This document shows, in pieces, positions 1-64,000 of a stretch of DNA of 64,000 bases. Position numbers and translations under genes: made by a program. Below the pieces are notes generated by a model. It did no database searches and was not told the DNA's origin. It saw only the letters and a list, made by a program, of their open reading frames with translations. The stretch is taken from NCBI GenBank assembly GCA_949282265.1, contig CASDOZ010000004.1, positions 102,672-166,671 of the forward strand, in the 5' to 3' direction. This DNA comes from an uncultured Bacteroidales bacterium. Its GTDB lineage: Bacteria; Bacteroidota; Bacteroidia; Bacteroidales; Paludibacteraceae. How positions within the stretch are numbered: position 1 is the first letter of the stretch; each line of letters starts with the position of its first letter.

Positions 1-915
1 ATCACGCACGATGTTTATGCCCGACAAATAGGCCACCGGCGACAATACGGTGTGCGGACCATTCAGCAAGGTAACCTTACGTTCATGATAGGGTGCCTCG
101 CTTGGCACGAACAATACATTCAAGCCGGCTTTGTCTGCCGGAAATTCTTTGGCAATTTCCTGCGGGGCCTCTATCACCCACAAATGGAATATTTCCGCTT
201 GGACAACCAGGTTGTCGTCATATTGCAGTTTTGCTTTGATGTTGTCAATGTCTTTGCGCGGGAAGCCGGGAACAATACGGTCAACCAGGGTGGCATATAC
301 GCCGCAGGCTTCTTCAAACCAGGTTTTGAACTCGCTGCCGAGATTCCACAAATCGATATATTGATAAATCGTTTCTTTCAGCTTGTGCCCGTTCAGGAAA
401 ATCAACTCACATGGGAAAATAATCAGCCCTTTGCTTTTGTCGCCGTTGAACGTCTTGAAACGACGGTAGAGCAGTTGGGTCAGCTTGCCTGGATAGGAGG
501 AAGCCGGTTTGTCTTCCAATTTGCAATTGGGGTCAAAGGCTATGCCTGCTTCTGTCGTGTTGGAGATGACAAAGCGCATGTCAGGATTATCTGCCAATTG
601 CATGAACTCATCATTTTGCGTGTATGGGTTCAAGGAACGGCTGATTACGTCGATCAACTCCAAACTGTTTACCGTTTCGCCTTTATCCAATCCCTGCAAG
701 TTTACATGGTACAAGTTGTCTTGGGCATTCAGCATGTCTATCATGCCTTTTTCGATAGGTTGGACGACAACGACACTGCTGTTGAAATCCGTCTTGTTAT
801 CCATGTTCCAGATAATCCAATCGACGAATGCACGCAAGAAATTTCCTTCACCAAATTGAATGATACGTTCCGGACGTTGTGTTTTTGTTGCTGTTTTGCT
901 GTTTAATGCTTTCAT
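1..915 (-). CDS. uxaB: Tagaturonate reductase (altronate oxidoreductase), N-terminal part
   Basis: NAD-dependent enzyme of the mannitol dehydrogenase family that interconverts D-tagaturonate and D-altronate in galacturonate catabolism in the cytoplasm. The ATG at 915-913 opens a frame that stays open to base 1, giving 305 residues; the C-terminal third of the usual ~480-residue protein lies outside the window. The N-terminus carries the family hallmark RIIQFGEGNFLRAFVDW at residues ~17-33 (Rossmann-type dinucleotide-binding start), and further on EAPYHERKVTLLNGPHT is typical of the polyol dehydrogenase C-domain entry. It is preceded by a good promoter and a perfect palindrome, so it is probably repressor-controlled and induced by hexuronates. 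The family call is firm; tagaturonate over fructuronate (UxuB) is from sequence resemblance. Confidence 0.88.
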   Translation of the reverse strand, partial: MKALNSKTATKTQRPERIIQFGEGNFLRAFVDWIIWNMDNKTDFNSSVVVVQPIEKGMIDMLNAQDNLYHVNLQGLDKGETVNSLELIDVISRSLNPYTQNDEFMQLADNPDMRFVISNTTEAGIAFDPNCKLEDKPASSYPGKLTQLLYRRFKTFNGDKSKGLIIFPCELIFLNGHKLKETIYQYIDLWNLGSEFKTWFEEACGVYATLVDRIVPGFPRKDIDNIKAKLQYDDNLVVQAEIFHLWVIEAPQEIAKEFPADKAGLNVLFVPSEAPYHERKVTLLNGPHTVLSPVAYLSGINIVRD

Positions 916-977
916 GATTTACCGTTTAATTTGTTTGTTATAATTTGATTGTCAATAAATTTTTCATATTAAAAAAC

Positions 978-995
978 TCCGTGTGCGCACACGGA
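978..995. promoter_or_regulatory. 18-bp perfect palindrome, probable repressor operator for uxaB
   Basis: TCCGTGTGCGCACACGGA is a perfect inverted repeat centred on CG. It lies just downstream of the expected transcription start of the uxaB promoter and 63 bases before the start codon. The central CG and 16-20 bp symmetry are typical of LacI-family operators, and the position fits a block on initiation or early elongation. No regulator gene is present in the window. Confidence 0.65.
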
Positions 996-1005
996 ACAAC
1001 CACTG

Positions 1006-1037
1006 CAAAAGTAATTCTAAATTTTAAATTTGACAAA
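1006..1037 (-). promoter_or_regulatory. uxaB promoter (-33 TTTG / -7 TACTTTTG)
   Basis: Read on the minus strand, TTTG (1037-1034) is followed after 20 bases by TACTTTTG (1013-1006), a full match to the Bacteroidota TAnnTTTG -7 element. The start would fall near 999, immediately before the palindrome at 978-995. Confidence 0.7.
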
Positions 1038-1132
1038 CAGAAAATCAACTTCATTTAGGGAAATGTGGTGCTGTGCGTTTTAAATATTTGATAATCAATC
1101 TGTAAAAAATAGATGGGGTGTTTTTTCAAGTA

Positions 1133-1166
1133 CAAAAAAAGCTGTACGAAAAAGAATCGTACAGCT
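1133..1166 (-). terminator. Intrinsic terminator of trpB
   Basis: A perfect 10-bp stem, AGCTGTACGA (1140-1149) with TCGTACAGCT (1157-1166), lies 20 bases after the trpB stop. On the minus strand it is followed by a run of seven T. Confidence 0.85.
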
Positions 1167-1185
1167 TCGTGTGATTGATTTTGTT

Positions 1186-2550
1186 TTAGACCAATGTTTC
1201 AATCTGATCCAGATTTTTTTGGATTTCCTCGTCTGTCATGGCATAATTAACCAAGTTGCCTGACAAATATTGGTCGTAAGCCGACATATCGACCAAGCCG
1301 TGTCCGCTCAGATTGAATAAAATGGTTTTTTTCGTGCCTTCTTCTTTGGTAATGTTTGCTTCACGGATTGCCGCTGCAATGGCATGGCAGCTTTCCGGCG
1401 CAGGAACGATACCTTCGCAACGTGCAAATAAGACACCAGCTTCAAACGAGTCTAACTGCTTGATATCAACGGCTTCCAGCCGGTTTTCTTTCAGCAACTG
1501 ACTGACAATGGTACCCGCACCGTGATAGCGCAATCCACCTGCATGGATGTTAGCCGGGGAAAAATTGTGTCCGAGTGTAAACATTGGTATCAGAGGCGTA
1601 TAACCGGATTCATCCCCAAAATCGTACTGGAATTTTCCGTGTGTCAATTTTGGGCATGAGGCCGGTTCGGCCGCGATGAAACGCGTTTTTTTACCATTCA
1701 GAATATTGTGCCGCATAAATGGGAACGAGATGCCGCCAAAGTTGGAGCCGCCACCGAAGCAACCGATAACAATGTCGGGATATTCGCCGGCCATTTCCAT
1801 TTGTTTTTCTGCTTCCAGTCCGATGATTGTCTGGTGCAGGGTTACATGGTTCAGCACGCTGCCGAGTGCATAACGGCAGTTCGGCGTCTGCATGGCCAGT
1901 TCCACCGCCTCCGAAATGGCAGTGCCGAGCGAGCCTTGGTAATTGGGGTGGTCGGTCAGGATTTTGCGGCCGGCTTTCGTGCTCATGCTGGGTGAAGCTA
2001 TGACTTGCGCGCCCCATGTCTGCATCAACGAGCGGCGATATGGTTTTTGCTCGTAGCTGATTTTCACCATATAAACCGCCAGTTCCAGGCCAAATGCCTT
2101 GCTGGCGAACGACAAGGCAGTTCCCCATTGTCCTGCCCCTGTTTCGGTTGTTACATTCGTTATGCCATCTTGTTTCAGATAATAAGCCTGTGCCAAAGCC
2201 GAATTGAGTTTATGTGAACCTACCGGGCTTACGCTCTCATTCTTGAAATAGATATGTGCCGGGGTGTCCAATGCTTTTTCTAATTCGTAGGCACGTACCA
2301 ATGGGGTCGAACGGTAGATTTTGTATTTGTCGCGTACCTGTTCGGGGATGTCAATCCAAGCATCGGTTTCGTTCAATTCCTGGTCGGATGCGCCTTTGGA
2401 AAACAACGGATACAAATCTTCGGGTTTCAGAGGCTGTTTTGTCCCCGGATTCAGCATTGGCATGGGTTTGGTCGGCATATCAGCCACAATATTATACCAT
2501 TGGGTCGGTATTTCCTTTTCGGGAAGCAGAAATTTTTTTGTCTTGTCCAT
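1186..2550 (-). CDS. trpB: Tryptophan synthase beta chain, TrpB2-type
   Basis: PLP enzyme that condenses indole with L-serine to give L-tryptophan. At 454 residues it is longer than classical TrpB1 (~400) and fits the TrpB2 subclass. SHKLNSAL around K114 holds the Schiff-base lysine, ETGAGQWG (136-143) is the catalytic glutamine-glycine loop, and CFGGGSNFGG (264-273) binds the cofactor phosphate. No trpA or other trp gene lies beside it, so it may use free indole or an alpha subunit encoded elsewhere. The start is ATG at 2550. The leader contains a complete Trp attenuator (2613-2826), so expression should rise when charged tRNA-Trp is scarce. That regulation supports a true tryptophan-forming role over a general PLP lyase. 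Confidence 0.92.
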   Translation of the reverse strand: MDKTKKFLLPEKEIPTQWYNIVADMPTKPMPMLNPGTKQPLKPEDLYPLFSKGASDQELNETDAWIDIPEQVRDKYKIYRSTPLVRAYELEKALDTPAHIYFKNESVSPVGSHKLNSALAQAYYLKQDGITNVTTETGAGQWGTALSFASKAFGLELAVYMVKISYEQKPYRRSLMQTWGAQVIASPSMSTKAGRKILTDHPNYQGSLGTAISEAVELAMQTPNCRYALGSVLNHVTLHQTIIGLEAEKQMEMAGEYPDIVIGCFGGGSNFGGISFPFMRHNILNGKKTRFIAAEPASCPKLTHGKFQYDFGDESGYTPLIPMFTLGHNFSPANIHAGGLRYHGAGTIVSQLLKENRLEAVDIKQLDSFEAGVLFARCEGIVPAPESCHAIAAAIREANITKEEGTKKTILFNLSGHGLVDMSAYDQYLSGNLVNYAMTDEEIQKNLDQIETLV

Positions 2551-2612
2551 AACTTTGTTTTTTAGATGTTACTTGATTTGCTTTTATGTTTGTTTTTATA
2601 TCCGGATAATAA

Positions 2613-2650
2613 TAAAAAAAGCTATTGTCCAACTGATAAACAATAGCTTT
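2613..2650 (-). terminator. trp attenuator: leader-region intrinsic terminator
   Basis: On the minus strand AAAGCTATTGT (2650-2640) pairs perfectly with ACAATAGCTTT (2628-2618), 11 bp, followed by a T-rich run (2620-2611). It sits between the leader peptide stop (2699) and the trpB start (2550), so it stops transcription before the structural gene. Confidence 0.88.
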
Positions 2651-2717
2651 GAATTTTATGTGTAGTCCTATTATGAAAAATACATACCTTGCAACGACTC
2701 AACTCCATTGTTTATCA
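2634..2717 (-). promoter_or_regulatory. trp antiterminator pairing
   Basis: TGATAAACAAT in the leader-peptide coding region (minus strand 2717-2707) is perfectly complementary to ATTGTTTATCA (2644-2634), which overlaps the 5' arm and loop of the terminator. The two pairings exclude each other. A ribosome stalled at the first Trp codons (2737-2729) leaves 2717-2707 free and favours antitermination. A ribosome that reaches the stop at 2699 covers it and lets the terminator form. Confidence 0.8.
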
Positions 2718-2764
2718 TCGAAGTTGCGCCACCACCAATTGTTATTGAATCGAATGAATTGCAT
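2699..2764 (-). CDS. trpL: trp operon leader peptide (21 residues, WWW motif)
   Basis: ATG at 2764-2762 starts MQFIRFNNNWWWRNFDDKQWS, ending at TGA 2701-2699. Residues 10-12 are three consecutive Trp (TGG TGG TGG at 2737-2729), and a fourth is residue 20; four Trp in 21 codons is far above chance. The frame lies between a strong promoter (2796-2826) and a terminator/antiterminator pair before trpB. Its role is as a sensor: ribosome progress over the Trp codons reports tryptophanyl-tRNA supply. The peptide itself probably has no function. This is the ribosome-mediated attenuation design known from enterobacterial trp, here with sequences of its own. Confidence 0.88.
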   Translation of the reverse strand: MQFIRFNNNWWWRNFDDKQWS

Positions 2765-2795
2765 GTATGTACTTGTTGTGTTCCTAAAACCGCGG

Positions 2796-2826
2796 CAAAT
2801 ATACGGATTATTTCTAAACCGACAAA
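2796..2826 (-). promoter_or_regulatory. trpL-trpB promoter
   Basis: Minus-strand TTTG (2826-2823), 19 bases, then TATATTTG (2803-2796): a full match to the Bacteroidota consensus. The predicted start (~2789) is about 25 bases before the leader ATG. The -33 box lies 27 bases beyond the folC stop. Confidence 0.75.
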
Positions 2827-2852
2827 TTTTTTATCGAAAAAATGTGATTTTA

Positions 2853-4121
2853 TTATTTTTCCGCCGAATCTGTTTCATTCCGAAAGTATTCTTGGCTATC
2901 TGCCAGAAATTCACCGACCACAAAATTACTGCCGCCGACAAACACTAGGTCATCCCGCGTCGCCGCCGATACGGCTTGCCGGCAGGCTTCGGAAACGCTA
3001 TTGAATGCAGTACCATGTAAATCTGCTTCTACCGCCATTTGCAGTAAGGTCGTTGCTGGCATGGCGCGTGGTGTCTGGGCTTGCGTGAAATAATAAACGG
3101 CCTGCGGAGGCAACAACTTCAATACGTCGGCAATGTCTTTGTCGCGCACCATGCCCAGCACGACATGCAATGTGCGGCAAGGATATTGTTTCAACTGTTC
3201 GGCTACGTAACGTATGCCATGTGCATTATGTCCCGTGTCGCAAATGATGGCAGGATTTTCATGCACCAATTGCCAGCGTCCTTGTAGGCCGGTCAATGTG
3301 CAGACATGCGCATAACCATCCAGCAACGCATCATCAGAAACCAAGAAACCTGTTTCACGCAACACCCGAATGGCTGTATAGACGGTTTGTTTGTTTTTTT
3401 GCTGGTATATGCCATGCAATTCACAAGGGAAATCAGGACATGCCGGTTCTTGGTCGGCAAAAAGAATGCGGCTGTTGCAATCGGCTGCCTTCTGCAAAAA
3501 AACAGGAGCTGTTTCCGGCTGTGTCTCACCGATAATGACTGGTACGCTTGGTTTGATGATGCCGGCTTTTTCACTTGCAATTTTTTCCAGCGTATCGCCC
3601 AGAAATTCGGTATGGTCAAAACCGATATTCGTAATGACGCTCAACTCCGGCATTATGACATTGGTGCTGTCAAGGCGGCCGCCTAATCCTACCTCAATGA
3701 CAGCAATGTCCACTTGCTGCGTGGCAAACCAGGCAAATGCCATGGCCATGGTACACTCGAAGAAAGAAGGTTTCACTTCATCCAACAGACACCGATAACG
3801 TTCCACGAAATCAATCACATAACCGGGGGCTATTTTTTGTCCGTTTATCCGTATGCGTTCCCCGAAATCAACCAAATGTGGCGACGTGTAAAGTCCTGTC
3901 TTGTAGCCAGCTTGCTGTAAAATGGCCGCCAATAAATGAGATGTGGAACCTTTTCCGTTTGTTCCAGCCACATGGATGCTTTTGAAACGCCGGTGTGGAT
4001 TGTCCAGCGCAGCCAATAGTTTGTTCGTATTCTCGAATCCTGGTTTGTATGCTGCTTGTCCGACCAGATGGAACGCAGGTTGCGAAGCATATAAATAATC
4101 GAGTGTTTCCTGATAGGTCAT
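2853..4121 (-). CDS. folC: Folylpolyglutamate synthase / dihydrofolate synthase
   Basis: Cytoplasmic Mur-ligase-like enzyme that adds glutamate to dihydropteroate and to folates. About 422 residues, the usual length. The P-loop GTNGKGSTSH is near residue 52, followed by TSPHLVDFGERI (folate/Mg loop); the central domain has EVGLGGRLDSTN and TNIGFDHTEFLG, and the C-terminal glutamate-ligase domain has CDTGHNAHG. I chose ATG at 4121 (MTYQETLDY) over a TTG two codons upstream because the protein aligns from there. A -7 box at 4157-4164 gives a short leader. It stands alone and diverges from prmA. Confidence 0.93.
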   Translation of the reverse strand: MTYQETLDYLYASQPAFHLVGQAAYKPGFENTNKLLAALDNPHRRFKSIHVAGTNGKGSTSHLLAAILQQAGYKTGLYTSPHLVDFGERIRINGQKIAPGYVIDFVERYRCLLDEVKPSFFECTMAMAFAWFATQQVDIAVIEVGLGGRLDSTNVIMPELSVITNIGFDHTEFLGDTLEKIASEKAGIIKPSVPVIIGETQPETAPVFLQKAADCNSRILFADQEPACPDFPCELHGIYQQKNKQTVYTAIRVLRETGFLVSDDALLDGYAHVCTLTGLQGRWQLVHENPAIICDTGHNAHGIRYVAEQLKQYPCRTLHVVLGMVRDKDIADVLKLLPPQAVYYFTQAQTPRAMPATTLLQMAVEADLHGTAFNSVSEACRQAVSAATRDDLVFVGGSNFVVGEFLADSQEYFRNETDSAEK

Positions 4122-4156
4122 ATTCAAATCGCTATAAAATAATCTGAAATCGGGTG

Positions 4157-4164
4157 CAAAAGTA
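4157..4164 (-). promoter_or_regulatory. folC -7 element (TACTTTTG)
   Basis: Minus-strand TACTTTTG, 36 bases before the folC ATG. I see no clear -33 TTTG. Confidence 0.45.
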
Positions 4165-4185
4165 CGGAAAAAGAAAAATAAACAC

Positions 4186-4193
4186 TACATTTG
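4186..4193 (+). promoter_or_regulatory. prmA -7 element (TACATTTG)
   Basis: TACATTTG on the plus strand, about 128 bases before prmA; no -33 TTTG upstream. A 32-codon frame (4203-4301) begins almost at the predicted start and could be a leader ORF, unproven. Confidence 0.4.
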
Positions 4194-4320
4194 CAGAAAA
4201 TCATGAAAGGAAACTCCGCACGCACAACAACATGGCAACAGGCTTGTCCTGAATTGACCTCAATAATGGTTTGTCCGGCTGTAAAAACGTACGGAATATA
4301 AATTTATCATCAAAAAAATC

Positions 4321-5166
4321 ATGCAATACACAGCCGTTCATTTTAAATTTGCATTTGCAGAAGATTTTGCCGCTGATATTTTTGTCGCAGAATTGGCCGA
4401 ATTAGGTTTTGAGAGCTTTGAGAATGATGCGGAAGGCATTATAGCTTATATACCAAGCGTCAATTATCAGGAACAACTGTTGGCCGGACTGATAGAAACT
4501 TTTCCCTATGCCGGTGCGGAAATAAAAGAAACGCTTACGATAGCTGACCAAAACTGGAATGAAGAATGGGAAAAGCATTTTTTCCAGCCTATCGTTATCG
4601 ATGACAAATGCGTTATCCATAGTTCATTCCATACAGACATACCGTCTATGGAATATGATATTCTGATTGACCCGAAAATGGCGTTCGGCACAGGACATCA
4701 TGCAACGACAAGCCTGATTGTTAGCGAGCTTTTGCAGTTGGATATGCGTGGAAAGTCGCTGCTGGATATGGGCTGTGGCACGTCCGTGCTGGCCATTCTG
4801 GCATCCAAGCGCGGTGCTGATCCGATTACGGCCATTGACATAGACAATTGGTGTACGGAAAACTCGCTGGAAAACATAGCGCTGAACCATGTGGATAACA
4901 TTGAGGTGTTGCAAGGAGATGCAAGTTTGCTTCCGGGACGTCATTTTGACATTGTGCTGGCCAACATAAACCGGAACATCCTGTTGGCTGACATGCACTT
5001 GTATGCCGATTGCCTGCCGCAAGGCGGAATATTGTATATGAGCGGATTTTATACGGAAGATGTACCGCAAATAGAGGCGGAAGCCGTCAAATTGGGATTC
5101 CGCATGACAGCTTGCCGTGAAAAGAACAATTGGGCGGTTGTCAGAATGGAAAAAATTGAAGAATGA
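4321..5166 (+). CDS. prmA: Ribosomal protein L11 methyltransferase
   Basis: SAM-dependent enzyme that trimethylates ribosomal protein L11. 281 residues, the usual length. The N-terminal L11-recognition domain (~1-100) is followed by a class I methyltransferase fold: DPKMAFGTGHHATT (~118-131), motif I LLDMGCGTS (~147), motif IV VLANINRNIL (~216). The start is ATG at 4321. It ends in a strong hairpin shared with the convergent operon. Confidence 0.93.
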   Translation: MQYTAVHFKFAFAEDFAADIFVAELAELGFESFENDAEGIIAYIPSVNYQEQLLAGLIETFPYAGAEIKETLTIADQNWNEEWEKHFFQPIVIDDKCVIHSSFHTDIPSMEYDILIDPKMAFGTGHHATTSLIVSELLQLDMRGKSLLDMGCGTSVLAILASKRGADPITAIDIDNWCTENSLENIALNHVDNIEVLQGDASLLPGRHFDIVLANINRNILLADMHLYADCLPQGGILYMSGFYTEDVPQIEAEAVKLGFRMTACREKNNWAVVRMEKIEE

Positions 5167-5174
5167 CAAAAATG

Positions 5175-5209
5175 GATTGTGCGGCTTTCAGTTTTCAAAC
5201 CGCACAATC
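5175..5209. terminator. Hairpin between convergent prmA and the 5226-9365 operon
   Basis: Perfect 10-bp stem GATTGTGCGG (5175-5184) / CCGCACAATC (5200-5209). On the minus strand it is followed by CATTTTTG, on the plus strand only by a weaker distant T-run, so it probably serves mainly the minus-strand operon but may act both ways. Confidence 0.6.
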
Positions 5210-5225
5210 AACTTGTCATTTGTTT

Positions 5226-7283
5226 TTATTGCCGTATAGAAGTTATTTTTACCTCGCCCTTGTCGGAAACGATGGTCAACTGCAATTTGTCTTGTGCATC
5301 ACGGGTGAACAGACAAATGTCTTGCGCGGAAGCCCTGAAAATCCTATCAAGCGTCAGCCCGGCAAATCCGATATTGCTTACCTTTCCGATGCTGCCGTCA
5401 TTGTTGATCCGCCCGCACACAATTCGCCCCTTATTGTAACCGACGACAAGTATCCCGTCTGCAACTTCGATAATGTTTTCTATGCGTTCGAATGATTTCA
5501 AAACGACGGTCCATACGTTCACCTCGTCAATCCGGCAGAGCTTGGTTCCGCCATCGGCTCCGTTATATGCGACATAAGTGATATTTGCCAATTCATCATA
5601 GTCCACAACTGCGGGAACGTTTTCGTTGCTGCTAATTTTGCGTATTTCCTTGCCGCCTTGGTTCATATAGACAATTGCAGATTGGCCGTTTTGTTTGGCT
5701 GCCAACACGCAGCCTGAACCATTGACCGACATGTTGTAAATCTGTTCCGTATTTCTCAGTTCGGCCAGCCAGATCGTAGCATTCTTTTCGTCTATTTTGG
5801 CCACAAACGCCACATTTCCTGCATTTTTTTTGGTTCCGGCCACATATTCAGGGTTGCCTTGCAAATTGTAATATATATGTGTGGTAATATATGGACCTTT
5901 GAGTGTTGGCAAATCATTTTCTTTCACGACCCACAATGGCACGGAAGAACCTTTGCCCCGGACGCTGTATGCAGGTTTGTCGCGTTGTCTTTCTACATTT
6001 CGTGTATAACTGGCAAAGTTGGCAAGCACCTCGCTGAATATCTTATCAAGAAATGCTGTTTCTGTGGATACATATTTTTCCAGGCCTTGCGTACCGCCGT
6101 AGTTTTTATTGAAAAATTCGGAAAAACGGGCTATGCGGTCAGGTGTCAGCGAATTTCCGACAGCCTCCAACGCCTTTTCCGTTTCACCAAGTTGTTCCGA
6201 GAACCTGTATATGTGGCGCATTTTGCGGTTCAATAGCACGGCTGATGTATCGAACGGCAATGCGAGGCTGTCATGTGCCATGAGCATAAGTTGCCGGCGG
6301 TCATCAAGGTAGCTGAAAAGTTCCCGCACAAGCGAATTGTTGTCATATTTGCCCAGTTGGAATATGAACAATTCATCGTAGGCTTCTTGGGCACCCGCGG
6401 CAAACGGACTGTTGTTTTCATATTCCTGTTTGCCTTGTTCATATTGCCGGTTTATGTCATCAATGCGTTGTCGAAGCGGCAAGATATCGGTCGCAAGCGT
6501 CTGGTTCACATCGTCTATCCATTTGCGGTAATCCCACATGCTGAAACGATCCATATAGAAATCGCTGTTGGTCAGGCCGTCAAGCCGGAACGTTTCTATG
6601 GGCTTGAATTCGTATGTTTGCCGGTAATCGCGTATCGGATATGCTTCAAGTGTTTTTTTGTATCGTGCAAATGCTTCGACACAATGGTCGATGTCGGAAC
6701 CAAGCGTGTCAAGGATGTTTTTGAGCGTGGCATTGTGCCGCAACAGCATGTCATTGAGGTTGCCGTAATTATCGCAAATCGATTTGAAAGTACCGATGCA
6801 TTTGTTGTAATAGCCTTTTGATTCTTCGAGTGCTTGATAAGCCATGGTTACCGAATCGCGGAAGTTTTTGCAGAACCGTTGGTGTTTTGCTACAAATGTT
6901 TTGATATCAGCATCTTGTATGCGTCCTCCGGACGCAGGGATGTCAAGATTCTGGTAAAATTCGCTGTTGGTCCTGGCATCGCCTTCGGAATAGAATACGC
7001 CAAAAGTATCGAAAAACAGTTTGGCGTTGTCTGCCCAATATTGGGCCGTCTGGATGTCGCGTAATGGGTCGGTTTCTATTAGTTTCTTTTCGCATATCAT
7101 GCCCAATTGCAAATAGGTATTGGCCCAATGCGGATTTGCCCGCTGGTATTCCATCAGTATGCTGTAAGCCTGGTCAAGTGTCTTGTCTGGCAAACTGTTG
7201 TATATTTCGGAGTATTTTTGTGCTTTTGCTGCGGCGAAAAAGGCAAATGCAAATGCGATGGCAAATATTTTATGTTTATTCAT
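5226..7283 (-). CDS. Exported protein with helical N-terminal and beta-propeller-like C-terminal half; function unknown
   Basis: 685 residues with a signal peptide (MNKHKIFAIAFAFAFFAAAKA, cleavage near AKA-Q at ~21). Residues ~25-120 look TPR-like (short helices, NTYLQLGMICEKK), ~130-400 are long charged helices, and ~470-685 are alternating short strands such as VPLWVVKEND, AIVYMNQGGKEI and LVVGYNKGRI, compatible with a beta-propeller. It begins 24 bases after the OmpA-family gene at 7308-9365, so the two are cotranscribed and probably act together in the periplasm or outer membrane. I do not recognise a named family. A partner of an envelope or T9SS-type complex is possible but inferred. 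Confidence 0.8.
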   Translation of the reverse strand: MNKHKIFAIAFAFAFFAAAKAQKYSEIYNSLPDKTLDQAYSILMEYQRANPHWANTYLQLGMICEKKLIETDPLRDIQTAQYWADNAKLFFDTFGVFYSEGDARTNSEFYQNLDIPASGGRIQDADIKTFVAKHQRFCKNFRDSVTMAYQALEESKGYYNKCIGTFKSICDNYGNLNDMLLRHNATLKNILDTLGSDIDHCVEAFARYKKTLEAYPIRDYRQTYEFKPIETFRLDGLTNSDFYMDRFSMWDYRKWIDDVNQTLATDILPLRQRIDDINRQYEQGKQEYENNSPFAAGAQEAYDELFIFQLGKYDNNSLVRELFSYLDDRRQLMLMAHDSLALPFDTSAVLLNRKMRHIYRFSEQLGETEKALEAVGNSLTPDRIARFSEFFNKNYGGTQGLEKYVSTETAFLDKIFSEVLANFASYTRNVERQRDKPAYSVRGKGSSVPLWVVKENDLPTLKGPYITTHIYYNLQGNPEYVAGTKKNAGNVAFVAKIDEKNATIWLAELRNTEQIYNMSVNGSGCVLAAKQNGQSAIVYMNQGGKEIRKISSNENVPAVVDYDELANITYVAYNGADGGTKLCRIDEVNVWTVVLKSFERIENIIEVADGILVVGYNKGRIVCGRINNDGSIGKVSNIGFAGLTLDRIFRASAQDICLFTRDAQDKLQLTIVSDKGEVKITSIRQ

Positions 7284-7307
7284 TGTCTTTTTTTATTAAT
7301 CGGTAAG

Positions 7308-9365
7308 TTATTGTTGTATGTTTTTCGTTGCCAATACCACAAATTCCACACGTCGGTTTATGGCACGGTTTTCTTCGCTGTCGTTGGGAACCAAAGGCTT
7401 GCTCATTCCGTATCCTTTTGATTGCAAACGGCTTTGCGGTATGCCGCTTTCCACAATATAGTTGACAACCGACTGTGCGCGGCGTTCAGAGAGTATGATG
7501 TTATAGTCGGCATTGCCCACGTTGTCGGTGTGGGCCGAAATTTCGATTATCAAATCCGGATTGTCGTGCATAAGTTGGACAACACGGTCAAGTTCGAAAT
7601 ACGAATCCGGCATTATTTCAGCCGAACCGGTAGCGAAATTGATGTTGTAAAGTTGCAGTGAAGCATTTATTTTCAGCGGAACAAGTTCTACCGCGATTTC
7701 ATCGGTGTTTTGTTTTTTCAGGTCGATAATGCCATTGTGGAATGCGTAACCATCCACGCCATCCACTGTCATGTCGTATTGGTCATTGTCCCGCAATTTG
7801 ACGACAGCTTGCCCGTTAATCATTTGGGATGGTTCAATAATACATTCTTCTTCACGGTTACGGTTGTCAAAAAACACATGGGCGGCAAGTGGCTTTTTTG
7901 TTTCTACATCGCAAACATTCACTTTTATATCGCGTTTGAACGGTTCCAAGGGGAGATTACGTTCAAAATAGGAGAACACAATATCACCTTCGAGTTTGAA
8001 TAAGAATTTATTTTCGGCAAAGCCTTTGGCCGTAGCTGCGATGTCGTAGTTGCTGCCCAAAGGCAAAGCCAGTAGATATTTGCCATCGGCATGGGCTTGG
8101 GCGTGGAAAACGCTTTTGTCGGATGTGCGCACGGCAATAACCTCGCCATCAAGCGGGCGGAATATCTCGCTGTCATAAACGCTTACGGACAGTTGCACTG
8201 TGTCGAAAAGCTCGATGACATCGGGCATTTCCGGTTTGGAAGAGTTACGGTAATCGAGCATATAGCTGGCAAATGAATAATCGGGATTACGCACATCCAC
8301 AATGTATTGCGAGCCGGATGTATTTGTCAGGTCGTAACCGCCTTCCCATTGGTCGCTCTGATAGCGGCCAAGGACTTTGAGTGTTGTCGGGTTATAGACT
8401 GTTACATCGGCCGCGATGGGTTTATGCGAGGCAAGGGTCTGGATATTGCCTTTTTCCGTGACCACGGTGCGTGGCATGGATTCTTTGCCGGTCATTCTCA
8501 TGCGGGCAATACGGCCTTGGCGCAATTGTTTTTTGTTGTTGGCATGGACAAAATAAAGCCATTTTCCGGCATAGCGGGGTGAATAAAAGTCATAACCCGA
8601 TTCGTTTTGTGTAAGTGACGAAGGCAAAAGCCATGAATTGCTCCACAGCAAGCGCGCGAACATCATTTGCGTGGTTTCTTTGCGTTCGGATCGTATCGTA
8701 TAATAGACTGTCCGCGCGTCGGAGGCTACCGTGACATCCTGCATGTAACCAGAGTTGATCACATTGTCAACCGGTTGTGGTTCCTTCCATGTCCCATGCG
8801 GGTCACGGTCGGAGGTGTATATGCTCATTTTGTCAGCATCTTTTTTTTCTATTTTGGGGTCATTATTTTTCTGGTGTTTGAGGAAATAAATGGTTTCATC
8901 ACCGGGAATCAATGCCGGATAAGTTTCGTTTTCGGCTGTATTGATGCCATCCAGAAGTTGCGGCTCGCTCCAACCTTCGGGTTGCTTGTCGCTGTAATAG
9001 ATGTCGAATCCGCCGGCACCACCGGGATAATTGGCATGAAAATAAAGCCTCCGTTCGTTATCGGACATAAATGCGCCGCCGACCGATGCCGTATCGCCAG
9101 CATGGCGATTGATGATTCCGATAGGTTCGGCTTCGCTCCATTGGCTGCCGGAGAAAAAAGATTCGTATAACATGGTACGGCCCGCAGCATTGACGAGTGT
9201 CATGACAAGGTGGTTTTCGGAGCGGTTTATGGAAAAATCGACTACATTTTCCCACGTGCCGACTTTGTCAAATGTACCTGAAATATCGGCCGCATAGGTT
9301 TCAAAACACAATAGAATGGAAAACATGCTTGCCATCAAGCGGACTTTCCTGCATAAAAAATTCAT
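7308..9365 (-). CDS. OmpA-family peptidoglycan-associated protein with WD40-like propeller and carboxypeptidase-regulatory-like domain
   Basis: 685 residues. Signal peptide ~1-26. Residues ~30-300 contain WD40-like (PD40) strands, e.g. DNERRLYFHANYPGG and FDIYYSDKQPEGWSEPQL. A beta-sandwich of the carboxypeptidase-regulatory type lies around 395-460 (SVSVYDSEIFRPLDGEV). From ~570 there is a C-terminal OmpA/MotB domain: NFATGSAEI, EISAHTDNVG, NIILSERRAQSVVNY, SKGYGMSKP and NRRVEFVV, which binds peptidoglycan. The propeller-CRD-OmpA order resembles PorE of the type IX secretion system, but the N-terminal TPRs of PorE are absent; TPR-like helices occur instead in the next gene. First gene of a two-gene operon. 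Confidence 0.87.
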   Translation of the reverse strand: MNFLCRKVRLMASMFSILLCFETYAADISGTFDKVGTWENVVDFSINRSENHLVMTLVNAAGRTMLYESFFSGSQWSEAEPIGIINRHAGDTASVGGAFMSDNERRLYFHANYPGGAGGFDIYYSDKQPEGWSEPQLLDGINTAENETYPALIPGDETIYFLKHQKNNDPKIEKKDADKMSIYTSDRDPHGTWKEPQPVDNVINSGYMQDVTVASDARTVYYTIRSERKETTQMMFARLLWSNSWLLPSSLTQNESGYDFYSPRYAGKWLYFVHANNKKQLRQGRIARMRMTGKESMPRTVVTEKGNIQTLASHKPIAADVTVYNPTTLKVLGRYQSDQWEGGYDLTNTSGSQYIVDVRNPDYSFASYMLDYRNSSKPEMPDVIELFDTVQLSVSVYDSEIFRPLDGEVIAVRTSDKSVFHAQAHADGKYLLALPLGSNYDIAATAKGFAENKFLFKLEGDIVFSYFERNLPLEPFKRDIKVNVCDVETKKPLAAHVFFDNRNREEECIIEPSQMINGQAVVKLRDNDQYDMTVDGVDGYAFHNGIIDLKKQNTDEIAVELVPLKINASLQLYNINFATGSAEIMPDSYFELDRVVQLMHDNPDLIIEISAHTDNVGNADYNIILSERRAQSVVNYIVESGIPQSRLQSKGYGMSKPLVPNDSEENRAINRRVEFVVLATKNIQQ

Positions 9366-9393
9366 GGCTGTTTAGATATTTGATTATGGAGCA

Positions 9394-9424
9394 CAAAAAT
9401 ATCGCAATTATTATAATTGACAAT
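9394..9424 (-). promoter_or_regulatory. Promoter of the OmpA-family operon
   Basis: Minus-strand ATTG (9424-9421), 19 bases, TATTTTTG (9401-9394). The -7 is a full match; the -33 differs by one base. The start would fall ~22 bases before the ATG. Confidence 0.55.
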
Positions 9425-9507
9425 AGTTTGATGAATCTATTTGTTTTTTTCGTGTTTCTTTTTGTCGGTTGTTTCAAATTTGTTGCTTAAGATGCGCTGC
9501 GTAGCAA

Positions 9508-9538
9508 TAAAAAAAACCGGCATTATGCCGGTTTTTTA
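9508..9538 (-). terminator. Terminator of the twin lipoprotein genes
   Basis: A near-perfect palindrome of AAAAAACCGGCAT and its complement (9511-9537) with flanking A and T runs. It overlaps the stop codon of the 9536-10039 gene and could work in both directions. Confidence 0.82.
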
Positions 9539-10039
9539 TCTTTCATAGTCAAATATTGATTTTATCGTCCAACCCTGTTTTGTAATCCACAGGCTATCTT
9601 CTGGAATTGGGTGTATACCCTCTGGATGAAAATAAAATGTTCCCTTGCCACGCATTTTATCAGAAAAACCCATTACAGGTTTGAGGTGTTGTTGTACCAT
9701 AGACTTTATTGTGATATAATTATAATTTCCAAAAGAGTCGTCCCCAACAACCATATATATATATCTGACATCGGGCATTGAATCATAATGCATAAGTTCT
9801 GGTGAATAATAATAAAGAAATCCATTATCATAAGTTAAAAATTGTTTATAAGAATCGTCATAGGCAGAATAAAATAATTCAATGTCACGATATTGAATTG
9901 TATCGGTGGGTTTCACAGAATCGGTTGGTGTTATTGGATTCGGATTAATAACAGGTTCGTCGCGTTCGCACGCACTGAACATGCTGGCACCCGCCAAACC
10001 TAATGCGAAAATCAATGTTATTTGCTTAATCTTTTTCAT
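9536..10039 (-). CDS. Putative lipoprotein, paralogue of the gene at 10071-10586
   Basis: 167 residues with a lipoprotein signal peptide (MFSAC lipobox, Cys ~24). A Pro/Thr linker (NPITPTDSVKPTDTIQ) leads to a small domain whose ends are almost identical to the upstream paralogue: YRDIELF, YDSMPDVRYIYMVVGDDSFG and DSLWITKQGWTIKSIF. The middle differs. It starts 31 bases after the paralogue's stop. No known family recognised; probably exposed on the outer membrane or its periplasmic face. The pair lies divergent from an HTH gene. Confidence 0.8.
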   Translation of the reverse strand: MKKIKQITLIFALGLAGASMFSACERDEPVINPNPITPTDSVKPTDTIQYRDIELFYSAYDDSYKQFLTYDNGFLYYYSPELMHYDSMPDVRYIYMVVGDDSFGNYNYITIKSMVQQHLKPVMGFSDKMRGKGTFYFHPEGIHPIPEDSLWITKQGWTIKSIFDYER

Positions 10040-10070
10040 GTCTTATGTGTTTTTTTTGTTTTTCCGGTTT

Positions 10071-10586
10071 CTATTCTTCGTATTCAAATATTGATTTTAT
10101 CGTCCAACCCTGTTTTGTAATCCACAGGCTATCATCTGGGAGTTTGGATATTTCAGAAGGATAAAAATAAAATGTTCCCTTACCTCGTATTTTTTTTGAG
10201 AAATTTATTACCGGTTCACATGTCCCTGTTACAAGGTGATGTATTCCTAGCGACGATAATCTTCCAAAAGAATCATCTCCAACAACCATATATATATATC
10301 TGACATCGGGCATGGAATCATAACGTATTAAGGTCGGAGAAAATAACCTATTGCCATAATAATCATGTACAAAAAAACTGTCAATAGAATTATCTTTTCT
10401 AGAAAAAAATAACTCAATGTCACGATATTGAATCGTATCGGTGGGTGTTACGGAATCTGTTGGTGTTATTGGATTCTGGTCATCCACAACCGGTTCATTA
10501 CCTCCACATGCACAGAACATGCTGGCACCCGCCAAACCCAAAGCAGGTATTAATGTTTTTAGATAGGAAAATGACATGTTTTTCAT
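10071..10586 (-). CDS. Putative lipoprotein, paralogue of the gene at 9536-10039
   Basis: 171 residues, lipobox MFCAC (Cys ~27), then a Pro/Thr linker (PITPTDSVTPTDTIQ) and the same C-terminal domain as its downstream neighbour. Both N-terminal and C-terminal blocks are conserved while the central ~45 residues (SRKDNSIDSFFVHDYYG versus SAYDDSYKQFLTYDNG) have diverged. The pattern suggests tandem duplication followed by divergence, possibly under selection for surface or ligand variation. Function unknown. Its promoter region is shared with the HTH regulator at 10726. Confidence 0.8.
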   Translation of the reverse strand: MKNMSFSYLKTLIPALGLAGASMFCACGGNEPVVDDQNPITPTDSVTPTDTIQYRDIELFFSRKDNSIDSFFVHDYYGNRLFSPTLIRYDSMPDVRYIYMVVGDDSFGRLSSLGIHHLVTGTCEPVINFSKKIRGKGTFYFYPSEISKLPDDSLWITKQGWTIKSIFEYEE

Positions 10587-10615
10587 TTTTTGTTGATTAA
10601 TTTTGTTTCCACCTG

Positions 10616-10647
10616 CAAATAAACACTATTTTTCTGACATAGACAAA
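10616..10647 (-). promoter_or_regulatory. Promoter of the twin lipoproteins
   Basis: Minus-strand TTTG (10647-10644), 20 bases, TTTATTTG (10623-10616), one base off the TAnnTTTG consensus. Confidence 0.5.
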
Positions 10648-10651
10648 TAAA

Positions 10652-10683
10652 TTCTTTCAATTTGAAAAATAATTTCTTTCAAA
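10652..10683. promoter_or_regulatory. Direct repeat TTCTTTCAA x2, 22 bp apart, with inverted repeat TTTCAA-T-TTGAAA
   Basis: TTCTTTCAA occurs at 10652-10660 and 10674-10682, two helical turns apart. The first copy is half of a perfect inverted repeat (10655-10667). It lies just upstream of the lipoprotein -33 box and ~50 bases before the HTH gene, a fitting place for a regulator to control both directions. Confidence 0.4.
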
Positions 10684-10725
10684 TGGTATTATATGTGTAA
10701 GTAAATATGTGTAATTTAGCACATT

Positions 10726-11034
10726 ATGAAAAAGGAATCAATACATATAGGTAGTTTGATTGAAAAATATATTAGACAAAACGGTATTAACGCATCGGAG
10801 TTAGCGCGTAAACTTGGCATGTCCCGCCAGAATATTTACGATATATATAAGCGCGATGATTTGGGTGTCAAGGAAATTTTGTCAATTTCCAAGGCTTTGG
10901 ATCATGATTTTTTGCGTGATATTTTGGAGGATTTCGGATATGTCGATATGGACAAATTGTTCGATGTGATGAAGAAAATGTTATATGACAGATTGCAGGA
11001 AGAATTGCACGAGTCGTGCATGGCTGGGAAATAG
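10726..11034 (+). CDS. Small XRE-type helix-turn-helix regulator
   Basis: 102 residues. The N-terminal HTH spans ~10-65 (SELARKLGMSRQNIYDIYKR; recognition helix around SRQNIYDI) in a Cro/cI-type fold, followed by a short helical tail (~70-100) that may dimerise. DNA-binding protein of the cytoplasm; its targets are unknown, but it diverges from two paralogous lipoproteins with shared repeat elements, which makes them the likeliest regulon. ATG at 10726 is the only sensible start. A bidirectional terminator follows. Confidence 0.85.
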   Translation: MKKESIHIGSLIEKYIRQNGINASELARKLGMSRQNIYDIYKRDDLGVKEILSISKALDHDFLRDILEDFGYVDMDKLFDVMKKMLYDRLQEELHESCMAGK

Positions 11035-11067
11035 AAGTAAAACGTTCCTATATTGGTATTATATATG

Positions 11068-11098
11068 AAAGAATCCGGCAGACTTGCCGGATTCTTTT
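11068..11098. terminator. Bidirectional terminator between HTH gene and panB
   Basis: Perfect 13-bp stem AAAGAATCCGGCA (11068-11080) / TGCCGGATTCTTT (11085-11097) with a four-base loop and T/A flanks on both sides, between convergent genes. Confidence 0.88.
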
Positions 11099-11125
11099 GT
11101 TATTTATGTTTCCGATATTATCGTT

Positions 11126-11944
11126 TTAATATTGCTCCTGTTCGTTCGGGAAATCGCATGATTTCACATCGCTGATATAATGTCTCACTGCATTTGTCAT
11201 GGTTTCGTGCATATTGGCATAGCGGCGCAGGAAACGCGGTGAGAATCCGTTGGCCAGGCCGAGCATGTCGTGCAACACCAGAACTTGCCCGTCTACACCG
11301 CTGCCGGCACCTATGCCTATAACGGGTATTGAAACCTCGCGGGCAACTTGTTCGGCCAATTTGGCCGGAATTTTCTCTAATACAAGTGCAAAACAACCAG
11401 CTTCTTCCAGCAGTTTTGCATCGCGCAGCAGTTTTTCGGCTTCGTTTTCTTCCTTGGCGCGTACGGTGTATGAGCCATATTTGTTTATGGATTGGGGCAT
11501 TAGGCCCAAATGGCCCATGACGGGTATGCCTGCGCATAAGATGCGTTTGACGGATTCAATGACCTCTTCACCGCCTTCCAACTTCAGGCAGTCGCAATGC
11601 GATTCTTTCATAATGCGTATGGCTGAGGCGAGCGCTTCTTTTGAATTGCCTTGGTAGCTTCCAAAAGGCATATCTACGACAACCAATGCGCGTTTGGTGG
11701 CACGGACTACGGCTTTGGCCAGAAAAATCATTTGGTCCAAGGTTATTGGCAGGGTGGTCGTGTTGCCACAAACAACGTTGCTGGCCGAGTCGCCGACCAG
11801 AATGACATCAATGCCGGCGCCATCCACAATGCTGGCCATTGTGTAATCGTATGATGTGAGCATACTGATTTTTTCACCGCGGGCTTTCATTTCTTGTAAC
11901 CGTTGGGTGGTTACCCTGCGTGTATCATCGCTATGTACTGACAT
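11126..11944 (-). CDS. panB: 3-methyl-2-oxobutanoate hydroxymethyltransferase
   Basis: Makes ketopantoate from 2-oxoisovalerate and methylene-tetrahydrofolate, the first committed step of pantothenate/CoA synthesis. 272 residues, the usual length. Family motifs: [26 protein letters not shown] (metal-binding aspartate), [16 protein letters not shown] and [14 protein letters not shown], and [11 protein letters not shown]. The start is ATG at 11944, with a -7 box 29 bases upstream. Stands alone; no panC or panD beside it. Confidence 0.95.
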
Positions 11945-11972
11945 TTTCTTCTTCTAAAGAGTTAATCGGCCG

Positions 11973-11980
11973 CAAAGGTA
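11973..11980 (-). promoter_or_regulatory. panB -7 element (TACCTTTG)
   Basis: Full match to TAnnTTTG on the minus strand; no recognisable -33. Confidence 0.45.
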
Positions 11981-12001
11981 GGCCTAATTTTTATCATTCA
12001 T

Positions 12002-12033
12002 GTTGTTTTTGTTATATTTTAACCTTACCTTTG
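12002..12033 (+). promoter_or_regulatory. Promoter of the 12061-17736 operon
   Basis: GTTG (12002-12005), 20 bases, TACCTTTG (12026-12033); the expected start is ~20 bases before the ATG at 12061. Confidence 0.55.
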
Positions 12034-12060
12034 CAGGCACAATCTGTAAAAAGGGAAAAG

Positions 12061-14025
12061 ATGGGTAAATTTGTACGTAAGCTAAATGAACGGATAAAGG
12101 ACAATAAAGTTCTTTCGCATATTGTGACCATGCAATATTTGCCACGATGGACTGTTTTCTTGTTGGATGTTTTTTTGAGTATTGTGGCGTATGCCATTTC
12201 ACATTATCTGTCATTTGCTTTTCTGGATGGTGCTACCGTTGCGGAAACGGTTAGTTCTGCAAAGTACCGTATCCTGATATTTATTTTTGTCCAAGCATTG
12301 TCCTTTATTGTCTTCCGTACTTATTCAGGTGTATTGCGATACTCTGGTTTTGTTGATGCTTACAAGGTTTTGTCTTCTGTCTTGTTCACGGTTGTAGTTT
12401 TGTTTCTGATAAATCTTGTATCATGGAACTCCTACGGGATGACGTTTTTTTATACCCGAGATGTCATTATTTATTTGTTTGTGGCTTTTGTGTTGTTATT
12501 CTCTTTGCGTATGTTTGTCAAGACTTTGTTTGAGTTATTCGTTATGAATGTGGCTTCGGCAAAGAGGGTAATGATATATGGGACGAAGTCAGCGGGGGTG
12601 GCAATTGCAAAAATGTTGCGTTCTTCAGTCGATGAACGTTATAAATTGGTCGGTTTCATTGATGATTCTGAAGATTTTGTTCCACGGGTTATTTTGGGTG
12701 TCCGTGTCTATAAGTTAGACAGCGAATTGTTGCCGCGTATGCAAAAGCTTGGCGTGGAAAGCGTCATAGTTTCACCCATGAAGATGCAGGAAATCAACCC
12801 GGCTGTCGATTTGGATATTTTCCTGAATAACAATATCAATATATTATCCGCTCCGTATGTGAGTATGTGGAAGCATGTTACGGATAACGAATCGCCCAAG
12901 ATAAGTGAGATTAAGTCCGTAGAGATAGAAGATTTGTTGGAGCGTCCTGCTATCCATATTGATTTGGAGAATCTGGAAGCCTTTTTGAAGGAAAGTGTGG
13001 TTTTGGTCACAGGAGCGGCCGGTTCCATTGGTAGTGAATTGGTTCGTCAGATAATCAAATATTCGCCCCGTCTTATTGTGTTGTTGGATCAGGCAGAATC
13101 TCCGCTGCATGATTTTATGCAAGACTTGTTGCATACTTACCCGAATCATAAATTTACTTCGTGTATTGCGGATGTACGTAACCGTAAACGGATAGATGAT
13201 GTTATGGACTTGTACCGTCCTGATGTTATTTACCATGCTGCAGCCTATAAACATGTGCCGTTGATGGAGGACAATCCGAGTGAAAGTATCCAAGCCAATG
13301 TCATGGGTACGAAAAACATGGCGGATATGGCTGTCAAATATGATGTGAAACGTTTTGTTATGGTTTCTACCGACAAAGCGGTGAACCCGACCAATATCAT
13401 GGGAGCATCCAAGCGCATTGCGGAAATATATGTGCAGTCCTTGTATAATCATTTGGTGAAGAAAAATCCAAATTGCACCAAATTTATCACAACCCGTTTT
13501 GGCAATGTGTTGGGCTCCAACGGTTCCGTTATCCCGTATTTCAAAAAACAGATAGAGCAGGGTGGCCCAGTTACAGTTACGCATCCTGAAATCATACGTT
13601 ATTTCATGACTATTCCGGAAGCATGTCAGTTGGTTCTGGAGGCAGGCTTAATGGGTAATGGTGGCGAAATATTTATTTTCGATATGGGCAAACCGGTCAA
13701 GATACTGGATTTGGCGAAAAAGATGATACGTCTTGCCGGATATAAACCAGGTGTAGATATAAAAATAGCCTTCACAGGACTTCGTCCAGGCGAGAAGCTG
13801 TATGAAGAGCTCTTGAACAAGAAAGAAAAAACTATGCCGACAAGCAATGATAAAATAATGATAGCCAAGGTACAGGAATTTGACTATAACCTAATAAAAG
13901 ATGAAATAAATTTGCTGATTGAGTACAGTTATTTGGGCAAAGATTTTCTGACGGTTTCGCAAATGAAAAAAATAGTGCCGGAATTTATCAGCAAAAATTC
14001 ACCGTACGAAAAATTGGATATCTAA
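12061..14025 (+). CDS. CapD/FlaA1/WbpM-type membrane nucleoside-diphosphate-sugar 4,6-dehydratase
   Basis: 654 residues, the long form of the family. N-terminal residues ~25-150 form several membrane helices (e.g. WTVFLLDVFLSIVAYAIS), then a CoA-binding-like Rossmann module (~160-290). From ~315 there is an extended SDR domain with VTGAAGSIGSELVRQ (NAD-binding GxxGxxG) and STDKAVNPTNIMGASKR (~436-452), in which the usual YxxxK tyrosine is replaced by Met as in this family. It acts on UDP-GlcNAc or a related sugar at the cytoplasmic face for surface polysaccharide synthesis. I chose ATG at 12061 over an upstream in-frame start because that stretch overlaps the panB promoter. TAATG overlap with the next gene implies translational coupling. 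Confidence 0.9.
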   Translation: MGKFVRKLNERIKDNKVLSHIVTMQYLPRWTVFLLDVFLSIVAYAISHYLSFAFLDGATVAETVSSAKYRILIFIFVQALSFIVFRTYSGVLRYSGFVDAYKVLSSVLFTVVVLFLINLVSWNSYGMTFFYTRDVIIYLFVAFVLLFSLRMFVKTLFELFVMNVASAKRVMIYGTKSAGVAIAKMLRSSVDERYKLVGFIDDSEDFVPRVILGVRVYKLDSELLPRMQKLGVESVIVSPMKMQEINPAVDLDIFLNNNINILSAPYVSMWKHVTDNESPKISEIKSVEIEDLLERPAIHIDLENLEAFLKESVVLVTGAAGSIGSELVRQIIKYSPRLIVLLDQAESPLHDFMQDLLHTYPNHKFTSCIADVRNRKRIDDVMDLYRPDVIYHAAAYKHVPLMEDNPSESIQANVMGTKNMADMAVKYDVKRFVMVSTDKAVNPTNIMGASKRIAEIYVQSLYNHLVKKNPNCTKFITTRFGNVLGSNGSVIPYFKKQIEQGGPVTVTHPEIIRYFMTIPEACQLVLEAGLMGNGGEIFIFDMGKPVKILDLAKKMIRLAGYKPGVDIKIAFTGLRPGEKLYEELLNKKEKTMPTSNDKIMIAKVQEFDYNLIKDEINLLIEYSYLGKDFLTVSQMKKIVPEFISKNSPYEKLDI

Positions 14026-15110
14026 TGCAGTCCTCTTTGAGTCAATTTATTTTTACATATCCGTTTGCTATTCTCCTTTTTTCTTTTTTGATAGGCGGAA
14101 TGTGTATGCCTATGGTGTTGAAAATAGCACGGGCGAAACATTTTGTAGTAAAACCGAATAAACGTATGTCTCATACGGGAGAAGTTCCCAATATAGGCGG
14201 TATAGATATTTTTGTTTCATTTGTATTGACATATTTGCTCTTTGAGTATGACCACATGCAATATGCACAATATATTTTTATTGGCATATTTTTGATTTTG
14301 ATGGTCGGTTTTGTTGATGATTTGATTGATTTGGCACCGCATTGGAAGCTTTCCGGCGAATTGTTGGCTGGCTTTTTCCTGATTGTTGCGTCTGGTGTTC
14401 GAATTACTCATTTACATGGCTTTATGGGTATAAATGAAATCTCAGATGCGGCTAGTTATTGCTTATCCTTTTTTATTTACATTGGTATTATCAATGCTTT
14501 GAATCTGATAGATGGTGTGGATGGTTTGGCATCCGGTCTGGGAATAGTGTATTGCTTGTTTTTTGCGTTATATTTCCAGTTGATAGGTGAAATCCATTTG
14601 TCAGTGCTTGCTTATTGTCTGATAGGATCATTGTTGGTCTTTTTCCTGTATAATGTATTTGGTCGCAGTCGTCGTAAAATTTTTATGGGTGATTCCGGTT
14701 CCTTGCTTTTGGGCTATATGATTACGCTTTTTGTTTTTCGTTTTTGCGAGATGAACGCATATCACTATGGTCCTGAAAAATACCATATGGCAGCTGCGCC
14801 AGCTGTGGCTATTTGTGTATTGGCTGTACCGCTTTTTGACACATTGCGAGTTATGTGTACACGTATAAAGAAGGGTGTTTCACCTTTTTCGGCGGATAAA
14901 AATCATATTCATCATTTGTTGTTGCGAATAGGATTGTCGCATATTCAGGTTTCCATGGTTCTGATATTTTTGACTATTTTGTTTTCTCTATTGGGGATAG
15001 CATTACGTAATATTTCCATAGGCTATCTTATTTGCATTGTTTTTGCTATTTGCTGTATATTGGTTTATATTTTATGGCGAATAGTCGATAGAAAAAGTAA
15101 GTCCGAATGA
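14025..15110 (+). CDS. WecA/MraY-type undecaprenyl-phosphate glycosyl-1-phosphate transferase
   Basis: 361-residue integral membrane protein with about ten or eleven helices. It transfers a sugar-1-phosphate (probably GlcNAc) from UDP to undecaprenyl phosphate, starting O-antigen or capsule units. Motifs of the WecA branch: PNIGGIDIF, FVDDLIDL (catalytic DD, ~99), NLIDGVDGLASGLG, FMGDSGSLLLGY and KNHIHHLLLRIG near the C-terminus. The start overlaps the preceding stop by one base, and its own stop overlaps the ABC-F start by four bases. With the CapD-type gene this forms a surface-glycan initiation pair. Confidence 0.92.
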   Translation: MQSSLSQFIFTYPFAILLFSFLIGGMCMPMVLKIARAKHFVVKPNKRMSHTGEVPNIGGIDIFVSFVLTYLLFEYDHMQYAQYIFIGIFLILMVGFVDDLIDLAPHWKLSGELLAGFFLIVASGVRITHLHGFMGINEISDAASYCLSFFIYIGIINALNLIDGVDGLASGLGIVYCLFFALYFQLIGEIHLSVLAYCLIGSLLVFFLYNVFGRSRRKIFMGDSGSLLLGYMITLFVFRFCEMNAYHYGPEKYHMAAAPAVAICVLAVPLFDTLRVMCTRIKKGVSPFSADKNHIHHLLLRIGLSHIQVSMVLIFLTILFSLLGIALRNISIGYLICIVFAICCILVYILWRIVDRKSKSE

Positions 15111-17032
15111 TTTCTGTAGAACAACTCACTGTTGAGTTTAGCTCAATACCTCTTTTTAACGAAATATCTTTTTTAATTAATCCGAAGGATAAAATTGCCT
15201 TGGTCGGGAAAAATGGTGCTGGAAAAACGACACTGTTAAAGTTGTTGGCTGGCAAAATGCAGCCTACGCGGGGGCATATTTCAGTTCCTTCGGGCTTGAC
15301 AATCGGTTATTTGCCACAACACATGATCCATGCTGAAGGGACGACGGTCATGGAAGAGGCGCGCAAGGCTTTTGAGCAAATTATCACTTTGCAGGAAAAG
15401 ACCGAAAAATTGGGGCTTGAACTGGCTAATCGTACTGATTATGAATCGGATGAATATCAGCAACTGATAACTCAATTGGCGCATGACAACGAAATGTTGC
15501 AGATTCTGGGCGGGCACAACTTTGAAGGCGAAGTGGAAAAAACATTGCTTGGATTGGGCTTCCGGCGTTCAGATTTCGGACGGCCATGTTCCGAATTCAG
15601 CGGAGGTTGGCGTATGCGCATTGAGCTGGCTAAAATCTTGTTGCAGCATCCGGATGTCTTGCTTTTGGATGAGCCGACCAATCATCTGGATATAGAGTCT
15701 ATCCAATGGCTGGAAAATTTTTTGTCAGGCAGTAACGGTGCGGTTGTCTTGGTGTCGCACGACCGCGCATTTATCGATGCCGTAACGAACCGCACGATAG
15801 AAATCTCGCTTGGGCGGATATATGACTATAATGTGAATTATTCGCGCTATGTCGAGTTGCGCAAGGAACGGCACGAGCAGCAGGTGCGCGCTTATGAAAA
15901 CCAGCAGAAAATGATAGCGGAAACGGAAGATTTCATTGAGCGTTTCCGCTACAAAGCAACCAAAGCCGTGCAAGTGCAAAGCCGCATAAAGCAATTGGCA
16001 AAACTGGAACGTATTGAGGTGGATTTGGAAGACAATTCGCGCTTGAACCTGAAATTTCCGCCGGCTCCCCGTTCGGGTGATTTCCCGCTGATGATAACCG
16101 ATTTGTCGAAGGCATACGGTGACCATATTATTTTTGAACATGTCGATATGACTGTGAAGCGCGGTGAAAAAGTCGCCTTTGTCGGCCGTAATGGCGAGGG
16201 AAAGACAACTTTGGTCAAATGTATCATGGGGCAGCTCGAATATGCCGGCAATTTGAAAGTGGGGCACAATGTCAAGATTGGATATTATGCCCAGAACCAG
16301 GCTTCGTTGCTTGACGATGAACTGACTGTTTTTGAAACCATCGACCGCGTTGCGGTGGGCGACATACGCACGAAAATCCGCGATATTCTGGGCGCGTTCA
16401 TGTTTGGCGGCGAGGCATCTGACAAAAAAGTCAAGGTACTCTCCGGCGGCGAACGGAGCCGTCTGGCCATGATTCGGTTGCTGTTGGAGCCGGTCAACCT
16501 GCTGATTTTGGATGAACCGACGAATCATTTGGACATGCGCAGCAAGGATGTCCTGAAAGCGGCTTTGCAGGATTTTGGCGGCACGGTGATTGTCGTATCG
16601 CATGACCGTGATTTTCTGGATGGCCTGGTTTCCAAGGTCTATGAGTTCGGTAACCGCCAGGTCAAGGAGCATATCGGCGGCGTGTATGATTTCCTGCGTG
16701 CCAAGAAGATGGAAAATTTGCAGGAACTGGAAATTTCCCAAACGCCCAAAACGGTAGTTTCCAAGCAGGAATCGGCCAACAAACTTTCATACGAAGCGCG
16801 CAAGGAACAGCAAAGGCAATTGCGGAAGCAGGAAAAAATGGTCGAGGAGGCAGAAAAGCAGATTGCTTTGCTGGAAAATGAGATTGCGGAAATAGAAAAC
16901 ATGTTGCAAGATCCGGCAAAAGCTTGTGATGCTGACTTATACACACGCCATCATAAAAAGCAGCATGAACTGGAACAGAGAATGTACGAGTGGGAGATTT
17001 TGAGCGAACAATTGGAAAAAATGAAGTCATGA
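15107..17032 (+). CDS. ABC-F family ATPase (Uup/YheS-like)
   Basis: 641-residue soluble protein with two ABC domains in tandem and no membrane segments. Domain 1: Walker A GKNGAGKTT (~35), signature FSGGWRMR, Walker B LLLDEPTNHLDI. An inter-domain helical linker (~235-320) is followed by domain 2 with GRNGEGKTT, LSGGERSR and LILDEPTNHLDM. The C-terminal ~95 residues are a charged coiled coil (RKEQQRQLRKQEKMVEEAEKQ is part of it). ABC-F proteins act on ribosomes or in DNA-associated processes; this architecture is the housekeeping type rather than a typical drug-protection factor. ATGA overlaps on both sides bind it into the operon. Confidence 0.92.
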   Translation: MISVEQLTVEFSSIPLFNEISFLINPKDKIALVGKNGAGKTTLLKLLAGKMQPTRGHISVPSGLTIGYLPQHMIHAEGTTVMEEARKAFEQIITLQEKTEKLGLELANRTDYESDEYQQLITQLAHDNEMLQILGGHNFEGEVEKTLLGLGFRRSDFGRPCSEFSGGWRMRIELAKILLQHPDVLLLDEPTNHLDIESIQWLENFLSGSNGAVVLVSHDRAFIDAVTNRTIEISLGRIYDYNVNYSRYVELRKERHEQQVRAYENQQKMIAETEDFIERFRYKATKAVQVQSRIKQLAKLERIEVDLEDNSRLNLKFPPAPRSGDFPLMITDLSKAYGDHIIFEHVDMTVKRGEKVAFVGRNGEGKTTLVKCIMGQLEYAGNLKVGHNVKIGYYAQNQASLLDDELTVFETIDRVAVGDIRTKIRDILGAFMFGGEASDKKVKVLSGGERSRLAMIRLLLEPVNLLILDEPTNHLDMRSKDVLKAALQDFGGTVIVVSHDRDFLDGLVSKVYEFGNRQVKEHIGGVYDFLRAKKMENLQELEISQTPKTVVSKQESANKLSYEARKEQQRQLRKQEKMVEEAEKQIALLENEIAEIENMLQDPAKACDADLYTRHHKKQHELEQRMYEWEILSEQLEKMKS

Positions 17033-17736
17033 AACTCTACTTGATTCCGAATACTTTGGGCGACAGCCCGATAGAAAATGTGTTGCCGGCATATAACCGG
17101 ACGATAATTGCAGGTATCAAACATTTCATAGTGGAAGATGTCCGTACGGCACGCCGTTTCTTGAAAAAGGTCGATGCTGGCATAAATATCGATGAACTTT
17201 CATTTTATGTGCTGAATGTCCGCACAGGTCCGGAAGAGATGCAGGCGTGCCTGAAACCGCTGGCGCAAGGGTTTGATGTCGGTGTCATTTCGGAGGCGGG
17301 CTGTCCGGCCATAGCTGACCCCGGTGCCGATGTCGTGCGCATTGCCCAGCAGAAAAACTGCCAGGTGGTGCCGTTGGTTGGCCCTTCATCCATTCTGCTT
17401 GCTTTGATGGCCTCCGGGTTCAACGGGCAGAGTTTTGCGTTTGCCGGTTACCTTCCAATCAAGCAACCGGAACGCTCGGCTGCCTTGAAACGGTTGGAAA
17501 CAAGGTCGTTGGCCGAAAACCAGTCGCAGATATTCATAGAAACGCCCTATCGGAACATGAAAATGCTTGAAGATATAATTGCTGTCTGCCAAGCGGATAC
17601 GAATCTCTGTGTTGCCGCGGACATTACGCTGCCGACGGAATTTATAAAAACCCGCACCCTTAGGGAGTGGAAAAAAAGTTTGCCCGACCTGAACAAACGT
17701 CCTTGCATTTTTATTTTGTACCGTTCTCCCCGCTGA
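17029..17736 (+). CDS. RsmI-like tetrapyrrole-methylase-family SAM methyltransferase
   Basis: 235 residues. The first ~110 residues match the tetrapyrrole-methylase fold used by RsmI (16S rRNA C1402 2'-O-methylase): LYLIPNTLGD at the start, VGVISEAGCPAIADPGADVV (SAM-binding loop) and VVPLVGPSSILLALMASG. It is shorter than E. coli RsmI (~286) and has SEAGCP where RsmI has SDAGTP, so it may be the second, uncharacterised RsmI-like paralogue common in this phylum. I chose ATG at 17029 (ATGA overlap with the ABC-F gene). Last gene of the operon; convergent with dnaB with only 14 bases between and no clear hairpin. Confidence 0.82.
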   Translation: MKLYLIPNTLGDSPIENVLPAYNRTIIAGIKHFIVEDVRTARRFLKKVDAGINIDELSFYVLNVRTGPEEMQACLKPLAQGFDVGVISEAGCPAIADPGADVVRIAQQKNCQVVPLVGPSSILLALMASGFNGQSFAFAGYLPIKQPERSAALKRLETRSLAENQSQIFIETPYRNMKMLEDIIAVCQADTNLCVAADITLPTEFIKTRTLREWKKSLPDLNKRPCIFILYRSPR

Positions 17737-17750
17737 TTTTTTTTGCATTG

Positions 17751-19304
17751 TCAAAACGGTGTTCCCTCGCGGTTGGGTGTTTCGGGCAATTGGTTTCCTG
17801 TCTGCAACGGTGCAGAGTCTGCATAAAACTTATTCTCCAGTTTCGTGTGGTTCATTTTTGAGCCGATGGTTATATTGTCGGTTTCTTCCGTGTCTTCTTC
17901 CAGGTTCATGAATTTTGCAAACACGTTCTTGAACCTCAGCCGGATATCGCCGGTGGCGCCGTTACGATGTTTGGCCACAATGATTTCGGCTATGCCGATT
18001 AGCGAATTTCCTGCCTGGTCTTCGGTGATGTGGTAGTATTCCGGCCGGTGAATGAAACAAACCATGTCGGCATCCTGCTCAATGGCTCCCGATTCACGCA
18101 AGTCGCTCAGCTGCGGCCTCTTGCCTTCAATGCCGGTACGTCCTTCCACGCCGCGGTTCAGCTGCGACAAGGCTATAATCGGGATGTCAAGTTCTTTGGC
18201 CAGACCCTTCAGCGAGCGTGAAATCATGCTGACTTCTTGTTCGCGGCTGCCGTAATTCATGCCGCTTGCGTTCATTAGTTGCAGGTAGTCGATAATGATG
18301 CATTGTATTTTATGTTCCTTGACCAACCTTCGCGCCTTGCTACGCAGTTCAAAGACTGACAGGCTCGGTGTGTCATCCACATAAATGGGAGCACCGTATA
18401 GGTTCTTGAGCTTGTAGTCAAGCTGTGTCCATTCATATTCTTGCAGGTTTCCGTTCTTGATTTTTTCGCTTTCTATCTCGCAGACATTCATAATCAGACG
18501 ATTAACTAATTGTACGTTCGACATTTCGAGCGAGAAAAGTGCGACTGGCGTGTTGTAATCCACAGCCATGTTTTTAGCCATGGACAGCACGAAAGCTGTT
18601 TTTCCCATGGCAGGACGCGCCGCAATGATAATCAAGTCTGATTTTTGCCAGCCGGAGGTTATTTTGTCCAATGCGTGGAAACCCGTCGGGATGCCGCTTG
18701 CGCCTTGTTTGCTATATGCGGCTTGTATACGCGCGATTGATTCTTCGATAACGGGGTCTATTTGCGTCACTTCGCGTTTCAGGCTGCGTTGCGAAACCTC
18801 GAACATCATGCCTTCGGCTTCCTGCATTAGGTCATCCACATCTATGCGCTCGTCGAATGCCTTGGTCTGGATTTCGGAAGACACACGTATCAGTTCGCGT
18901 GCCAGGAATTTTTGCGCGACAATACGCGCATGATATTCCACATGTGCGGCTGTAGAGACTTTGGCTGTCAGCAAGGCAATGTAATATGGCCCGCCTATAT
19001 CGTCCAAAGTACCGTCCTTGCGCAACTGTTCCGTCACGGTGTGCATGTCTATCGGCTCTTGCTTGATGGCCAGGTGCACGATGGCTTCGTATATTTTCTG
19101 GTGCGCTTCTTTGTAAAAACACTCCGGTTTCAATATCTCGGATACGGTCAAGTAAGCATCCTTTTCAATCATGATGGCACCTAAAACGGCTTCTTCCAAT
19201 TCAATGGCTTGTGGTGGAAGTTTGCCATATTCATTGGGCCCGATGGGAGCGTATGCTGCTTGTCTGTTTTTTCTGGAATAAGTCCTTTTTGTTTCTTCTG
19301 CCAT
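17751..19304 (-). CDS. dnaB: Replicative DNA helicase
   Basis: Hexameric 5'-3' helicase of the replication fork. 517 residues. N-terminal primase-interacting domain ~25-130 (PPQAIELEEAVLGAIM), linker, then a RecA-like ATPase with Walker A ARPAMGKTAF (~235), Walker B CIIIDYLQLM, DnaB motif LSQLNRGVEGR, DLRESGAIEQDADMV and the C-terminal VAKHRNGATGDI. No intein. Start ATG 19304 with a promoter 45-78 bases upstream. Divergent from ispE. Confidence 0.96.
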   Translation of the reverse strand: MAEETKRTYSRKNRQAAYAPIGPNEYGKLPPQAIELEEAVLGAIMIEKDAYLTVSEILKPECFYKEAHQKIYEAIVHLAIKQEPIDMHTVTEQLRKDGTLDDIGGPYYIALLTAKVSTAAHVEYHARIVAQKFLARELIRVSSEIQTKAFDERIDVDDLMQEAEGMMFEVSQRSLKREVTQIDPVIEESIARIQAAYSKQGASGIPTGFHALDKITSGWQKSDLIIIAARPAMGKTAFVLSMAKNMAVDYNTPVALFSLEMSNVQLVNRLIMNVCEIESEKIKNGNLQEYEWTQLDYKLKNLYGAPIYVDDTPSLSVFELRSKARRLVKEHKIQCIIIDYLQLMNASGMNYGSREQEVSMISRSLKGLAKELDIPIIALSQLNRGVEGRTGIEGKRPQLSDLRESGAIEQDADMVCFIHRPEYYHITEDQAGNSLIGIAEIIVAKHRNGATGDIRLRFKNVFAKFMNLEEDTEETDNITIGSKMNHTKLENKFYADSAPLQTGNQLPETPNREGTPF

Positions 19305-19349
19305 GTTTTTTCAATTTATTTTTTTTCCGTTTTCGATTCAATGCGGGTA

Positions 19350-19382
19350 CAAAGGTATGGCTTTTTGCGGCCTCTTTCCAAA
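19350..19382 (-). promoter_or_regulatory. dnaB promoter
   Basis: Minus-strand TTTG (19382-19379), 21 bases, TACCTTTG (19357-19350). Confidence 0.6.
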
Positions 19383-19447
19383 ACAATATTTCAACAAAAA
19401 ACTGTTGATAACCGTTGCCGGATGATGGCAGAGTGGGGATAATTTCG

Positions 19448-19455
19448 TATCTTTG
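19448..19455 (+). promoter_or_regulatory. ispE -7 element (TATCTTTG)
   Basis: Full match to TAnnTTTG, 21 bases before the ispE ATG; no -33 TTTG seen. Confidence 0.45.
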
Positions 19456-19476
19456 TCCACGGAAACGAAATCAGCT

Positions 19477-20301
19477 ATGCTTTTATATCCGAATGCGAAA
19501 ATCAATCTGGGCCTGAATGTCGTCGGGCGGCGCGCCGATGGCTATCATGATATAGAGACGGTTTTTTATCCCATTCCTTTGCATGATGAGTTGGAGCTGG
19601 AGCGTATCAATGCGCCGGACTGTCGTTTTGAACAATCTGGAATTGTGTTGGATACGCTTCCTGGGCAGAATCTGGTCGTAAAAGCATATCGCCTGCTGCA
19701 ACGTGATTACGGCTTGGGCGGTGTGTCTTTCCGCTTGCGGAAAAATATCCCGTTCGGTGCCGGGCTTGGCGGCGGCAGTTCGGATGCCGCATATACCTTG
19801 TGCGGTTTGAACCGTCTTTTCGGTCTGGGCTTGTCGCCCGATTGTTTGAAAAAATATGCGGCCATGCTGGGAGCGGATTGCGCCTTTTTTGTGGAGAACA
19901 GGCCGGTGTATGCTGAGGGTATAGGCAATATCTTTTCGCCGCTTTCGTTGAATCTGGGCGGTTGGCATTTGTTGCTGGTCAAGCCGGACATTTATGTTTC
20001 TACGGCTGATGCTTATGCCGGCGTGGCAGTCGGGAGGCCGGAAATTCCGCTTGCCGATGCCATTCGGAATCTGTCGCCGGATAAGTGGCGGGGAGTCGTG
20101 ACCAACGATTTTGAAAAATCCGTTTTTGCCCGTTTTCCGGTGATAGGCAGTATCAAAGACAGGTTATATGGAATGGGAGCCGTTTACGCTTCCATGTCGG
20201 GTTCCGGCTCATCTGTATTCGGTTTGTTCCCGTTCCAGCCGCCGGAAGTTGATTTTGACGGTTGTTTTGTGTACGAAAATAAGCTTTCCGTTTTTTCTTG
20301 A
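19477..20301 (+). CDS. ispE: 4-diphosphocytidyl-2-C-methyl-D-erythritol kinase
   Basis: GHMP kinase of the MEP isoprenoid pathway: phosphorylates CDP-methylerythritol. 274 residues. NAKINLGLNV at the N-terminus (substrate lysine and asparagine), the ATP-binding glycine loop PFGAGLGGGSSDAAY (~95-109), and the C-terminal MSGSGSSVFGLF. I chose ATG at 19477 (MLLYPNAKINLG) rather than an upstream TTG because the latter would sit inside the -7 box. Confidence 0.94.
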   Translation: MLLYPNAKINLGLNVVGRRADGYHDIETVFYPIPLHDELELERINAPDCRFEQSGIVLDTLPGQNLVVKAYRLLQRDYGLGGVSFRLRKNIPFGAGLGGGSSDAAYTLCGLNRLFGLGLSPDCLKKYAAMLGADCAFFVENRPVYAEGIGNIFSPLSLNLGGWHLLLVKPDIYVSTADAYAGVAVGRPEIPLADAIRNLSPDKWRGVVTNDFEKSVFARFPVIGSIKDRLYGMGAVYASMSGSGSSVFGLFPFQPPEVDFDGCFVYENKLSVFS

Positions 20302-20386
20302 TGTACGAATGCTCCTGTCAGGTTTTTATGAGATAGTGTTTAGCTGGCTTTTTGTTGAAAACTTCCTTGAAAAAGCGCGGAAAACA

Positions 20387-20418
20387 TTTGTCCATGTGCG
20401 GGAAAAGTATTATTTTAG
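20387..20418 (+). promoter_or_regulatory. gyrA promoter
   Basis: TTTG (20387-20390), 20 bases, TATTTTAG (20411-20418), one base off the -7 consensus; ~28 bases of leader. Confidence 0.5.
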
Positions 20419-20452
20419 CGTGTTTTTTTGAAAGAAATTAATTTATATTTAA

Positions 20453-23008
20453 ATGGTTGAGAACGATAGAATTATAAAGGTAAATATCGATGAGGAAATG
20501 AAATCTTCCTACATCGACTATTCCATGTCGGTAATTGTGTCGCGCGCGCTTCCTGATGTGCGTGATGGCTTTAAGCCGGTACATCGTCGTGTCCTCTTCG
20601 GAATGAATGAGTTGGGTAATACGTTCGATAAGCCGACTAAAAAGTGTGCACGTATTGTTGGTGAGGTAATGGGTAAGTATCATCCGCATGGCGATTCGTC
20701 CATTTACGGAACTTTGGTCCGTTTGGCACAGCCGTGGGCCATGCGTTATCCGTTGGTGGATGGTCAGGGAAACTTCGGTTCGGTCGATGGTGATAGCCCT
20801 GCTGCCATGCGTTATACGGAGGCGCGTCTGGCCCGTCTTGCCGAAGAAATGTTGCGCGACATAGAGAAAGACACGGTCGATATGCAACTGAACTTCGATG
20901 ATACCTTGCGCGAGCCGGTCGTTTTGCCGACACGAATACCGAACTTGCTGATGAACGGTTCGTCCGGTATTGCCGTCGGCATGGCAACAAACATGGCACC
21001 GCATAATTTGCGTGAAGTAGCTGATGGCATCGTTGCATATATAGACAATCCGGAACTGGAAATATCGGAACTGATGAAATATATCAAAGCCCCCGATTTT
21101 CCGACAGGAGGAACCATTTACGGATATGCCGGTGTCAAGGAAGCCTTTGAAACGGGGCGCGGACGTATCGTAGTCCGCTCCAAAGTGGAGATAGAAACCG
21201 AACCGAACGGACGTGAACGTCTGGTTGTCTGCGAACTGCCATATCAGGTCATCAAATCGGATTTGGTTAAGAACATAGCCGCTTTGGTGAACGAAAAGAA
21301 AATTGACGGTATTTCAGATATATCCGACCAGTCAAAACGCGATGTGCGCATCGTAATCGATATTAAGAAAGATGCCAATGCGAGCGTAGTGTTGAACAAA
21401 CTGTACAAATACACCGCCTTGCAGTCATCTTTCAGCGTCAATAACATTGCGTTGGTACATGGCCGTCCGCGCCTGCTGAATCTGAAAGATCTGGTACGTT
21501 ATTTTGTGGAACATCGTCTGGATGTCGTAACCCGCCGCAGCCAGTTCGAGCTGAAAGAGGCTGAAAAACGCGCTCATATTCTGGAAGGTCTGATTATCGC
21601 TGTTGACAATATTGACGAGGTTATCCGTCTTATCAGGGAATCCCGCACGGTTGAAGAATCGCGTGCACGCTTGATGGAGCGTTTCGACCTGTCGGAGGTG
21701 CAGGCCCGTGCGATTGTCGAGATGCGTTTGCGCCAATTGACGGGACTGGCAATCGATGACCTGCGGGCGGAATATGCTGAAATCTTGAAAACCATCGAAT
21801 GGTTGAAGGAAGTATTGGAAAAAGTGGAGCTTCGCATGAACATCATCAAGGAAGAAATGCTGGAAATCAAGGAGAAATATGGGGACGAACGCAAAACGGA
21901 GATCGTTTATGCTTCGGAAGAATTCAATCCGGAAGATTTCTATTCCGATGATGACATGATTATCACCATTTCGCACATGGGTTATATCAAACGGACGGCT
22001 TTGACCGAGTTCCGCGCGCAGGGCCGTGGCGGAGTAGGCAGTAAGGGCGGCGACACGCGCGATGATGATTTCATTGAATACATTTATCCGGCGTCCATGC
22101 ACAATACAATGCTGTTCTTTACCCAAAAAGGGCGTTGCTATTGGCTCAAAGTGTATGAAATACCGGAAGGTTCCAAGAATTCGAAAGGTCGTGCCATCCA
22201 GAATTTGCTGAATATTGATTCGGACGACAAAGTGAATGCTTTCATTCGTGTGAAAGGCTTGAACGACAAGGAATATATTGATTCCCACTATCTGATATTT
22301 GCGACCAAGCAAGGTATTATCAAGAAAACATCGTTGGAAGCCTACTCGCGTCCGCGCCAGAATGGTGTAAACGCCATCATTATCCGCGAGGATGACCAGG
22401 TAATCCAAGTCCGTCTGACGGATGGCGATTCTGAAATCGTCATGGCTAATAAAAATGGCCGCGCCATTCGTTTCCATGAATCTAAAGTGCGGCCAATGGG
22501 ACGTATGTCTACTGGTGTGCGTGGTATGCAATTGGATGAAGATGGACAGGATGAAGTGGTGGGCATGATTTGCATAGACAAGCAGGCTGCTGCCGAAAGC
22601 ACAATCATGGTTGTTTCACAGCAAGGCTACGGTAAACGCACCAAACTGGATGATGAAGATGGTGAACCGGTATATCGTGTAACGAACCGTGGAGGAAAAG
22701 GTGTGAAAACGCTGAATATAACGGATAAGACTGGTAAACTGGTTGCCATTAAGAGCGTTACGGATGACAATGATTTGATGATTATCAATAAATCAGGTGT
22801 CGCCATTCGTCTGAAAGTTGCCAATATACGTGTGATGGGACGTGCCACCCAAGGTGTCCGGCTTATCAATCTGGAAAAGCGTAACGATGAAATCGCTTCT
22901 GTATGCAAGGTAGCTTCCGAATCGGAGGATGAAATGGCGGAAACTGCTGTCAACCAAGAAAATGTAGTAAATGAAGATATAATGGAAGAAACTCCAAAGC
23001 AAGAATAA
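20453..23008 (+). CDS. gyrA: DNA gyrase subunit A
   Basis: Type IIA topoisomerase subunit that breaks and rejoins DNA during supercoiling. 851 residues. Catalytic Tyr121 in AAMRYTEARL; breakage-reunion domain ~30-500; C-terminal six-bladed DNA-wrapping domain containing the GyrA-box-like QGRGGVGSKG, where the family has Q(R/N)RGG(R/K)G. The quinolone pocket reads HPHGDSSIYGTLVR: the position equal to E. coli Ser83 is Ser82, and the position equal to Asp87 is Gly86. An acidic C-terminal tail (~825-851) is present. Start ATG 20453. Cotranscribed with a TPR protein 22 bases downstream. Confidence 0.96.
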   Translation: MVENDRIIKVNIDEEMKSSYIDYSMSVIVSRALPDVRDGFKPVHRRVLFGMNELGNTFDKPTKKCARIVGEVMGKYHPHGDSSIYGTLVRLAQPWAMRYPLVDGQGNFGSVDGDSPAAMRYTEARLARLAEEMLRDIEKDTVDMQLNFDDTLREPVVLPTRIPNLLMNGSSGIAVGMATNMAPHNLREVADGIVAYIDNPELEISELMKYIKAPDFPTGGTIYGYAGVKEAFETGRGRIVVRSKVEIETEPNGRERLVVCELPYQVIKSDLVKNIAALVNEKKIDGISDISDQSKRDVRIVIDIKKDANASVVLNKLYKYTALQSSFSVNNIALVHGRPRLLNLKDLVRYFVEHRLDVVTRRSQFELKEAEKRAHILEGLIIAVDNIDEVIRLIRESRTVEESRARLMERFDLSEVQARAIVEMRLRQLTGLAIDDLRAEYAEILKTIEWLKEVLEKVELRMNIIKEEMLEIKEKYGDERKTEIVYASEEFNPEDFYSDDDMIITISHMGYIKRTALTEFRAQGRGGVGSKGGDTRDDDFIEYIYPASMHNTMLFFTQKGRCYWLKVYEIPEGSKNSKGRAIQNLLNIDSDDKVNAFIRVKGLNDKEYIDSHYLIFATKQGIIKKTSLEAYSRPRQNGVNAIIIREDDQVIQVRLTDGDSEIVMANKNGRAIRFHESKVRPMGRMSTGVRGMQLDEDGQDEVVGMICIDKQAAAESTIMVVSQQGYGKRTKLDDEDGEPVYRVTNRGGKGVKTLNITDKTGKLVAIKSVTDDNDLMIINKSGVAIRLKVANIRVMGRATQGVRLINLEKRNDEIASVCKVASESEDEMAETAVNQENVVNEDIMEETPKQE

Positions 23009-23030
23009 TCACAACTAAAAAACAGAATTT

Positions 23031-24263
23031 ATGAAAAAAGTAATTGTATTATTATCGATTGTGCTTGTGAGTGGCGCTATTTTCGCCCAGAAAGCAAATG
23101 TTTCAAAAGCTAAGAATAAAGCTTTGTCAACAGAAAGCCCTGACTTTGCCGGAGCGCGCGAAGCTATCAAATTGGCTTTGGAAGACCCGACCACCAAAGA
23201 TTTGGCAAATACGTGGTATGTAGCCGGTTTGATTGGTTATAAAGAATGCGAGTCGTTGTATTTTCAAGCTCAGATGGGTCAAAAGGTCGATGAAGCTGTG
23301 AAAGGCGAGGCCGTAATGGAATCCATTGGCTATTTTGTGGTGGCTGACAGCCTTGGCCAAATTCCAAACGAGAAAGGCAAAATCAATACACGTATCCGTA
23401 AAGATATCATGCCTAAAATGTCTGAGTACTATCAACAGCAACATTTGATTATGTATGGGGCATATTTGTTTGACCAAAAGGACTATGCACGTGCATACGA
23501 TGCTTTCAAAATGCATGTTTCCATTCCGGACATGCCTATGTTCCAGAATGAAAAAGAACAGGCAAAAATGCCTCGTGACACTGTTTATTCCCAATACAAG
23601 TATTATGCAGCCTTGGCGGCAAGCAATGCCGGAAAAAATGATGAAGCCATTGCCATTTACATAGATTTGACCGATGAAGAATATGAACCTATAACGGTTT
23701 ACCAATTGTTGTATCAAGAATATTTCAATCAGAAAGATACGGTAAACTATGTGAACACGCTGAAAGAGGCTTTCCAGAAATTCCCGACAGAACCTTGGTT
23801 CTTACAGAACTTGATAAACCATTTCATTTTCACGGGCCAGACAGAAGAATCGTTGGTTTATTTGCGTAATGCGATAGAAAGGGAACCAAATGTGGCACAA
23901 TACCATTATGTAAAGGGCAATGTGGACGAAACGCTTGGCAATGTGGAAGACGCAAAAGCGGATTTCCAGAAAGCTATTGAACTGGAGCCTACCATGGCAG
24001 ATGCTTATGCAGGAATGGGACGTGTATATTTCAATGTTGCTGTGAATTTATTGGATGAAGCCAGCAACTTGAAAGATCAAACGCAATATGAACAAGAGTT
24101 GCAGAAAGCGCAGGATATATTTAAAGAATCATTGCCTTATTTCCAAAAAGCTGCAGAATTGAATCCTGAAGATACTGATTACAAAATGACTTTACGCACT
24201 TTGTATTATCGTTTGGGTATGGATGCGGAATACGAGGCAATCAATAAAGAACTTAACATGTAA
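23031..24263 (+). CDS. Exported tetratricopeptide-repeat protein
   Basis: 410 residues with a signal peptide (MKKVIVLLSIVLVSGAIFAQ, cleavage ~19/20). Helical repeats throughout; the clearest TPRs are ~280-345 (VAQYHYVKGNVDETLGNVEDA, then MADAYAGMGRVYFNVAV) and ~370-405. It is probably a periplasmic or lipid-free scaffold. Genes of this kind often follow gyrA in Bacteroidota, but the function is not known to me. It shares the gyrA transcript and ends at a strong terminator. Confidence 0.88.
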   Translation: MKKVIVLLSIVLVSGAIFAQKANVSKAKNKALSTESPDFAGAREAIKLALEDPTTKDLANTWYVAGLIGYKECESLYFQAQMGQKVDEAVKGEAVMESIGYFVVADSLGQIPNEKGKINTRIRKDIMPKMSEYYQQQHLIMYGAYLFDQKDYARAYDAFKMHVSIPDMPMFQNEKEQAKMPRDTVYSQYKYYAALAASNAGKNDEAIAIYIDLTDEEYEPITVYQLLYQEYFNQKDTVNYVNTLKEAFQKFPTEPWFLQNLINHFIFTGQTEESLVYLRNAIEREPNVAQYHYVKGNVDETLGNVEDAKADFQKAIELEPTMADAYAGMGRVYFNVAVNLLDEASNLKDQTQYEQELQKAQDIFKESLPYFQKAAELNPEDTDYKMTLRTLYYRLGMDAEYEAINKELNM

Positions 24264-24283
24264 TATATAGTAATATATAGTAG

Positions 24284-24310
24284 AAAGGTCGGATATTCCG
24301 ACCTTTTTTT
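24284..24310 (+). terminator. Terminator of gyrA-TPR operon
   Basis: AAAGGTCGGA tat TCCGACCTTT followed by seven T. A 10-bp tandem duplication, TAATATATAG x2 (24261-24280), begins in the stop codon just before it. Confidence 0.9.
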
Positions 24311-24341
24311 GTATCCTTATTAGTAGTTTTTTGACTGTCAT

Positions 24342-24374
24342 TTTGGCATATTCTTGGTTTTGGTGCATATTTTG
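24342..24374 (+). promoter_or_regulatory. Possible clpB promoter
   Basis: TTTG (24342-24345), 21 bases, ATATTTTG (24367-24374). The -7 keeps TTTG but has AT for TA. No CIRCE-type heat-shock repeat is seen. Confidence 0.35.
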
Positions 24375-24421
24375 ACTTTTACGCGGCAACAAATAAGTAA
24401 ATAATAAAACTAACGATAACT

Positions 24422-27010
24422 ATGAACTTTAATAATTTTACAATCAAGGCACAAGAAGCTGTACAAGGTGCGGTGAATATTGTGCAAGGTAAGGGGCAGC
24501 AGGCCATTGAACCAGTACATTTGCTTAAAGGGGTTCTGGATGTTGGTGAGAATGTAACTAACTTTATTTTCAATAAGTTAGGAATACAGGCTAGTGCTAT
24601 TCGGAACACAACGGACAAGATGATTGAAAATCTGCCAAAAGTGTCAGGTAGCGAACCTTACTTGAGTCGTGAGTCAAATGCAGTTCTGCAGCGGGCCATT
24701 GATGTTTCCAAGAAAGATGGCGATGAATACGTTTCGGTGGAATATTTGTTGCTTGCCTTGTTTATGGAAAACAGCAGTGTGTCCCAAATGCTGAAAGATG
24801 CAGGAATGACAGAAAAAGAACTTCGGGCGGCTATTGCTGAATTGCGTAAAGGTAGCAAAGTAAAAGAGCAGACAGCCGAGGATACCTATCAAGCGTTGGA
24901 AAAATATGCAATCAATTTGAATGAACGTGCGCGTAATGGCAAATTGGATCCTGTTATCGGTCGTGATGAAGAAATCAGGCGTGTATTGCAGATTTTGAGT
25001 CGAAGGACTAAAAACAATCCTATTCTGATTGGTGAGCCTGGTACTGGTAAAACAGCTATTGCCGAAGGGCTTGCGCATCGTATCGTGCGCGGAGATGTGC
25101 CAGAGAACTTGAAGACCAAACAGATTTATAGTTTGGATATGGGGGCGTTGGTTGCAGGCGCAAAATACAAAGGTGAGTTTGAGGAACGTTTGAAGTCAGT
25201 CGTGAACGAAGTGATGAAGTCAGAAGGTGAAATCATTTTGTTCATTGATGAAATTCATACCTTGGTTGGTGCAGGAAAAGGTGAAGGAGCGATGGATGCG
25301 GCCAATATTCTGAAGCCGGCCTTGGCACGTGGTGAGCTGCGGGCAATCGGCGCAACTACTTTGGATGAATATCAGAAGTATTTTGAAAAGGATAAGGCTC
25401 TGGAACGTCGTTTCCAGACTGTTATGGTAGATGAACCGGATGAAACTAGCACGATATCTATTTTGCGTGGTCTGAAAGAACGTTACGAAAACCACCACAA
25501 AGTGCGTATTAAAGATGATGCAATCATTGCGGCCGTCGAGTTGTCGAGCCGTTACATATCCGACCGTTTTTTGCCGGACAAGGCAATTGACTTGATGGAT
25601 GAGGCAGCTGCCAAATTGCGTATGGAAGTGGACAGCGTACCGGAAGAATTGGATGTGGTGGAACGTAATATCAAACAACTGGAAATCGAGCGTGAGGCCA
25701 TTAAGCGGGAAAACGATACGCATAAACTCGAATCTTTGAACAAGGAAATAGCCGATTTAAAAGAGGAGAGCAAGAAAATGCGTGCACAGTGGAGCAGCGA
25801 GAAGGCTTTGATAGATAAAATTCAGCAGAGCAAGATTGAAATAGAACAATTGAAATACGAGGCAGATCGTGCCGAGCGTGAAGGCGATTATGGCCGTGTT
25901 GCCGAGATACGTTATGGTAGAATAAAGGATGCTGAACGTACCATTGCAGAGAGCAAAGATAAATTGCGCGAGATGCAACATGGCAATGCTATGATTAAGG
26001 AAGAAGTTGATGCAGATGATATTGCGGAAGTTGTAAGCCGTTGGACAGGTATTCCTGTAACAAAAATGATGCAGAGCGAGAAAGACAAGTTGCTGCATTT
26101 GGAGGAAGAACTGCACAAACGTGTGATAGGGCAGGATGAGGCTATCGCCGCCATTGCTGACGCCGTACGTCGTAGCCGTGCTGGCTTGCAAGACCCTAAA
26201 CGGCCTATTGGTTCGTTTATCTTCTTGGGTACAACAGGTGTCGGTAAAACGGAATTGGCCAAAGCTTTGGCCGAGTATCTGTTCGATGATGAGAACATGA
26301 TGACTCGTATCGATATGAGCGAATACCAAGAAAAGTTCAGTGCTACGCGTTTAATTGGTGCGCCTCCGGGATATGTTGGTTATGATGAAGGTGGACAATT
26401 GACAGAAGCGATCAGGCGTAAGCCGTACAGTGTTGTTTTGTTCGATGAAATAGAAAAAGCGCATCCAGATGTATTTAATATCTTGTTGCAAGTATTGGAT
26501 GATGGGCGTCTGACCGATAATAAAGGCCGTACGGTTAATTTCAAGAATACCATTATTATTATGACCAGCAATTTGGGATCGCAATTGATTCGGGAAAATT
26601 TTGAAAAAATTACCGACGAGAACCGCGAACAAATTGTTGAACAGACTAAACAGCAAGTCTTTGAAATGCTCAAACAGACCATTCGGCCAGAATTTTTGAA
26701 CCGTATTGATGAGTTGATTATGTTTACGCCACTTAGCGAGCCGGAAATAGAAAAGATTGTTGGGTTGCAATTGGGAGCAATCCAGAAACAATTGAAGCAG
26801 AATGGTGTAACTTTGGAGGTTACTCCTGCGGCCTTGAAATGGATTGCTAAAGTTGGTTATGATCCACAATTCGGTGCCCGTCCTGTGAAACGTGTCATTC
26901 AGCGTTATGTGTTGAACGAATTGAGCAAGTTGATTATTGGTCAACAAGTCGATACCGCCAAACCCATAGTAGTTGATATGTCCGGTGATACATTGAGCAT
27001 GACAAATTGA
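24422..27010 (+). CDS. clpB: ATP-dependent chaperone ClpB
   Basis: Hexameric disaggregase that works with DnaK/DnaJ. 862 residues. Clp N-domain ~1-145; AAA1 with [13 protein letters not shown] (~205) and [13 protein letters not shown]; coiled-coil M-domain ~400-540 ([26 protein letters not shown]); AAA2 with [14 protein letters not shown] (~608), [12 protein letters not shown] and the sensor [10 protein letters not shown]. The M-domain separates ClpB from ClpA and ClpC. Start ATG 24422. Stands alone with its own terminator. Confidence 0.96.
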
Positions 27011-27034
27011 TAAGAGAAAATTTCTTTAAAGTTG

Positions 27035-27072
27035 ATGCCGACAAGGTTTATACCTTGCCGGCATTTGTTTTT
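27035..27072 (+). terminator. Terminator of clpB
   Basis: ATGCCGACAAGGT / ACCTTGCCGGCAT stem with one mismatch and a TTAT loop, followed by TTGTTTTT. Confidence 0.78.
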
Positions 27073-27194
27073 AATATATAAGTATACAACAAAATTATAT
27101 TTATAAAATTCTGTCAATCAAATATATATCAATTTGTGTAAATGGAAAATGCGGGATTCAAGTTTGAGTCTCGTATTTTTATTTTAAAGCAGAC

Positions 27195-28601
27195 TTATTT
27201 TTCTGTTTCTTGCAGCGTTTCTGTTTGCAGCCAACCTCCGCCAAGGGCTTTGTATAATTGCACGAAAGCTAGGTGTTCTTCCAGCCCAGCATTGATAACC
27301 TTGATTTCCGCATCGAAATATTGGCGTTGCGCATCAAGGACATCAATATAGTTTATGTCTCCGTTTATATGTTGGGAACGCACCAAGTCCACGTATGTTT
27401 TGGCTGCTTTTTCCAAGTTTTGCATTAGGACGACAGTTTGTTGCGCACTTGAAAATGAAATATACGCATCATTTACTTCCTTGAAGGCAGTCAATACTTT
27501 TTCCTCATATTGGAAACGTGCATTGTCATAGGCAGCTAAGGATGCTTCATATTGTGCTTTCTTTTTGCCAAATGCAAATATAGGTGCAACCATGTTTCCT
27601 GCAATATAAGTGAATGGAGATGCGAAAAAGCCTGCAAATTTGTTGTTTTCCACACCTCCAACCAAGTCTATTGTAAAACGTGGAAAACGGTCTGCCCAAG
27701 CAATACCGGCATTTGCCATGGCTGCCTTCAGGTCTTGTTGTGCACTACGTATATCAGGTCTCCGGAGCAACAAATCAGATGGAATTCCTATTTTCAAATC
27801 CTCGTGTATTTGTTCGTCTAATTGGATAGGAGAACGTTCAACTTCCCTAGGAAAATCTCCAGCGAGGAGTGCGATTTCATTTTCTTTGATACGTATTTCT
27901 TTTTCCAATGCAGGGATGAGTGATGCAGTCGTGGCCAGTTCCACTTGTGCTTGTTGATAAGTGATTTCTGAGGTTAAACCGCCTTGGAAACGTATTAGGG
28001 CCAGATGTGCATTTTCTTTACGAGTATATAATGTCCTTTCTACGATATCCAATTCGCTATCTAATGCAATCAATTCAAAATATGCAGTAACAACTTCTGC
28101 GATTAAGGTCATTTGCATGGCTCGTTGTGCCTCTACGCTGGATAAATAGTTCGCTAATGCGGCACGATTCGACCAGCGAAGGCGTCCGAAAAAATCTATT
28201 TCCCAAGTTGCGCTAGCTTTAATGCCGGTTTCAATATCTTCTATGAACGATTCATTTGCATAATCATTGGTTTCTCGTTCCCAATAGATTTGTCCGTTTA
28301 GGGATGGAAACTGGTCTGCTCTGACTATACGATGCCGGCGTTCCAGTTCACGGACTTTGGCTGTTGCCGAAAGCATGTCTCTGTTGTTTGCTAAAGTTTT
28401 TTTGATGAGCTTTTGCAAAGTTGAATCCGTATAGATTTCCCACCAGGCAATATCAGCCATACACAATGAATCTGTTTCTGTACCAGTTATGATAGCTTCA
28501 GGCATATCCAACTGTGGTTCAATACATTGTTTGGAAACGCCGCAGCTGCTTAGAATCAATAAGTTTGTTATTATTGTTATCAGATATCTTGTTTGGTTCA
28601 T
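27195..28601 (-). CDS. RND efflux outer-membrane lipoprotein (TolC/OprM/NodT family)
   Basis: 468 residues. Lipobox LILSSC with Cys at ~20. Two TolC-type repeats: the first contains YWERETNDYANESF and a conserved helical hairpin, the second GIPSDLLLRRPDIRSAQQDL, a hallmark of the NodT subfamily. Forms the trimeric outer-membrane exit duct for the RND pump. I chose ATG at 28601, which overlaps the pump gene's stop by four bases (ATGA), over a start 17 codons upstream that would lie inside that gene. Last gene of the three-gene efflux operon. Confidence 0.92.
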   Translation of the reverse strand: MNQTRYLITIITNLLILSSCGVSKQCIEPQLDMPEAIITGTETDSLCMADIAWWEIYTDSTLQKLIKKTLANNRDMLSATAKVRELERRHRIVRADQFPSLNGQIYWERETNDYANESFIEDIETGIKASATWEIDFFGRLRWSNRAALANYLSSVEAQRAMQMTLIAEVVTAYFELIALDSELDIVERTLYTRKENAHLALIRFQGGLTSEITYQQAQVELATTASLIPALEKEIRIKENEIALLAGDFPREVERSPIQLDEQIHEDLKIGIPSDLLLRRPDIRSAQQDLKAAMANAGIAWADRFPRFTIDLVGGVENNKFAGFFASPFTYIAGNMVAPIFAFGKKKAQYEASLAAYDNARFQYEEKVLTAFKEVNDAYISFSSAQQTVVLMQNLEKAAKTYVDLVRSQHINGDINYIDVLDAQRQYFDAEIKVINAGLEEHLAFVQLYKALGGGWLQTETLQETEK

Positions 28602-31600
28602 TTTTGTTTCTTTTTCAATTTGGCAAATTTTGCTTTGATACGATAAACCCACACAAAGAAGAAAGGTACACAGACGATGCCAATCGTGATGGCAACTAAC
28701 ATTCCAGCAAAAACACCGACACCTATGCTTTGACGGCTTGCTGAACCCGGACCGGAAGCAAATACCAATGGCAACATACCCAGTACGAAAGTTAGTGACG
28801 TCATGACAATAGGACGGAAACGCAGAAAGCCAGCCATAACAGCGGCTTCGACTACATCTTTCCCTTTTTCGACTTCTTCCTTGGCAAATTCGACAATCAG
28901 AATGGCGTTTTTGGCGGCCAAGCCTATCAGCATAACCAAACCAATTTGGAAATACACGTTGTTTTCAAGTCCGCATATCCAGACGGCGAGGAATGCTCCC
29001 AGACATGCAATTGGCAGGGAAAGCAAAACAGCGATAGGCACAGACCAGCTTTCATATTGGGCAGCCAAGAAGAGGAAAACAAACAAGAAAGCCAGTGCAA
29101 TCACTAATCCGGTTTGTCCGCTTTGCTTTTTTTCCTGATATGACAATCCGCTCCATTCAACGCCTATACCTTTGGGCAGATGTTTTTGCACAATATCTTC
29201 CAAAACCGCCATTGCTTGTCCGGAACTGTATCCGTGAGCGGCTTCGCCCGATATGGTTGCGGAATTGAACATGTTGAAACGTTTCAGTGTTCCTGGGCCA
29301 GTTGTGTAGGCAGTTGTTCCTAATGATGTGATAGGAATCATGACGCCGCCATTTCCCCGTACGAAAAACAAGTTTAAATTATTCCGTGTAGCTCTATATG
29401 GCGCTTCTGCCTGAATATAGACACGATATACACGGTTGAATAGGTTGAAGTCATTTACATAAACCGAACCGGTAAAGGCTTTCATCGTTGTGAATACATC
29501 AGATACCGAAACACCCATCAGTTTGACACGGTCGCGATCCACGTCGAAAAACAATTGCGGAATGTCGTTCTGCATACTGCTCGATACCCGTGTAAGTTCA
29601 GGACACATGGATGCGTAATGTAATAAAGTATCTGTGGCATTTTGCAAGTCGGCATAAGTCATGCTGCCACGTGCTTCCAATACCATCTCAAAACCGCCCG
29701 ATGTTCCTAAACCTGGAATTACGGGTGGAGAACTTATGTAGACTTTGCTTTCAGGATATTTTGAAAATTCTTGGCGTACTTGTTCCATAAATTCAGATAA
29801 ATCCTGTTGACGGCGTTCTTCCCACGGTTTCATAATAACAGTCAGTTGGCTACGGCTTTGGTTCGTGCCAACCCGTGGACTTGAACCCGTTACGTTTAGT
29901 ACGTGTACAACATCCGGTTGATGTAACAAATAATCCATGGCGCGTTCTGTTACTATGCGTGTACGTTCCAATGTTGCACCTTCTGGTAGCTCCAACTCTA
30001 CTGTGAAATACCCTTGGTCTTCTTGCGGCATGAAACTTTGGGGCACCAACTTACTAAGCAGCCATATACCAATCATGGCTATTCCGAAAGCAGCAAAAAT
30101 ACGTTTGGAATGTAATAATGATTTACGTATCATTTTTTCGTACAGATGGTTTCCTTTGGCCAAATAACGATTAATGAAACGAAATACGAAATTTTTCTGT
30201 TCTTCGGGCTTTTCGGAGTCTGGTTTTAAAAAAATAGAACACATGACCGGACTCAATGTCAGTGCGACGATGGTGGATATAATTACAGAAACGGCAATGG
30301 TAATGGTAAATTGTCGATAGAGTAGGCCAGTGATGCCGGATAGGAAACTAACTGGTACAAATACGGCGCAGAGTACTAATGACATGGCAACCAATGCACC
30401 ACCAATGTTTTGCATGGCTTTTTTGGTTGCTTCATATGGTGATAACTTTTCCTCCTTCATGATTCGGTCCACGTTTTCTACAACTACAATGGCATCATCC
30501 ACTACGGTACCGATAGCCAATACCAATCCTAACAACGTCAACATGTTCAGCGAGAAGCCGAAAAGCATCATTACTCCGAATGTACCGATAAGTGAGATTG
30601 GTACGGCAATAGCAGGAATTAGTGTCGCGCGCCAGCTTTGCAACGATAGAAATACGACCAAAATAACCAGCACGAGGGCTTCAAAAAGTGTTTTGTAGAC
30701 CTCATGGATGGATTGGGATATGTAAGTGGTCATATCAAAAGGAATCTCATACGAGATGCCTTCTGGAAAGTTCTTACTGATTTCTTCCATAGCTTCCTTG
30801 ACAGCTTCGGAGACTTCCATGGCATTGACACCAGGCAACATTTTGATGTCTAATACGGCAGCATTTCCACCGTTAATGCCACTTTCTGTATTGTAGGACG
30901 ATGCTTCCAAGGATACACGGGCAACATCGCGCATTCGGATGATGGAACCATCTTTGTTGGCGCGGATCACAATGTCTTCAAATTCGCTGACGGTGGACAA
31001 ACGTCCTTGTGCAACAATTGGAATGGTAACGTCCAAACCTTCCATTGGTTGTTGTCCCAGCACACCTGCTGCTGATTCACGGTTCTGTTCTTTCAGCGCG
31101 CTTTGTATGTCTTGCACTGTCAGACCGAGGTTGGCAAGCCGATCTGGCTGTACCCATATTTGCATCGCGTAATATCGGCTACCTACGTTTGATACGCTGC
31201 CGACTCCTGGAATACGGCGTAGCATATCCAACACGTTAAGTGTGGCATAGTTGCTCAAATATATTTCATCAAATTTCGGGTCGCTTGATAATAGGGTGAT
31301 AGTCATTAGTTTGCTGGATGCCTGTTTGTCTACCGATATGCCGTTTTGCACGACTTCGGCCGGAAGGCGGGATTCTGCCTGCTTGACACGGTTCTGAATT
31401 TCTACTGCAGCCAGGTCGGCATCCGTATTGATGTCAAATGTGATGGTTGCAGAAAAACTGCCTGTGTTGGTGCTGCTCGACTCCATATAAAGCATTCCCG
31501 GCGTACCATTCAATTCTTGTTCTATTGGTGTGGCTACAGCTTGCGAAACTGTTTCCGCGCCAGCACCCGGATAAGATGCACTTACCTTTACAACAGGAGG

Positions 31601-31720
31601 AACTATTTGCGGATATTGGTCTATCGGAAGCATGAACAAGCCGATAAGTCCCACCAATACGATGACAATGGAAACGACCGTCGAAAAAATGGGTCTATCT
31701 ATAAAAAAATCGCTCTTCAT
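28598..31720 (-). CDS. RND multidrug efflux permease (AcrB/MexB-type, HAE1)
   Basis: 1040-residue inner-membrane proton-driven pump; the length and twelve-helix layout fit HAE1. First helix FSTVVSIVIVLVGLIGLFMLP; TM4 proton-relay pair in IGTVVDDAIVVVENV (~400-414); TM10 lysine in GLAAKNAILIVEFA. The large porter loops hold DQYPQIVPPVV and the GSVYVNDF/FNLFNRVYRV segments typical of AcrB and MexB rather than of metal pumps (HME), which lack DD here. Middle gene of adaptor-pump-duct operon; three bases separate it from the adaptor. Confidence 0.95.
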   Translation of the reverse strand: MKSDFFIDRPIFSTVVSIVIVLVGLIGLFMLPIDQYPQIVPPVVKVSASYPGAGAETVSQAVATPIEQELNGTPGMLYMESSSTNTGSFSATITFDINTDADLAAVEIQNRVKQAESRLPAEVVQNGISVDKQASSKLMTITLLSSDPKFDEIYLSNYATLNVLDMLRRIPGVGSVSNVGSRYYAMQIWVQPDRLANLGLTVQDIQSALKEQNRESAAGVLGQQPMEGLDVTIPIVAQGRLSTVSEFEDIVIRANKDGSIIRMRDVARVSLEASSYNTESGINGGNAAVLDIKMLPGVNAMEVSEAVKEAMEEISKNFPEGISYEIPFDMTTYISQSIHEVYKTLFEALVLVILVVFLSLQSWRATLIPAIAVPISLIGTFGVMMLFGFSLNMLTLLGLVLAIGTVVDDAIVVVENVDRIMKEEKLSPYEATKKAMQNIGGALVAMSLVLCAVFVPVSFLSGITGLLYRQFTITIAVSVIISTIVALTLSPVMCSIFLKPDSEKPEEQKNFVFRFINRYLAKGNHLYEKMIRKSLLHSKRIFAAFGIAMIGIWLLSKLVPQSFMPQEDQGYFTVELELPEGATLERTRIVTERAMDYLLHQPDVVHVLNVTGSSPRVGTNQSRSQLTVIMKPWEERRQQDLSEFMEQVRQEFSKYPESKVYISSPPVIPGLGTSGGFEMVLEARGSMTYADLQNATDTLLHYASMCPELTRVSSSMQNDIPQLFFDVDRDRVKLMGVSVSDVFTTMKAFTGSVYVNDFNLFNRVYRVYIQAEAPYRATRNNLNLFFVRGNGGVMIPITSLGTTAYTTGPGTLKRFNMFNSATISGEAAHGYSSGQAMAVLEDIVQKHLPKGIGVEWSGLSYQEKKQSGQTGLVIALAFLFVFLFLAAQYESWSVPIAVLLSLPIACLGAFLAVWICGLENNVYFQIGLVMLIGLAAKNAILIVEFAKEEVEKGKDVVEAAVMAGFLRFRPIVMTSLTFVLGMLPLVFASGPGSASRQSIGVGVFAGMLVAITIGIVCVPFFFVWVYRIKAKFAKLKKKQK

Positions 31721-31723
31721 ACT

Positions 31724-33034
31724 TTATTGTGTAATGGCTGTAGTGTCTGCGGGTTTGGATTGTTGTAAGGAGTCGGTTCCATTGGTATTTTTCGAGAGCG
31801 TATTTTCTGTCGGAATAACGTTCAAATCAACTTTCATTCCATGGCTAAGTTTGTGGAAACCTTCAACGATAATCATTTCATCATCTCCTAAACCGCGTTC
31901 CACCACTATGTTGTTGTCTACTTGGGGGCCAAGTTCGATAAAGCGTTTCTCCACAATGCTGTCCGGACGTGCCACAAACACGTATGCCGCTCCTTTTTCT
32001 ATCACGAGGGCTTTGGTCGGCACAACAATAGCGTTTTCGCGCACATCAAGCAAAAGACGCACTTTGGTCAGCTGGCCGGGCAGCAGGATATGGTCGGGGT
32101 TGGCCATTTCGGCGCGTACAGAGAATGTACCGGTGTTTGGGTCAACTTGCGGGTCGGCAAAGTCCACGATACCGCGCATCGGATACTCTGAGTTGTCGGC
32201 AAGCGTGATGGTGATGTAAGGAACCCAACTGCGGAGCGTGTCTTTTTGTCCAAGGTTGACGTTACGCTCCTTGCTTTTCAGGTAATCCAGTCCCGTCATG
32301 CTGAAATCCACACGCACCGTGTCACTTTTGACAATGGTGGCCAGCAACGATTTCCCGCTGGGGCCAACTAATGTTCCTATGTCGATGTTGCTTTCGCTGA
32401 TGTTGCCGGAAATGGGTGAACGCACAGTGGTGTAACTGAGTGCTATTTCGGCCTGCGTAAGGTCGGCCTCACTCATGACTACTTCGGCTTTTGCACTTTC
32501 GTATGCGGCAATGGCATTGTCCATATCTAATTGGCTGGCAGCGTTTTGTTCATAGAGTGGGCGGATACGTTCAAGGTCGCGTTCTGCTTTCAAGGCCAAT
32601 GCCTGGTTTTTGTTGAGTTGAGCTTTGGCTTTTTCTACGGCAGCCTGGTATGGCTTCGGGTCGATAATGAAAAGGACTTGGTTCTTATTGACGTATGTAC
32701 CTTCATCGAACAGCATGTTTTCGAGGTAACCTTCCACGCGGGCACGCACTTCCACAAATTGGTGGGCGCGGATTTTACCGGCATATTCGCCGTATATTTC
32801 CACATTGTCGATAATGACGTGCTGCGCCTCAACTACCGGATATACTGGTTTGGGTGGCTTCGGCCGGAAAATCCAATATAAACCTGCGCCGACAACAACA
32901 GTACAACAGCCTATTATTATCCATGTCCGCCGCGAAAAAGTACGTACCTTACGGCCAGCTTTCTTACTGATCATAACGGTACGTCGTCCTGCCTTGACGG
33001 TCTTTTTCAGAAGTTCTTCTTGTGATATCTTCAT
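31724..33034 (-). CDS. RND efflux periplasmic adaptor (AcrA/MexA family)
   Basis: 436 residues. Unlike AcrA it has no lipobox. The N-terminus has ~34 residues rich in Lys/Arg (KKTVKAGRRTVMISKKAGRK) before a membrane segment at ~37-57, so it is probably anchored as a signal anchor. Lipoyl/barrel-sandwich halves around ~75-105 (VEVRARVEGYLENMLFDEG) and ~205-225, a coiled-coil hairpin ~105-200, then a beta-barrel and membrane-proximal domain (LLPGQLTKVRLLLDV, VPTKALVIEKGAAYVFVA). First gene of the efflux operon. No TetR repressor is adjacent. Confidence 0.93.
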   Translation of the reverse strand: MKISQEELLKKTVKAGRRTVMISKKAGRKVRTFSRRTWIIIGCCTVVVGAGLYWIFRPKPPKPVYPVVEAQHVIIDNVEIYGEYAGKIRAHQFVEVRARVEGYLENMLFDEGTYVNKNQVLFIIDPKPYQAAVEKAKAQLNKNQALALKAERDLERIRPLYEQNAASQLDMDNAIAAYESAKAEVVMSEADLTQAEIALSYTTVRSPISGNISESNIDIGTLVGPSGKSLLATIVKSDTVRVDFSMTGLDYLKSKERNVNLGQKDTLRSWVPYITITLADNSEYPMRGIVDFADPQVDPNTGTFSVRAEMANPDHILLPGQLTKVRLLLDVRENAIVVPTKALVIEKGAAYVFVARPDSIVEKRFIELGPQVDNNIVVERGLGDDEMIIVEGFHKLSHGMKVDLNVIPTENTLSKNTNGTDSLQQSKPADTTAITQ

Positions 33035-33074
33035 GTCTTGTGCAATAAAGTCAAAGGTTTCCGATATTTGGGCG

Positions 33075-33082
33075 CAAAAGTA
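33075..33082 (-). promoter_or_regulatory. Efflux operon -7 element (TACTTTTG)
   Basis: Full consensus match 41 bases before the adaptor ATG; no -33 TTTG, which may mean an activator is needed. Confidence 0.4.
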
Positions 33083-33224
33083 CGATTTTTTCTCTGATCT
33101 ATGCCATTCTGAGACCTTATCTTTTATTTAAAACACATTAGAAAAGAAAAAATGACAAACCGGCTTCGTGCAAGATGGATGTTTCTTTTGTATATGTGTG
33201 TCGGAGAGGCAGCGAACAGTTTGC

Positions 33225-33437
33225 TCATAACGGCGACAGCGTATATTCGCCAGCATTCGCCGCCACGGCATTTTGTAATTCGTCCAGTGTATATTCGCCG
33301 TCTGTAAATTCAACGATAGCAACTGGAGGCTCTAGACTTACGGTTGCTTGTACTCCTGGGATGCTGTTCAACGCTTTTTCCACATGTGCGCAACAATGTT
33401 TGCACATCATGCCTTCTACACGAAATGTTTTTTTCAT
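33225..33437 (-). other. Internal ATG that could give a free 70-residue CopZ-like chaperone
   Basis: ATG at 33437-33435 inside copA opens MKKTFRVEGMMCKHCCAHV, a complete HMA domain of normal CopZ length (70 residues) that shares the copA frame and stop. The ~20 bases upstream are A-rich (AATAAAAACAACATAGTT), the usual setting of a Bacteroidota start codon and unlike the rest of copA. Whether it is used is inferred. Confidence 0.5.
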
Positions 33438-35708
33438 AACTATGTTGTTTTTATTGTCATTGCATGGATGCACATTTGTTCCATTCTTGATTTTTAGTTT
33501 TTTCTGTCGTAGCCGCAGGCTGTTTGTTACCACGCTGACGCTGCTGAAGGCCATTGCGGCTCCGGCTATCATGGGATTGAGCAGAAAACCGCAGACGGGA
33601 TAAAGCACGCCGGCCGCAATGGGGATACTGATCAGGTTGTAGAAAAATGCCCAGAACAGGTTTTGCCGTATGGTGCGCACAGTTAGGGCAGAAATGGCCA
33701 AGGCCTCGGGAATTTTGGTCAAATTAGCGGAAATGATAGTCATGTCGGCTGTATCCATGGCGATGTCGCTACCTGTGCCCATGGCAATGCTCAAATCGGC
33801 TTGTGAGAGGGCTGCGCTGTCGTTGATGCCGTCACCGACCATGCCGACTTTGTGCCCGTCACGTTGTAATTGCTGCACAAAATCGGCCTTTTCCCGTGGC
33901 AACATGTTTGCTTTGAAGTATTTCAATCCGGTGGCTTTGGCTATGGAGGCAGCTGTTTTTGCGTTGTCGCCTGTCAGCATGTACAATGCGATATGTTTTT
34001 TTTGCAACTGTTTTATGGCTTCGGCCGAGTTTTCCTTGATGCGGTCGGTTATGGCGGCAAATCCGATGGCTTCCACTTTGTCGGCAAACCACACTATGCT
34101 GTGCGCTTGCGTTTCCAGCCGGCTGGCTTCCGCAGCCAATTGTGCCGGCACGGCAATACTTTTGTATTCCAATAGTTTGCGGCTTCCGGCATAGTATTCA
34201 GAGCCTTGTATGCTTCCTTTGACGCCCATGCCCGGTATGTTCTCAAAATTGTCCACAGGCAGATCGTGCAGGTTGGCATAGTGCGTAGTTATGGCAGCCG
34301 CCAAAGGATGTTCGGAACGGCGTTCCAGATTGCAGAACAAAGAAGAATATTCTTTTTCGCCATCATTTGTCCATGCCGTATGGCTGACAATTGGTTTGCC
34401 TTCGGTGATGGTTCCTGTTTTGTCCAATATTATGGTATCTATATTTTTAGCTGTTTCTATGCATTCGGCATTTTTTATAAGTATGCCGTTTTCGGCTGCT
34501 TTGCCAATGCCGACCATGAGGGCGGTGGGCGTAGCCAGGCCGAGCGCGCATGGACAGGCGATAATCAATACCGTTATAGCCGTTAGTAATCCACGGGTGA
34601 AACCTTCGTCAGAAGCCAGCAGACACCATAATATGAATGAAATCAAGGCAATGCCTATAATTACGGGCACGAATATGGCGGCGATTTTGTCCACGGTTTT
34701 TTGTACGGGTGCCTTACTGCCTTGGGCTTCTTGTACCATGCGTATAATGTGTGCAAGCATGGTATCGTTACCAACTTTGTCCGCCCTGCACCGGAACGTT
34801 CCTTTTTGGTTCAGTGTGCCGGCATACACTTTGTCGCCGGCTTGTTTGCCTGCGGCAACCGGCTCGCCGCTTAACATGCTTTCATCAACGTATGAGCTAC
34901 CTTCTGTCAATGTCCCGTCTACGGCGATGCGTTCGCCGGGCTTTACCATAATCAAGTCGCCTGAACGTATTTGTTCCACAGAGACGATTTCCATTTGGCC
35001 GTCAGCCGATATGAGGGTTACGTTTTTGGGACTCAGGCCCATCAATTTCTTTATGGCAGCTGACGTATTTCCTTTGGCGCGTTCTTCAAGCAACTTTCCA
35101 AGCAGAATAAAGGCAATGATGACACTTGAAGCCTCAAAATAGACATGCGGTTCTATGCCCCGCGAAAGCCAGAATTCGGGGAAAAGCAGGTTAAACAGGC
35201 TGAAAAAATAGGCTATGCCAGTGCTGTTGGCCACAAGGGTGTCCATGTTGGCGGAGCCATGTTTGAGTTGTTTCCAGGCATTCTGAAAAAAAGTGTTTCC
35301 GAAACCGAATACGACCGGTGTTGCCAGCAGGCACATGACAAGGCCGGAATAGGGCAGGGAATTGCCTAAAAAACTGAGCAACAGCACAGGAAATGCGAAC
35401 GCGATGGCACCTATGGTGTTGTTCCTCAGTCGGCGGTATTGTTTTGCGCGGATATCTTCGGCCTGCGTGCATGTTTGTGGACCTTGTTCAATAATTAGGT
35501 CATAACCAGCTGTTTGTACGGTTTGTCGGAGTTGCTCCGGTGTACAGCGCTGGGGGTCGTATTCCACTTGCACAGTGGCAGTGGCATAGTTCACAGCAGC
35601 CTTGATTACACCGGCTTGCCGGTTCAGCGTTTTGTCGATACGTGTGGCACAGGCAGCACAGCTCATGCCCAATACATTGAAATTTTGAACGGTATGTTTG
35701 CTTTTCAT
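33225..35708 (-). CDS. copA: Copper-exporting P1B-type ATPase with C-terminal CopZ-like domain
   Basis: 827 residues. N-terminal HMA domain GMSCAAC (Cys17, Cys20); eight-helix P1B core with the copper-site CPC at 385-387 in IIACPCALGLATP; phosphorylated Asp429 in DKTGTITEG; SEHPLA (465-470); GDGINDSAAL from 625. The usual protein would end near residue ~735 (NSLRLRQKKL). Here a hydrophilic linker (~740-757) runs in frame into a complete second HMA domain, residues 758-827, with GMMCKHCCAHVEKAL (Cys769, Cys772). The tail begins with its own Met and looks like a fused CopZ chaperone. Pumps Cu+ out of the cytoplasm. Downstream of, and same strand as, an HMA-AraC regulator. Confidence 0.93.
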   Translation of the reverse strand: MKSKHTVQNFNVLGMSCAACATRIDKTLNRQAGVIKAAVNYATATVQVEYDPQRCTPEQLRQTVQTAGYDLIIEQGPQTCTQAEDIRAKQYRRLRNNTIGAIAFAFPVLLLSFLGNSLPYSGLVMCLLATPVVFGFGNTFFQNAWKQLKHGSANMDTLVANSTGIAYFFSLFNLLFPEFWLSRGIEPHVYFEASSVIIAFILLGKLLEERAKGNTSAAIKKLMGLSPKNVTLISADGQMEIVSVEQIRSGDLIMVKPGERIAVDGTLTEGSSYVDESMLSGEPVAAGKQAGDKVYAGTLNQKGTFRCRADKVGNDTMLAHIIRMVQEAQGSKAPVQKTVDKIAAIFVPVIIGIALISFILWCLLASDEGFTRGLLTAITVLIIACPCALGLATPTALMVGIGKAAENGILIKNAECIETAKNIDTIILDKTGTITEGKPIVSHTAWTNDGEKEYSSLFCNLERRSEHPLAAAITTHYANLHDLPVDNFENIPGMGVKGSIQGSEYYAGSRKLLEYKSIAVPAQLAAEASRLETQAHSIVWFADKVEAIGFAAITDRIKENSAEAIKQLQKKHIALYMLTGDNAKTAASIAKATGLKYFKANMLPREKADFVQQLQRDGHKVGMVGDGINDSAALSQADLSIAMGTGSDIAMDTADMTIISANLTKIPEALAISALTVRTIRQNLFWAFFYNLISIPIAAGVLYPVCGFLLNPMIAGAAMAFSSVSVVTNSLRLRQKKLKIKNGTNVHPCNDNKNNIVMKKTFRVEGMMCKHCCAHVEKALNSIPGVQATVSLEPPVAIVEFTDGEYTLDELQNAVAANAGEYTLSPL

Positions 35709-35732
35709 TGCAGACGGTTATTTTTTTATCTG

Positions 35733-35740
35733 CAAAGATA
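35733..35740 (-). promoter_or_regulatory. copA -7 element (TATCTTTG)
   Basis: Full consensus 24 bases before the copA ATG, in the 112-base gap after the regulator. No -33 TTTG, consistent with activator-dependent transcription. Confidence 0.45.
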
Positions 35741-35820
35741 TGAGGGAACTTCGAATCGGATCTTATGAAATTTTGGGAATATATTATAAGATTATGTCCT
35801 AATTATGTCTTGCCTTCTTT

Positions 35821-36399
35821 TCAGAGTTCGTCCAGCGCTCTGCGGTGTTTTTCCTTTTGTAGTTTGAACTGTGTGGGTGTGAGACCCGTCATACTTTTGA
35901 ACTGCGCACTCAGATAGGCGGTGCTTGAGTAGCCTAACAGGTAGGCAATTTCGCTCAGTGTTAATTCGTTGTAGGTTAGCAATTCCTTGGCACGTTCAAT
36001 CTTCTGGGCAATGAAATATTTTTCGACAGTGGTACCCGTGACCTCGGAAAACATCTTGCTTAGCGTGCCATAGTTTTTGCCGATGGTGTGTGCCAGGTAG
36101 TTGGATAGGTTCGTATGGATGATTTCGTTTGTGGAGTAGTGTACTAACTTGACGATGAGGTCTTTCATTTGCTGGACTGTTTGTATCCGGCGGTCGTCTA
36201 TTAATTCGAATTCCAAAGTTTCCAGCGTTTCTTTTATTCGCATCCGGAGATCAGGTGTCAGTTCTTCGGCAATGACGGCAATGCCTAACTCTACGGAAAG
36301 TGGATGTAGATTCAACGTGCGCAGGGCGTGATCTACTGCCATGATACAGCGGTGGCATACCATGTTCTTGATGTGAAGCGTATGGGTTTCATCTGTCAT
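35821..36399 (-). CDS. AraC-family regulator with N-terminal HMA-like metal-binding domain
   Basis: 192 residues. Residues ~5-75 have the length and beta-alpha pattern of an HMA/ferredoxin-like domain with NMVCHRC (Cys15, Cys18), close to the GMxCxxC copper loop. Residues ~85-190 are a double HTH of AraC type: TLSEIAYLLGYSSTAYLSAQF and SMTGLTPTQFKLQ. It lies 112 bases upstream of copA on the same strand. The simplest reading is a cytoplasmic Cu(I) sensor that activates copA; this is inference from domain and context. I chose ATG at 36399 because 33 further codons upstream cross the promoter and are not conserved-looking. Confidence 0.85.
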   Translation of the reverse strand: MTDETHTLHIKNMVCHRCIMAVDHALRTLNLHPLSVELGIAVIAEELTPDLRMRIKETLETLEFELIDDRRIQTVQQMKDLIVKLVHYSTNEIIHTNLSNYLAHTIGKNYGTLSKMFSEVTGTTVEKYFIAQKIERAKELLTYNELTLSEIAYLLGYSSTAYLSAQFKSMTGLTPTQFKLQKEKHRRALDEL

Positions 36400-36421
36400 A
36401 AGGATACAAAGTTGGTTGTTG

Positions 36422-36451
36422 CAAAGATAACGAAAATTGAAAGCCGGCAAA
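36422..36451 (-). promoter_or_regulatory. Promoter of the HMA-AraC regulator
   Basis: Minus-strand TTTG (36451-36448), 18 bases, TATCTTTG (36429-36422); 23 bases to the chosen ATG. Confidence 0.6.
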
Positions 36452-36611
36452 AAATGTCGGTGTTTTTCGGAGGATTGGACGTTTAAGTTTGGTTCCAAAA
36501 GCTATGTGATATGTAAATGGATGTATGCGATACTTTTGTGGAATAAATCGTAAAATAGCCTAAAAAATGACTTTGCTTGTATTTTTCCAGCTATGTGTTT
36601 TGATTTTTTTG

Positions 36612-36619
36612 TACTTTTG
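36612..36619 (+). promoter_or_regulatory. -7 element (TACTTTTG) of the CaCA exchanger gene
   Basis: Full consensus about 97 bases before the ATG at 36716; -33 not clear. Confidence 0.4.
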
Positions 36620-36715
36620 CAATCTGTTAAATTCAGGGCTTCCACGTGCATGGAATTTGTGTCCGGCTACTGTGAAGTCCTTTCCCTTGTTATTTATCTT
36701 AACTCTTTTTATTCT

Positions 36716-37669
36716 ATGTTTCTAGATGTTCTTTTTTTTCTTGCCGGTCTTGCCTTGGTTGTTTTGGGGGCAGATTGGTTGGTTAGCGGTGCATCCAAAC
36801 TTGCCAGCCGCTTGCGTGTTTCCGAATTAGTTATCGGTCTTGTCATTGTAGCGTACGGCACATCGATGCCGGAAATGATGGTTAGTGCAAGTGCATCGTT
36901 GAAGGGTTCGAATGACATTGCCATAGCTAATGTTGTGGGCAGCAATTTGTTTAACTTGTTGTTTATTCTCGGCATCGCCGGGCTGATATATCCGATGTCT
37001 GTAAACCGCAGCATTGTCCGTGTCGATTTGCCTGTTTCGTTGCTGGGAGCGATATTGCTTTTGGGTGTGGGCTTGTTGCCTTGCATTGTGGGCGGTGATG
37101 GTCAAATAGCCTGGTGGGAAGGCGTCATCATGCTCATGGTGTTTGCACTTTATATGGCTTATGTCATGCTTATGGCCATGAAAAACCGGAAAGAAACAAC
37201 CGTGACCGATACGCAGCAAATCAATATCTGGTGGGCTATTTTGTTGATACTCGTAGGTTTGGGAGGACTTGTCGGCGGCGGAAACCTGCTTGTTGACAGT
37301 GCCATTTCGTTGGCCCGCGAATGGGGCATGAGCGAGAAATTTATCGGAATGACCATTGTGGCCATGGGGACCTCACTGCCGGAGTTGGCAACTTCCGTTG
37401 CTGCTGCTATCCGCAAAAAGAACGACATCGCCATAGCCAATGTGGTGGGTAGCAATATTTTCAATATCCTGTTTATAATTCCAGTTTGTTCCTTTATAAG
37501 CCCGGTTACATATTCGACACGCTTCAATTTTGATTTGTTGTTCCTTATGGGTGCAACCGTTATTTATTGGTTGTTTGTTGCACGCAAGCGTATGCAACTT
37601 TTGCCATGTTCTATCGTATTGGTCGTGCTCTATATCATATTTACGGTTTATATGGTGCAGGTGGAATAA
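36716..37669 (+). CDS. Ca2+/cation antiporter family protein (YrbG-like)
   Basis: 317-residue integral membrane exchanger of the CaCA superfamily, about ten helices. The two inverted alpha-repeats are plain: GTSMPEMMVSASASLKG followed by ANVVGSNLFNLLF, and GTSLPELATSVAAAIRK followed by ANVVGSNIFNILF; the glutamates bind the cation. It probably exchanges Na+ or K+ for Ca2+ at the inner membrane. I chose ATG at 36716 (MFLDVLFFLAGLAL), which begins directly with helix 1; an in-frame start 41 codons earlier would overlap the promoter. Monocistronic, with its own terminator. Confidence 0.92.
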   Translation: MFLDVLFFLAGLALVVLGADWLVSGASKLASRLRVSELVIGLVIVAYGTSMPEMMVSASASLKGSNDIAIANVVGSNLFNLLFILGIAGLIYPMSVNRSIVRVDLPVSLLGAILLLGVGLLPCIVGGDGQIAWWEGVIMLMVFALYMAYVMLMAMKNRKETTVTDTQQINIWWAILLILVGLGGLVGGGNLLVDSAISLAREWGMSEKFIGMTIVAMGTSLPELATSVAAAIRKKNDIAIANVVGSNIFNILFIIPVCSFISPVTYSTRFNFDLLFLMGATVIYWLFVARKRMQLLPCSIVLVVLYIIFTVYMVQVE

Positions 37670-37697
37670 TCATCCTACAAAATCGTTATGTTACAAG

Positions 37698-37733
37698 AAA
37701 ACGGGATGTACAAGTTTGTGCATCCCGTTTTTC
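37698..37733. terminator. Bidirectional terminator
   Basis: AAAACGGGATG (37698-37708) / CATCCCGTTTT with T-run, between convergent genes; the A-rich left flank lets it serve the minus strand too. Confidence 0.85.
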
Positions 37734-37755
37734 ATATAAACAAACGATATGATTC

Positions 37756-39633
37756 TTATTCAGCCACAATCACTTTCAATGTGTTTTGCGCTGCTTTGAC
37801 GATATATGCGCCTTGCGCCAAACTGATTGCCGTGTTGTTCGAACTGATTACCATGCGTCCCGTTGCATCGAACACGTTCACTTGCAAACCTTCCGGATTC
37901 AGAATTTGTTTGCCGTTGAATGAAATGGCCGATATTGCAACTTGTTGCAGACCTGTGGTGCTGCTCGGTACAATGTTGATGCTGCCGAAACCGCCATCGC
38001 CGCCACCCTCACCTTTATTGGATTTGATTTCAATCATGGCGGGGCTTGTGCTGTTTACTGGAATGGTTATACTGCCCGGAGTTTTGGGTGCTTGTGTTAT
38101 GCTGGAAACATTTACGTTGTTTACAGCAACTGTAATATCCCGGTCGCTTGTTATTCCGGTCGCGGTTGTCAGAATTACTTCCTTGCATGAACCGACAAAG
38201 AAATAAATACGGGTTTTCCCTTCTGATATGCGGCGGTTAGATGGTTCTTCGAAGTTCTTGGAGAATTTCCAGCCTTTGCTGCTGTCATATCCATAACCAT
38301 TTTTAATCCATGTTTCCGTACCGTCAAATGTAATGGTGGCACTCGATGCAGCTTGCGGTTCAACAGCTTCTACGCTTACGGTGAATGTCTTGGTCGTATT
38401 GTCTTCGCCGGTTACAACGATATTGCCATCCCCATCAATGGTGGCAGAACCGCTTTCGCATGTCAGGTTTTCAGCACTTACGGTTGGAGCATCTGTCCCG
38501 GCTATATAATAGGCTGTCACTGTGCCTTGGCTGTCATCCGTGGTTCCATCGTCGCTTGTTACGCTTTGTTTGATAAATGCATTGAAACCATTGCTGAATA
38601 CGGCTTCCGTCAGTATTTTCGGGGCGGTTTCCATGCTGATATTGATTGTATAAGTCATTTGGGTAGTTCCGTCACCGGCAGTTACGACGATGGTTACGGT
38701 AGCCGGCAAGCTGGCCGGTTGCGTGATTGTGGCAATGCTTGCAGCGACATCGGTGGTAGTGGCAGCAACGACCGGCATGGTAGCACTGTATGGCAAAACC
38801 ACGTTATATTCTGTCGTGTTGGCATCGAAACTTTCAATTGCAGTGCCGTTAATTGTTATGCTTGACAAGGTCGCGTCCGTGCTGGCGGTTTGTTCTGTTG
38901 TCAGTGTTACGGTGTATGTTTTCAAGGCCTCGCCCGATGCATCATCTGAAGCAAAAATGCTGTATGTAACCGGACTTCTGAAATCTTGTGCACCGGTTGG
39001 TGAATAGCTCTTTGCTGTTCCTTGCAGGGTGATTACCGGTTCAATGCTGCTCAAATCCGTGCCGTATGGCAGTTCTGCGCTGATTGTATTTGCTTCGTTG
39101 TCGATGGTTGCAGCAACAAATTTTCCGTCGCCATAAGGAATTTGGAAAGATGAAATGGCAGGGGCGGAAGGAGCAAAAAACGTGATTCCGGATAAATAAA
39201 CCGAGCCATTTACACCGGCAATAACAAGTTTGATATCTCCAGTATTTTCCGTTGAAAATGTTTGTTCATTGCAATTATTTGGCCATGCTTCGGTTTGTAT
39301 GGCTGTTCCATCATTTATACTGTATGTCAAATATCTGGGAGAATTGTTTCCGTCAGCCTGGATAGTGAAACTTTCACATCCGGAGATGTATAAAACAACA
39401 GCTCTGTCTGTACTGGATAAATTAGGTATATCTGCCCCAGCTGGATTACATTTAGTTCTTGATGTATACTTTGCTGCATCGTATGTTATCCAATCACTGG
39501 CTTCAATGTTTGTTTGCGATAACTCAATGTACTTTCCGTCTGTAATAGTATGGTACGTTTGTCCATTCACATTTCCTGCACCAAACAGTATTAACGCTGT
39601 CAGTACCAACAAATTTGTAATAACTTTTTTCAT
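37756..39633 (-). CDS. Secreted protein with cadherin-like domains and T9SS C-terminal sorting domain
   Basis: 625 residues. Signal peptide ~1-24 (MKKVITNLLVLTALILFGAG). The middle is Thr/Ser-rich with repeated beta-sandwich modules of the cadherin-like type: TDATLSSITINGTAIESF and DANTTEYNVVLPYS (~255-330), and related repeats near 150-240. A Gly-rich spot (GEGGGDGGFG) precedes the last ~65 residues, where LQVNVFDATGRMVISS and LAQGAYIVKA match the type-A sorting signal of the type IX secretion system. So it should cross the outer membrane and be anchored or released. No catalytic motif is seen; an adhesin or polysaccharide binder is possible. Confidence 0.85.
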   Translation of the reverse strand: MKKVITNLLVLTALILFGAGNVNGQTYHTITDGKYIELSQTNIEASDWITYDAAKYTSRTKCNPAGADIPNLSSTDRAVVLYISGCESFTIQADGNNSPRYLTYSINDGTAIQTEAWPNNCNEQTFSTENTGDIKLVIAGVNGSVYLSGITFFAPSAPAISSFQIPYGDGKFVAATIDNEANTISAELPYGTDLSSIEPVITLQGTAKSYSPTGAQDFRSPVTYSIFASDDASGEALKTYTVTLTTEQTASTDATLSSITINGTAIESFDANTTEYNVVLPYSATMPVVAATTTDVAASIATITQPASLPATVTIVVTAGDGTTQMTYTINISMETAPKILTEAVFSNGFNAFIKQSVTSDDGTTDDSQGTVTAYYIAGTDAPTVSAENLTCESGSATIDGDGNIVVTGEDNTTKTFTVSVEAVEPQAASSATITFDGTETWIKNGYGYDSSKGWKFSKNFEEPSNRRISEGKTRIYFFVGSCKEVILTTATGITSDRDITVAVNNVNVSSITQAPKTPGSITIPVNSTSPAMIEIKSNKGEGGGDGGFGSINIVPSSTTGLQQVAISAISFNGKQILNPEGLQVNVFDATGRMVISSNNTAISLAQGAYIVKAAQNTLKVIVAE

Positions 39634-39685
39634 GATGTAAATTAATTATTGATTAAACAATTGAGATTAATTCGTTTTCCGTAGG

Positions 39686-39693
39686 CAAAGATA
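39686..39693 (-). promoter_or_regulatory. -7 element (TATCTTTG) of the T9SS cargo gene
   Basis: Full consensus 53 bases before the ATG. The rest of the 334-base gap to eno holds only the eno -7 box and no gene. Confidence 0.4.
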
Positions 39694-39901
39694 TGTATGC
39701 AATATTTGTAATTTGTGTTCAAAAAAACGTAATATGTGCAATAATTGACAGTGGAATTGGAATCTGCCGTCGATGTGTGGTCTAATGTGCATGAAAAGTC
39801 ATTTTTTGCAGACTATGGGTCATTCCATGTGTTTTGCCTCGTAAAACCAAAGGCTTGTTGTACGAAAAAAAGCATTTCCGCTGTACGGTGATTCGCAATA
39901 A

Positions 39902-41254
<1,353 letters not shown>

Positions 41255-41284
41255 GAATACGGTTTCAGCCTAATCGCTGGAAGT

Positions 41285-41322
41285 AAAAACCGGCTCTATT
41301 GAATATAGGGCCGGTTTTTTGT
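41285..41322 (+). terminator. Terminator of eno
   Basis: AAAACCGGCTCTAT / ATAGGGCCGGTTTT hairpin with one mismatch and six T. Confidence 0.85.
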
Positions 41323-41349
41323 TTGTCTTTTGGCAGAGTGGGAGGATGT

Positions 41350-41381
41350 AAAAAAAAGTTGCCGCTATTTCAACGACAACT
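41350..41381 (-). terminator. Terminator of tRNA-Ser
   Basis: On the minus strand AGTTGTCG pairs with CGGCAACT (one G-U pair) and is followed by seven or eight T, starting 10 bases after the tRNA 3' end. Confidence 0.75.
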
Positions 41382-41390
41382 GTTTTACGG

Positions 41391-41477
41391 CGGAAAGTGA
41401 GGGATTCGAACCCCCGGTACAGTTACCCGTACACCGCATTTCGAGTGCGGCCCGATCGACCACTCCGGCAACTTTCC
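41391..41477 (-). tRNA. tRNA-Ser(CGA)
   Basis: 87 nt. Acceptor stem GGAAAGT/ACTTTCC with discriminator G; anticodon arm CCGCA-CTCGAAA-TGCGG gives anticodon CGA (reads UCG); long class II variable arm GTACGGGTAACTGTAC; T-arm GGGGG-TTCGAAT-CCCTC. CCA is not encoded. Confidence 0.96.
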
Positions 41478-41488
41478 AAAAGCAGGTG

Positions 41489-41496
41489 CAAAGGTA
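41489..41496 (-). promoter_or_regulatory. tRNA-Ser -7 element (TACCTTTG)
   Basis: Full consensus 11 bases before the tRNA 5' end. Confidence 0.5.
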
Positions 41497-41511
41497 AAAA
41501 TAAAAATGGAA

Positions 41512-41544
41512 AAATAAAAGGCGGTGTATATTTTTTACACCGCC
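41512..41544 (-). terminator. Terminator of the ompH-like gene
   Basis: GGCGGTGTA (41520-41528) / TACACCGCC (41536-41544), perfect 9 bp, with TTTTATTTTT following on the minus strand. Confidence 0.85.
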
Positions 41545-41571
41545 TGATACGTTAAAAATAATTTTCTGTCT

Positions 41572-42168
41572 TTATTTTTTACACCGCGCATTCAATGCTT
41601 CGACAATCTCATTGGTAATGTCATAACCTTCTTGGGCATATAAAATATTGTCATTAGCAGTGTTGCTGATTATCAGTTGATAACGTCCGTCTTTGTTGAA
41701 TTCTTTCAAGAAAACGTTAACCGTGTCGCGGAGTTGTTCGCTCATTTTCTGTTGCTGTTCCAGAAGTTCTTCGGTTAGTTTCTGCTCCAATTCCTGTAAA
41801 TCTTGCTGTTTCTTCAGCAACCGGTTGTGTTCCTGTTCGGCACGTTCGCGGCTCAAGAAAGCATTGTTTTCCAATTTACGTTGGAATTCTTGCATTTCGT
41901 TTTGCAATGAACGGGCTTTCACGTTCAGTGTCAGCCTTGAATCTTCTTGTTTTTTGATCAGCTCTTCATTCGCGTCTTTGGAAAATGTATAGTTCAGCAG
42001 CAATGAATCGACGTTGACGTATGCAACTTCGAGTTTGCCGTTGCGGGTTGTATCGTTTGAAACTGCGTGATTTCCCGCTTTTTGTGTTTTCATGCTACCG
42101 ACTAGAATGAACAAGATAATAATGGCTATTGCAAAAATAGCATTCAAAATGAGTGAAAGTTTATTCAT
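41572..42168 (-). CDS. OmpH/Skp-like periplasmic chaperone
   Basis: 198 residues. An N-terminal hydrophobic segment (~5-25) acts as signal anchor, then VAYVNVDSLLLNY at ~49-61, the short beta-strand typical of Skp, followed by a long coiled coil (~65-150; FQRKLENNAF, LLKKQQDLQELEQKL) and a C-terminal strand-helix (YQLIISNTANDNILYAQEGYDIT). Skp trimers hold unfolded outer-membrane proteins. This version seems to stay membrane-tethered since no cleavage site is obvious. Second gene after a small conserved membrane protein, 16 bases away. Confidence 0.87.
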   Translation of the reverse strand: MNKLSLILNAIFAIAIIILFILVGSMKTQKAGNHAVSNDTTRNGKLEVAYVNVDSLLLNYTFSKDANEELIKKQEDSRLTLNVKARSLQNEMQEFQRKLENNAFLSRERAEQEHNRLLKKQQDLQELEQKLTEELLEQQQKMSEQLRDTVNVFLKEFNKDGRYQLIISNTANDNILYAQEGYDITNEIVEALNARCKK

Positions 42169-42184
42169 GAGTTTGTTTAATTGA

Positions 42185-42400
42185 TTATAAATTGCTTATG
42201 TCTATATTGTTTTTGTTGGTTTTGTGGGCTTCTCTGTCTTGGGATTGTACACATCCTATGCCTTTTTTTTGCAAATGTTTGTTCCCGCCAACATGCATAT
42301 TCGGAAATTTACCGTTTTTCGTAAAAAAAATGCGAACTCCTAATAAGGATACCGCTAACAAGATTAATATGAATATAATGGCAAAACTCTTAATAAGCAT
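42185..42400 (-). CDS. Small membrane protein conserved in Bacteroidota
   Basis: 71 residues: one N-terminal membrane helix (~3-24, FAIIFILILLAVSLLGV) and a short hydrophilic tail with FTKNGKFPNMHVGGNKHL and KKGIGCVQSQDRE. I recognise this tail as a conserved pattern in small Bacteroidota proteins of unknown function. The single Cys42-type residue in GIGCVQ stands out. It has a -7 box 28 bases upstream and lies just before the ompH-like gene in an operon, which argues for a real gene with a link to envelope biogenesis. Confidence 0.75.
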   Translation of the reverse strand: MLIKSFAIIFILILLAVSLLGVRIFFTKNGKFPNMHVGGNKHLQKKGIGCVQSQDREAHKTNKNNIDISNL

Positions 42401-42427
42401 CTTTTGTATGGCTTCTTAAAAACCCTA

Positions 42428-42435
42428 CAAAGATA
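42428..42435 (-). promoter_or_regulatory. -7 element (TATCTTTG) of the small protein-ompH operon
   Basis: Full consensus; the predicted start is ~21 bases before the ATG. Confidence 0.45.
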
Positions 42436-42808
42436 TAGCATTCTGTTGTAGTTCGAACGCATGTAAAAGTCATTTTAAACATAAATGAGTATTGAAGAGT
42501 GATTTTAACGCAGCTAAATACATGTGTTAAAAACACTTGTATATCTATTCTCTGCTGTGGTTTCCTAAAAAAATAATAAGTGGTATTATGGGAATTTTGA
42601 TGGGAAAAAATAGTCATGTAATATGGTGCTGTTATGTGAATATTTTTAAAACAGAATTGTATATTAGCCGTTTAATGGATATTTGTACTGTCGTTACAGA
42701 TGATTTTGAGATGTTGAATTTTTAACCATAGGTGGAACTATTGGTGCGGCTAATGGTTATTTCGATTTATAATTAATATGTGTTTGTTATTCGGTTTTAT
42801 GCATTGGA
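42436..42808. other. AT-rich intergenic region, no gene seen
   Basis: About 370 bases between the ompH-like operon promoter and the nadD stop. Short open frames (for example 42537-42725 plus) have no recognisable composition or motif. No RNA fold or terminator for nadD stands out. Confidence 0.5.
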
Positions 42809-43420
42809 TCAATTGTTAATGTATAGCCCATGCGTATATATATAGCGTTCAACATCAGGATGCAACCATTGGCTCACGTCCTTTTTTTGTGCAATCATTT
42901 GCCGTATTTCCGTAGAAGAAATGGGTAGCAAAGGAGCATTGACAATTTGCAGGTTGGTAAAATGTATATTTGGGAAGTGTGGATTTAGGTAGGTATAACC
43001 AGATTCTTGTCGTGGATAAACCAGAAGATGGTAGTTGCCAGCTATCTTTTCCGCATCTTTCCAGCGATCGAATACCCGCAGGTTATCTTCGCCGATGATA
43101 AGCGTAAAATTATTTTGCGGATATAAAGTTGAAATCCGTTGCAATGTGTGGATTGTATATGAAGGCTTGGGCATGTTGAACTCTATGTCGCAAGCCTTGA
43201 CTGCGGGCATGGAAGCAATGGCGAGTTCCGCCATATCCAGACGCTGTTCCTCCGATGCGAGTCCCGCGTGTACCTTGAACGGGTTGCATGGCGAAACGAC
43301 CAACCATATTTCAGTAATATCCGTATGCGAAAGGATATATTCCGCCAATTGCGTGTGCCCGTTATGGATAGGATTGAACGAACCGAAAAACAAGCCTATT
43401 TTGGACGCAGGTAATATCAT
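42809..43420 (-). CDS. nadD: Nicotinate-nucleotide adenylyltransferase
   Basis: Adenylates nicotinate mononucleotide in NAD synthesis. 203 residues. Nucleotidyltransferase motif GLFFGSFNPIHNGH (~8-21) and C-terminal ISSTEIRQ; SPCNPFK is the substrate loop. I chose ATG at 43420 (MILPASKIG), seven bases after the gmk stop, over a start 10 codons upstream that would overlap gmk. Last gene of yicC-gmk-nadD. Confidence 0.93.
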   Translation of the reverse strand: MILPASKIGLFFGSFNPIHNGHTQLAEYILSHTDITEIWLVVSPCNPFKVHAGLASEEQRLDMAELAIASMPAVKACDIEFNMPKPSYTIHTLQRISTLYPQNNFTLIIGEDNLRVFDRWKDAEKIAGNYHLLVYPRQESGYTYLNPHFPNIHFTNLQIVNAPLLPISSTEIRQMIAQKKDVSQWLHPDVERYIYTHGLYINN

Positions 43421-43427
43421 TTTCCAG

Positions 43428-43982
43428 TCATGATATGAATGCCGAAACAATGCGTTCGGCTTCGGCTTGGGCTGTTTCTAAATTGTCGTTTACGATAATC
43501 CGGTCAAACTGGGGTGCATACGAAAGTTCCTGGCTTGCTTTGGCCAAACGTCTCTCTATCATTTCGGGAGCATCGGTTCCGCGCCCGACCAGCCGGCGGC
43601 GCAACTCATCCAAACTGGGAGGGGCGATAAATATGGCCAAAGCTTTTTCGCCGAAAATGCGTTTCAGGTTCAGCCCGCCGACTACATCCACATCAAAAAC
43701 CACATGATTCCCTTTGGCGTTAATACGCTCTATTTCAGATTTCAACGTTCCGTAAAAACACCCAGTATAAACTTCTTCGTACTCGACAAACTCCTGTGCT
43801 TCTATTTTTTTCCGGAACTCATCGGCCGACAAAAAATAGTAGGCGACTCCATTTTGTTCTGTGCCGCGGGGAGGACGGCTTGTGGCCGAAACGGAAAATT
43901 CCAGATTCGGATGTTTGGAAAGCAGGTAATTGACAATGGTGCTTTTGCCGGCTCCTGATGGTGCTGAAAAAATTACAATCAT
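43428..43982 (-). CDS. gmk: Guanylate kinase
   Basis: Phosphorylates GMP to GDP. 184 residues. P-loop SAPSGAGKST (6-15), the GMP-binding SATSRPPRGTEQNGVAYYF, and FDVDVVGGLNLKR. Starts 10 bases after the yicC stop; same operon as nadD. Confidence 0.95.
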   Translation of the reverse strand: MIVIFSAPSGAGKSTIVNYLLSKHPNLEFSVSATSRPPRGTEQNGVAYYFLSADEFRKKIEAQEFVEYEEVYTGCFYGTLKSEIERINAKGNHVVFDVDVVGGLNLKRIFGEKALAIFIAPPSLDELRRRLVGRGTDAPEMIERRLAKASQELSYAPQFDRIIVNDNLETAQAEAERIVSAFIS

Positions 43983-43992
43983 TGGGTCGGAT

Positions 43993-44877
43993 TTATAAAA
44001 CGTTCAACACTTGCTCCTTGATTTGTTCCAATTGGTCTTTCATCATGACCACAATGCGCTGCATTTCGCTGTGGTTCGATTTGGAACCGAGCGTGTTTAT
44101 CTCACGCCCGATCTCCTGGGCAATAAATCCGAGCTTTTTGCCGGGTGCGGTTTCCGCGTGCATGGTTTCCATAAAGTATTTCAAATGGTTGCGCAAGCGG
44201 ACTTTTTCTTCGTTTACATCCAATTTCTCAATATAATAAATCATTTCCTGCTCCAAACGGTTGCGGTCAATGTCTATTTTTGAGTTTTCGGCAAGTATGG
44301 CCATGTTTTCTTCGATGCGCGTGCGTATCTTTGTTATGCGTTCTATTTCATAGGGTTCAATGCTGTCCAATAATTCGCCGATGCGCGTTATCTTTTCTTC
44401 AAACATGTTTTGCAACGTTTCCCCTTCTTGGGTGCGGAATTCCATGAACCGGTCGATGGCTTGGTTGATAAGGCCGGTGACGGTTTGCCATTCAATGTCA
44501 TCGGCTGTTGCTGTTTCGTTGTTTTTGAATACGTCTGGCAATTTCAACAAAAGTTCAAACCAATTGGTTGGGATTGGGATTTTCATGTTGTCAGCCAGCT
44601 GTTTGATTTGCCAATAATAGTTTTCTACAAGCGCAGCATTTATCTGGTGTCCCTCGTTGGCCAATGGATTTTCAACGTAGAGGGCAAAATCGACTTTACC
44701 GCGTTCCAACCGTTTGGCTATCAGGTTACGTATTTCCAAATCTTTGTCCCTGTATTGGGGGGCAATACGCATCGATAAATCCAATTGTTTGCTGTTCAGC
44801 GATTTTATCTCGGCGATTATCTTGTTTCCTGCAAATTCGCAGTCGGCTTTTCCGTAGCCGGTCATGGATTGTATCAT
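43993..44877 (-). CDS. yicC: YicC/YloC-family endoribonuclease
   Basis: 294 residues, the usual size. N-terminal MTGYGKADCE and IKSLNSKQLDLSMRI, and C-terminal GKKLGFIAQEIGREINTLGSKS plus the final helix with MKDQLEQIKEQVLNVL are family hallmarks. Members have been shown to act as RNA endonucleases; the physiological role is still poorly defined. I chose ATG at 44877 (MIQSMTGYG), where the family alignment starts. First gene of the yicC-gmk-nadD operon, an arrangement common in bacteria. Confidence 0.93.
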   Translation of the reverse strand: MIQSMTGYGKADCEFAGNKIIAEIKSLNSKQLDLSMRIAPQYRDKDLEIRNLIAKRLERGKVDFALYVENPLANEGHQINAALVENYYWQIKQLADNMKIPIPTNWFELLLKLPDVFKNNETATADDIEWQTVTGLINQAIDRFMEFRTQEGETLQNMFEEKITRIGELLDSIEPYEIERITKIRTRIEENMAILAENSKIDIDRNRLEQEMIYYIEKLDVNEEKVRLRNHLKYFMETMHAETAPGKKLGFIAQEIGREINTLGSKSNHSEMQRIVVMMKDQLEQIKEQVLNVL

Positions 44878-44908
44878 AGGAATTGATTTAATGTTTTTAT
44901 CTGGTTTG

Positions 44909-44916
44909 CAAAGATA
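44909..44916 (-). promoter_or_regulatory. yicC -7 element (TATCTTTG)
   Basis: Full consensus 32 bases before the ATG, overlapping the gap just before the cyuA stop at 44922; no -33. Confidence 0.45.
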
Positions 44917-44921
44917 GGGAT

Positions 44922-46196
44922 TTATTTTGATGTCATAATATCCAATATCAATTTGTCTGTCTCCTGCATCCCCTTGCTGCCAATTAGTGTCAGATTGTGG
45001 ATGCATTTGTCCACATCATTATCCACAATGCCCTCCAAAGAGGTTACACACTGGTTTTTCATGGCCAATACGGCCGACATAACTGCCGTGCTTACGCCAC
45101 TTGCCACTTTCAGCGAACAACTCGGCTTGGCTCCATCGCATATCATGCCGGTCAGGTTGGCAACCATATTTTTCACAGCATAGGTGATTTGTTCATAACT
45201 CCCGCCCATCAGGTAAGTTATGCCACAGCTGCTTCCCGTTGCCGCCACAACGCAACCGCACAAGGCCGACAGCCTTCCTAAACTCTGTTTTATGTATATT
45301 ACGGTCAAATGGCTTAATGTAAGGGCACGAATCAGCTCTGCTTCTGTTTTCTGTTTATCTTCCGCATAGACCAGTACAGGAATAGTCGCCGATATTCCTT
45401 GGTTCCCGCTGCCGGAGTTGCTGATGACAGGCACCATGGCACCGGCCATACGGGCATCACAAGCGGCTGATGTATAAGATAATATCTTGGAAAAAGTAGT
45501 GTCGCCGAAAACGCTTTGCGGTTCGGATTTCGCTTCGGCAATGATTTTTCCCAAGGCGTGTCCGCAAGTGTTCTGGAATGAATGTCGGGCGGCATCCTTG
45601 TTTACGCGCGCTGTTTCCAATATGAAACGGATTTCATCAAGCGGGGTTTCCATGGCAAAATCATATACTTGCCGCATGGTCAATGGAATTTCATGCGATT
45701 GTTCGGTCGTATTTGTATTTGATCGTTTGTCAATCAGAACTTTATCGTTTATCTGGACATAAGTGAAATTTGTATGAGAACCAGAAATGACAGCGGTCGC
45801 TTTATCATTTCCGGCTGTGCAGTGAACCTCAATATAAAGCATTTCCTGTGTGTCTTTCACATCAATGGCGATGCGGTTTTCGGCAATGTATTTTTTTCCA
45901 GCCTCAACGGCTTGTGGCGTGCTGTCTTTCAACACTTCCAATTGATATTCGCTTTTGCCGATGAGTGCTCCCAAGGCAATGGCAATGGGCAAGCCGATCA
46001 TGCCTGTCCCGGGAATGCCTACGCCCATTGCGTTTTTCAATATATTGGGACTTAAATGCACTTGGATTTTTTCCGGAATCTTGCCCAGAGTTTCTGTTGC
46101 TTTGGCCACACACAAAGAAACAGCTATCGGTTCTGTGCAACCGACAGCCGGAATGACTTCGCTTTTTATCAGTTTAATGATTTTTTGACGGTCCAT
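44922..46196 (-). CDS. L-cysteine desulfidase-type protein (CyuA/YhaM, UPF0597)
   Basis: 424 residues. Family motifs: AVGCTEPIAVSLC (~19-31, Cys ligand), GIPGTGMIGLPIA, SNSGSGNQGISATIPV, and LCGCVVAATGSSCGITYLMGG with MICDGAKPSCSLKVA. The conserved cysteines fit an Fe-S cluster. Related enzymes break L-cysteine to pyruvate, ammonia and sulfide; the family also covers L-serine dehydratase-like forms, so the substrate is inferred. I chose ATG at 46196 (MDRQKIIKL). It follows an orphan FecCD permease by 14 bases. Confidence 0.88.
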   Translation of the reverse strand: MDRQKIIKLIKSEVIPAVGCTEPIAVSLCVAKATETLGKIPEKIQVHLSPNILKNAMGVGIPGTGMIGLPIAIALGALIGKSEYQLEVLKDSTPQAVEAGKKYIAENRIAIDVKDTQEMLYIEVHCTAGNDKATAVISGSHTNFTYVQINDKVLIDKRSNTNTTEQSHEIPLTMRQVYDFAMETPLDEIRFILETARVNKDAARHSFQNTCGHALGKIIAEAKSEPQSVFGDTTFSKILSYTSAACDARMAGAMVPVISNSGSGNQGISATIPVLVYAEDKQKTEAELIRALTLSHLTVIYIKQSLGRLSALCGCVVAATGSSCGITYLMGGSYEQITYAVKNMVANLTGMICDGAKPSCSLKVASGVSTAVMSAVLAMKNQCVTSLEGIVDNDVDKCIHNLTLIGSKGMQETDKLILDIMTSK

Positions 46197-46210
46197 ATTA
46201 TTTATCGTTG

Positions 46211-47203
46211 TTATTTTTTCTTTCGTAAAATAATCCATATAATGATCGGTGCACCGAACAATGCACTGACCGTACTAATGGGTAAAGGATAGGTGGTTAA
46301 CTGTGAAATGATATCGCAGACCAACATCAGGCAAGCTCCGCACAAGGCAGTTCCCGGCAAAATGACTCGGTGGTTATTGGTCTGGAACAATCCGCGGGCA
46401 ATATGCGGGATAGCCACCCCGATGAAAGCAATCGGGCCGGTAAAAGCCGTAATGCCTCCTGCCAGCAAACCGGTTGATATGACAATCAGTAATCGAATCC
46501 GTTTTATGGAAATTCCCAACCCTTGGGCATAATTTTCTCCTAAAAGGAAACCGTTAAGTGGTTTTACCAAGGCCGATGCAATTAACAGCCCGGCAACAGT
46601 TATCGGGGCAAGGAACTGCATTTGTTCCCATGTAACAGAGCTCAGGCTACCGAATGTCCATATTATGAACAGTTTGAGTGCATCAGGATTACTGTAATTT
46701 TGTATGATATTTACCAATGCGCCAGCGATGTTGCCAAACATGATGCCAACTATCAACAGTGAAACGGCGCTACGGATTCGGAATGAAATACCCAAGACCA
46801 AGAGGAGTACCAATGATGCGCCGATAATGGCTGCTGTTACGACAAGCCATTCGTTATGCAGGGAAATGCCTAACAATGTCCCCGACATCATCACGGCGGC
46901 AACGCCCAAAGTCGCGCCGGAGCTTACGCCTAAAATGTAAGGGCCGGCCAACGGATTTCTGAACAAGGTTTGCATCATTAGTCCGGATACGGACAATCCC
47001 ATTCCCGCAATAATTGCAGTTATGGCTTTCGGCGTGCGAATGTTTAATAATATCTCGCCGTTTATATTATTCGCGCTATTCCCACGTAAAATTTGTATGA
47101 TTTCCGAAAAACGTATATCGACACTGCCAAACATCAGATCTACCACGAACAGGCAGATACACAGAAGTGAAAGTCCTCCAAAAATCCATTTGTTTTTTTG
47201 CAT
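46211..47203 (-). CDS. FecCD-family ABC transporter permease (orphan)
   Basis: 330 residues, about ten membrane helices. NIRTPKAITAIIAGMGLSVSG and QTLFRNPLAGPYILGVSSGA are the start-of-core motifs; GENYAQGLGIS and GPIAFIGVAIPHIARGLF (ATPase-contact loop) are typical of siderophore, haem or cobalamin permeases. No ATPase or binding-protein gene is adjacent. It starts a likely operon with the CyuA-type gene 14 bases downstream. Substrate cannot be read from sequence. Confidence 0.92.
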   Translation of the reverse strand: MQKNKWIFGGLSLLCICLFVVDLMFGSVDIRFSEIIQILRGNSANNINGEILLNIRTPKAITAIIAGMGLSVSGLMMQTLFRNPLAGPYILGVSSGATLGVAAVMMSGTLLGISLHNEWLVVTAAIIGASLVLLLVLGISFRIRSAVSLLIVGIMFGNIAGALVNIIQNYSNPDALKLFIIWTFGSLSSVTWEQMQFLAPITVAGLLIASALVKPLNGFLLGENYAQGLGISIKRIRLLIVISTGLLAGGITAFTGPIAFIGVAIPHIARGLFQTNNHRVILPGTALCGACLMLVCDIISQLTTYPLPISTVSALFGAPIIIWIILRKKK

Positions 47204-47227
47204 GTCGGATATGTGCTAAAATCCTGA

Positions 47228-47235
47228 CAAAGGTA
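47228..47235 (-). promoter_or_regulatory. FecCD permease -7 element (TACCTTTG)
   Basis: Full consensus 24 bases before the ATG; no -33. Confidence 0.45.
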
Positions 47236-47314
47236 CGCATTTTATGGCATATTCTACATAACTATTTGGGGGATTCCTGTTTACTTCAAATTTTGCTGGT
47301 TTTCAGGTCAAGGT

Positions 47315-47350
47315 AAAAAAAGCGGGAACGTTTTTTATGTACGTTCCCGC
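47315..47350 (-). terminator. Terminator of lon
   Basis: GCGGGAACGT (47322-47331) / ACGTTCCCGC (47341-47350), perfect 10 bp, with seven T on the minus strand. Confidence 0.9.
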
Positions 47351-47376
47351 CTGCTGGCAAACGGTTGTCCCCAAAC

Positions 47377-49800
47377 TTATAAGATTGCGAAATCAATTAC
47401 TTCCTTAATGTCGCGCACATAGTGAAATGTCAGACCTTTTACATATATCGGCTTGATTTCTTCAACATCTTTGCGATTATCGACACAAAGCACAATATCC
47501 GTAATGCCTGCACGTTTGGCCGCAAGTATTTTCTCCTTGATGCCGCCAACCGGCAAAACTTTGCCTCGTAAGGTGATTTCGCCTGTCATAGCCAAATTTT
47601 TGCGTACCTTGCGCTGTTTCAGTGCCGATACCATAGCTGTCGTCATGGTGATGCCCGCTGATGGACCATCTTTCGGAATTGCACCTTCTGGCACATGAAT
47701 ATGGATGCTGTTTGTTTCAAACAAATTGGCATCTATGTCCAAATCCTTTGCATGTGATTTTATGTATTCCAACGCTAAAATAGCGGATTCTTTCATAACA
47801 TCGCCCAAATTGCCGGTCAATGTCAGTTTAGGTGTCTTGCTGGGACTCAAACTGCATTCTATGAACAGGATTTCGCCACCGACTTGTGTCCATGCAAGGC
47901 CGGTAACAATGCCCGTGTAGTCATTGCCTTCGTATTTGTCACGGCTGAAACGCGGCGCGCCTAAATATGTTTTAATATCTTCCGTGGTGAGGTTAATGTT
48001 ATATTCCTCTTCCATGGCGATTTTTTTGACAACTTTCCGGATTACGCTCTGGATTTGGCGGTTCAGTTCTCTGACACCGGATTCGCGCGTGTAGTCATCG
48101 ATAATCTGCTTGATGACCGTTTTGCTGAATTGGAGTTGTTCCGGTTTGACACCATGGTTCTCCAATTCTTTTGGAATCAGGTGTTTGCGTGCTATCTCAA
48201 TTTTTTCCTCCAGCAGATAGCCACTCATTTCTATCATTTCCATACGGTCTAACAACGGCCGTGGAATGTTGTTGATATTGTTTGCGGTAGCAATGAACAG
48301 AACTTTCGACAAGTCGAAATCGGCATCCAAAAAATTGTCATGGAATGCGCTGTTCTGTTCCGGATCAAGCACTTCCAGTAACGCGGACGATGGATCTCCT
48401 TTGTAGTCGGCACTTAATTTGTCAATTTCATCCAGCACGAATACAGGATTGGCAGATTTTGCCTTTTGCAGGTTCTGGATAATACGTCCGGGCAATGCAC
48501 CGATATAAGTACGTCTGTGTCCGCGTATCTCAGCTTCATCGTGTAAACCGCCTAACGACATACGTACATATTGCCGGTTCAGCGCACTTGCAACCGATTT
48601 TCCCAATGAAGTTTTGCCAACTCCCGGAGGGCCGTACAAGCATATAATCGGTGATTTCATGTCGCCTTTCAGTTTCAGCACAGACAGATATTCCAGAATG
48701 CGTTCTTTGACCGTTTCCATGCCAAAATGATCATGATCCAGAATCTTTTGGGCACGTTTCAAGTTGAAATTGTCTTCCGTGTACTCATTCCACGGCAGGC
48801 TGAGCATGGTTTCTATATAGTTCAGTTGTACGGAATAATCAGGCGAATGTTGCGATGTCCTCTCCAATTTGCCGAGTTCTTTCTCGAACTGTTCGGCTAC
48901 TTTGGCATCCCATTTTTTCTGTTTGGCACGTTCACGGAAATCGGCAACATCTTTTTCCGGCGAAAAGCCGCCCAACTCCTTTTGAATGGTCTGCATTTGC
49001 TGTTGCAGGAAGTATTCACGTTGTTGCCGGTCAATGTCTTCCTTGGCTTTGTCCTGGATTGACATCTTTATTTCCAACAACTGGGCTTCCTTGTTCAGCA
49101 GTTCCAGCAACTGGTAGGCTCGTTCCTGTACTTTGTCTATGGCCAGCAACCTTTGTTTTTCCGCCAGCGCAATGCCGAAATTGACGCAAATATAGTTTAC
49201 CAATGCAATCGGGCTGTCTATGTTACGCAATGCGAATGTGGCTTCTTGCGGAACGTTGCCTATGTTGTTAATAATTTTTATAGCAGTATCGCGTATATTG
49301 GATACCAAGGCGATAAAATGCGTGTCATTTGCATCCGGCAGTTCTTCTTCGACGGTCGTAACATGTGCTTTCAGATAATTCCTTTTACCGGCCGGCTCGC
49401 CAAGCTGGAAACGCTTTTTCCCTTCTAGGATGATGGTAACCGAATTGTCCGGCATCTCAAAAATACGTACGATTTTGGCGGCGACGCCCATCGGATACAA
49501 ATCACTGATTTCCGGTTCCTCCACATTCTTGTCCACCTGCGTGCATACACCGATCGGCTTTTCCGCTTCGTATACGGAACGTACCAGTTTCAGTGATTTC
49601 GGACGGGCCACTGCCACAGGAAGCAATACCCCCGGAAACAACACCATATTGCGCAATGGCAATATCGGCAGGATTTCCCCTGAATCCAATTGGAAATCAC
49701 CGGCGTTTTGGTCATCTGCTTCAAATAAAGGGAATATTTCCGTATCTTTGATAATATCCCCGAAAACAAATTTGTCATTCATTTTATCTAACATAATCAT
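47377..49800 (-). CDS. lon: ATP-dependent Lon protease
   Basis: 807-residue cytosolic AAA+ protease that removes damaged and regulatory proteins. N-terminal substrate domain from ~45 (LPILPLRNMVLFPGVLLP), coiled coil with DRQQREYFLQQQMQTIQKEL, Walker A YGPPGVGKTSLGK (~388), Walker B VFVLDEIDKL, and protease domain with catalytic Ser in KDGPSAGITM and Lys in GGIKEKILAAKRAG. Two further Met codons follow the start (at 49794 and 49782), so the exact start is open by a few residues. Divergent from cdsA. Confidence 0.96.
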   Translation of the reverse strand: MIMLDKMNDKFVFGDIIKDTEIFPLFEADDQNAGDFQLDSGEILPILPLRNMVLFPGVLLPVAVARPKSLKLVRSVYEAEKPIGVCTQVDKNVEEPEISDLYPMGVAAKIVRIFEMPDNSVTIILEGKKRFQLGEPAGKRNYLKAHVTTVEEELPDANDTHFIALVSNIRDTAIKIINNIGNVPQEATFALRNIDSPIALVNYICVNFGIALAEKQRLLAIDKVQERAYQLLELLNKEAQLLEIKMSIQDKAKEDIDRQQREYFLQQQMQTIQKELGGFSPEKDVADFRERAKQKKWDAKVAEQFEKELGKLERTSQHSPDYSVQLNYIETMLSLPWNEYTEDNFNLKRAQKILDHDHFGMETVKERILEYLSVLKLKGDMKSPIICLYGPPGVGKTSLGKSVASALNRQYVRMSLGGLHDEAEIRGHRRTYIGALPGRIIQNLQKAKSANPVFVLDEIDKLSADYKGDPSSALLEVLDPEQNSAFHDNFLDADFDLSKVLFIATANNINNIPRPLLDRMEMIEMSGYLLEEKIEIARKHLIPKELENHGVKPEQLQFSKTVIKQIIDDYTRESGVRELNRQIQSVIRKVVKKIAMEEEYNINLTTEDIKTYLGAPRFSRDKYEGNDYTGIVTGLAWTQVGGEILFIECSLSPSKTPKLTLTGNLGDVMKESAILALEYIKSHAKDLDIDANLFETNSIHIHVPEGAIPKDGPSAGITMTTAMVSALKQRKVRKNLAMTGEITLRGKVLPVGGIKEKILAAKRAGITDIVLCVDNRKDVEEIKPIYVKGLTFHYVRDIKEVIDFAIL

Positions 49801-50038
49801 ATTCTTAACCTAAAATCTGCCATTATGGCATACAATTATTTTCTCTGAATTGTAAAATCAGCGGAAATTTTGTCTCTATCTCTTTATTTTCAAGTATTTA
49901 AATGTAAAATGTCTGTTCCATATTCCAATCCTTGTGCCAAAATAAATGAAAAATCGAATTTATATGTCGTAAATTGTTGGTTCGAATTACAAAATTTATC
50001 TGTTTATTTTGGATATTCATTGTTTGTGAATCATTTTC

Positions 50039-50070
50039 CTGTGTCTAATTTTCATAAAATGCGTATATTT
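50039..50070 (+). promoter_or_regulatory. cdsA promoter
   Basis: CTTG (50039-50042), 20 bases, TATATTTG (50063-50070). It lies in the 308-base lon-cdsA gap, where I see no gene and no clear lon promoter. Confidence 0.55.
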
Positions 50071-50108
50071 GTCCGTTTTTTCAATGTTTCAGTTAACTAT
50101 AGCAAAAT

Positions 50109-50933
50109 ATGACGAATTTTATAACCCGTACACTCAGTGGTGCCGTATTTGTAGTAATATTAATTTCTTCCATTTGGTTTTCACCTTATGTTTTTGCTGT
50201 CGTATTTGCAATTATATCGGCATTGGCAGTCCGCGAATTTCATAAGATAACCAACAACGGGAAAGAAATAAATGTGAATGTGGGAGCAGGGATGTTGGCG
50301 GCGGTTGTCTTGTTTTTATCTACATTCGTGCGGGTTTCCGGCATAATAGATTTCTCATTTACAGGTATTTATGTCCTGCTCGTGTTGTTGGTTTCCATCG
50401 CGCAATTATTCTTGAAGCAGGCTAATCCGATACAAAATTGGGCATTTTTCATTTTGGGGCAGGTTTTTGTCGCCTTGCCATTTTCCATGTTGAACCATAT
50501 ATTATATGTTCCTGACTGGCAACCCTCTATTTTGCTGGCCTTGTTCGTTACCATTTGGATGAATGATTCTTGGGCTTACGTGTTCGGCGTTTCGTTTGGT
50601 AAACACAAAATGTTCGAACGTGTATCACCCAAAAAGTCGTGGGAAGGCTTTATAGGCGGGGTGGTCATGTCATTGCTTACCGGTGTATTGTGCTGGTATG
50701 TCATACCCATGTTGATCGGCATTGAATGGCCCTTGTGGAAATGGTTGCTGTTTGCGGAAACGGTTGTTGTATTCGGAACATTGGGCGACCTTATGGAATC
50801 ATTGCTGAAACGCACGGTCGGCATCAAAGATTCAGGCAATCTTATTCCTGGGCATGGCGGTTTGCTTGACCGTTTTGACAGCATGTTATTGGCCGCTCCG
50901 GCCATTTACGTGTTCCTATTGTGGTTCACGTAG
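50109..50933 (+). CDS. cdsA: Phosphatidate cytidylyltransferase
   Basis: Makes CDP-diacylglycerol, the branch point of phospholipid synthesis, at the inner membrane. 274 residues with about seven or eight helices. The C-terminal CDS signature is complete: LLKRTVGIKDSGNLIPGHGG followed by LLDRFDSM, with the metal-binding KD and HGG-DR. FGVSFGKHKMFERVSPKKSWEG is the conserved cytosolic loop. Start ATG 50109. Confidence 0.95.
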   Translation: MTNFITRTLSGAVFVVILISSIWFSPYVFAVVFAIISALAVREFHKITNNGKEINVNVGAGMLAAVVLFLSTFVRVSGIIDFSFTGIYVLLVLLVSIAQLFLKQANPIQNWAFFILGQVFVALPFSMLNHILYVPDWQPSILLALFVTIWMNDSWAYVFGVSFGKHKMFERVSPKKSWEGFIGGVVMSLLTGVLCWYVIPMLIGIEWPLWKWLLFAETVVVFGTLGDLMESLLKRTVGIKDSGNLIPGHGGLLDRFDSMLLAAPAIYVFLLWFT

Positions 50934-50968
50934 GTTTTTCACTCTTGTTACGAGCTTTCCCTTTTGCA

Positions 50969-51005
50969 ATTAATTGTTTTCCAATATATTAATTGTTTTG
51001 CAATA
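50969..51005. repeat. 19-bp tandem repeat downstream of cdsA
   Basis: ATTAATTGTTTTSCAATA occurs at 50969-50986 and 50988-51005, 17 of 18 bases identical. Confidence 0.6.
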
Positions 51006-51067
51006 AAATGCGAATGGCCATGCCCGATATTTTACAAATGTATTCGCTATTTATTTTTGTGAATTTG

Positions 51068-51330
51068 TCAGTTTTTTTCCTTTGAAACTTCGGTATGCGT
51101 CTTTTGTAATTCATGATTCCAATATTCCGTATTTCCTATGTCCAATTTTTGTGGATCGAATACAGGTTCGTTTATGCCTTGACGTTTCTGCTTCTCGTAA
51201 TCGCGCAAAGTACGGATTGTTTTCGGAAACATGAATAAAAGGCAACTATATTGATCCAAGCCATTAGACCGATATCGATATTGCCGAGTTACCATGCGCA
51301 AGCGGTTTCCTTGACCGATCCGTCTAATTA
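51068..51330 (-). pseudogene. 3' remnant of a sodium:alanine (AGCS family) symporter gene
   Basis: Two frames together read like the C-terminal end of an AGCS symporter. One gives GSVKETACAW, a stop (TAA at 51291-51289), then LGNIDIGLMAWINIVA. The other continues with LLFMFPKTIRTLRDYEKQKRQG and NEPVFDPQKLDIGNTEYW to the stop at 51068. The switch lies near 51233-51245. In the intact family the sequence WxLGDIxxGLMAWLNIIA followed by a short helix and LRDYExQ..G..PVFDP is the normal end of the protein. With one stop, one frameshift and no N-terminal 80%, it cannot make a transporter. Confidence 0.72.
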
Positions 51331-52107
51331 ATCCTCTAAAATCAGATGCCGGTTCGGGCTTTATTTTTGCGTTTCGATAGAAAGACAATAACCAGATCTT
51401 TCATTTTTGTATCCGTATCCGTATCCGTTTCTGAAAGAACATCTGTACATCTTTTCCTGTTATTTTGTATAATATAAAACAGACTAATGATTGAATAAAC
51501 AATCAGGGAGACTCAACCTCTGTTCATCAGAATTAGTATTATTCCAAATCCATGAGAATTCATTTTTTAGGTGCGATTGAAGAATAGGACAGAAAAATGC
51601 GAAAAATGAACATTCCTTTCCTGATGGACAAAAACAAGAAAAAATTTGTCCATGGGAAAAAAGAGTAGGAGGTTGTTGTATATGACAATTGTAAACGCAC
51701 AAAATGTATGAATGTAAACCATTTGTTGCTTTACAAAAGTAAAGTACAGTTTATTGACAAAACGACAATTTATTTTTTTACAAGCAGAAAATAATATGTC
51801 ATTTGTAAAGAATGTGTTGCAGATAATATGCAATGATACCGAAATTATTATGTATATTACTGATAACCAATTTGTTATAATTAATATCTATATATGTGTT
51901 ATAATTTTATTTCCGACATTGAATTTTATTGTTATAATATAGGAATAAATAATGTATGGTAGTTATAAACTACTATTTTCCAGATTGTTATATTGAATAA
52001 CTTGGAATCAGGTTGTAATTTATTACTGAGTAATTAATATCCTATTAATTAAATAGATATAAATAATATCACGTATAATATAGCGGTTTTGGCATGGGAA
52101 TATCTGT
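51331..52107. other. AT-rich decayed region, no gene seen
   Basis: About 780 bases of very AT-rich DNA. Open frames here (e.g. 51484-51702 and 51567-51833 minus) are rich in Phe, Ile and Cys and resemble nothing known. It holds a hexamer repeat (51409-51429), a 9-bp stem-loop ATGGACAAA/TTTGTCCAT (51624-51653) and TTTAC-AAAA-GTAAA (51730-51743). Confidence 0.55.
51409..51429. repeat. Hexanucleotide repeat (GTATCC), 3.5 copies
   Basis: GTATCC repeated three times then GTT; located in the upstream part of the decayed symporter locus, outside any gene. Confidence 0.7.
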
Positions 52108-52121
52108 TTTACATTTGTAAA
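52108..52121. promoter_or_regulatory. Inverted repeat TTTACA-TT-TGTAAA, possible regulator site
   Basis: Perfect 6-bp arms with a 2-base spacer, ~35 bases upstream of the -33 of the HTH gene at 52228. A half site TTTACA recurs beside the -7 (52173-52178) and a related TTTAC-N4-GTAAA at 51730. Confidence 0.4.
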
Positions 52122-52154
52122 GCACTTGCTTCACAATTTCATACATGTCATTGG

Positions 52155-52186
52155 TTTGCATTTGTGAATTATTTTACATATCTTTG
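52155..52186 (+). promoter_or_regulatory. Promoter of the HTH gene at 52228
   Basis: TTTG (52155-52158), 20 bases, TATCTTTG (52179-52186), both full consensus. Confidence 0.7.
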
Positions 52187-52227
52187 TGAACCCAAATAGA
52201 GGAATAATTTGTACAAAACGCAATAAT

Positions 52228-52677
52228 ATGGACGAAAAAGATCGGATTGAAAAAATCATGGAAAGTGAAGGCATGAATGCTACACAGTTTGCCCTTGAAA
52301 TAGGAATCCAAGGATCTACGCTGTCGCATATATTGAATGGTCGGAATAAACCGAGTTTAGATGTGATTAAGCGTGTATTAAACCGTTTCCGTACTATAAA
52401 TTCCGATTGGCTTATGTTGGGGATTGGAGCTATGTATCGTTCAGGTGGACAAGCCCAGCAATCATTTCCGTTTGACATTAAACCACAATCACCAGACACA
52501 TCTTCCGAGAACAATATGGAAGCCTATCCGGAAGAGTTCAGAAAACCTGTTTCTGACATAAAGGAAAAGCAGTATGCCGAAGCGCAAAAATCTAAAACGA
52601 CTGTACCGCCAAAAACTATCACTCGAATAGTGGTTTTCTATTCGGATAATTCATTTGATGAATTGATAAAACAATAG
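52228..52677 (+). CDS. XRE-family helix-turn-helix regulator
   Basis: 149 residues. Cro/cI-type HTH at ~1-62 (MNATQFALEIGIQGSTLSHI, then NGRNKPSLDVIKRVL), ending in DWLMLGIGAMYR, a common boundary in Bacteroidales XRE proteins. The C-terminal ~80 residues are polar and low in pattern until a short conserved-looking strand ITRIVVFYSDNSFDEL. I chose ATG at 52228 since the frame upstream overlaps the -7 box. Targets unknown; autoregulation through the TTTACA repeats is possible. Convergent with the Omp85-like gene, 21 bases apart. Confidence 0.85.
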   Translation: MDEKDRIEKIMESEGMNATQFALEIGIQGSTLSHILNGRNKPSLDVIKRVLNRFRTINSDWLMLGIGAMYRSGGQAQQSFPFDIKPQSPDTSSENNMEAYPEEFRKPVSDIKEKQYAEAQKSKTTVPPKTITRIVVFYSDNSFDELIKQ

Positions 52678-52698
52678 ATGGAACAAATTGGTGGAGTA

Positions 52699-54090
52699 TT
52701 AAAATAAATATCCCACTTTTATATAGAAATTGAAGGATTTATCATTGTCTTGTTTGTCGAGTGGAAGCGCATAATCGACCGAAAGTACAAAATTTTCATT
52801 CATGGCTGCTTTCAGGCCTATTCCTGCTGACATATGAGGTTTATATATGCCAGACTCTGTAAAATAATCGCTATATGCGTCTTTTACATTCTTATTCTGG
52901 TTATTTTCTGCTATGACGGTTTGCAGTTTGTCTGTATCCAGTTGGTAAGGCTGCAAAACCATACCTGCATCAAAAAAAGGGGCAAGCCCAATGTAAAAAT
53001 GTTGACGGATGAAATCGAATTTCACAATACGTGTGCGCAGTTCGATATTTGCCAAAGCCACTCCGTTCGCCAATATGCGATTGCGCATAATGCCCCGTAA
53101 GGAATTGGCACCTCCTAACGCCTCGTACAAACTGCGCTGGAAAAACAAAACTTTTTGATATCCGTTCATATAAAAAGGCGATTTGCCTGCAAGCAAAGTC
53201 TGAACCCCCACACGATATGCCAAAACGACATCTTTCCGCCAGATAGACACATAATGCCGGAAGTTGGCGTTCAACGACAAATTGTTGTATGCTTGTTGCT
53301 CGCCAAAAGCGGCTGAATATGTTAAAAACAGATCCGAGTATATGCCGCGCGAAGGATTTGCCCTCATGTCACGGCTGTCATAACTCAAGCCGCCGCGCAG
53401 GTAAGGATGCCATCCGCCGTTTTGTTCTTCCGGCAGGATAAGCCCCCAATCGATATATTTTTGATATAAACCATCTGTTTCCGGCAAAGGATTGCTTTTC
53501 TTTCCTTTATTCAATAGTTCCAGATTTACGTTACTGATAGTGTAACCTAAAATACCGATACCGGCATTCCATTTTAAGTGCCCGCATATCTGGCCTTCCA
53601 TGTCCCCAGCAACCCTGAACAAATCATTCTTGTACTTATAAAAGACCCTGCTGATGTATTCCTCCGTTCCGTATTTTTCATTCTGCCATTCCGGTTGATA
53701 TACGGCTTGATAGCCGTTATATCCATAAAAGTCGCATAAGGCATTGGGAATGTAGGAAATATCTACGCTTAACCTGTGGTTCGGGATCAAGAATTTGGAA
53801 TCGTAGAAAAAGCGGAACAGCCCGGAACGTTTGGTTGTATAGGAAGCTTCTACATAAAATGAATGTTGGTACTCCGGATAAGTCGTACCATCACCGTAAT
53901 TATATATATTGGCTAGTGCGCCATATTGGAAGCCGAGGTCTGCATCGTAGGCGACGCTGGGCAAGGCACCAAAATTCCATCCTGTTTTAATGGGCTTTTT
54001 TGTTATGGTATCCTGCATGGCACAAACGCTAGAATGAACATAACAAAGTAGTCCGCATATAGTTAATAGTTTATGTAGAGTAGAGTACAT
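52699..54090 (-). CDS. Omp85/BamA-like outer-membrane surface antigen
   Basis: 463 residues. Signal peptide ~1-24. Beta-barrel pattern throughout with the D15/Omp85 hallmark GGANSLRGIMRNRI (compare the family's GG-x-SLRG loop) and the C-terminal aromatic end FYIKVGYLF. POTRA domains are absent, so it is a barrel-only member rather than BamA itself. It may act as an outer-membrane pore or lipid/protein translocator. Directly downstream (10 bases) of a DUF819 membrane protein, an operon that suggests linked transport. Confidence 0.85.
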   Translation of the reverse strand: MYSTLHKLLTICGLLCYVHSSVCAMQDTITKKPIKTGWNFGALPSVAYDADLGFQYGALANIYNYGDGTTYPEYQHSFYVEASYTTKRSGLFRFFYDSKFLIPNHRLSVDISYIPNALCDFYGYNGYQAVYQPEWQNEKYGTEEYISRVFYKYKNDLFRVAGDMEGQICGHLKWNAGIGILGYTISNVNLELLNKGKKSNPLPETDGLYQKYIDWGLILPEEQNGGWHPYLRGGLSYDSRDMRANPSRGIYSDLFLTYSAAFGEQQAYNNLSLNANFRHYVSIWRKDVVLAYRVGVQTLLAGKSPFYMNGYQKVLFFQRSLYEALGGANSLRGIMRNRILANGVALANIELRTRIVKFDFIRQHFYIGLAPFFDAGMVLQPYQLDTDKLQTVIAENNQNKNVKDAYSDYFTESGIYKPHMSAGIGLKAAMNENFVLSVDYALPLDKQDNDKSFNFYIKVGYLF

Positions 54091-54100
54091 TGAGAAAATT

Positions 54101-55291
54101 TTAGAATGAACTTAAAAGATAAGCAACCGTTGCGCCCATATAAGTTCCTACAGCATAGCCAACTAAACCGATAATAATTCCACTAATGAGAACTTTAGGA
54201 TTTCCCATGGCACCAGCAATGGGCGGAATGAAAGGTGGGGAGCATAATAATCCAATAGAAGCTACCCCAAACAAATCGCCGCTGATTTTGAAGATTCGGC
54301 ACAACAATAAATGAATACCGACTGCCACTAACATGATGTACAAGACAAAAAACAACATGGATATGACAGATGAGTCAATACCTTGCACATCGAATTGTGA
54401 GGCGACGACAATACTGAAAATCAAGATAAAAAACATTCCTAATTCAAACGTTTTAGGCAAACTCCTGATTTTTTTATTGAATGATGCTATAATAGCTAAG
54501 GTAGTGATGGTTAATATGATAACCAATTCGTTCAATTTTCTGGTGATGATGAACGACAGTCCGGCGCCGACTGCCAAAAACAGGATGGACAAAGCAAGTC
54601 CTAAAAGCATTTTTGGAAATGTCGTCCGCTTGAACATGCCCCGGTAATTTTCCACGCCGTTTTTTTCATAATTGGATAATGAATCGTCGTCAATAGTAAT
54701 GGACTCATCTGGATACGGAAGCAATTTCCTGAATAATTTGTACCCGCCTCCAACAATGAAAACGATAAGAGGAAAGGTAACAATCATTTCAAAAGTGTAT
54801 ACGAACGTGATTGTATTAGGATTGACTTGCAAAGCAGCTCCCAAAGCATAAAAATTCATGGTTCCACCGGTATAGATGCCGGTCATCATACCTGCTACAT
54901 TTGCCAAATCATCAATGCCGGAGTTCCTGAAAATGAAATAAGCGGAAACGACTGCCGTCAGAATGGCTATCAGTCCGCCGAGCAGTGCCAGCAATGTCTT
55001 GGGCAGGGACTTTGTCCATAGTTTGAAGTCGGAACTGAACAGCATAAGCGGAATGGCAATCGGAACCGTCAGGTTCATAATCCATTTTTGTATAGCCGCC
55101 AAAGTCTCGGCTTGTGCAGCAGCATCCGCTCCCTGTCCGAAGTCAAGCAGGCCGGAAAGCACCATGATAATGCCGACGGCATAAGCCAAAATGACTGTTC
55201 CGACTTTCTGGATGACTTTGTAACGCTTGAACAAATAAATGATAAGTATGGGAAACAGCAAATATATGGCTGTAATAATGATGATTTTCAT
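54101..55291 (-). CDS. DUF819-family membrane protein
   Basis: 396 residues, about ten or eleven helices. Family patterns GMMTGIYTGGTMNFYALG (~148-165) and the related C-terminal SPPFIPPIAGAMGNPKVL, two similar halves with re-entrant-looking loops, as in two-fold transporters. DUF819 proteins are predicted transporters with no firmly known substrate to my knowledge. First gene of an operon with the Omp85-like gene. Confidence 0.88.
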   Translation of the reverse strand: MKIIIITAIYLLFPILIIYLFKRYKVIQKVGTVILAYAVGIIMVLSGLLDFGQGADAAAQAETLAAIQKWIMNLTVPIAIPLMLFSSDFKLWTKSLPKTLLALLGGLIAILTAVVSAYFIFRNSGIDDLANVAGMMTGIYTGGTMNFYALGAALQVNPNTITFVYTFEMIVTFPLIVFIVGGGYKLFRKLLPYPDESITIDDDSLSNYEKNGVENYRGMFKRTTFPKMLLGLALSILFLAVGAGLSFIITRKLNELVIILTITTLAIIASFNKKIRSLPKTFELGMFFILIFSIVVASQFDVQGIDSSVISMLFFVLYIMLVAVGIHLLLCRIFKISGDLFGVASIGLLCSPPFIPPIAGAMGNPKVLISGIIIGLVGYAVGTYMGATVAYLLSSF

Positions 55292-55319
55292 GGGTGTTTA
55301 ATTAAGCATTCATATTTCG

Positions 55320-55327
55320 CAAAGATA
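55320..55327 (-). promoter_or_regulatory. DUF819 gene -7 element (TATCTTTG)
   Basis: Full consensus 29 bases before the ATG; no -33. Confidence 0.45.
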
Positions 55328-55412
55328 ATAAGATTTTTTTGATATTCTGAATATTTGTGCCTATTGTATTATGATTGTTTTAAAATTGTATGGCTTGGGC
55401 GCTAAAACCGAT

Positions 55413-55443
55413 TAAAAAAGGCAACCCAAAACGGATTGCCTTT
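55413..55443 (-). terminator. Terminator of the esterase gene
   Basis: AAAGGCAA (55417-55424) / TTGCCTTT (55436-55443) with T-run AATC on the minus strand after TTTTTT. Confidence 0.75.
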
Positions 55444-55459
55444 GATATGTGTTGCTGCT

Positions 55460-56287
55460 TTATTGTTGCGGGCTTCGATAGCCATTGAAAAATTTCTGGA
55501 AGAAAATCCATTGATAATCAATTGAATTGTTCCAATATGCTCCATTATGGCTTCCGGGCCGGATGATAAAATCGTGGTTGATTTTGCGTTGGTTCAGAGC
55601 TTTGTGGAAATTCTTGTTCACTTCCAGAAAGAAATCATCCTTGCCGCAATCGATAATCAATGCCAAATCGCCGTTCTGAATGCTGTCTAATTGCGTAATG
55701 GCAGCGTGTTTGTCCCAACGGTCCTGGTTTGCAGTTTCTTCTTCCAACTGGTCTTTCATGTTCCAATTGTTCGGGAATGGACGTATGTCCAAGCCGCCAC
55801 TCATGCTTCCGGCCGCCCCAAAAACAGATTTGTGTCTCGTTGACAAATACATGGCACCGTGTCCACCCATGCTGAGCCCCGCAATGGCGCGTCCTTTCCG
55901 ATCGGCAATGGTCGGATAGTGCGTATCGATAAAATTAATCAGTTCGGAAGCGACAAATGTTTCAAACTGGCTGTCTGAGTGCGTCGGACTGTCCCAATAC
56001 CAACTGTTTTCTCCGTCTGGGCATGCAACAAGAATGCCTGCCTCGTCAGCCATTTGTGGCAATTCAGGTTTGAGCTCCAGCCATGATCTTTCGTTACCGG
56101 TATGTCCGTGCAGCAAATAAAGGACCGGACATTTTTTCCCGGAAATAGCCTGCTCAGGTACAACCGCTACAATGCGGATATCTCGTCCCATTCTGGGGCT
56201 GCTTACCAGCAAACTGTCTATACGTGCAGCTTGCAAACCTACGGTAAACAGCCATGCGGCAATAAAACTTAAAATACTTTTTTTCAT
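55460..56287 (-). CDS. Exported esterase of the esterase-D / acetylxylan-feruloyl esterase family
   Basis: 275 residues with a signal peptide (~1-20, ending LQAA). Alpha/beta-hydrolase: oxyanion strand PVLYLLHGHTGNERSW, nucleophile Ser in AIAGLSMGGHGA (~144), acid in LIIDCGKDDFF (~212) and His in RPGSHNGAYWN (~246). Probably cleaves ester side groups from plant or other polysaccharides in the periplasm or outside; S-formylglutathione hydrolase activity is less likely because it is exported. Stands alone. Confidence 0.88.
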   Translation of the reverse strand: MKKSILSFIAAWLFTVGLQAARIDSLLVSSPRMGRDIRIVAVVPEQAISGKKCPVLYLLHGHTGNERSWLELKPELPQMADEAGILVACPDGENSWYWDSPTHSDSQFETFVASELINFIDTHYPTIADRKGRAIAGLSMGGHGAMYLSTRHKSVFGAAGSMSGGLDIRPFPNNWNMKDQLEEETANQDRWDKHAAITQLDSIQNGDLALIIDCGKDDFFLEVNKNFHKALNQRKINHDFIIRPGSHNGAYWNNSIDYQWIFFQKFFNGYRSPQQ

Positions 56288-56299
56288 TACGTTTGTCTA

Positions 56300-56347
56300 T
56301 TTAAAAACATACGCCGGAAAACGATTGTTTTTATCGTTTATCCGGCG
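56300..56347 (-). terminator. Hairpin after gpmI
   Basis: CGCCGGA-AACGAT paired with ATCGTT-TCCGGCG with small internal bulges; TTTTT follows after a few bases on the minus strand. Confidence 0.6.
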
Positions 56348-56364
56348 CGATTTATGTTTGATAA

Positions 56365-57888
56365 TTAGTTGATTAATGATTTTCCAGTCATTTCGGCGGG
56401 TTGCGCAATGCCCATGATGTGGCAAATGCTCGGTGCGACGTCGGCCAGAATGCCGTTCTTGACATGTGCATCCTTGTGTTCCGATATATATACGAACGGA
56501 ACTGGGTTCAACGAATGTGCCGTATTGGGCGTTCCGTCCTCATTTTCCGCGTTATCGGCATTACCGTGGTCGGCAATGATAATCACTTCATAACCGTTGC
56601 GTTTGGCTGCTTCCACCACTTTCTCTACGCAGGTGTCAATGGTACGCACGGCCTGCTCAATGGCGGCATATACGCCCGTGTGGCCGACCATATCGCCGTT
56701 GGCGAAATTCAGGCAGACAAAGTCGTATTTCTGCGTGTCCAATGCGTTGACAAGTGCATCGGCCACTTCTGGTGCGCTCATTTCCGGCTTCAAGTCATAG
56801 GTTGCCACTTTGGGCGACGGAATCAGGATGCGGTCTTCGCCTTCAAATTCACTTTCGCGGCCGCCGGAGAAAAAGAACGTTACGTGCGCGAACTTTTCGG
56901 TTTCTGCGATACGTAGTTGTTTGAGTCCGGCTTTCGATACGATTTCGCCCAAGGTGTTGTGCACATTCTCTTTGTCGAACAGGATGTGCAGGCCTTTGAA
57001 CGTCGAATCATAAGGCGTCATGCAGTAATATTCCAGCGGGATGGTATGCATGCCGGCTTCGGGCATATCTTGTTGCGTCAGCACGATGGTCAGTTCTTTG
57101 GCGCGGTCGTTCCGGTAGTTGAAGAAAATGACGACGTCGCCGCTTTCGATTTTTGCAACTGGATTGCCTTGTGCATCCACGGCAACGATAGGTTTGATAA
57201 ATTCATCCGTAACATCTTGGTCGTAGGAAGCCTGCATGGCTGCAACGAGATCAGTAGCCGGAGTACCGATACCATTGACCATCAGGTCGTATGCCAGTTT
57301 GATGCGCTCCCAGCGTTTGTCGCGGTCCATGGCGTAATAACGCCCTACAATGCTGGCTATTTTGCCGGCCGACTGCGCGCAATGGTTTTGCAAGGCTTCG
57401 ATAAAGCCTTTTCCGCTGTGTGGGTTAGTGTCGCGTCCGTCCATGAAGCAGTGGATGTAGGCTTTGTCCAAACCGTATTCCTTGGCTATGTCGCAGAGTT
57501 TGAACAAATGGTCGAGCGAGCTGTGTACGCCGCCATCCGAAACCAATCCCATAAAGTGTATTTGCTTGTGGTTGTCGCGTGCATAGCTGAATGCTCTGAC
57601 GATTTCCGGATTTTTCAGGATGCTGTTGTCGCGGCAAGCTATGTTGATTTTTACCAAGTCTTGATATACAATGCGGCCTGCGCCGATATTCAGGTGTCCT
57701 ACTTCCGAGTTACCCATTTGTCCGTCGGGCAGTCCGACATTCTCGCCGGAAGCCTGCAACTGTGAGTTTGGATAATTTTTCAGCAGGCTGTCCCAATAGG
57801 GCGTAGGGGTGTTGAAAATTACGTCGGCATGGTTATGTTTACCGATTCCCCAGCCGTCCAGAATCATTAATAAAGCTTTTTTGCCCAT
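56365..57888 (-). CDS. gpmI: 2,3-bisphosphoglycerate-independent phosphoglycerate mutase
   Basis: Mn2+-dependent glycolytic enzyme interconverting 3- and 2-phosphoglycerate. 507 residues, alkaline-phosphatase superfamily. ILDGWGIG (~8-15) and catalytic Ser in [17 protein letters not shown] (~57-73); [24 protein letters not shown]-type HCFMDGRDT, and metal-binding [10 protein letters not shown] near the C-terminus. Start ATG 57888; -7 box 43 bases upstream. Not linked to eno. Confidence 0.96.
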
Positions 57889-57930
57889 AATCGTATATTT
57901 TTTGAGGTTTTATTTTCTGATTTCTGGGTG

Positions 57931-57938
57931 CAAAAATA
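57931..57938 (-). promoter_or_regulatory. gpmI -7 element (TATTTTTG)
   Basis: Full consensus; no -33. The 339-base gap from 57889 to 58227 holds this box and the 11-bp repeat at 58082 but no gene. Confidence 0.4.
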
Positions 57939-58081
57939 CAAAAAAAGCGGCAACTATTATCTGTTGTCGAGGATTAAAAATAGATCTTGTTTTCTCTTTC
58001 TTTTTGTCTGTTGTTTTGCCTTGAATATTTATTTCGGTATTTTATGAGTTTTTATTATATCCCCAGCAAAATGAATATTGG

Positions 58082-58125
58082 GAGCAAATAAGGCGCAAGT
58101 ATGGACCAAACACGGCGCAAACAGG
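58082..58125. repeat. Degenerate 11-bp tandem repeat, four copies
   Basis: GAGCAAATAAG, GCGCAAGTATG, GACCAAACACG and GCGCAAACAGG follow one another without gaps. G1, C4, A5, A6 and G11 are fixed. Intergenic, about 150 bases upstream of the gpmI -7. Confidence 0.55.
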
Positions 58126-58227
58126 GCGGGACTTTTAAAGCTATTATTTAATATTAATTTGCAATTCGGTGGATATCTGGCTGCTTTTTAATTGTTATTA
58201 ATGTGTCGCATTTCTTGTTTTTCCCCG

Positions 58228-58851
58228 TCATTTTTCAGCGATTGGGGTTGCAAACTCGCAGCGTACTGCACCGTTGCCAATGTTCTCTATTTTTTTTCGG
58301 AAACATTTCTCTGAGGCTTTGTTGACCAGTACGTCCAACTGACAGTCGGTTTCGTAATTGCTTTGCAGGATACATGCGTTTTCTTCTTTTAGTACACGCA
58401 TAACATCATTCATGAACGGGTATTCGAAATGTAGCGAACAGGGCAGTTGTATCTCTTTTTGTGTTACTTCGGCTGTATTTAATGCGTCGGCGGCAGCTTG
58501 TTTGTAGGCGGTGATCAGTCCGCTTGTGCCCAAAAGTATGCCGCCGAAATAGCGCACGACAATGACCAGCACATTGGTCAGCCCACGGCTGTTGATTTGC
58601 CCGAGGATGGGTTTTCCGGCCGTGCCAGATGGTTCTCCATCATCGTTGGCGCGATAGTCCAGGCGGTCGGCTCCGAGCATGTAGGCATAACAGACGTGGC
58701 GTGCGTCGTAATACTTCTTGCGGTATTGCTCCAGGATGGTTTTTATTTCGGAAACGGAGTTGACGGGCATGGCAAAGGCCAGAAATTTGCTGCCTTTGTC
58801 CTTGTAGAGGCCTTCGGCCGGTGATGATATGGTCAAATAACTGTCTGCCAA
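58228..58851 (-). CDS. yigZ: YigZ/IMPACT-family protein
   Basis: 207 residues. N-terminal UPF0029 domain with KDKGSKFLAFAMPV, DARHVCYAYMLG, NDDGEPSGTAGKPIL and VVVRYFGGILLGTSGL; C-terminal DUF1949 ferredoxin-like domain. The family's role is not settled, though the eukaryotic homologue IMPACT regulates GCN2. No ATG is available in frame; the start appears to be TTG at 58851 (MADSYLTISSPAEG), matching the family's start. Confidence 0.9.
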   Translation of the reverse strand: MADSYLTISSPAEGLYKDKGSKFLAFAMPVNSVSEIKTILEQYRKKYYDARHVCYAYMLGADRLDYRANDDGEPSGTAGKPILGQINSRGLTNVLVIVVRYFGGILLGTSGLITAYKQAAADALNTAEVTQKEIQLPCSLHFEYPFMNDVMRVLKEENACILQSNYETDCQLDVLVNKASEKCFRKKIENIGNGAVRCEFATPIAEK

Positions 58852-58902
58852 AATAATATTCTAGAAGAGTAGGGGAAACCTGCTTTTTCATGTCTCCGAT
58901 TG

Positions 58903-58910
58903 CAAAGATA
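58903..58910 (-). promoter_or_regulatory. yigZ -7 element (TATCTTTG)
   Basis: Full consensus 52 bases before the TTG start, 13 bases from the oppositely oriented mnmE -7. Confidence 0.4.
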
Positions 58911-58922
58911 CGGATTTTTGGT

Positions 58923-58930
58923 TACTTTTG
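58923..58930 (+). promoter_or_regulatory. mnmE -7 element (TACTTTTG)
   Basis: Full consensus about 75 bases before the mnmE ATG; no -33 TTTG. Confidence 0.4.
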
Positions 58931-59005
58931 CATAAACATTCGGCGAAACGTTTGCCAGCTGGATATTTATATTTCTTTGAATCAAGGTTTTAAATATATT
59001 TCTTT

Positions 59006-60394
59006 ATGACTATTTGTGCCATTTCCACTCCTAACGGAACCGGCGGAATTGCCGTGATACGTGTTTCTGGTCCGGATACGGTTTCTGCCGTGTCCACGAT
59101 ATTTCGCCCGAAAAATGAAGCCCATGTATTATGCGACCGTCCGGGTTATTCCATGACTTTCGGCAGCATTGTGCAACCTGGTACGGGCGAAGCGGTCGAT
59201 GAGGTTGTGGTGTCGCTGTTCAGGGCGCCGCACTCGTTCACCGGCGAGGATGTGGTTGAGATTTCGTGCCACGGGTCGCTCTACATACAACAGGAAATAC
59301 TGAAACTGTTGGTGCAAGCCGGTTGCCAACTGGCGCGTCCGGGCGAGTTTACGCAGCGGGCTTTCTTGAACGGGAAAATGGATTTGAGCCAAGCCGAAGC
59401 CGTGGCCGATGTGATTGCCTCGACATCGGCGGCAGCCAACCGCCTGGCCATGAACCAGATGCGGGGCGGTTTTTCCACAGAATTGAACCGCTTGCGCGAA
59501 AAACTGCTGAATTTCACCTCGTTGGTAGAATTGGAGCTGGATTTTTCGGAGGAAGAAGTGGAGTTTGCCGACCGCGGGCAATTGCAGCAGTTGGCTGACG
59601 AAATACACCATGTGATTGAAAAACTGTGCAATTCGTTTGCCCTCGGCAATGCCATCAAAAACGGTATTCCGGTGGCCATTGTCGGCGAAACCAATGTGGG
59701 CAAATCTACATTGCTGAACTTGCTGCTGAACGAAGACAGAGCCATTGTGTCCGACATACACGGCACCACGCGCGACACACTGGAAGACACCGTGAACCTG
59801 AACGGCATACAGTTCCGTTTCATCGATACGGCCGGCATCCGCGACACGACCGATGCAGTGGAAAACATGGGCATAGAGCGCACTTACCAGAAGATAGAGC
59901 AGGCGAGGATTATCCTCTGGTTGGTGGACTGTACGGCTGTTACGGAGCATATCGAGTGGCTGGCCGACCGCATCATACGTCGCTCGGAGGGCAAGAAACT
60001 GATTATCGTTTTCAACAAGATAGACAAGATAGAGCCTGACGAACGGCAGATTCTGGAACAGTTGTTCCAGCCCTATCCGGCGGAACGGATTTATATTTCG
60101 GCCAAGAAACAAATCAATACGGAAGAGCTGACACAAGCGTTGATACATGCCGCCCAGATGCCCGAAATGAGCGAAAACGAGGTGATTGTTACGAACCTGC
60201 GGCACTATGAGGCGTTGAACAAGGCGTTGCAGAGCATCACCCAAGTACAGGAGGGCTTGCAGGGCAATATCCCCGGCGACCTGCTGGCGCAGGATATACG
60301 CGAGTGCATGCACTACTTAGGCGAAATCACCGGCCAGATTTCCACAGACGAGATTCTGGGGAATATTTTCAGCAAGTTTTGCATCGGGAAGTAA
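59006..60394 (+). CDS. mnmE: tRNA uridine-5-carboxymethylaminomethyl modification GTPase
   Basis: With MnmG it modifies the wobble uridine of several tRNAs. 462 residues. N-terminal formyl-folate-binding domain (ATPNGTGGIAVIRVSG-like start, here STPNGTGGIAVIRV); helical domain; G-domain ~220-375 with GETNVGKST (227-235), DTAGIRDT, FNKIDK; C-terminal FCIGK with the redox-type Cys. Start ATG 59006. The last native-looking gene before the AGA-rich accessory segment. Confidence 0.96.
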   Translation: MTICAISTPNGTGGIAVIRVSGPDTVSAVSTIFRPKNEAHVLCDRPGYSMTFGSIVQPGTGEAVDEVVVSLFRAPHSFTGEDVVEISCHGSLYIQQEILKLLVQAGCQLARPGEFTQRAFLNGKMDLSQAEAVADVIASTSAAANRLAMNQMRGGFSTELNRLREKLLNFTSLVELELDFSEEEVEFADRGQLQQLADEIHHVIEKLCNSFALGNAIKNGIPVAIVGETNVGKSTLLNLLLNEDRAIVSDIHGTTRDTLEDTVNLNGIQFRFIDTAGIRDTTDAVENMGIERTYQKIEQARIILWLVDCTAVTEHIEWLADRIIRRSEGKKLIIVFNKIDKIEPDERQILEQLFQPYPAERIYISAKKQINTEELTQALIHAAQMPEMSENEVIVTNLRHYEALNKALQSITQVQEGLQGNIPGDLLAQDIRECMHYLGEITGQISTDEILGNIFSKFCIGK

Positions 60395-60493
60395 TGTAAC
60401 TAATTGGTAGTAGACAATTTAAGAATCTGATTCATGGAAAGGTACATAAAAAAGCAAATCAAAAGGAACTGATTAAGCTTTGTGGAAGTGTAT

Positions 60494-62797
60494 ATGCGTT
60501 TTCATTTACTTAAAATACTGACTATCTTATCAATAGTAATATATCCTTGTTATGCCTATTCTCAAAATAGTGTAAAAGGAAGTATCAAGGATAACTATAA
60601 TAATAGCATAACCGGTGCGGCAATAGCTATGCAATCTCTAAATGACACCCTCTTCGTCAGGGGTTGTATCTCGGATAACAATGGAAAGTTTCAGATTGAT
60701 GATGTGCCATCCGGTGATTACAAACTATCTGTTTCATGTTTAGGTTTTACTTCTTATGCAGCAGACATTAGCTTGAAACAGACAACAACGCTTGATGATA
60801 TAGTTCTTAAAGAAAAGGCAGAAAAATTGGATGAAGTGGTTGTCAAAGGCAATTCAAGGACAGAAAAAGCAGAGAAGTCCATATTGATACCAACGGCATT
60901 GGAGAAAAAGCATAGTGTCAACGGATTCGATTTGTTGAGTGTCATGCAGATTCCAGAACTTGATGTTTCTTCTGATTCCAAAAGCATATCAACTGTGACA
61001 GGAGGTGAAGTTGTCGTATGTATAGACGGGATTGAAGTCCTACAGGAGGAAATGAAAACCTTATTGTCAAAGGACATTCAGAAGATAGAATATGTACGTT
61101 CGCCAAGCGGCAAGTATGCAGGAAAAGCGGGCCTGATTAACATCATAACCAAGCCGAAGGATTTCGGAGGCAATGTATATGTATCGGCCAAACAAGGATT
61201 TGTCTATAAAAATGGAGACTATACTGCATTTACTGATTTCACAAAAAACAAATGGAGTTTCTCTCTGACAGCTTCAGGTGACTGGTCGCGTTACTCCAGT
61301 TATACCGAGGGTAATGAACATTTCACATTTCTGGACGGGAAAGAGTTGTCACGCAACACCGCCAACCAAAGTTCGTTGTATAAGGATAATAACCAGGCAA
61401 TAAGACTGAAAGTGACATCTGCCGGTGATAATTACAAATTCAATTCATATATCTCATTGAATAGACAGGAGCAACCGGGTAACGAAGTTATACAAAATAC
61501 ATATTATACCGGTTTTATCGAAAGTCAGGCAGAAAAAAATAAGAATTCCTCCGGAAGAAATCTGTCTCCCTCATTTTATGCAAATTATTCTGTCGATCTT
61601 CCCCATAATCAAAGTCTAGGAATAACCGGAGCGGCTTCATTGGGAAAGAATAAATATTCAAGCCTGTATAATGAAGATAATCAAGTCATTTCATCCATGG
61701 TGAACGAAGACAATTATGGTATATCTGCAGATGCCATGTATGCCAAATCATTCAAGAATAATATGAGATTTGCAGTAACACTGTCTCATGACCATATGAC
61801 ATATAAGGATGTCTATAGTGGTTCATCCGAAGGAACCCAAAGATTATCAACCGATGTAAGCCAGGGACTTTTGGAGTTCAGTCATTCCGGTACAAAATAT
61901 TATTATTATGTGTCTGCCGGTTTGGCAAATTCACATATTGTACTGAATGGCAAAGCCTATAATTATTCTAATCCGGTCGCCTTTTATGGCGGGAATTATG
62001 CTTTCAACAGCAATCATTCATTGAATCTGAACGGTTACTTCGTACATACATTGTTCAATCCGTCCAATAAAAACTCTATGACCGTGCCGGTATCCTTCTT
62101 TGAAAGTGTCCAAGGCAATCCTGATGCAGAGCCTTTGAAGGCATTCGGAAACATTGTATCCTACAATGGCCAATTCGGGAACTTCACATTCAATGCCTCT
62201 TTCAACGGTTATATGTATTTTGATAACATGGTTCATAAATATTATGCCGACAATGACATCATTTATAATACCACGGTCAATGACGGTACTTTCTATGGCA
62301 ATATGTTGACAGCAACACTGACTTATGGAGCATTCAACAACACTTTGCGGTTTAGTGCTACAGCTATTGAAGAATACAATATGGTGCGTGGGGATATTTA
62401 TGACTTGTCAAAAAACATTCTTAGAGCGAGACTCTCCGTGACTTATCTTCTGAAAGGCTGGAGATTCAAATTCAATTACCGTACCCCATACAAGGCAATC
62501 AATATCCGGGGGCCTTATTTTGTAACAAACAAGCCGGTGTATGAATTGCAGATAGGCTGGACCCATAAATCTTGGGATATTGAAGCTTTGGTAAGAAATC
62601 CTTTCAGCAAATATTACAAAGAACATATAACCATGGATTACGGATGCTACAATCAGGATACCTGGACATTCAGTGAGCCAAACGGGTGCAATGTAGCATT
62701 AAAACTCACTTATAGTTTCAGTTATGGCAAAAAGACAAAACGGGGTGATATTACCATTGATAAATCCACTAAAGATGCTATCCTGAAGGAGGATTGA
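60494..62797 (+). CDS. Outer-membrane beta-barrel protein with carboxypeptidase-regulatory-like N-domain
   Basis: 767 residues from ATG 60494 (a GTG four codons upstream is possible). Signal peptide ~1-24 (RFHLLKILTILSIVIYPCYA). Residues ~28-115 are a carboxypeptidase-regulatory-like domain (SVKGSIKDNYNNSITGAAIA, SGDYKLSVSCLGF). A plug-like part at ~115-225 (LDEVVVKGNSR, IQKIEYVRSPSGKYAGKAGLINI) is followed by a long barrel. This is the TonB-receptor-like barrel class without a clear TonB box. Arg is coded mostly by AGA, unlike mnmE's CGN, so the gene looks acquired. No SusD partner follows. Confidence 0.85.
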   Translation: MRFHLLKILTILSIVIYPCYAYSQNSVKGSIKDNYNNSITGAAIAMQSLNDTLFVRGCISDNNGKFQIDDVPSGDYKLSVSCLGFTSYAADISLKQTTTLDDIVLKEKAEKLDEVVVKGNSRTEKAEKSILIPTALEKKHSVNGFDLLSVMQIPELDVSSDSKSISTVTGGEVVVCIDGIEVLQEEMKTLLSKDIQKIEYVRSPSGKYAGKAGLINIITKPKDFGGNVYVSAKQGFVYKNGDYTAFTDFTKNKWSFSLTASGDWSRYSSYTEGNEHFTFLDGKELSRNTANQSSLYKDNNQAIRLKVTSAGDNYKFNSYISLNRQEQPGNEVIQNTYYTGFIESQAEKNKNSSGRNLSPSFYANYSVDLPHNQSLGITGAASLGKNKYSSLYNEDNQVISSMVNEDNYGISADAMYAKSFKNNMRFAVTLSHDHMTYKDVYSGSSEGTQRLSTDVSQGLLEFSHSGTKYYYYVSAGLANSHIVLNGKAYNYSNPVAFYGGNYAFNSNHSLNLNGYFVHTLFNPSNKNSMTVPVSFFESVQGNPDAEPLKAFGNIVSYNGQFGNFTFNASFNGYMYFDNMVHKYYADNDIIYNTTVNDGTFYGNMLTATLTYGAFNNTLRFSATAIEEYNMVRGDIYDLSKNILRARLSVTYLLKGWRFKFNYRTPYKAINIRGPYFVTNKPVYELQIGWTHKSWDIEALVRNPFSKYYKEHITMDYGCYNQDTWTFSEPNGCNVALKLTYSFSYGKKTKRGDITIDKSTKDAILKED

Positions 62798-62984
62798 CAA
62801 TGGTTATTACATAAATATGAGTTTGATAAATTCAGCACAAGGCAAGTTGAGAATTTTTAGCATGTAAAAACCACTCCTTTCCCGACCAGTTTCTATGACA
62901 ACTGTTTTCAGAATTTTGGGTTGCCTCAAAAAACAAGCCAAGAGAGTGGGGGAAAGGGAGTCATTTTGTTGACGTTTGTGCAAA
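62798..62984. other. Intergenic region, no gene seen
   Basis: Only a weak inverted repeat is visible: CCTTTCCC near 62876 and GGGAAAGG near 62952. No terminator for the barrel gene is evident. Confidence 0.4.
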
Positions 62985-63430
62985 TTATTGGGCAGTGTTG
63001 GTTATATTTTCTAATCTGATAGTCTTTAGCTTATCCTTCAAACTCAAGTGATCCCCAATGAATTTATCTATTCTGTTTTTATCTTCCTCAGAAAACCAAC
63101 TTACTTCCCACTGAAATGTATGGGGAACATTATTGAAAAACCAATCCATATAATCCTCATCTACTGGGGAAAATGAAAAGCCTGCCTCTGCTATAATTTC
63201 ATCAATGGGCTTGGCTGGGGAGTAAATTTCGATACAAACCTGTTGATATCCAATTTTCCAAGTTGCACTTCAAAATCATTCCACCATTCTGCATCTATAT
63301 CATAAACCGCCTGCATATTTTCGTAAATGAAAGGATAGTTATTCTCTAACCATCGCCGAAAATCTGCATATCGTGTAGCAAGCCCTGTATGAAGATCAAA
63401 CCCATTTCCGATTATGTATAGATGTTTCAT
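62985..63430 (-). pseudogene. AbiH-like abortive-infection gene, frameshifted
   Basis: ATG 63430 opens MKHLYIIGNGFDLHTGLATR, the AbiH family start (IIGNGFDLxHGL), then YADFRRWLENNYPF and WWNDFEVQLGKLD, and stops at 63191. At the C-run 63217-63220 (GGGG on the plus strand) adding one base joins it to a second frame: PAKPIDEIIAEAGFSF, DEDYMDWFFNNVPHTFQW, FSEEDKNRIDKFIGDHL, ending at 62985. The joined product (~148 residues) is coherent, so a single-base loss, or a sequencing error, is the simplest cause. Most AbiH proteins are longer, so a further truncation is possible. AbiH confers phage abortive infection by an unknown mechanism. Confidence 0.65.
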
Positions 63431-63504
63431 TGCATTTCGTTTTATTACAATCCCAGATTGAACATATTAGGAAAATATCTTAGTTCTTAAAGCTTAATGT
63501 TGTA

Positions 63505-64000
63505 TTATCCCATTCTCATCATCCCTGCCAACTGCACGAAATAATCATTTGTCCAAATATCAAGTTCTTTTGGATTGCGCACGAAAGGCAATACGTCTTC
63601 TTTCACTTGTTTTATATCAGCTGTAGAGAGACGCTCAATGAGTTTCTCTTTGAATAATTCTGGAGTAATATCCTCATTGTTGAATTGCTTGCATCGTTCT
63701 GCCAAATGAGCAAAATCCAGCGGAACATTGTGGCGTACATACCATTCAAAGTCGTACCAATCACGACCTTTGACTCTATTCTTCCACACACGATAGACAA
63801 GTGCGTGCATCTTGCCTGCAAATAAGTCGGGAAGTGTAAAACAACGAGTCATAAATGAATATGGCTGAAGCAATAACTTCTGTTCCGTTTTGAAATTCAA
63901 CGGTGGACAAGTATCTACTTCCATCTTTATCTTGATTGACTTCTCTGTCTGGAAAGTCACATCATACACATCGGTATTATCTTTAAGAAATGCCGATTCG
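63505..64000 (-). CDS. Nucleotidyltransferase AbiEii/AbiGii toxin, C-terminal part
   Basis: The frame is open to the window edge; 165 residues are visible. FTLPDLFAGKMHALVYRVWKNRVKGRDWYDFEWYV is the conserved C-terminal block of AbiEii (seen as LPDLFAGKMHALV and RVKGRDWYDFEW). The N-terminal catalytic GSxxxD region lies beyond base 64000. AbiEii is the toxin of type IV toxin-antitoxin systems, a nucleotidyltransferase that acts on tRNA and causes growth arrest during phage infection. The antitoxin AbiEi normally lies upstream, thus outside the window. Confidence 0.85.
   Translation of the reverse strand, partial: ESAFLKDNTDVYDVTFQTEKSIKIKMEVDTCPPLNFKTEQKLLLQPYSFMTRCFTLPDLFAGKMHALVYRVWKNRVKGRDWYDFEWYVRHNVPLDFAHLAERCKQFNNEDITPELFKEKLIERLSTADIKQVKEDVLPFVRNPKELDIWTNDYFVQLAGMMRMG

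Follow-up and report, generated by a model that had tools for sequence, protein, structure and literature searches.

The window analysed here is a 64,000-nt stretch of DNA from an uncultured Bacteroidales bacterium (GCA_949282265.1, contig CASDOZ010000004.1, positions 102,672–166,671), and all coordinates below refer to it. On its minus strand a folC-like gene (4127–2853) is followed by a promoter, a short leader open reading frame (ORF) rich in tryptophan (Trp) codons, a terminator, and trpB2 (2550–1186), in this order. The features of the locus, with the basis of each assignment, are as follows:

2796–2826, minus strand: Bacteroidetes-type promoter, TTTG at 2826–2823, 19 nt, and TATATTTG at 2803–2796 (read directly, rechecked by script)
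2759–2774, minus strand: long-range leader stem, 5' side (predicted folds; preference for own partner in relatives)
2699–2764, minus strand: leader peptide ORF MQFIRFNNNWWWRNFDDKQWS, 21 codons, ATG at 2764 and TGA at 2701–2699
2729–2737, minus strand: tandem Trp codons 10–12, the presumed sensing site (read directly; Trp pairs or runs in relatives)
2705–2717, minus strand: antiterminator 5' arm TGATAAACAATGG, including Trp codon 20 (pairing, covariation, folding)
2678–2694, minus strand: long-range leader stem, 3' side (predicted folds; preference for own partner in relatives)
2634–2646, minus strand: antiterminator 3' arm CTATTGTTTATCA, overlapping the terminator 5' arm (pairing, covariation, folding)
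2608–2650, minus strand: intrinsic terminator, hairpin and T-rich tail (folding, terminator scan, covariation)
1186–2550, minus strand: trpB2, 454 aa, TrpB-like PLP enzyme (profile scores, solved relatives)
1138–1168, minus strand: terminator downstream of trpB2 (terminator scan)

A preliminary description of this locus had read from it a promoter at 2796–2826, a 21-codon leader with Trp at positions 10–12 and 20, a terminator at 2613–2650 and an 11-nt pairing of 2707–2717 with 2634–2644, and each of these parts was recovered on rereading and by script. The promoter proved to be of the Bacteroidetes type, the fourth Trp codon (codon 20) occupies 2707–2705, and the terminator consists of a 14-pair hairpin (2650–2618, -14.8 kcal/mol) with the tail TTTTATTATT. 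The segment TGATAAACAAT (2717–2707) is exactly complementary to ATTGTTTATCA (2644–2634) over 11 bp, and the helix reaches 13 bp (2717–2705 with 2646–2634, one G-U), its duplex energy being -13.5 kcal/mol as against -9.9 kcal/mol for the 11-mer. The terminator at 1168–1138, directly after trpB2, suggests a single-gene unit. A search of the organism's own genome for exact copies of TGGTGGTGGCGC gave a single site, at the window leader. Elsewhere on the minus strand of the window, two adjacent ORFs (5226–7283 and 7308–9365) have exactly 685 codons each, the latter with a C-terminus that is OmpA-like by eye, and a tRNA at 41391–41477 is the window's only Rfam match over the gathering threshold.

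The window leader folds with unusual stability (z = -4.52, with 1 of 200 shuffles as stable), and its RNA was folded in the states imposed by successive ribosome positions. The edge of a ribosome lies about 16 nt past its P-site, a generally known footprint that was used throughout these calculations. With the A-site at any of codons 10–12 and a nascent transcript reaching 2634, the mean pair probability of the antiterminator was 0.93–0.97, while a ribosome at the stop codon, or naked RNA, gave for the full leader a terminator probability of ~0.97 and no antiterminator. At equilibrium in the full leader, the antiterminator probability was 0.14, 0.37 and 0.90 for ribosomes at codons 10, 11 and 12, respectively, when downstream RNA alone could pair, and ~0 despite the stalled ribosome when upstream RNA could pair as well. 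This recovery of the terminator at equilibrium means that the switch must depend on kinetics, as attenuators usually do. If folding is co-transcriptional, and given the footprint above, the arm is exposed at the Trp codons and covered at the stop. The geometry originally proposed, in which a ribosome halted at the first two Trp codons frees the arm and one at the stop covers it, therefore stands with two refinements: a ribosome at any of the three tandem codons leaves 2717–2705 free, and Trp codon 20 is excluded as a sensor, since it lies inside the arm and a ribosome waiting there would not antiterminate. The codon-20 position in relatives reads TGG or TGA, so that the feature conserved there may be the pairing and not the amino acid. 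In the naked leader a predicted long-range stem (2774–2765 with 2687–2678, and 2763–2759 with 2694–2690) encloses an inner hairpin holding the antiterminator arm, and would act as a 1:2 structure.

Conservation was assessed by a fixed rule that called an attenuator where an ATG- or GTG-initiated ORF of 8–40 aa containing W.?W was followed, -10 to 90 nt from the leader stop, by a hairpin of -8 kcal/mol or lower with a T-rich tail. It was applied to trpB2 upstream regions of the best 80 of 578 relatives in a genome collection and of 62 genomes of the organism's own family, the latter being the 65 with a TrpB2-type match minus three (G002, G035, G080) excluded because no more than ~350 nt separate the gene start from a contig end. 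Positive calls were obtained for 24 of the 62 family loci and 10 of the 80 best collection loci. None of 310 dinucleotide-preserving shuffles of the family upstream regions was called, eight of them having a leader-like ORF, and a single call was made among 268 other ORFs (~200 codons or more, from the window and the 80 loci, TrpB-like genes excluded). Five family loci whose leader and hairpin can be read (L084, L085, L086, L087, L126) escape the rule, and further leaders were found by eye in the collection (L004, L008, L046, L058, L074); two pairs of loci, L070 with L109 and L009 with L091, apparently represent the same genome in both collections. Attenuation as a mark of all Bacteroidales trpB2 genes was rejected on the collection count: the rule left 38 of the 62 family and 70 of the 80 collection upstream regions uncalled, and none of the ten called collection loci is titled Bacteroides or Parabacteroides.

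In a congener (G018, TrpB2 96% identical) all parts are kept with one change in the leader peptide, and in wider relatives the leader peptides vary fast apart from Trp. The Trp run and the complementarity that the preliminary description had singled out are preserved among these relatives, with covarying helices, even though the element is missing before many of the order's trpB2 genes. Three other loci (L024, L032, L098) have terminator-like hairpins within ~70 nt before trpB2 and no Trp leader found by the scans; these are perhaps attenuator remnants or another form of control. In one genus a tRNA-Ser (GCT) lies directly before trpB2 (L092:1307-1394, L096:1306-1393, L099:1227-1316), none of these loci having a called attenuator, and this adjacency may reflect a theme of serine as likely co-substrate or may be coincidence.

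The elements adopt two geometries, labelled in this analysis class A (the window and 15 others) and class B (26 loci analysed, from 27 listed; L074 was left out of the duplex test because no terminator met its rule). In class A an antiterminator arm near the leader end, typically AAACAATG, pairs with the terminator 5' arm, typically TGTTGTTT, and in three of the 16 leaders (L004, L085, L086) there is a single Trp codon. In many class-B loci the terminator loop or its 3' side pairs with a segment close to or beyond the leader stop, often GGAGG or AGGTGG. Leaders pair better with their own terminators than with swapped ones in both class A (-18.06 vs -14.63 kcal/mol) and class B (-15.87 vs -12.89 kcal/mol), and none of 20000 permutations was as good in either class, in a test that ignores kinship. 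Only four of the 16 leaders in class A, and one of the 26 in class B, had their cognate terminator in first rank. The long-range stem likewise prefers its own partner, with one permutation in 20000 as good in each class; kinship is again ignored in this test, as it is in the covariation shuffles below.

In the 16-sequence class-A alignment the mutually exclusive antiterminator and terminator helices covary. The antiterminator is paired in 87.3% of cells and the terminator in 97.7%, and changes on both sides of a pair are seen in 6 of 13 and 6 of 11 pairs, respectively; for both helices, 0 of 500 shuffles reached the covariation score or the paired fraction. The number of double-changed pairs was matched by 10 of 500 shuffles in each case, and the number of pair types by 70 (antiterminator) and 157 (terminator) of 500. 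Two outer antiterminator pairs (columns 76 and 89) are broken in roughly half of the sequences that have a letter at these positions. Where the terminator 5' arm, which the two helices share, has changed, each helix shows a matching change, as with GGAC and GTCC in L094, CGAAC and GTTCG in L022, and ACGA and TCGT in L090 and L100.

The motif TAnnTTTG, given as the Bacteroidetes promoter in the excerpted text of PMC6414381, was found in 29 of the 42 loci of classes A and B, including the window, at a distance of at most 90 nt from the leader start, compared with 6.7% of shuffles; it is present in all 16 class-A loci, and both promoter boxes occur in 20 of the 42 (shuffles, 0.6%). A sigma-70-type match overlapping the window promoter was not above chance, the scan giving 3 sites as against 4.0 in shuffles, and the Bacteroidetes-type box is thus the better supported of the two at this position.

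The protein encoded downstream exceeds the cut-offs of profiles TIGR01415 (594.5 bits, cut-off 518.85) and NF009057 (702.1 bits, cut-off 366), and falls under that of the TrpB1 model TIGR00263 (144.1 bits, cut-off 392.45), which identifies it as TrpB2 and not TrpB1. Its best solved relatives are 6hul, 4qys and 6hte. According to the excerpted text of PMC11085991 and PMC11917138, which cite others on this point, TrpB2 forms Trp from indole and uses O-phosphoserine. The organism's own genome (G000; 2.47 Mb, 89% complete) was searched for trpC, trpA, TrpB and tryptophanase. The window TrpB2 is its sole TrpB; there was no match to indole-3-glycerol phosphate synthase (IGPS, trpC) or tryptophanase, no TrpA over cut-off, and no second TrpB, and the 99% complete genome of the congener was likewise without a match to IGPS, TrpA, second TrpB or tryptophanase. 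G000 does give one TrpA match, of 18.9 bits against a cut-off of 27 and confined to profile positions 180–233; it was not counted as TrpA, because the partial match recurs elsewhere, also in some genomes with a full TrpA. Of 101 genomes, 53 match the tryptophanase profile TIGR02617 at E 0.001 and none reaches its cut-off; only the total lack of a match in the own genome and the congener was used.

Across the family, the attenuator tends to accompany absence of the pathway. It was called in 17 of 25 genomes without IGPS and TrpA, some of which are incomplete, compared with 7 of 37 with either (p = 0.00016, by a Fisher test that ignores kinship). The association persisted among genomes with a completeness of 90% or more and contamination of 5% or less (10 of 16 vs 7 of 33, p = 0.0091), after genera were collapsed to distinct combinations (11 of 18 vs 3 of 14, p = 0.036), and after the five overlooked loci were added (19 of 25 vs 10 of 37, p = 0.00023; p = 0.015 with the quality filter). 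In g6, g24 and g29 the attenuator is found only where the pathway is missing, and in g8 and g33 it occurs in both settings; g27 combines attenuator and pathway, and g7, g10, g21 and g32 have neither. These distributions support, without proving, a role for TrpB2 as the sole Trp-making enzyme of the pathway-less attenuator genomes. With the indole-making genes trpC and trpA not found, TrpB2 most likely supplies Trp from external indole, and the earlier suggestion of a Trp-supply enzyme, perhaps working from indole, fits this gene content as predicted from sequence.

From the observed anatomy, conservation and covariation of the leader, together with the absence of the searched genes, we infer how the locus would respond to Trp, which reaction TrpB2 would carry out and where its indole would come from. 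When charged tRNA-Trp is scarce, a ribosome would wait at Trp codons 10–12, leaving the arm 2717–2705 ahead of it free to pair with 2646–2634 once that segment is transcribed; the antiterminator would block the terminator, and RNA polymerase would continue into trpB2. When Trp is plentiful, the ribosome would reach the stop and cover the arm, allowing the terminator (2650–2618) to form and transcription to end. If the leader is not translated, its own fold would hide the arm and the terminator would again form. The enzyme so controlled would join external indole to a serine donor, yielding tryptophan. Taken together, the locus very probably represents a ribosome-mediated Trp attenuator controlling a lone trpB2, whose product is most likely to supply Trp from outside indole.

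Several other explanations deserve consideration. It can scarcely be credited that the arrangement is a product of chance, with the hairpin serving as terminator of the folC-like gene and the Trp run accidental. That gene does end just upstream on the same strand, at 2853, but a promoter lies between it and the leader, the rule calls none of the 310 shuffles and a single one of the 268 control ORFs, and the parts are conserved with covariation. Hardly more persuasive is a T-box, riboswitch or protein-bound leader in which the Trp-rich ORF is incidental. Trp genes in other phyla are known to be under other types of control, yet an Rfam scan of the window leader returned no family over threshold, and the Trp-rich ORF recurs at the right place, its position fitting control by a ribosome in the folding analysis. 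Sub-threshold Rfam matches (CRISPR repeat, L10 leader, STnc150, Six3os1_3; E 3.3–9.8) were taken as chance.

The terminated leader RNA, or its peptide, could also act in trans, beside or instead of control in cis. Such a role for a trp leader peptide is described for rnTrpL/peTrpL of Sinorhizobium in the excerpted text of PMC7298713, and a terminated leader of ~170 nt would arise at the window locus. However, the peptides diverge fast apart from Trp, unlike a peptide with a fixed partner, and the conserved feature is the cis pairing, making this explanation quite improbable. A different proposal accepts the attenuator as real and has TrpB2 serve another reaction (e.g., serine turnover or another beta-replacement) while being merely wired to Trp supply. 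Another function, with none identified, was argued for the lone trpB2 of P. horikoshii (PMC1854888, in excerpt), trpB2 occurs without attenuator and without pathway in 8 of 25 family genomes, and TrpB2 activity here is a prediction. We nevertheless consider this proposal unlikely, since Trp codons would be an odd means of controlling an enzyme without effect on Trp, the protein matches TrpB2 profiles and solved TrpB2 chains, and Trp formation from indole is what the sources above describe for TrpB2. The preferred reading thus remains an attenuator acting in cis on a Trp-forming TrpB2.

The role of lone TrpB2 genes has so far been uncertain; P. horikoshii, with a lone trpB2 and no other trp genes, is noted as a puzzle in the excerpted text of PMC1854888. 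A Trp-codon attenuator before such a gene, in a genome that yielded neither trpC nor trpB1 and no TrpA over cut-off, is independent evidence that the cell treats TrpB2 as a source of tryptophan. A tentative generalization, to which we give somewhat less than even weight, is that Bacteroidales without Trp biosynthesis have kept attenuation on, or moved it to, a stand-alone TrpB2, enabling them to sense Trp shortage and capture the indole of their neighbours. If true, this would define a regulated indole-for-tryptophan cross-feeding trait recognisable from sequence, an attenuated lone trpB2 flagging bacteria possibly dependent on community indole.

For the trp operon of Bacteroidetes, Trp attenuation has been described before. 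The Bacteroid-trp family RF01692 appears as a table entry in PMC2864571 (Weinberg 2010) and, in the excerpted text of PMC6414381, precedes the trp operon of Flavobacterium psychrophilum. Excerpts of a Flavobacterium transcriptome paper offer clues for leader-peptide attenuation before amino-acid operons, and those of a B. thetaiotaomicron transcriptome paper describe leader-peptide-like short ORFs in a main text without trp. Within the organism's family, 20 trpB1 upstream regions were fetched, one of which (L146) ran off its contig; 16 of the remaining 19 have a Trp-rich leader, and five of these 16 exceed the RF01692 gathering threshold (49 bits). In most of the trpB1 leaders L145, L147–L154 and L156 a third pairing is visible by eye, of TCGTGAG near the leader stop with CTCACGA on the terminator 3' side. 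No RF01692 match over gathering was obtained in the window or in the 20 trpB2 loci scanned (of the 42 in classes A and B), and these Rfam scans assigned the trpB2 leaders to no other known leader family.

A covariance model built from class A alone, with only the terminator paired, finds one site in the organism's own genome and, at E <= 0.01, has matches in 65 of 295 genomes from the order. Among the 30 loci listed for it, six lie before TrpB2 (including the window and its congener, both of which are in the model), 12 directly before a TrpB1-like gene and one at a distance from such a gene, nine before TrpE (Pfam), one before a TrpD-like gene, and one near a contig end; the TrpB1-like genes are 26.6–30.2% identical to the window TrpB2. 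The element thus belongs to a broad group of Trp leaders in the order that change quickly. One locus (L177, G296) has two tandem Trp leaders before trpE, MNLQNNNWWWHYNNSKIS and MTKMNLNISWWWHRNFSILS, at 1387 and 1521 in minus-strand orientation, a possible double attenuator.

The mechanism proposed for the window trpB2 is therefore well supported by comparison, as far as sequence can carry it, and of a kind already known. The preliminary description had left its novelty open. As a form of control it is not new to the phylum, given RF01692; the new part is the trpB2 target, RF01692 being known for the trp operon and the trpB2 leaders scanned being unmatched by it. The open-access matches listed, as excerpted, include no description of a trpB2 attenuator in Bacteroidetes, and a survey by Lopatovskaya et al. 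(2010) may bear on this point. RF01692 shares with the window element a Trp leader ORF and a folded leader in Bacteroidetes, but precedes a trp operon and has another antiterminator geometry, whereas the window element precedes a single-gene trpB2. In Corynebacterium diphtheriae an attenuator is predicted before trpB2A (PMC1262725, in excerpt), similarly a Trp attenuator before a gene called trpB2; there, however, the organism belongs to the Actinobacteria, the gene is part of a second trp operon that includes trpA, and its name need not mean membership of the TrpB2 family.

Attenuation itself is a textbook mechanism. In the trp operon of E. coli, a leader peptide with tandem Trp codons is coupled to an antiterminator competing with an intrinsic terminator. 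The window element shares both properties, but controls a lone trpB2 and places the antiterminator arm inside the leader ORF; no sequence relation is claimed. What makes the case worthwhile is its target: Trp codons here control a stand-alone TrpB2, as predicted, in a genome that yielded none of the indole-making genes searched for. The stand-alone TrpB2 proteins of archaea and bacteria considered in the excerpted text of PMC1854888 belong to the same protein family and are likewise encoded outside an operon, and the window trpB2 differs in being placed under predicted Trp-codon attenuation.
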